From positions 1-21,297 of IMG/VR virus record IMGVR_UViG_3300037558_002105: DNA of 21,297 nucleotides. One strand, 5' to 3'. Under the pieces are notes generated by a model. That model was not told the origin of the DNA, made no database searches, and saw only the letters and a list, made by a program, of their open reading frames with translations. The position numbers were made by a program, and so were the translations under genes. How positions within the stretch are numbered: the stretch's first letter is position 1; each line of letters opens with the position of its first letter. Shown here piece by piece: positions 1-21,297 of the stretch. This stretch comes from a virus.

Positions 1-434
1 GTACTGTACTGTCGCGTTTCTTTAAAACGGCCTCAACGGAGATAGATACTCTAGCAGATGCTCACAGTGAGTATATCAGTCTGAATAGAGGTGCATACGG
101 TGATTCGCAGAAGAATATGAACGGCCTACGAACACAAACACAAGGTATCACTCGAGCATACCATGAGATACTCGAAACAACACAGCACGAGGTAGTACTA
201 CACGGTGACATGGGTCTTAATCCTGGTCGTGTTATATATCTTAAGCTACAGCGTGCAATGGATCCTCAGAATTATAAAGACCTACTCGAAAAGAATCCAA
301 GAGATGTATGGGACGAGCACTTATCAGGTAAATACTTAATCACCTCAGCGATACATACATTCGAAGATGGTAAGTATTATACTAATGTTAGAGTAAAGCG
401 AGACTCTTTCTCGATCGATATAGATAATATATAG
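1..434 (+). CDS. gp27-like baseplate hub protein, C-terminal part (5' truncated by window)
   Basis: The reading frame is open from the first complete codon at position 3 to TAG at 432-434, so the true start lies upstream; an internal ATG at 117 is unlikely to be the start. About 143 residues are visible. The end, with the pattern GKYLITSAIHTF followed by DGKYYTNVRVKRDS, resembles the last beta-rich domain of gp27/GpD-type hub proteins, which form the trimeric tube adaptor between the tail tube and the gp5 spike. Its position immediately before gp5 fits that role, since gp27 and gp5 form one complex. Only the C-terminus is visible, so another hub-associated protein cannot be excluded. The next gene starts 2 nt after the stop, suggesting translational coupling. 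Confidence 0.5.
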   Translation, partial: TVLSRFFKTASTEIDTLADAHSEYISLNRGAYGDSQKNMNGLRTQTQGITRAYHEILETTQHEVVLHGDMGLNPGRVIYLKLQRAMDPQNYKDLLEKNPRDVWDEHLSGKYLITSAIHTFEDGKYYTNVRVKRDSFSIDIDNI

Positions 435-436
435 AC

Positions 437-1744
437 ATGAATAGCGAAGACTTTATATACGGAAAAGGATTCCACTGGTTTACTGGTGTGATCGAAGATA
501 TTAATGATCCAGAAGAAATGGGCCGTTATAAGGTTCGTTGTTTTGGTTACCATACTGACAATAAGGAACATATCTCTACAGAAGATTTGCCTTGGAGTCA
601 TGTTATGTTACCAATTACTTCAGCGAGTATGACTGGTATAGGGCAATCAGCGACTGGTATATTACAAGGAACATGGGTAGTAGGCTTCTTTCGTGATGGT
701 TCTTCAGCGCAGGATCCCCTTATATTAGGTACACTGCCATCAAAATCAACACAAGATCCTGACCGTGAGCGTGGCTTTAATGATCCAGATGGTATATATC
801 CGCGAGAAAATTATATAGGTTCAGAGCCTGATACACCAAGAGCAGCACGTAAACAGTATTCTGATTCACAGCCTTATATGGCAAAGGAGGACTTAAGGCA
901 GGAAGAGATTGAAACAGCGACTCCACCGCGTGTTACTTCTATCTCTCCAGATAAAGACGATGCCTATTATGAAAGATTAACCTGGGAGAATCGTAAGCTC
1001 AAAGAGATCATTGGTCCTGTCTATCCTGCGAATCATGTAACAGAGACTCAATCAGGACATATAATGGAAGTAGATGATACTCCTGATCTTGAGCGCTTAT
1101 CGACGTTCCATACATCTGGTACTTACGAAGAGGTAATAGCTAACGGAGATAAGACCGTTACAGTCGTTGGTGATGAGTACGAGGTAACCTTCCGCAGTAA
1201 AAACATGTACGTAAAGGGTAACGTGAATTTAACTGTTGATGGTAATATGAAAACTCTTGTCAAAGGTAACTATCATCTCGAAGTAGAAGGAGATAAAACA
1301 GAATATGTCAAAGGAAATCGTGTCAGCAAGCTTGGATTAAATGAGTTAATTGAAGTAGGTAGTTTAGATCCGGATGAAGGTGTACCATCTGATAGATTGA
1401 TTAATGTATCAGGTAATAATACGACACGCATAGGCGGTAACGAGATCAGGGACGTTGTGAAAGACAGTACCACTAACATTACCGGCCATTACAATATGAA
1501 CATTGTGTTAGATAGCAAGACGGTGGTTAACGGACATGCTGCACAAACCGTTATTGGAACCTTTGGTATAAACTCTGTAGGCGAACTGTCTCTTATTTCG
1601 AACGCTAGCATGAATATAGCGACGAATGATGAATTTGACCTTAACTCTAAGAATGATATTACGATAGCAGCAAATAATCCGGATAAAGTTGATGGTGCTT
1701 CTGGTAGTATAGATATAGATGGATCTCGAATTGACTTAAACTAA
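437..1744 (+). CDS. 5: gp5-like baseplate central spike protein without lysozyme domain
   Basis: This 435-residue protein is the central spike at the tip of the tail tube. Residues about 10-100 look like the gp5/VgrG OB-fold (FHWFTGVIEDINDPEEMGRY, then a hydrophobic PLILGTLPSK end). Residues about 190-240 carry the conserved junction pattern with QSGHIMEVDD and HTSGTYEE. From about 235 onward short repeats with G-D/N at turns (for example VKGNVNLTVDGNMKTLVKGN) indicate the triple-stranded beta-helix needle. The C-terminus (about 360-435) is a repetitive SIDIDGSRIDLN-type end. T4 gp5 is 575 residues with a lysozyme domain between OB-fold and helix; here only about 90 linker-like residues lie there and no lysozyme-like sequence is seen. 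Start chosen at ATG 437, 2 nt after the upstream stop. Confidence 0.85.
   Translation: MNSEDFIYGKGFHWFTGVIEDINDPEEMGRYKVRCFGYHTDNKEHISTEDLPWSHVMLPITSASMTGIGQSATGILQGTWVVGFFRDGSSAQDPLILGTLPSKSTQDPDRERGFNDPDGIYPRENYIGSEPDTPRAARKQYSDSQPYMAKEDLRQEEIETATPPRVTSISPDKDDAYYERLTWENRKLKEIIGPVYPANHVTETQSGHIMEVDDTPDLERLSTFHTSGTYEEVIANGDKTVTVVGDEYEVTFRSKNMYVKGNVNLTVDGNMKTLVKGNYHLEVEGDKTEYVKGNRVSKLGLNELIEVGSLDPDEGVPSDRLINVSGNNTTRIGGNEIRDVVKDSTTNITGHYNMNIVLDSKTVVNGHAAQTVIGTFGINSVGELSLISNASMNIATNDEFDLNSKNDITIAANNPDKVDGASGSIDIDGSRIDLN
1477..1494 (+). repeat. Copy 1 of an 18-nt direct repeat (inside gene 5)
   Basis: The sequence CATTACCGGCCATTACAA occurs here, within the beta-helix coding part of gene 5, and again exactly at 2932-2949 just after the next gene's stop codon. 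Confidence 0.85.
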
Positions 1745-1745
1745 T

Positions 1746-2930
1746 ATGGCTATTAATTGTTCCAGTAATGCTCTCCTTGATAATCTGAATGCAAAGAAGG
1801 AGGCTTTGAATGCGAAGGTTGGCGAGTTGTCTGCTTTAGGTGCGAAGGCGATGGCAGATATCGCGGAGAAGGCAGATGAGATGAAAGGTGCTCTGCTATC
1901 TATGATGCCCGAGATTCCCGTAATTGCTAACTTCAAAAAAGAACTTGATGAGTTAAAGGGTAAGGTAGGTGCAGAACTTGCAGAGGCGAAGGCAGCCTTT
2001 AAAGAAAGGTGGGGTGATGCTCTCCCTGATGTAGATATAGATGGTCTTATGGAGAAGGTCACTGCTGCAGCGAGTCTCGTGAATAACTTCGAAGAGAATT
2101 TAAACGATTTAGTGAGCGGCGCTGTCAGTAATATTGCAGGGGCCGCGAGTGCGAAGTTCGATTTCTGTAAGGATGTACCCAATATCGATGCTCCGAAAGT
2201 AAGTGCTGAAGGTAAGGTAGAAAAGGTTGTCGATAAAGGTCCTGAACCAACAACACCTGTCGCAGGCCCGAAGAAGGTTGAAGTCGTGGTGCCGACCGTA
2301 ATCGAGAAAGAGAAGGAGCCAAGCGTGAGTCCTAAGGTCGATAGATCTGCACAAGATCTCCAAAGGGCGAGAGAGCGACGAGCAAATGACTTAAATGATT
2401 ATCGTGATGCATACAAAGATCTACATCGAGAGACAGGATTCGAAGTTGCACGGATTCTCAGACAGGGCGGAGGTCAGAATGATGATGAATTGCGTGTAAG
2501 AGATAATGACGCAAGTTTGTTTAAGAATAGCCGAGGAATAGTAGGACGAGAAAACACAAAGGCCGCAGCAAAAGGAATAAGTCTTATTGACTGGTACAAC
2601 GCTGGTAAGATTAGAAGAAAAATGGCCGCGGCACTAGTTAAGAAATATCTTATCACGCGCTCTGAAGAATTGAAGTATGACGAATATCTCGGGCAAATGA
2701 TGGCGATTAATCATTGCGTTGCCTATGGTGCTTATATGCCGAATGGACTTGAGGGTGAAGCAAAAGAACGTGAAGCTGCTATGAATAAAAGAATAGTCAT
2801 AGTCAAAGAAGAAGGTGGCGCTCTTGTTGAAACAACTCCGGGTGGCCACGATGGAGTACTTACTGGTTATGTCACCGTGATAGAAATGCATAAACAGATT
2901 ATGGCTGATCTGCAAGCCTATAAAGCATAA
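1746..2930 (+). CDS. Unknown coiled-coil virion-associated protein between gp5 and gp25
   Basis: I do not recognise a family for this 394-residue protein. Residues about 8-135 are rich in Ala, Lys, Glu and Leu with heptad-like spacing, predicting long helices or coiled coils. Residues about 145-200 form a Pro/Val/Lys/Glu-rich linker (patterns such as PEPTTPVAGPKK and VIEKEKEPSVSPK). Residues about 200-394 form a second, charged and mostly helical region ending in MHKQIMADLQAYKA. There is no signal peptide or obvious membrane segment. It starts one base after the gene 5 stop, so it is co-transcribed with the hub genes, which suggests a baseplate hub component or assembly factor (inference). 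The gene is clearly real from its length, tight spacing and codon use like its neighbours. Confidence 0.75.
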   Translation: MAINCSSNALLDNLNAKKEALNAKVGELSALGAKAMADIAEKADEMKGALLSMMPEIPVIANFKKELDELKGKVGAELAEAKAAFKERWGDALPDVDIDGLMEKVTAAASLVNNFEENLNDLVSGAVSNIAGAASAKFDFCKDVPNIDAPKVSAEGKVEKVVDKGPEPTTPVAGPKKVEVVVPTVIEKEKEPSVSPKVDRSAQDLQRARERRANDLNDYRDAYKDLHRETGFEVARILRQGGGQNDDELRVRDNDASLFKNSRGIVGRENTKAAAKGISLIDWYNAGKIRRKMAAALVKKYLITRSEELKYDEYLGQMMAINHCVAYGAYMPNGLEGEAKEREAAMNKRIVIVKEEGGALVETTPGGHDGVLTGYVTVIEMHKQIMADLQAYKA

Positions 2931-2931
2931 T

Positions 2932-2949
2932 CATTACCGGCCATTACAA
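2932..2949 (+). repeat. Copy 2 of the 18-nt direct repeat (intergenic)
   Basis: Exact match of CATTACCGGCCATTACAA to positions 1477-1494 in gene 5, starting 2 nt after the stop codon of the 394-residue gene. Similarity fades immediately on both sides. It may be a remnant of beta-helix coding sequence left by recombination. Confidence 0.8.
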
Positions 2950-3015
2950 ATTGAGAAATACATTTCACATACCGTACCTGCTCAAGTTCATCACTGCATA
3001 TTCAAATTGTCTTCG

Positions 3016-3033
3016 AAATCTCGCGCGAGATTT
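3016..3033 (+). terminator. Terminator-like hairpin before gene 25
   Basis: The perfect palindrome AAATCTCGCGCGAGATTT can form a 7-bp stem with a GCGC loop, and its 3' arm runs into TTTTT at 3031-3035. It lies in the only gap over 100 bp in the window, between the hub genes and the late promoter of the gene 25 group, so a transcription boundary makes sense. The stem is short and partly AT, so termination may be weak. Confidence 0.4.
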
Positions 3034-3058
3034 TTCAGCTTTGAAACCATGAAAGTAT

Positions 3059-3066
3059 TATAAATA
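3059..3066 (+). promoter_or_regulatory. T4-type late promoter for genes 25-6-7
   Basis: Exact TATAAATA, the T4 late-promoter -10 element recognised by gp55-containing RNA polymerase. It ends 8 nt before the ATG of gene 25, and there is no Shine-Dalgarno sequence between. The expected transcription start is within a few bases of the start codon. Confidence 0.75.
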
Positions 3067-3074
3067 GATTATAT

Positions 3075-3509
3075 ATGTCAAACATACTTTCAGACTATAA
3101 TAAGGAAAGGTCTTCAAATGTTCTGAAAAGGAATCTTTATGCAGACTTGCCTTTAGGTGTTCAAGTACATCCGAATCTGAAAGACGTAATCGCATTAAAA
3201 GATATTGATGCTGTAAAGCAAGCTGTCCGTAATCTTATCTTAACGAATCAAGGGGAGAGGCCGTTTCAACCTGAGATTGGATCAAACATTACTGCTTTGC
3301 TTTTTGAGCCTGCAGATACCTTTACCGCGGTTGCTATTCAAAAAGAAGCACTTCGTGTTTTAAAGAAGTTTGAACCAAGGATAGCAAATATTAACGTGCA
3401 GGTCTTTGATAACACTGATAGGAACGCTTATCAGATTACGATATCATTTAAAATTATCTTTTCAGATACTCAAGAAGAAATTAACTTTTATTTACAACGA
3501 CTTAGATAA
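3075..3509 (+). CDS. 25: gp25-like baseplate wedge subunit
   Basis: This 144-residue protein matches the GPW/gp25 family in length and layout. Gp25 is the small wedge protein that joins the gp6 dimer and primes sheath assembly; it has the same fold as the type VI secretion sheath initiator TssE. Visible family hallmarks are NLILTNQGERPFQPEIGSN at about 53-71 and the EPR core motif at 100-102 (KKFEPRI). T4 gp25 is of similar size (132 residues). The start follows a late promoter by 8 nt with no ribosome binding site, and gene 6 follows 2 nt after the stop, as expected for proteins made together in the wedge. Confidence 0.93.
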   Translation: MSNILSDYNKERSSNVLKRNLYADLPLGVQVHPNLKDVIALKDIDAVKQAVRNLILTNQGERPFQPEIGSNITALLFEPADTFTAVAIQKEALRVLKKFEPRIANINVQVFDNTDRNAYQITISFKIIFSDTQEEINFYLQRLR

Positions 3510-3511
3510 AC

Positions 3512-5356
3512 ATGAAGCAACTTAACGTAACCGAACTCGATTTTGACAAGATTAAAAGCAATCTAAGGGATTACTTGAAAGAGCTTCCTGGCGGTGAATA
3601 TCAAGACTGGGACTTTGAAGGTTCAGGATTGAATCAATTACTTGATGTTCTGGCGTATAATACACACTATAACGCTATCCTTGCGCATAACACCATGAAC
3701 GAGTCCTTTATTGATTCGGCTCAGATACGCGGTAACGTTGTTTCACGTGCAAAGCTTCTTGGCTATGTGCCTCGGTCAGTTACCGCACCAAAGGCAACAC
3801 TTTCAATTACATTTCCGGGTGATGTAAATGAGAGTAGAGATACTTATTCTATTACGTCTGGTCTTAAGTTTACAACGACTGTTGATGATGTAACATATAC
3901 GTTTATAACGATTGAAGATTATACCACACAACTTGATGTAGTAAGTGATTCATATACCTTTCCCGCGGTTGAAATTTATCAAGGGCGAATTAAGCATAAT
4001 AAGTACGTTGTAGATGAGGCAACTGCTTATCAAAATTTTGAGATTAACGATACAACAATCGATATCTCTCAATTAAGTGTTGATGTGTATGACAACAATA
4101 AGTCCAACTCTTTCAAGTCATACACGAGATTTGATCAAATAGGAGATGTTGGGCCCGAATCAGCAGTTTATTTTATTCAAGAAAACTACGATAATCATTA
4201 TGAGGTTTCTTTTGGTGATAACGTTTTTGGTAAAAAACCAGATGCTTTGAATATTATTGATTTTAAATATTTAAGTACACTTGGTGCTGATGCAAATAAC
4301 GCAACAATTTTTGAATGGGCTGGCATTGGAGCTTCTCCATTATCGATCTCAACAATTTCAAAAGCATCGGGCGGTACTTCTCGCGAAGGAGTTGAAAGTA
4401 TTCGATTTAATGCACCACTTTCATTCATAGCACAAAACAGAACAGTGACGATCGATGATTATAAATCAATTATTGGTCAAAACATTACAGGCATTCAATC
4501 ACTTTCTGTTTGGGGTGGACAAGATAACGATCCTCCAGAATTTGGAAAAGTTTTTATTAGTGCTAAGCCCGTTGAAGATGATTTGCTAACTGAGCAAACA
4601 AAATCCGATATTCTGGATTTGATAAAAACTAAAAAGGTGATTGCAATTCTGCCAAAAATAGTTGATCCTACTTTTACGCGATTATACTTTGATGTTCTGT
4701 TTAAGTACGATTCAAATCGCACGAGCTTATCTCAAGGCCAGCTTGAAACAAAGGTGCGAGAAGCAATTGAAGAGTTTAACACTGAAGAGTTGCAGCGGTT
4801 TGATGGAGTCTTTCGTTCTTCGCAAATGCTTTCTCTTATCGATAACACAGACTTTTCAATTCTGAATTCAGTTGTTCGAGTGTTTGTCTATAAAACATTG
4901 AACATCGTTTATGCTAATCTTGCTCCAACACAGTTGAATTTTGATATGACCTTATACGGTGATGAAGATGAAGAAGAACCTTTGATGAGTTCTGACCCGT
5001 GGGAATTTGGCGGGTTTCGATATCGCTTAGGAGATGAAAGAAAAACGGATGGATCATCTGGAAGAAATGTATATGCTTATCGCGAATCAAGCACAGGTGA
5101 GAGAATTAAAGTGTATAAATCATTAGGTACTTTATTCATTAAAGAAGGAACACTGAGTTTAAACGCTCTTCCTGTATCGCAAAACGAATCAATTAACATT
5201 TACGTTTCTCCTTCTTCAAACGATATTGTTTCAAAACGGAATAACTTACTTTCAATCGATATTCAGAAAACATTTATAGGTGCTGAAGTTGATGCTATAG
5301 CAGTTGCCGGTTCTTCTGGAGCAATTGACTATAACACGTTTAATCGACAGCGCTAA
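3512..5356 (+). CDS. 6: gp6-like baseplate wedge subunit (baseplate J-like)
   Basis: The 614-residue product matches gp6, the wedge protein that dimerises to form the inner ring of the baseplate and binds gp25 and gp7. The N-terminal region (about 1-110) has the typical opening, with LNVTELDFDKIKSNLRDYL, then a Trp/Asp-rich DWDFEGSG and LLDVLAYNTHYN. The central part is the beta-rich J-like region. Residues about 385-470 (FDVLFKYD, then VREAIEEFN and FRSSQMLSLID) match the conserved C-terminal part of the family. T4 gp6 is 660 residues, so the length fits. Its place directly after gene 25 and before a gp7-like gene preserves T4 order. Confidence 0.9.
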   Translation: MKQLNVTELDFDKIKSNLRDYLKELPGGEYQDWDFEGSGLNQLLDVLAYNTHYNAILAHNTMNESFIDSAQIRGNVVSRAKLLGYVPRSVTAPKATLSITFPGDVNESRDTYSITSGLKFTTTVDDVTYTFITIEDYTTQLDVVSDSYTFPAVEIYQGRIKHNKYVVDEATAYQNFEINDTTIDISQLSVDVYDNNKSNSFKSYTRFDQIGDVGPESAVYFIQENYDNHYEVSFGDNVFGKKPDALNIIDFKYLSTLGADANNATIFEWAGIGASPLSISTISKASGGTSREGVESIRFNAPLSFIAQNRTVTIDDYKSIIGQNITGIQSLSVWGGQDNDPPEFGKVFISAKPVEDDLLTEQTKSDILDLIKTKKVIAILPKIVDPTFTRLYFDVLFKYDSNRTSLSQGQLETKVREAIEEFNTEELQRFDGVFRSSQMLSLIDNTDFSILNSVVRVFVYKTLNIVYANLAPTQLNFDMTLYGDEDEEEPLMSSDPWEFGGFRYRLGDERKTDGSSGRNVYAYRESSTGERIKVYKSLGTLFIKEGTLSLNALPVSQNESINIYVSPSSNDIVSKRNNLLSIDIQKTFIGAEVDAIAVAGSSGAIDYNTFNRQR

Positions 5357-5396
5357 GGTTGTCTTACATCTCACTTGAAGGTAGCTATTAAAATTT

Positions 5397-8300
5397 ATGT
5401 CATATCATTATTCATCAGGCAGTAGTTCTTCTGGATCAAGTGGATCTACTAGTTCTTCTGCATCAAGCGGATCTACTAGCTCTTCTGGATCAAGTGGATC
5501 TTCGAGCAGTAGTTCATATTTACCAAGCAGTTCTTCTTCGAGTAGTAGTTCTTTATCAAGTATTGGTTCATCGCCTATTGTTTCTGGTTCAGTTTATTAT
5601 TTACAAGGTCAAAGCAACAGTGGGAATACGGACGGACTTACGGGATATTTTTATCCTCTCTATACTGATGAATCGTTAATTAGCAGAATTGGCCAATATC
5701 ATTCTCATACATTTGAAGGATTAGACCAAGTGTTTTATATGCCCTCAGGCGAGATAAATCATGGAGTTTCAAGCCCGCCGTCATCCACATACTATCGTAA
5801 CTTTATGTATCAAGAGTATGCGACGTATAACGTTACTAATGGCACAATTTCATATACAAATATTTCAACTACGCCATCACAGTCTGCGATCGCTATTGCT
5901 TCTGTTTCGAACTCTGGTACGGTTCCACAAAATCTAGAAACAACACGGACGAGTACTCTTATACCTGAGCAACTTATAGGAAAGGCACAAGGTCTTATAC
6001 AACTGCTTAAAGATTATTACAATTATTTAAACACAGAAGGTCTACCATCTTATGAAATAAATCTTATTCTTGATAATCACGACATTGATCGTGTTTCAGC
6101 AAAGTACTTAGGTAGTATCGGAAGTGAAATAGCGAAGAACGTACCAAACTCAAATGTGCTTGATCAAGTTTCTCTTTACAAAAAGATTGTCAAATTCTAC
6201 TCAACGCGAGGATCAGAAGATAGCTTATTTGCGTTCTTCCGTATTTTCTTTGACGAAGCTGTAAGTATATCATACCCAAAAGAAAGGTTATTCAAACTTT
6301 CTGATGGGGCGTGGAAACCACGCGCTGAAAATAACGAAGTTGAAATTATTGGTAATCTTTCATCTGGCGATTTGAATAACGAAGACATTAACACCGTTTT
6401 TAACATTAACGATGCACAAGGAAATAAACTAGGCTCTGGCCAACTATCTAGTTTTGCTAATGTTGACGCACTTTTCGATTATGATAATGTAGAAGAAGGT
6501 TTACAAATTGCTTTTGATAGTAAACAAAATGCTACAGACACTACTTGGATATCGAATACTGATTATCCTTGGGTAGGGAATAATCGAGGAAACGTTGCGT
6601 ACGACGGGCAAAGTTTTGAATTCGCGTTTCCTGGTGATGCGACTGATTATATTACTGCAGGCATAATCGGAAATCAATCTTCATCACTAATTACAAATGA
6701 TCATAGCATAGTCGCAAGAGTAAGAAGAGGATCAGACGGTGGGCAATACCAAGGTGTGTTTTCAGCTTCAGCGCTTTCTCTTCCTCATGCTGGCCATGAA
6801 TTATACATAGATCGAGATACAGGTAAATTGGGTCGACAATTTGTTGATATCGATAATCCAATGATCGTAGCAGATGGAAGCAATATCCGTATTCGTAACT
6901 TTAAGTCGATGAACAATTGGCGAGGAAACTTAGGAGATACTGCATCCTCTGGAGAAACATATTATAAAAACACTGCATACGCTAGCGGCACTGGACTATA
7001 TAACGGTAAACCGTTTTATGTAGATAACATTTATTACTTTGGCGCGACTTCGATTTCGCTCGCAACGCCATACACCACTTGGGACGAAAATACGGGATTC
7101 GGCACTGTAGAAAATTGGCCGGTTGCTAAAATATATTATGATGGGAATAAGTGGGTGTTTAAAGGCGCAGCAGTGTGGAATTTAATAACACAGACGTTTT
7201 CTTCTACAGGTGTAATTCTGTGTTATTCAGAAGACACCAGTGAAGATGTGTTCTCGGCAAATATTGAATGGTTTAACGAAAGTGGTTCGCCGATTGGGAA
7301 CGCATTTGTAAATACACCGATAGAGCTTGACGCTACTTTTAATTTTTCTTCGCAGTCCATTATTCCAGTCGATAACCAATACCATACTATTGCTTTGACA
7401 GGAAAGAAAGCACGCAAAGGAGGCTATATTAAAGTATCAATTGATGGTGGCGCTTGGGAAACTGTTATTTCAGGTGACACTAGCGCGCATTTAGCTGTTG
7501 ACTCTAATACAGATATTATAATTGGCAAAGGGTCTGTTTATCCATTTAAAGGATCTATGACAAATGTTCAGTATTATAATACTGCTTTGTCTGCAGCCGA
7601 TGTTTTGCAAGTACACAACTATTATATAGGTGTAGTTCTAGACTTTTATCAAATAACGTTTGAGAATAAAGATGGAAGTTATGTAAATGGTTCAACACTA
7701 GTTGAAGCCAAGGAGAAAGCGTATACTTTAAACGTATTATCAGGCCATGAAATTGATTCATTTGTTGAATTTGAAGAACCAACGTTGGATGAATCTGGAG
7801 TTGGACCTACTGTGCGTATAAAGGTTGAGTACAACCAAGCACTATCTGGCGAAAAACAGACAGTAAGATGGGGAGATTCTAGGTTTGACTTATTTTCATC
7901 AGGAAATAACGTTAGACACACATATACACCAAAAGATATTGGCGCATACGAAAATAGCCGGAGTTTTGCTTCAGATATAAACCGTTTACACGATGGTGAC
8001 TTTTGGCAGGAGTTTTCATACGTTCTTAATGTTGGTCTATCGTCTGATAAATGGCAAAACGAATATATTAGAATGGTGCACCCTGCAGGACTAAAGTTCT
8101 TTGCCTCTGTTCTTTATATTCTTTCACTGGAAAATAGTTGGCTTGGACCGAAAGTACGTTTTGATGAGGTATTAAGACAATACAAAAGAACATATGATAC
8201 TACAAAATATGCAGGCAATTACAGAACCAATAATCCGTTGTCTGATCTTGATTGGATGGAAGGTTTAACGCCACCATCTATATTAGATCCAAGCGCAAAT

Positions 8301-8717
8301 GCGCACCACATGCCCCTCTTTCAACCTGGCTGGTTAACCGGTGACTTAAGGTTCCTTGAATTGATTATCGAAGCCTTTCAATTTGATATTGGTCCTAATG
8401 ATCCTGCATATCAAAGGATGGTTCTTTCAGTCTTGCATCTTCTTCACATCACAACAAAAGATCGAGATGCATTTGCACGGGAAGACTATTTAGAAAATCT
8501 TAAATTTATTGATGTAGAGCCAATAACACCTTATTTAAATATTACGTTTGAAGAAGCGGTTTTTAATAATCCCAAGATCTTTAATAATATAAGATCTATT
8601 ATTGATATAACTATTGTAACCGAGACACGTTTAGAGACTGAAGTCGATGGATTTGATATGACAACTGAAGATAAGGATGCGACAGATCCTGAAGGTGATT
8701 CATACTTAGTAAAATAA
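5397..8717 (+). CDS. 7: gp7-like baseplate wedge protein with Ser-rich N-terminus and LamG/lectin-like insertion
   Basis: The 1106-residue product is a divergent gp7, the large wedge protein at the baseplate periphery. Residues about 188-300 (LIPEQLIGKAQGLIQLLKDY, then FYSTRGSEDSLFAFFRIFF) and about 870-905 (LSSDKW, YIRMVHPAGLKFFAS) match the two conserved blocks in the C-terminal third of T4 gp7 (1032 residues). Between them, about 405-745, lies a concanavalin A/LamG-like module (DNQYHTIALTGK, IKVSIDGGAWE, FKGSMTNVQYYNTALSAADV), itself interrupted by a Tyr/Trp-rich segment at about 500-620. Residues 6-60 are almost all Ser and Gly. The large N-terminal part of T4 gp7 is not recognisable. Position after gene 6 supports the call. 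The possible ribosome binding site GAAGG at 5377-5381 is rather distant from the ATG. Confidence 0.75.
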   Translation: MSYHYSSGSSSSGSSGSTSSSASSGSTSSSGSSGSSSSSSYLPSSSSSSSSSLSSIGSSPIVSGSVYYLQGQSNSGNTDGLTGYFYPLYTDESLISRIGQYHSHTFEGLDQVFYMPSGEINHGVSSPPSSTYYRNFMYQEYATYNVTNGTISYTNISTTPSQSAIAIASVSNSGTVPQNLETTRTSTLIPEQLIGKAQGLIQLLKDYYNYLNTEGLPSYEINLILDNHDIDRVSAKYLGSIGSEIAKNVPNSNVLDQVSLYKKIVKFYSTRGSEDSLFAFFRIFFDEAVSISYPKERLFKLSDGAWKPRAENNEVEIIGNLSSGDLNNEDINTVFNINDAQGNKLGSGQLSSFANVDALFDYDNVEEGLQIAFDSKQNATDTTWISNTDYPWVGNNRGNVAYDGQSFEFAFPGDATDYITAGIIGNQSSSLITNDHSIVARVRRGSDGGQYQGVFSASALSLPHAGHELYIDRDTGKLGRQFVDIDNPMIVADGSNIRIRNFKSMNNWRGNLGDTASSGETYYKNTAYASGTGLYNGKPFYVDNIYYFGATSISLATPYTTWDENTGFGTVENWPVAKIYYDGNKWVFKGAAVWNLITQTFSSTGVILCYSEDTSEDVFSANIEWFNESGSPIGNAFVNTPIELDATFNFSSQSIIPVDNQYHTIALTGKKARKGGYIKVSIDGGAWETVISGDTSAHLAVDSNTDIIIGKGSVYPFKGSMTNVQYYNTALSAADVLQVHNYYIGVVLDFYQITFENKDGSYVNGSTLVEAKEKAYTLNVLSGHEIDSFVEFEEPTLDESGVGPTVRIKVEYNQALSGEKQTVRWGDSRFDLFSSGNNVRHTYTPKDIGAYENSRSFASDINRLHDGDFWQEFSYVLNVGLSSDKWQNEYIRMVHPAGLKFFASVLYILSLENSWLGPKVRFDEVLRQYKRTYDTTKYAGNYRTNNPLSDLDWMEGLTPPSILDPSANAHHMPLFQPGWLTGDLRFLELIIEAFQFDIGPNDPAYQRMVLSVLHLLHITTKDRDAFAREDYLENLKFIDVEPITPYLNITFEEAVFNNPKIFNNIRSIIDITIVTETRLETEVDGFDMTTEDKDATDPEGDSYLVK
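5424..5504 (+). repeat. Three tandem 27-nt units coding Ser/Gly repeats in gp7
   Basis: Units 5424-5450, 5451-5477 and 5478-5504 encode SSSGSSGST, SSSASSGST and SSSGSSGSS (residues 10-36). They differ by few bases, so they arose by in-frame tandem duplication and may vary in number between relatives. Confidence 0.85.
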
Positions 8718-8739
8718 TAACTTAAAATAAAAATAATCG

Positions 8740-8747
8740 TATAAATA
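8740..8747 (+). promoter_or_regulatory. T4-type late promoter for first fibre/adhesin pair
   Basis: Exact TATAAATA in the 35-bp gap after gene 7, ending 5 nt before the fibre ATG at 8753. There is no Shine-Dalgarno sequence, so the transcript probably starts at or next to the AUG. Confidence 0.75.
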
Positions 8748-8752
8748 TAACT

Positions 8753-9946
8753 ATGGGCGAAATAAAAATATCGGGACTGACCGCGGTTCCATCAACTATA
8801 GATGGCACTGAGCTATTAGCATTAGTGCAAGATTCAGGCGGAGTGTTAGATACATTTAAAGCGACAGTTACTAATCTTAGACCTGCACTTGAAGATAATC
8901 TAAGTACTGGTGCACCAACATGGACGACAGACGGGGTGTTAAGAGCAGGCCACGATATTATTGCGGGATATGTTGATTCGGGCGCAAGCACTGATGGAGG
9001 AGGTACCATTGGTCTTACACTTAATGATGGTTACGGCAATGCTAATATCACATTTAATCATACAGGTGGTATTCCTGATCGAAGTGGCTCTTCCGCAAGA
9101 ATTACATCTACTGTTGATAGTAATCAAGAGCTATTAGCCTTTCAATTGAAAGGAGACACTATAGGAAATAGCGTCACTGCATTAACGTCAGTACTTGAAT
9201 TGCGTGAGGATTCTATTTCACTACTTAAGCCTACTTCACTAAGTGATAATTCTATTGGAATCTCTACATCATCACTCGTAAATAGAGGATTCGTAGATAA
9301 TGCTATTGCGGCTGAGGCCGCGGCACGGAATGCTGCCGATGCTGCTACACTTTCATCTGCTGATGCAAATGCGCAAGGCTTTGTTTCTGCTGAAGAAGCT
9401 GCTCGGATTGCTGCTGACGTGGTGGTTCAAGGTGCAGTTGACGCGCTTGAAATAGTTGTAGATGGAAAGATCGGTGAAGCCGAAATTAATAGTACACATT
9501 TTACTTTTTCAAATAATCAACTAAATCTCAATCAGCTGGCAGGAAATCAGATAGTAAATAATTTCAATACAACTTCAAATATAACCGCAGCAAGTTTGCG
9601 TTTAACAAACACTGGCGATGCCTCTATAACTTCTACTACCCACGCTTTCCAAGTAGGTGCAACTAGTGGAGATAATATCATTATTGACAATAATGAAATA
9701 ATGGCGCGCAATAATGGTGCGGTTGATACATTACATTTGAATAATAATGGTGGTAATGTTTATGTAGGTGGAACTTTACAATGTTCTTCAGGTACCTCAA
9801 TAAATGAATTTAGTACAGATACTTCACTAAGCGGTAATAGTGATAATGCTGTACCAACAGAAAAGGCTGTTAAAGCCTATGTAGATGCTAATTCAGGTGC
9901 AGACTTCAGCTATAACGCTAGTACAAAGACTTTAACTATATCTTAA
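8753..9946 (+). CDS. Tail fibre-like protein (first cassette)
   Basis: This 397-residue protein has typical phage fibre sequence. The N-terminus (ISGLTAVPSTIDGTELLALVQDSGG) is of the attachment type common in short fibres and head fibres. Residues about 183-235 are an Ala-rich coiled coil (AAEAAARNAADAA, AEEAARIAADV). Residues about 240-350 are Asn/Thr-rich beta structure. Residues about 358-378 hold the widespread fibre motif GNSDNAVPTEKAVKAYVD. The last 16 residues, ADFSYNASTKTLTIS with its preceding Gly, are nearly the same as the end of the collagen-like protein at 17718-18107. The gene is inserted between wedge genes 7 and 8, which are adjacent in T4, and is followed 19 nt later by a putative adhesin. 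Which virion site it binds cannot be told. Confidence 0.75.
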   Translation: MGEIKISGLTAVPSTIDGTELLALVQDSGGVLDTFKATVTNLRPALEDNLSTGAPTWTTDGVLRAGHDIIAGYVDSGASTDGGGTIGLTLNDGYGNANITFNHTGGIPDRSGSSARITSTVDSNQELLAFQLKGDTIGNSVTALTSVLELREDSISLLKPTSLSDNSIGISTSSLVNRGFVDNAIAAEAAARNAADAATLSSADANAQGFVSAEEAARIAADVVVQGAVDALEIVVDGKIGEAEINSTHFTFSNNQLNLNQLAGNQIVNNFNTTSNITAASLRLTNTGDASITSTTHAFQVGATSGDNIIIDNNEIMARNNGAVDTLHLNNNGGNVYVGGTLQCSSGTSINEFSTDTSLSGNSDNAVPTEKAVKAYVDANSGADFSYNASTKTLTIS

Positions 9947-9965
9947 TAATTCGAGAAGTGAATAC

Positions 9966-10709
9966 ATGGCCGCACAAAATATATCATTAGACAACGCAGA
10001 TACAAGTTCTGTTATTTATGGAGGAGACGGTGTTGATAAAGAAGTTTGTTATTTAGTAATTGACGGGCAGGAAGTTTGGAGAAAAAATCCGAAAATGCCT
10101 AATGTATATATAAGGCGGATTCAACGAGGAGGAGACGGTGATAGCCATACTACAATTTATAACCCAGGTTTCGGCTTTCCTTCTGCCTCTCAAGTAACGT
10201 CATGGTTGAATGGTAGTTCAATGACTAACAACCTTGGCATGACTGACGTGTATGGAGACTATAAAAACAGAAGCATAACATGGAGAGGTTGTACACTCAA
10301 TTCTACAGGTGGAATTGCAACAATTTTTGCATCCAATGGTACAAGGAGCGATTATTTATCTGCTCAATCGGGTTCGGATGAAGATGACGATGACGAAGGT
10401 GATAAAAACATGTCTTGGGTACTAGGAAATAAGGGGACAATTCTTGGCGCTTATAATGTCCTAACCTACACCTCTGGCTCCCGTAGAGGCCAAAAGTATC
10501 TGAGAACCGTGTACAATTGGTCAGATGCCTACGTCCCGATCAGTTCAACTTTTAGTAATCGTTCAGACGTGACACTAGTCAGTGGCGCTACAATGATGAG
10601 CATTAATACATTTGACTTAGTTAACGCTGAAATCACCGGTAAAGATTGTGGTGAAAGTTTTGCTAGGCTTTCAATTTTAGCGACCGAATCGGGAGGTGCT
10701 GCAGATTAA
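9966..10709 (+). CDS. Putative fibre-tip adhesin, paralogue A
   Basis: No named family is recognised for this 247-residue protein, but it is a clear paralogue of the product at 18128-19102. Shared features in order are an N-terminal QNISLDNADT, then EVCYLVIDGQEVWRKNP (26-42), GFPSASQVTSWLN (70-82), ITWRGCTLNSTGGI (104-117), an acidic run DEDDDDEGD (138-146) followed by LGNKGTIL (153-160), and a C-terminal DCGESFARLSIL ending in ESGGAAD. All three cysteines (28, 109, 228) are at matching places in the paralogue. It lies directly after a fibre gene, with a weak GAG/AAG-type ribosome binding site. By position it may cap or tip that fibre, as gp38 does on T-even fibres; this is inference. Confidence 0.6.
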   Translation: MAAQNISLDNADTSSVIYGGDGVDKEVCYLVIDGQEVWRKNPKMPNVYIRRIQRGGDGDSHTTIYNPGFGFPSASQVTSWLNGSSMTNNLGMTDVYGDYKNRSITWRGCTLNSTGGIATIFASNGTRSDYLSAQSGSDEDDDDEGDKNMSWVLGNKGTILGAYNVLTYTSGSRRGQKYLRTVYNWSDAYVPISSTFSNRSDVTLVSGATMMSINTFDLVNAEITGKDCGESFARLSILATESGGAAD

Positions 10710-10727
10710 AAACACTGCAACAATTTA

Positions 10728-10735
10728 TATAAATA
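10728..10735 (+). promoter_or_regulatory. Upstream T4-type late promoter of tandem pair before gene 8
   Basis: Exact TATAAATA, 55 bp upstream of a second exact copy at 10783-10790. A transcript from here would have a leader of about 60 nt before gene 8. Confidence 0.6.
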
Positions 10736-10782
10736 ATATCAATAAGTCCTTTAGAATTATCTATCAATAGTCAATTAATCTT

Positions 10783-10790
10783 TATAAATA
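10783..10790 (+). promoter_or_regulatory. T4-type late promoter immediately before gene 8
   Basis: Exact TATAAATA ending 5 nt before the gene 8 ATG. The context TATAAATAACATTATG is matched at 15 of 16 bases by positions 17705-17720. There is no Shine-Dalgarno sequence. Confidence 0.75.
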
Positions 10791-10795
10791 ACATT

Positions 10796-12226
10796 ATGTC
10801 AGCAATCATTACAAACCAATTTAGAAAAAATTCAAGAGAGTTATTCATTAACGATATTGGAGATACTACTACTGATGATTATTTTATCGGTATCGGAAAA
10901 ACGGAACCTTGGCCTACGCTTAACGGTGTTGACGAGGACAGCATAAGTTATACGGTGCCTCTTCCGACTAATACGTTGGTTGAAAAAGAAGACGTAATGA
11001 AGAACCTTATTTCTCTTTTAAAGGTAGAGGATACTAATAGTTTTAGCGTCATACCGCGCAATGAGTGGACTAGTGGTAGAGTGTATAAGTTGTATGATCC
11101 CTCCGATCCTAATATTTTTAACTTCGAAACAATCGGTGCGGTAGCATATTACCCATGTTATATGTCACACAATAATAAGATTTTTGTGTGTCTAAATAAT
11201 AATAATGGTGGAGCGAGTTCAGTTAATCCTACAGCGACTACATATGGTTCAACTTCTAATATTACCGCTCAAAATGATTCATACGTTTGGGCATATGTCT
11301 GCGATTTAGAGCCAAACTCTAATTTTTTCACAGATCAATTTGTGGACATCCCTGCTGATCTTACTGCCAGCGGTGATATTTCAGCTGCAGCAACTGCGAC
11401 AGGTGGGCTTGTGTATGGATTTAACGTTATTGATGGAGGAAGTGATATCGAAGATGGAGACACTATTCGATTAGTTGGTAGAGACGCAAGTGGTGTTTTG
11501 ATCTCAGACCACAATATACGGATCTCAAATCAAGATCAGCCTGGATTTGTTGTAAATATTGATAACAGTAGTGACACAATTACTAGTATTGAAATTGCCA
11601 GCAATATATACCGAAAAGGTTACGCAGACGCGTCAGTTATTGTTAATGGTAGAGAAACAAACATTAAACCATTAGTTGCACCATTCGGTGGGTTTGGCTT
11701 TTCTCCAAAGAGCGACCTACCAAGTTTTTATGCTGGTTTATTTGGTTCCTACGCAGGAGGTGCACTTGGAGAAGCTCCAGTCAATGTTGGATTTAGACAA
11801 GTGAGTCTTGTTAAAGGCCCAGGCCGTACAGACAATGATCCTTCCGGGATTGCATCACCTAACATATACGACGCTCTTCAATATTTTGATTTAGATAGTG
11901 CTTCTAATATACCTTCAGATGCTGGTACGATTATTGAACAACAAAACACAAATGCAAAAGGGTATTTAGATTATGTTGATCTCGCTAATAAGCGCGTGTA
12001 TTATCACCAAAACTCAAGTGGAGAAGTTAACGAAAAGACTTTCGAAACTGGACCAGTTCAATTTACAAATCCTTCGGGAACTGTGGCACAAAATTATACA
12101 ATAAATGCCTTAGGACAAGGCGAGTATAACCAAGGTTCAGGCGAAGTGATTTTTCTTGAAAATAGAAAACCAATTTTAAGAAACACTAATCAGCAAGAAG
12201 ATATTAAACTAGTTATCCAATTCTAA
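10796..12226 (+). CDS. 8: gp8-like baseplate wedge subunit
   Basis: The 476-residue product matches T4 gp8 (334 residues), a wedge protein that dimerises and binds gp7 and gp10. The opening AIITNQFRKNSRELFINDIG followed by YFIGIGKTEPW (29-39) parallels the start of T4 gp8. SVIPRNEW, SYVWAYVCDLEP and VGFRQVSLVKGP are further shared blocks, and the end (GEVIFLENRKPIL, then QQEDIKLVIQF) matches the T4 C-terminus closely. The extra ~140 residues lie mainly in the middle (about 185-290), a beta-rich insertion. In T4 gene 8 follows gene 7 directly; here two accessory genes separate them and gene 8 has its own tandem late promoters. Its stop overlaps the next start (TAATG). Confidence 0.9.
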   Translation: MSAIITNQFRKNSRELFINDIGDTTTDDYFIGIGKTEPWPTLNGVDEDSISYTVPLPTNTLVEKEDVMKNLISLLKVEDTNSFSVIPRNEWTSGRVYKLYDPSDPNIFNFETIGAVAYYPCYMSHNNKIFVCLNNNNGGASSVNPTATTYGSTSNITAQNDSYVWAYVCDLEPNSNFFTDQFVDIPADLTASGDISAAATATGGLVYGFNVIDGGSDIEDGDTIRLVGRDASGVLISDHNIRISNQDQPGFVVNIDNSSDTITSIEIASNIYRKGYADASVIVNGRETNIKPLVAPFGGFGFSPKSDLPSFYAGLFGSYAGGALGEAPVNVGFRQVSLVKGPGRTDNDPSGIASPNIYDALQYFDLDSASNIPSDAGTIIEQQNTNAKGYLDYVDLANKRVYYHQNSSGEVNEKTFETGPVQFTNPSGTVAQNYTINALGQGEYNQGSGEVIFLENRKPILRNTNQQEDIKLVIQF

Positions 12227-15200
12227 TGGCAATTAAAACATACGCGATACCTCCTTATAGAGATGATTTCAATTCCAATAGCGTTCAGTTTACTGGTGCT
12301 GAAGGCAAAAATTATTTAAGAATTTTATTCAAACCTGGCGTAAGTGTTCAGGTTCGCGAATTGAATCAAATGCAGTCTATGCTGCAATCACAGATCGATA
12401 AGTTTGGTCGAAGCATTTATAAAGAAGGTCCTATCTTAGAAGGTAGAGGCAACTTAGATACTAATGTAAAGTATATTGATATTGAACTTAGTGGTGATGC
12501 AAATACGATTGATAATATTAATACATACACTAATCAGATATCAAATATAAAAAATAGTGCTGGTCTAAAAGCGTCACTTTTACACTATGAAGCACAAGCA
12601 GCAGATAATACATATCGTTTCTTTATTCGATATGATTCTTCTATTCAAGTTAATGGTGAAAACACACAAGAATTCGTTGTAGCTGATGCTGCAGCTTCAG
12701 TTGCAGCTGATGTAATCCAATTAGATAATCCTATTGTAGATCCCAATGACAATAGCGAGAATCCAACACAATTTCTTAATACCAATTCATCATTTGCTAC
12801 GGTTATATCAACTGGTTATGGTGCAATTGGGAAAACTGATGCTGGTGTGTATTTTATTAATGGCGAATTTGTTTATAACGATGCTGAAGAAATCTATATT
12901 GCTAAACCTAACGAAGACTATACATTAAACGGTAAGCTTGCCTTTGTTGTAACAGACACAATTGTTACTTACGTAGATGATCCAGTGCTATTAGATAACG
13001 CAACAGGATATCCAAATGAAACTGCGCCGGGCGCAGACCGTTATAAAATAGATTTTCAACTTGCCTTTTTGAGCGATCTTGACGATGCGCTTGTTGCAAA
13101 TAATACTGCCGTTTCATTTATAGACAATGCTCAATCGTATATAACTCTTTTTAAGACAGATTTAGATGTTGTTGTAAAGCCAGCTCGCACTGAATACACT
13201 CAACTTGATAGAAAGTTTGCTACTCGTACATCTGAAGAAAGTGGTGATTATTGTTTAAAACCCTTTAAGCTTGATGTTAGAGAATACTTAAACGATGCTG
13301 CTGGCAATAGAGGTAGATTCACTGCGGCCGATATTACGGATTTAGATACAATTGAAAAAATCGATCTCGATGGTGAATCTAATGTAGTTTATGGTGAAAG
13401 ACACTACAGCGCTGGCATTGAACCTTCTGTCGCTTATGTTCAAGGATATAGAGTTCATCTAAAAAACAAAAAAGAAATTAAAGTTGAAAAAGCGCGAGAT
13501 ACATTAAATGTTGCTTCAGCTACTAATCCAGCATTTACTACACTGACTCTTGGTAATTACGTTCTTGGAAATATTAGCGATGCCTCAGGTACAAACGCCT
13601 TACCAGATTTTAGCGATCAAAGTGTAACATATACTATAGCTGGTGGAGGTGCAACAGGTACATGCAAAGTTCGTTCTTTAGAAAAAGTAAGTGATGACAA
13701 CTATCGGTTATACATATATGATGTAAACATTACAGCCGGATTCCTTGGTCAAGCCACTTCAATTTCTACTAGTACTACGTTTAAGTTTGAACCATTGCGT
13801 AATAGCAGTAATAATTTATTATCATTCGAGCTATTAGAATCGAATAATAATAATCTACTTTTCCCTCTTCCACATAATACTGTCGAGTCTGTGACAACGG
13901 CTCACATAAATTATAAAAGAACATTCCAAAAATCATCAACGACTTCCCCGCAGATCTCTGCCGGCACTAATGAGATTTTTGAATCTGATAGTTTCTCTGA
14001 TTATATAGGAATAAACGCAAGTGGCGCAGATCAAAATTGTACTGGTATTTCAGGTCAAAGCACTAACACAGTTACTCTTACATTTGATGGAGCTGTAACA
14101 TCTATTGTTGCAACTGTACAAAAGTCAGACGCGACTCATGGCACTAAAGTGCGGAAAACTCATACAGAAACTAATACACCGAGTAGCGCTTTTACGAGTG
14201 GTTCTTATATAGACTTAGCTAAGTTCGATATTTTTGATATCGTAAGTATTACAAATACCACTGACAGTGAAGTCATCACATCACAGTTTACTCTCGATAA
14301 CGGACAAAGAGATAATTTTTATCAAGATGGTAAGATCACTTATACTGGATCAACTGATTTAAATGGTAAAGCGTTATCTATAGTGTATCGTTACTTTGAT
14401 TGGACAACACAAAACGAGTTTTTCTCTGTTGATAGTTATGGCGGTGACGAAGCATCAGGAGTTAATGTTGAGTATAATGAGATTCCTACGTACGAAAATT
14501 TATTCCTAGCTGATGCTTTAGACTTTAGACCTTATGTTGGCACTAATAATTCTAGAAGTTCTGTAGATCCTAACACGGTTATAGAACTCAATAGTTTAAA
14601 TGTTTATCTTCCAAGATACGATAAGGTGGTTGTTTCAAACATCGGTGACTTTGATGTTGTAAAAGGAACACCTTCTCTTAATCCAATAGTACCTGCAACA
14701 CCTGGCGATTCAATGGCTCTCCATGAATTGTTTGTTCCTGCTTATACATTTGATACAAGTGATATTGATATAAAATTTATTGATAATCGTCGATACACAA
14801 TGAGAGATATTGGTACAATTGAAAAGCGTGTAAAGAATTTAGAGTACTATACTTCCCTTTCATTGCTTGAACAAGAAGCTACAGAAAAGAAAATCTTCAC
14901 AAATGGCGGTGACGAAAGATTTAAAAATGGAATTCTTGTAGATAGTTTTATAGGCCATAACATTGGTAATCCGTTTGATTCTGATTATAAATGTGCTATC
15001 GAACCAGCGCGTGGTATTTTAAGACCTTCCTATAGTACAACTAACGTATTGCTTGGCGTACAGAGCGAGTATAGATCTCAGGAAACTGTTTCATTACCAT
15101 ACACCGACGTTCCTCTAATTACACAGCCTTACGCAAGTATTTCAGAAAGTGTGAATCCATTTGATTTAGCTGCATGGCTTGGAGTTGTTAAACTCGATCC

Positions 15201-17499
15201 TTCAATGGATGAATGGAAAGAAACAAGAGTAAGACCGGACGTCATTGTTAATTCTACTGGTTCTGCAGATGCTGTTCAATTTCTTGCTGAAGAATCAGGT
15301 GCGATTGGAACTAAATGGAGTGAATGGGAAACTGATTGGACTGGTGTTGATTCTCAAGTAGAAAATGTTAATATCGGTCGAAGTGATCAAGGTAATGGAG
15401 CAACTCGAGCAGCTAATCTTGCTGCAAAGCAAGCAATAACTGGTTCGAATAATTGGAGAGCTCTTCGTGGTAGTATCACAACTACAACCACAACTACTGA
15501 ACAAGCTCGCGAAGGTATAAGAACAACCATGAGCTTTAGAGAGCAACAAGAAAATCTTGGAGAAAGAGTTGTTGACGTATCATTCATACCATTTATTCGT
15601 TCGCGAAGGATTGAAATACACGGCCAAATGTTTAAGCCAAATACAAAGTTATATGTATTCTTTGATGGCGTTAATATTAGTGACTATTCTAGTAAACTTT
15701 CATCAGCTTCAAGCCAATTTAATGCTAAAAGCGCCGCGGCACAAATTCATTTAAATGAGAACGCAGCAGCAATTTTTACAGCACGCTCTATCACTCGAGT
15801 AGAATTAATTACTGATGCTTCAGGTAATATTGACATACAGTGCTTTATACCTAATAACTCTGATATTAGATTTAAAACAGGTGAAAGAAAAGTTACTATT
15901 ACTGATTCACCTAGGAATTCTATCACAGACGCCACTACATATGGCTCTGCAACATATAACGCTACTGGATTAATTGAAACAAAAGAAACAACCATTCTTT
16001 CTACAAGAATTCCTGAGTTCAATGAAGAAAGATTAACCGCAGAACGTACTCTTACTGATATAGACAGAAATGTTGATGTTGCATATGTACAACCTCCGCC
16101 TCCACCCGTTACATGGGAAGATCCTCTTGCGCAATCATTTATTATTGGAGAAATTGCCACTGGCACATCTGTTACTAAATTAGATTTATTTTTCCAAAAG
16201 AAACATGCAAGTATTCCTGTTACAGCACATTTAGTGACTGTAGAAAACGGCGTTCCAACACAGAACATCGTTCCATTCAGTAAGGTAGTCTTAAATCCAA
16301 CAACAGGCGTTACAAACCCTGATGGGAGTGCGTGGAATTTTAGCACCGATGGCGATGAAGAGTCTGCAAACTATCTTGCTAATGTTGGTAAAAGAGGGCA
16401 TATCGCAGCAACTGTTGCTGGTGATGGAATAAACGGAGCAGATGCTACATACCCTACGACACTTACATTTGATGCTCCAGTTTACTTACAGCCTGGTGTT
16501 GAATACGCTATTGTTGTTATATCAAACTCTGCTGATTATCGTCTGTGGTTGTCAGAAACTGGTGGAGACGATGTAAATGGTCAGGGCAGAATAGATAAGA
16601 ATCCTTATGCTGGTGTATCTTTTAAATCTCAGAATGGATCAACTTGGACACCAGATCAAAATCGCGATTTTAAGTTTACACTTTATAGAGCTCAATATGA
16701 TACATCTGCTTCAAGAACTGTTACTTTTACTGGATTAGGAACTCAATCATCGTTTGTTATCTCCAACTTCGTGGTTTTCTCATCTAATGTAGTTCTCCCT
16801 AAAACAGGAATTAGTACGTCAATTCAGTTTGCTGGAGCCAGCGGCGCGGGTTATTCTATTGATCTTAATAATACAGAATACTTAACAGAACCAGTAACTA
16901 TAGCAAATGCATCGGACATTATTCTTACTGCAGAGTTATCTACAACATCTGAATATATATCACCGTTGTTAGATCTTTCACGCTTATCGTTATTGGGCAT
17001 AAGTAATATTATTAATAATCCAACTACAAGCGCAATTGCTAGTTCGTCTGATTCACGCGTGGAAGCTAATGATGCACGTATTGCAGATGGCTTCTCTTAC
17101 CTTAACGATTCAAGCACTGCAGACGTTCAATATATTACACGTACTGTTGCGCTTAACGATCCTGCCGATAGATTAAATATTTATCTTTTAGGCAACAGGC
17201 CAAGTGTTAATTCTAATATTCGAGTTCTCGTTAAGTTAAAAATAGACGATTCTGAATATAGTGATGTTCCATGGGAAGAAATTAAACCTACTAAAAGTAT
17301 TCCTGTTAATTCTGATGGAAGATACTCCGAGGTTGAATATGATTTTGATCCAGAAGCTTTAGCACTTTTCGATTCTAACGAACCACGGGGTAGTCTCGAA
17401 TTTACAGCTTTTGCAGTGAAGATTGTATTAACTTCATCAGACATCGTAAATGTACCAACAGTACAAGACTTCAGAGCAATTGCAACATTTGAGAGTTAA
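12226..17499 (+). CDS. Very large DUF4815-like virion structural protein
   Basis: At 1757 residues this is the largest protein here. The N-terminus (DDFN, NYLRILFKPGVSVQVRELNQMQSMLQSQIDKFG, then KEGPILEG) is the typical opening of DUF4815-type structural proteins of T4-like marine phages. Later conserved blocks are a Thr7 run near 1085, FIPFIRSRRIEIHGQMFKPNT with YVFFDGVN (about 1120-1150), and a Pro5 hinge followed by WEDPLAQSFII (about 1288-1305). The last 450 residues are beta-rich, with sugar-binding-like patterns but no assignable domain. The gene occupies the place where T4 has genes 9-12, so it may form the outer baseplate or a fibre-anchoring part (inference). It overlaps gene 8 by one base and the next gene starts one base after its stop, so it is translationally coupled. 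Confidence 0.7.
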   Translation: MAIKTYAIPPYRDDFNSNSVQFTGAEGKNYLRILFKPGVSVQVRELNQMQSMLQSQIDKFGRSIYKEGPILEGRGNLDTNVKYIDIELSGDANTIDNINTYTNQISNIKNSAGLKASLLHYEAQAADNTYRFFIRYDSSIQVNGENTQEFVVADAAASVAADVIQLDNPIVDPNDNSENPTQFLNTNSSFATVISTGYGAIGKTDAGVYFINGEFVYNDAEEIYIAKPNEDYTLNGKLAFVVTDTIVTYVDDPVLLDNATGYPNETAPGADRYKIDFQLAFLSDLDDALVANNTAVSFIDNAQSYITLFKTDLDVVVKPARTEYTQLDRKFATRTSEESGDYCLKPFKLDVREYLNDAAGNRGRFTAADITDLDTIEKIDLDGESNVVYGERHYSAGIEPSVAYVQGYRVHLKNKKEIKVEKARDTLNVASATNPAFTTLTLGNYVLGNISDASGTNALPDFSDQSVTYTIAGGGATGTCKVRSLEKVSDDNYRLYIYDVNITAGFLGQATSISTSTTFKFEPLRNSSNNLLSFELLESNNNNLLFPLPHNTVESVTTAHINYKRTFQKSSTTSPQISAGTNEIFESDSFSDYIGINASGADQNCTGISGQSTNTVTLTFDGAVTSIVATVQKSDATHGTKVRKTHTETNTPSSAFTSGSYIDLAKFDIFDIVSITNTTDSEVITSQFTLDNGQRDNFYQDGKITYTGSTDLNGKALSIVYRYFDWTTQNEFFSVDSYGGDEASGVNVEYNEIPTYENLFLADALDFRPYVGTNNSRSSVDPNTVIELNSLNVYLPRYDKVVVSNIGDFDVVKGTPSLNPIVPATPGDSMALHELFVPAYTFDTSDIDIKFIDNRRYTMRDIGTIEKRVKNLEYYTSLSLLEQEATEKKIFTNGGDERFKNGILVDSFIGHNIGNPFDSDYKCAIEPARGILRPSYSTTNVLLGVQSEYRSQETVSLPYTDVPLITQPYASISESVNPFDLAAWLGVVKLDPSMDEWKETRVRPDVIVNSTGSADAVQFLAEESGAIGTKWSEWETDWTGVDSQVENVNIGRSDQGNGATRAANLAAKQAITGSNNWRALRGSITTTTTTTEQAREGIRTTMSFREQQENLGERVVDVSFIPFIRSRRIEIHGQMFKPNTKLYVFFDGVNISDYSSKLSSASSQFNAKSAAAQIHLNENAAAIFTARSITRVELITDASGNIDIQCFIPNNSDIRFKTGERKVTITDSPRNSITDATTYGSATYNATGLIETKETTILSTRIPEFNEERLTAERTLTDIDRNVDVAYVQPPPPPVTWEDPLAQSFIIGEIATGTSVTKLDLFFQKKHASIPVTAHLVTVENGVPTQNIVPFSKVVLNPTTGVTNPDGSAWNFSTDGDEESANYLANVGKRGHIAATVAGDGINGADATYPTTLTFDAPVYLQPGVEYAIVVISNSADYRLWLSETGGDDVNGQGRIDKNPYAGVSFKSQNGSTWTPDQNRDFKFTLYRAQYDTSASRTVTFTGLGTQSSFVISNFVVFSSNVVLPKTGISTSIQFAGASGAGYSIDLNNTEYLTEPVTIANASDIILTAELSTTSEYISPLLDLSRLSLLGISNIINNPTTSAIASSSDSRVEANDARIADGFSYLNDSSTADVQYITRTVALNDPADRLNIYLLGNRPSVNSNIRVLVKLKIDDSEYSDVPWEEIKPTKSIPVNSDGRYSEVEYDFDPEALALFDSNEPRGSLEFTAFAVKIVLTSSDIVNVPTVQDFRAIATFES

Positions 17500-17500
17500 T

Positions 17501-17713
17501 ATGGCACAAAGAAAAATAGTAAAGAATAACACAAATCTTGAAAAGGACATGTTCACCGGTGCTATCTTAAATCGTGATTCTAATGCTTATTCTCAAGCAG
17601 TAAAACGTAAACGACTTCGTAAACAAAAAGAAACTGAATTACAAGATTTAAAATCTCAGGTTTCTGAATTGGCATCTTTAGTTAAAACACTCACTAAGAA
17701 AATAGATAAATAA
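17501..17713 (+). CDS. Small basic coiled-coil protein, unknown function
   Basis: Start chosen at ATG 17501, one base after the previous stop, giving 70 residues; an upstream in-frame ATG at 17450 would overlap the large gene and is less likely. Residues 1-45 are basic ([20 protein letters not shown], then [10 protein letters not shown]) and residues about 45-70 form a heptad-like helix ([22 protein letters not shown]), suggesting an oligomerising coiled coil. It lies between the large DUF4815-like gene and the collagen-like gene. It could be a small virion connector or an assembly factor. Its stop codon overlaps a late-promoter-like box. Confidence 0.65.
17705..17712 (+). promoter_or_regulatory. 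Late-promoter-like box overlapping a stop codon
   Basis: GATAAATA, one mismatch from TATAAATA, ends 5 nt before the ATG at 17718. It overlaps the last codons and the TAA stop (17711-17713) of the small gene. The same 3' context (AACATTATG) follows the exact late promoter of gene 8. Confidence 0.45.
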
Positions 17714-17717
17714 CATT

Positions 17718-18107
17718 ATGGCAGAATTTATACCAGTTTTAAAAACAGATACATTTGATCAGTGGAGAATTAAAACTAATCGAATTGGCGCCGTTATCGA
17801 TGATGTAAATAAGGCTGAAGGTCCTCAAGGCCCAGCGGGTCCAGCAGGTGCTGATGGTTTTATAGGAGCTGATGGTGCACCTGGGCCGACAGGTTCTCAA
17901 GGCCCAGCCGGACAAGATGGTGCTACAGGTCCTCGTGGTGCTACAGGTCCTCGTGGTGCTACAGGTCCTCGTGGTGCTACAGGTTCAAGTGGATCCAATG
18001 GATCCAATGGCGCGTCGGGTCCTCGTGGTCCTCAAGGTGCTGCAGGTCCTCAAGGTGCTTTTTTTAACTATTCTTCGGCGACAAGAACTCTCAGTATAAC
18101 AACTTAA
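17718..18107 (+). CDS. Collagen-like short fibre protein (second cassette)
   Basis: The 129-residue product starts with a short helical head ([19 protein letters not shown], about 14-32) of the type found at the N-terminus of marine-phage fibres. Residues about 35-113 are an unbroken series of Gly-X-Y triplets that should form a collagen-like triple helix. Proline is mostly in the X position, with repeated GPR, GPQ and GPA triplets, which is the bacterial/phage style of collagen stabilised without hydroxyproline. The end, [17 protein letters not shown], is nearly the same as the end of the fibre at 8753-9946. No Shine-Dalgarno sequence precedes it. The downstream neighbour is an adhesin-like paralogue, so the collagen rod probably serves as its stalk. 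Confidence 0.8.
17919..17990 (+). repeat. 18-nt tandem repeat in the collagen-like region
   Basis: Three identical copies of GGTGCTACAGGTCCTCGT (17919-17936, 17937-17954, 17955-17972) are followed by a fourth that diverges in its last bases. They encode GATGPR x3 and GATGSS (residues 68-91). Copy number can change in frame. Confidence 0.9.
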
Positions 18108-18110
18108 TTG

Positions 18111-18118
18111 TAGGAGGA
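18111..18118 (+). promoter_or_regulatory. Strong Shine-Dalgarno sequence for adhesin paralogue B
   Basis: TAGGAGGA lies 9 nt before the ATG at 18128 and fixes that start. It is the best ribosome binding site in the window and contrasts with the genes that have a late-promoter box and no Shine-Dalgarno sequence. Confidence 0.75.
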
Positions 18119-18127
18119 TAATATATT

Positions 18128-19102
18128 ATGCCTACACAAAATGTATCATTTGATAACGCGACTACACGGAACGTTACATTTAATAACAACGAAGTCTGTT
18201 ATGTAAATTTTAACGGCACAGAAATTTGGAGAAAAAATCCTCAAGCTAGTGATTTACAAACTGGAAATTTTACGCCTCGGTCTTATTATAACTATCTCAA
18301 TGGCTATGGGCGAGAAGGATATATAGGTCGCACCTTCCCTGTTGGTATAGGAGATGGATCAGTCAATACATACATACAGACATCTGATCAGCCAGGTGTT
18401 CCCTACGCGACTGGGCAGTCTCGTGGACTCATTCAAATATTTAATAGAGGTAGAGGCTTTACTAGTGGCTCTCAGGTAACGGGCTTTTTAAATGCTGGCG
18501 CTGGCACACACACTTGGAACAGAAGTGTTTTGGGCCACACATTCGTATGGAAAAATTGTACACTTAATTCTGAAGGTGGAATACAAAATATTAATATAGG
18601 TGATGCATACAGCTCAGGAATAGGAAGCAGGACTTGGGGTAGAATGGGTGGAAATAGCAACACAAGTTTTTCGAATGGTAACTATGGCGATTATGAAGAT
18701 GATGATGATGAACCAAATCATGTTGGATCTATAATACTAGGAAATAGAGGAACTATACTAGTCCCGTATCACCGCTTTACATGGGGAACAAGTTCTGCCA
18801 ATGTGGTCAGCAACTCAAATGCAATCTGGCGATATTTCGGTGGATATGGAAACCGGCTTGAACAGCAAGGCAGGACCAAAACCAATTTACCAAGTAACGC
18901 ATGGTCGGATGAAACTGCATATGTTCCCGTCGTTAGTGCGTTTGGTAGTCAACATTCTTCTCGGTCAGATGTTACTAGCTTTGGCGGTATGCTTCTAAAG
19001 GATTTTGTAAATAAATCTGGTGAGTTCACAGGTTATGCGTGTGGAGAAAGTTTTGCGAAACTCAGATTTTTAGGTTCAGAAGGCGGAGGATCCGCTGATT
19101 AA
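18128..19102 (+). CDS. Putative fibre-tip adhesin, paralogue B
   Basis: This 324-residue protein is paralogous along its length to the product at 9966-10709. Matching parts are QNVSFDNATT, EVCYVNFNGTEIWRKNP (22-38), GFTSGSQVTGFLN (110-122), FVWKNCTLNSEGGI (139-152), the acidic run DYEDDDDE (188-195), LGNRGTIL (204-211), YVPVVSAFG, and the end CGESFAKLRFLGSEGGGSAD. Cysteines 24, 144 and 305 align with the three cysteines of paralogue A. About 77 extra residues lie mainly at 43-105 and 160-187 and in 220-260, rich in Gly, Asn, Ser and Tyr. It follows the collagen-like gene by 20 nt. A receptor-binding or fibre-capping role is inferred from pairing and from variable-loop design. Confidence 0.6.
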   Translation: MPTQNVSFDNATTRNVTFNNNEVCYVNFNGTEIWRKNPQASDLQTGNFTPRSYYNYLNGYGREGYIGRTFPVGIGDGSVNTYIQTSDQPGVPYATGQSRGLIQIFNRGRGFTSGSQVTGFLNAGAGTHTWNRSVLGHTFVWKNCTLNSEGGIQNINIGDAYSSGIGSRTWGRMGGNSNTSFSNGNYGDYEDDDDEPNHVGSIILGNRGTILVPYHRFTWGTSSANVVSNSNAIWRYFGGYGNRLEQQGRTKTNLPSNAWSDETAYVPVVSAFGSQHSSRSDVTSFGGMLLKDFVNKSGEFTGYACGESFAKLRFLGSEGGGSAD

Positions 19103-19103
19103 A

Positions 19104-19646
19104 ATGGATAATGAATTAATATCTCTTGCAGAAGACGTAAGAAAAAAGCTACGAGAAGCAAAAATTAAAGAAGATTCATTTTCACCTAATGTTAATTTAG
19201 AAGATAAGCTATCTATACAAAAATTAAATACAATAAAGAATGCTGGTGATTTGCCAAGAGCGCGATTTTTAGAAGGCAATGATAACCGAATATCATTTTT
19301 TAGATTTAAAGAAATCATAACACTAAAGGAATATATTAATAGTAAACTAAATGTAGAAGCTGTGAAAAGCGGCATATTTTGGTACCCTTCAAATGGTTAT
19401 TGTGGGTGGCACACAAATAGTGATACTAAATTACATAAACCAAATAGACTTTATTTAACATGGGCTCAAGAAGATAAGAAAAGTTTTTTTCGATATCAAG
19501 ATAATAGCACAGGAGAAATTAAAACAAATTACGATACTAAAGGCTGGCAAATAAGAAAATTTAAACTAAGTTCAGACGAAGAATCTTTATATTGGCACTG
19601 TGTAGGTTCTCAAACGAATAGAGTTTCAATAGGGTTTGCTTATTAA
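19104..19646 (+). CDS. 2OG-Fe(II) oxygenase-like protein, copy 1
   Basis: The 180-residue product resembles small 2-oxoglutarate/Fe(II)-dependent oxygenases found in marine T4-like phages. The core shows FWYPSNGYCGWHTN (92-105), RLYLTW, KSFFRYQD (126-133) and WHCVGSQTNRVSIGF (164-178). H103 and H165 would be iron-binding histidines and R173 the 2-oxoglutarate-binding arginine. The usual HxD acid is replaced by Asn (H103-T-N105); D107 is the nearest acid, so catalysis is uncertain. Residues 1-70 are helical. It is a tandem paralogue of the next gene. A GGCGGAGGA sequence at 19082-19090, inside the end of the previous gene, may serve as its ribosome binding site. The substrate is unknown. Confidence 0.65.
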   Translation: MDNELISLAEDVRKKLREAKIKEDSFSPNVNLEDKLSIQKLNTIKNAGDLPRARFLEGNDNRISFFRFKEIITLKEYINSKLNVEAVKSGIFWYPSNGYCGWHTNSDTKLHKPNRLYLTWAQEDKKSFFRYQDNSTGEIKTNYDTKGWQIRKFKLSSDEESLYWHCVGSQTNRVSIGFAY

Positions 19647-19665
19647 ACGCTGTAGCAATTTTATA

Positions 19666-20262
19666 ATGATTGATACATCCAAACTTAACCTTACCATAAT
19701 CAATCCATTAGTAGATAAACTTATTGAAGGATTGTTTAGTGGAGAGAACGTGGTAGAACGCGTGTGTTATAATCCATTTGATAATACTTTAGAGGAAAAA
19801 CTGAGTTTAGCTAATTTAAATAAAATCATGTTAGAGCATAGCGATGTAAAAGCAGCTAGACAAATCTCAAACAACGATAACCGGTTTGTTTTAAAAACTA
19901 CAGATACAATTAATGAACTTACACGAGAAATTGTGTTAGCATGTGGTGGTATATGGAAATCAAGTGGCATGTTTTGGTATCCACCAAAGTCTTACTGCGG
20001 ATGGCACACAAACAACAACAGAGAAGGTACACGAGTTTATCTTGCTTGGGCTGAAGAAAGCGATAAAAGCTTCTTTCGTTATTATGATCAAGATAAGGGC
20101 CAAACTGTGACCGCTTGGGATAAACAAGGACTTAACATACACCAATTTACAGTTAATAAAGAAAAGCCTTGCTGGCATTGCGTAGGAAGTTACACTCATC
20201 GAATAAGCTTTGGTTTTATGTCGCAGGACGAACATGGAGACTACGTTAGGAGTATCGTATGA
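19666..20262 (+). CDS. 2OG-Fe(II) oxygenase-like protein, copy 2
   Basis: Start chosen at ATG 19666 (198 residues); an in-frame TTG at 19636 would overlap the previous gene by 11 nt and cannot be excluded. The core matches copy 1: MFWYPPKSYCGWHTN (102-116), RVYLAW, KSFFRYYD (134-141) and WHCVGSYTHRISFGF (170-184). H114, H171 and R179 are the candidate iron and co-substrate residues, and again Asn (N116) replaces the HxD acid, followed by more Asn rather than Asp. The N-terminal parts also match (LEEKLSLANLN here, LEDKLSIQKLN in copy 1). This points to an old tandem duplication with both copies retained. It overlaps the next gene by ATGA. Confidence 0.65.
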   Translation: MIDTSKLNLTIINPLVDKLIEGLFSGENVVERVCYNPFDNTLEEKLSLANLNKIMLEHSDVKAARQISNNDNRFVLKTTDTINELTREIVLACGGIWKSSGMFWYPPKSYCGWHTNNNREGTRVYLAWAEESDKSFFRYYDQDKGQTVTAWDKQGLNIHQFTVNKEKPCWHCVGSYTHRISFGFMSQDEHGDYVRSIV

Positions 20263-20621
20263 ATAATTTCGCAGATGGCACTCATAATTGTACTCGTGAC
20301 TGGGCTATAGGTGGTATAGAAAAAAACATTTGTGTGAAAAATCTTTTTTGCGAGGGCAAAATGGAGATTGTAAAGTTTTCAGACATAGCAATAAAGTATT
20401 TTGATGCAATTAAAGAAAGAACAAGATATGAGGAGGCAGACGTAAGATTCCCTGGTATTTTAGCAGAAGGCGTTGAAAACCCATATAACAAGCGCTATAG
20501 GCTATGTGATGGACGCCATCGTATAAAAAAACTAATGAATCAGGGGCACAGCGAAGGCGTATTTTATATAATTTCAAATAAATGCTTTATGGAAGTTTTT
20601 AACAAAACTGATTCAAAATAA
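20259..20621 (+). CDS. Small DGRHR-motif protein (ParB/sulfiredoxin-like fold candidate)
   Basis: The 120-residue product overlaps the previous stop by 4 nt (ATGA), so it is translationally coupled to the second oxygenase-like gene. Residues about 74-96 (NPYNKRYRLCDGRHRIKKLMNQG) match the signature of the ParB/sulfiredoxin-like superfamily, in which the DG-x-HR loop binds a nucleotide phosphate. The preceding stretch (VKFSDIAIKYF, about 38-48) could be the usual first strand and helix. The length suits a single such domain without the DNA-binding helices of true ParB. Members serve as CTPases, sulfiredoxins or phosphotransferases, and which applies cannot be told. Four cysteines (11, 25, 31, 83) and a fifth at 109 are notable in a small protein. 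Confidence 0.5.
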   Translation: MNNFADGTHNCTRDWAIGGIEKNICVKNLFCEGKMEIVKFSDIAIKYFDAIKERTRYEEADVRFPGILAEGVENPYNKRYRLCDGRHRIKKLMNQGHSEGVFYIISNKCFMEVFNKTDSK

Positions 20622-20635
20622 CACTGATAAAATCG

Positions 20636-20643
20636 TATAAATA
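20636..20643 (+). promoter_or_regulatory. T4-type late promoter for the 3'-terminal fibre gene
   Basis: Exact TATAAATA in the 28-bp gap, ending 6 nt before the ATG at 20650. There is no Shine-Dalgarno sequence. The preceding bases ATCG also precede the copy at 8740. Confidence 0.75.
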
Positions 20644-20649
20644 ACTAAT

Positions 20650-21297
20650 ATGCCATTTGCAAAGATTATAGTTACAAACAGTACCACAACAGGTGCTCAA
20701 CCGAATCCTCTTGATTTAAGTATTGGAGAGTTAACGCTCAACGTTGCAGACGGAAAGTTGTTTGCGCTTGATACTTCAAATAATGTAGTAAAACTTTCTG
20801 ATAAAGGATTTGAAACACGCTTATCTTCTCTTGAAGGTAATCCAGGCGTTTGGGGTAGTATTGCCGGTACTATCACAAATCAAACAGATTTAAAAGATTT
20901 ACTTGACACTAAGTTAGATACTTCTGCTTTAGTAAACACTCTCATAAACACGGATGGAATAACAGATGGTACTCGAATTACTCTTACTCCGAACTATGGG
21001 CCAGATCAATCTTTCGATTTAGTTCATGAGAATGGTGATGATATATCTGTTACTACGGTTGATGATGTCATAACAGTAAAACATCTTGACACCACTCGCA
21101 CTAATACTTCAGATACCGACACTCCAGCGTTTGGTGATGCATTTAATGTTGTCTCTACTGTTTCTTCAAACGGAAAGGGCCATATAACAGGTGTTGAAAC
21201 CTCTACTATAACGTTACCAAGTATTCAAACTTTTGAAAATAGATTAGATGCTATTGAATATCTTCAAATCGACATCACATCGTTTGATGCATCTCCA
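20650..21297 (+). CDS. Tail fibre-like protein, N-terminal part (3' truncated by window)
   Basis: The frame stays open from ATG 20650 to the window end (216 codons). The opening, with NPLDLSIGELTLNVADGKLFALD (about 19-41), is the well-known phage fibre head pattern in which a Gly-Glu-Leu turn is followed by N-x-A-D-G-K-L. Then comes a short helical part (FETRLSSLEG, LKDLLDTKLDTSALV) and Thr/Asp/Ser-rich beta structure, including GDAFNVVSTVSSNGKGHITGV, a pattern frequent in long fibre repeats. It follows an exact late promoter. It is probably a third fibre; its C-terminus and partner gene lie outside the window. Confidence 0.75.
   Translation, partial: MPFAKIIVTNSTTTGAQPNPLDLSIGELTLNVADGKLFALDTSNNVVKLSDKGFETRLSSLEGNPGVWGSIAGTITNQTDLKDLLDTKLDTSALVNTLINTDGITDGTRITLTPNYGPDQSFDLVHENGDDISVTTVDDVITVKHLDTTRTNTSDTDTPAFGDAFNVVSTVSSNGKGHITGVETSTITLPSIQTFENRLDAIEYLQIDITSFDASP

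Follow-up and report, generated by a model that had tools for sequence, protein, structure and literature searches.

Two adjacent genes of a bacterial virus (IMGVR_UViG_3300037558_002105) encode, judging from their sequences, members of one large, mainly phage-borne and unnamed family with the predicted fold of a 2-oxoglutarate (2OG) oxygenase and the signature H-x-N ... H ... R. The Asn stands where these enzymes normally carry the acid of H-x-D, and its conservation indicates a family rule maintained by purifying selection. What is new is a partner gene with a DG[RK]HR motif that is coupled to, or fused with, the H-x-N gene. The window, by which we mean the whole stretch of DNA analysed, is 21,297 bases long and includes T4-like tail genes; the features discussed below are listed in Table 1.

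Table 1. Positions of the features discussed in the text, numbered from the first base of the window.
Feature	Position	Strand	Evidence or remark
Baseplate wedge subunit	3512-5356		phrog_219, E 3e-148; an example of the T4-like tail genes
Collagen-like (Gly-X-Y) tail fibre-type protein	17718..18107	+	Pfam Collagen PF01391, E 9.5e-15; PHROG tail fibre families, best E 1.4e-22
Protein directly upstream of copy A, probably a virion protein by context	18128..19102	+	Candidate substrate (client) of copy A
Copy A, H-x-N-type protein with predicted 2OG-oxygenase fold, 180 aa	19104..19646	+	Translation, model, Foldseek and VIA matches
Copy A H103-T104-N105, site equivalent to HxD	19410..19418	+	Translation, motif scan, family conservation
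Copy A distal His165, start of strand VII	19596..19598	+	Conserved in 84/84; model
Copy A Arg173, predicted 2OG-binding Arg, start of strand VIII	19620..19622	+	Conserved in 84/84; model
Copy B, H-x-N-type protein with predicted 2OG-oxygenase fold, 198 aa from ATG	19666..20262	+	Sequence; fold model is that of copy A; alternative TTG start at 19636
Copy B H114-T115-N116	20005..20013	+	Translation, motif scan
Copy B distal His171	20176..20178	+	Translation, alignment to copy A
Copy B Arg179	20200..20202	+	Translation, alignment to copy A
Partner gene, probable ParB/sulfiredoxin-type fold, 120 aa	20259..20621	+	ATG overlaps the stop of copy B (ATGA); model; phrog_35149
Partner motif D84-G-R-H-R88	20508..20522	+	Alignment of 26 sequences

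The first-pass annotation had described tandem paralogues at 19104-20262 with W-H-T-N instead of H-x-D and with the distal His and the following Arg kept. The motif was confirmed in both copies (W102-H103-T104-N105 with H165 and R173 in copy A; W113-H114-T115-N116 with H171 and R179 in copy B, numbered from its ATG), and a nucleotide pattern covering G-W-H-T-N and the codons after it matches at these two places and nowhere else in the window (mean 0.00 over 100 shuffles). Both genes do lie in that interval, but the unit also includes 20259-20621, which had been omitted. Copy A starts one base past the stop of the preceding gene. The copies are 42% identical over 148 columns (E 3e-35) and their tandem layout is real, but they are not sister duplicates: in a 59-row maximum-likelihood tree copy A groups with locus L009 (support 100/98) and copy B with locus L008 (100/93), so a recent tandem duplication was rejected. 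Two family copies were seen in 2/83 scanned loci, many of them short; these were the window and L025 only.

The AlphaFold2 model of copy A (m861de4e01301; pLDDT 93.6, pTM 0.88, 71-row alignment) has eight core strands in DSBH order, at residues 87-94, 98-103, 114-121, 127-132, 139-143, 147-154, 165-169 and 173-179. H103 is the final residue of strand II, and strands VII and VIII begin with His165 and Arg173. Because HTN thus closes strand II, with the distal His and the Arg at the heads of VII and VIII, Asn105 is predicted to occupy the acid position. Set against the superfamily, the protein has the DSBH core, the distal His and the Arg (in presumed roles), with H-x-N in place of H-x-D/E. VIA-align 2 matched the model to a Trichoplax prolyl hydroxylase (Z 11.2), PHD2 (11.1), P. 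putida P4H (11.0), AlkB (10.7) and a viral collagen prolyl hydroxylase (10.4). The best 50 matches span Z 11.2 to 9.9, with 134-150 residues at 2.7-4.0 Å, and 49 are titled as 2OG oxygenases, the remaining one (3rzm) being a direct DNA repair protein. Since AlkB-type structures fall within 1 Z of the prolyl hydroxylases, the fold does not fix the substrate class. Against the PDB, Foldseek gave a best E of 9.8e-5 with modest TM-scores (0.24-0.53, normalised to the model, among the 50 matches listed), and the matches at E 0.001 include cupins, ectoine synthase and a carbohydrate-binding module. The best match among predicted viral structures was an uncharacterised phage protein (E 9.2e-10, TM 0.69).

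The VIA aligned ranges end at residue 180 of copy A against 390 of PHD2, 211 of AlkB, 276 of ABH3 and 284 of ALKBH5. Provided that the last strand aligns without gaps, R173 corresponds to PHD2 383, AlkB 204, ABH3 269 and ALKBH5 277, which we take to be the 2OG-binding arginines of those enzymes. A canonical phage enzyme found in locus L103 (phrog_61, E 6e-20) aligns its HTD with HTN and its distal His with H165 (hhalign probability 59%); the search motif had fixed the HTD part of this alignment in advance, which does not apply to the distal His. The earlier proposal of a 2OG-oxygenase fold is thus borne out by the DSBH of the model and its Foldseek and VIA matches to prolyl hydroxylases, and that of Asn in place of the acid by the model topology and the alignment to this H-T-D protein.

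A different Asp or Glu could in principle be the true iron ligand, as the first-pass annotation had allowed. Only two columns are acidic in at least 80% of 90 aligned members: residue 144 (Asp or Glu in 90/90), in the turn between strands V and VI of the copy A model, and residue 123 (mostly Glu, as in copy A; acidic in 82/90), in the III-IV turn. In DSBH enzymes the II-III, IV-V and VI-VII turns form the active-site end, and the V-VI and III-IV turns lie away from the metal. Residues 144 and 123 are therefore disfavoured as ligands, their distal placement being read from this general layout.

Relatives were sought in viral contigs with a profile of eight sequences and a pattern ending in Asn. 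At least 599 stretches matched the pattern, at least 545 were confirmed as relatives and 80 loci were kept; genome contigs yielded nine family loci. A tblastn search of 50,697 phage records at E 0.01 found relatives in two, LR756511 and phage C48C1. The complete C48C1 genome (OQ984149) holds three divergent H-x-N paralogues at 18267-18920, 40130-40804 and 152322-153029 (H-N-N, H-T-N and H-N-N), two of which adjoin tail genes. Relatives are rare in bacteria: with seed genomes counted, they occur in 4/140 genomes of the family of genome G001, 2/369 of its class, 1/392 in the phylum of G006 and 1/289 in the class of G003. Loci L088 and L090 look chromosomal, by eye, each having similar genes on the opposite strand no more than about 1 kb off. 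The plasmids searched gave no match, and copy B used by itself as query brought up no relative.

The family is without a name in the three family libraries searched (Pfam, PHROGs and NCBIfam), where copies A and B had no credible match, their best hits (E 0.016 and 0.028, respectively) being to unrelated families. Neither copy matched the phrog_61 model up to E 1, and among seven relatives scanned against it only a divergent C48C1 member matched, weakly (E 0.0048). Compared with the sequences of solved structures, the family profile found nothing meaningful and the canonical L103 protein nothing. Literature searches returned no account of the family in the titles or abstract openings listed, where absence is not absence from print. 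They likewise gave no H-x-N motif together with 2-oxoglutarate, no 2-His-1-Asn site among the matches listed and no paper joining phage tail fibre, collagen-like protein and prolyl hydroxylase; the excerpts of papers on acid-less sites that were retrieved carry no statement of Asn replacing the acid.

In the first set of members N105 and H103 were conserved in 85/85 and H165 and R173 in 84/84. The 85/85 for Asn is not independent evidence, because the main search pattern ended in Asn. Members found without an Asn-containing pattern bear on this more directly: Asn was the second residue after His in 19/19, a few of them nearly identical. These comprise eleven from a second route (ten via a second pattern, plus the second copy of L025, found in flanking sequence), three from C48C1, one from LR756511, and L247, L248, L249 and L253. 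Since L018, L019 and L021 are nearly identical, the eleven amount to ten distinct sequences; L253 is a distant match (E 1.6e-4), and the profiles themselves contain Asn, a slight bias towards it. Three of the 19 read H-N-N, one H-D-N and one H-S-N (LR756511), and the rest H-T-N. In a second set of 90 aligned members, Asn and His103 were each present in 90/90, with both Asn codons in use (AAC 37, AAT 53), and Tyr94 and Tyr117 were conserved in 88/90 and 89/90. Aligning homologues to see if Asn is invariant was the check suggested at first pass, and by these counts it is.

Scans for the motif in its two forms gave opposite results when membership was judged by a model with the site masked. None of 32 contigs with MGWHTD encodes a family member (0/32), whereas MGWHTN occurs in at least 120 stretches, 80 of which gave 78 new loci to examine, and 62 of these 78 are members (15/78 lie, by contig names, on contigs already in the first set). 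Three MGWHTD contigs code for proteins whose 2OG motif looks canonical; those of L103 and L100 match phrog_61, and that of L124 resembles L100. The canonical-looking HTD proteins at L100:2907-3419 and L124:672-1178 have phrog_274 'DNA endonuclease V' as best PHROG, a label that is probably wrong.

The NG86 dN/dS has a median of 0.18 (115 usable of 154 pairs, which are not mutually independent), making decay very unlikely; the joint sparing of His, His and Arg is also not expected under decay. Conservation of His, Asn, His and Arg together with this ratio points to a maintained function, as the first-pass annotation had supposed. Its own argument, that the same change in both tandem copies implies a specialised function, is weak, because the whole family shares the Asn and each copy has a closer relative elsewhere.

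The partner is a protein of 109-144 aa, with the DG[RK]HR motif in most members, that follows the family gene in a number of unrelated phages. It is coupled to the H-x-N gene in about a third of the loci seen, being present in 31/88, some nearly identical; L009, which holds the closest relative of copy A, is without it. Eighteen of the 31 overlap the H-x-N gene by exactly 4 bases, three overlap it by 23 bases and two are fused to it (L007 and L089), while six lie on the opposite strand, one is 6.4 kb away and one was not measured. In L025 the partner sits between the two H-x-N copies. The partner directly neighbours the H-x-N gene, or is fused to it, in 16/57 non-redundant loci; genes drawn at random from the same locus, which cannot be fused, averaged 3.0 (5,000 draws, maximum 9, P = 2e-4).

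H9, R56, D84, G85, R88 and K91 are invariant in an alignment of 26 partner sequences, and H87 is present in at least 90%. The partner matches phrog_35149, of unknown function (E 4e-13), and a search of Pfam with the 26 members gave nothing credible, none better than E 0.03. Its model (m102d95ec8e58; pLDDT 91.0, pTM 0.84) had sulfiredoxin (2rii, E 4e-3) and ParB (6sdk, E 5e-3) as best Foldseek matches, with none at E 0.001 or better, and its VIA matches were led by Srx, PadC, ParB and SerK at Z of at most 7.0, with SbnI also among the best matches of the model. The partner thus probably has a ParB/sulfiredoxin-type fold, which is likely and not certain because Z stays at or below 7.0 and the best Foldseek E is 4e-3.

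Several loci link the family to tails. A natural fusion (L047:515-1432) joins an H-x-N domain to the tail assembly chaperone domain Phage_tail_APC (PF16778, E 5e-13, above cut-off). In C48C1 one copy adjoins a gene annotated L-shaped tail fibre protein assembly and another adjoins a tail tube gene; a tail tube gene also precedes the family gene in L014, and a tail protein gene does so in L008. With up to two neighbours per side taken from each locus, and long ones trimmed to their last 420 residues, phrog_863 'tail fiber assembly' made up 6/103 upstream and 3/104 downstream neighbours, and phrog_239 (DNA primase/helicase-type) 4/103 upstream. The family gene was near one of five recurrent tail clusters in 11/57 loci, with a mean of 11.5 for random genes of the same locus (P = 0.71), showing no enrichment within these tail-rich loci; comparison with phage genomes at large is outside the reach of this control. 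For the same reason little weight attaches to the 27/58 non-redundant lineages with a recurrent tail-cluster gene or a 164-aa upstream gene within 3 kb, since a within-locus control cannot set tail-richness against the phage background. The 164-aa protein, found in 16 loci, is not called a tail-fibre chaperone because it matches only phrog_20196 (unknown function) or, in L051, nothing.

Other members sit elsewhere: L023 beside a terminase small subunit-like gene, L057 in a glycan-like cluster (by eye), and L088 and L090 near bacterial genes. In L095 (7083-8282; Thiobacillus MAG) a GNAT acetyltransferase domain precedes the H-x-N domain (PF00583, E 3e-11). In L011-L013, L015-L019, L021, L022 and L027 the H-x-N gene has one or two small neighbours from an unnamed family, resembling GNAT by eye; two of them from L016 had no credible match in Pfam. 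Nol-like carbamoyltransferases occur near the H-x-N gene in L031, L032, L034, L038, L042, L061, L084 and L085, identified in L061 by phrog_1601 (E 5e-132) and in the rest by clustering.

In the window, the protein upstream of copy A has a 62% identical homologue (L009:6977-7996) upstream of copy A's closest relative. It is also a paralogue, at about 30% identity and with similar N- and C-terminal ends, of the product of 9966-10709 in the tail gene region; neither protein falls in a credible Pfam or PHROG family. The collagen-like protein is encoded near the H-x-N genes, with no link to the enzyme seen. A 1106-aa protein at 5397-8717 starts with a Ser/Gly-rich low-complexity stretch.

The predicted fold and the conservation are solid, and the chemistry and client are where our reading becomes conjectural. 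We tentatively favour an iron- and 2OG-binding, probably active, non-canonical oxygenase that would work on phage tail or adhesin proteins together with the partner. The two His would hold Fe(II), with Asn as a weak third ligand or none, and Arg173 would hold 2OG; a tail or adhesin protein might then be oxidised at one of its side chains, and the partner, using a nucleotide, may act on this client or gate it. Tail proteins are rated as the likeliest client and no more, since the gene is no closer to tail genes than random genes of its loci and several members lie elsewhere; the partner's presence in only 31/88 loci, L009 not among them, also tells against the reading. A specific form of this, in which a two-His-one-Asn oxygenase oxidises a residue of a tail or receptor-binding protein and the partner follows with a step that uses a nucleotide, a two-enzyme unit thereby altering the adhesin chemically before assembly, we consider quite unlikely as a whole. 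Two points count against an active enzyme: Asp-to-Asn changes in engineered 2OG oxygenases are usually inactivating, and natural acid-less enzymes have, to our knowledge, Gly or Ala and not Asn. In its favour, the acid is dispensable in some 2OG oxygenases, as AspH and Asp-to-Gly FIH show (PMC10947486, in part).

It is possible, if doubtful, that the protein is instead catalytically dead, a 2OG fold reused as a tail-fibre assembly factor or a peptide- or glycan-binding chaperone, in which redox chemistry is lost through the Asn and the pocket of His and Arg serves to bind a ligand. The Phage_tail_APC fusion, the C48C1 copy beside a tail fibre assembly gene and the phrog_863 neighbours would suit such a role, as would the fact that Asp was not found replacing the Asn. 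However, every member whose sequence extends that far has both His and the Arg, and Tyr94 and Tyr117 are near-invariant, which is beyond the needs of a scaffold, and some members lie outside tail loci. Another reading, which we think unlikely, is that the protein is an active 2OG oxygenase working on a nucleic acid, nucleotide, sugar or small molecule and not on a tail protein. AlkB/ALKBH structures reach Z 10-10.7, no more than 1.2 below the best prolyl hydroxylase; ParB-fold proteins frequently have DNA-related roles, according to the portion of PMC12704722 consulted; and the GNAT fusion of L095, Nol-like carbamoyltransferases within 4 kb in seven loci, the L057 cluster and the primase/helicase-type neighbours (4/103) are consistent with it. 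Against it, no DNA-base modification gene set was recognised by eye in 12 loci, and the window genes sit among tail genes.

The first-pass annotation had also drawn a parallel with Fe/2OG halogenases, in which loss of the acid opens the iron site to chloride or another anion. The acid is absent here too, but known halogenases have Ala or Gly (PMC10947486, in part), Asn is larger and invariant, and since neither Ala nor Gly was seen at the site among the 90 members (0/90), the parallel is unsupported and such chemistry remote. For relaxed or decaying copies, or a chance resemblance, one could cite the missing acid and the lack of a credible family-library match; set against at least 545 confirmed stretches in viral contigs, the low dN/dS and a high-confidence fold, this explanation is negligible.

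Recognition of 2OG oxygenases, and the dismissal of 'dead' ones, commonly relies on the H-x-D/E motif. A family in which both His and the Arg persist beside a fixed Asn is a natural experiment on whether an iron site can make use of Asn, and its coupled partner points to a possible phage modification unit.

Among known systems, copy A most resembles prolyl 4-hydroxylases of the PHD2 type (PDB 4j25, 3oui, 6ey1 and 5c5t), sharing with them the eight-strand DSBH, an HxD-equivalent ending strand II, the distal His and the 2OG-type Arg (Z 10.4-11.2); it differs in its invariant Asn for Asp, its 9-13% identity in four alignments and its want of a Pfam 2OG match. 2OG oxygenases are described as common in cyanophages in the excerpt of PMC3037559 consulted, and the corresponding excerpt of a structure-based survey reports phage EGLN3-like proteins that keep both His, with 'glutamine' (as printed) third in the 2-His-1-carboxylate triad (PMC12774648). 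Phage 2OG-Fe(II) oxygenases of phrog_61 and its relatives come close in motif, the YNPGVEMGWHTD of L103 being nearly the same as the family's YPxxGYMGWHTN, with the distal His aligned; they carry the canonical Asp, and the site-masked family model recognised none of the 32 MGWHTD contigs. AspH, a natural HxG enzyme (PMC10947486, in part), and the Fe/2OG halogenases resemble the H-x-N family in keeping two His and having no protein carboxylate at the iron site, whereas their acid site holds Gly or Ala and that of the H-x-N family Asn in 90/90. The partner may share the nucleotide-binding fold of ParB, sulfiredoxin, SerK and SbnI, to judge by its best model matches (Z up to 7.0) and its G-x-H-R motif, and differs from them in being mostly a separate protein of 109-144 aa coupled to an H-x-N gene.
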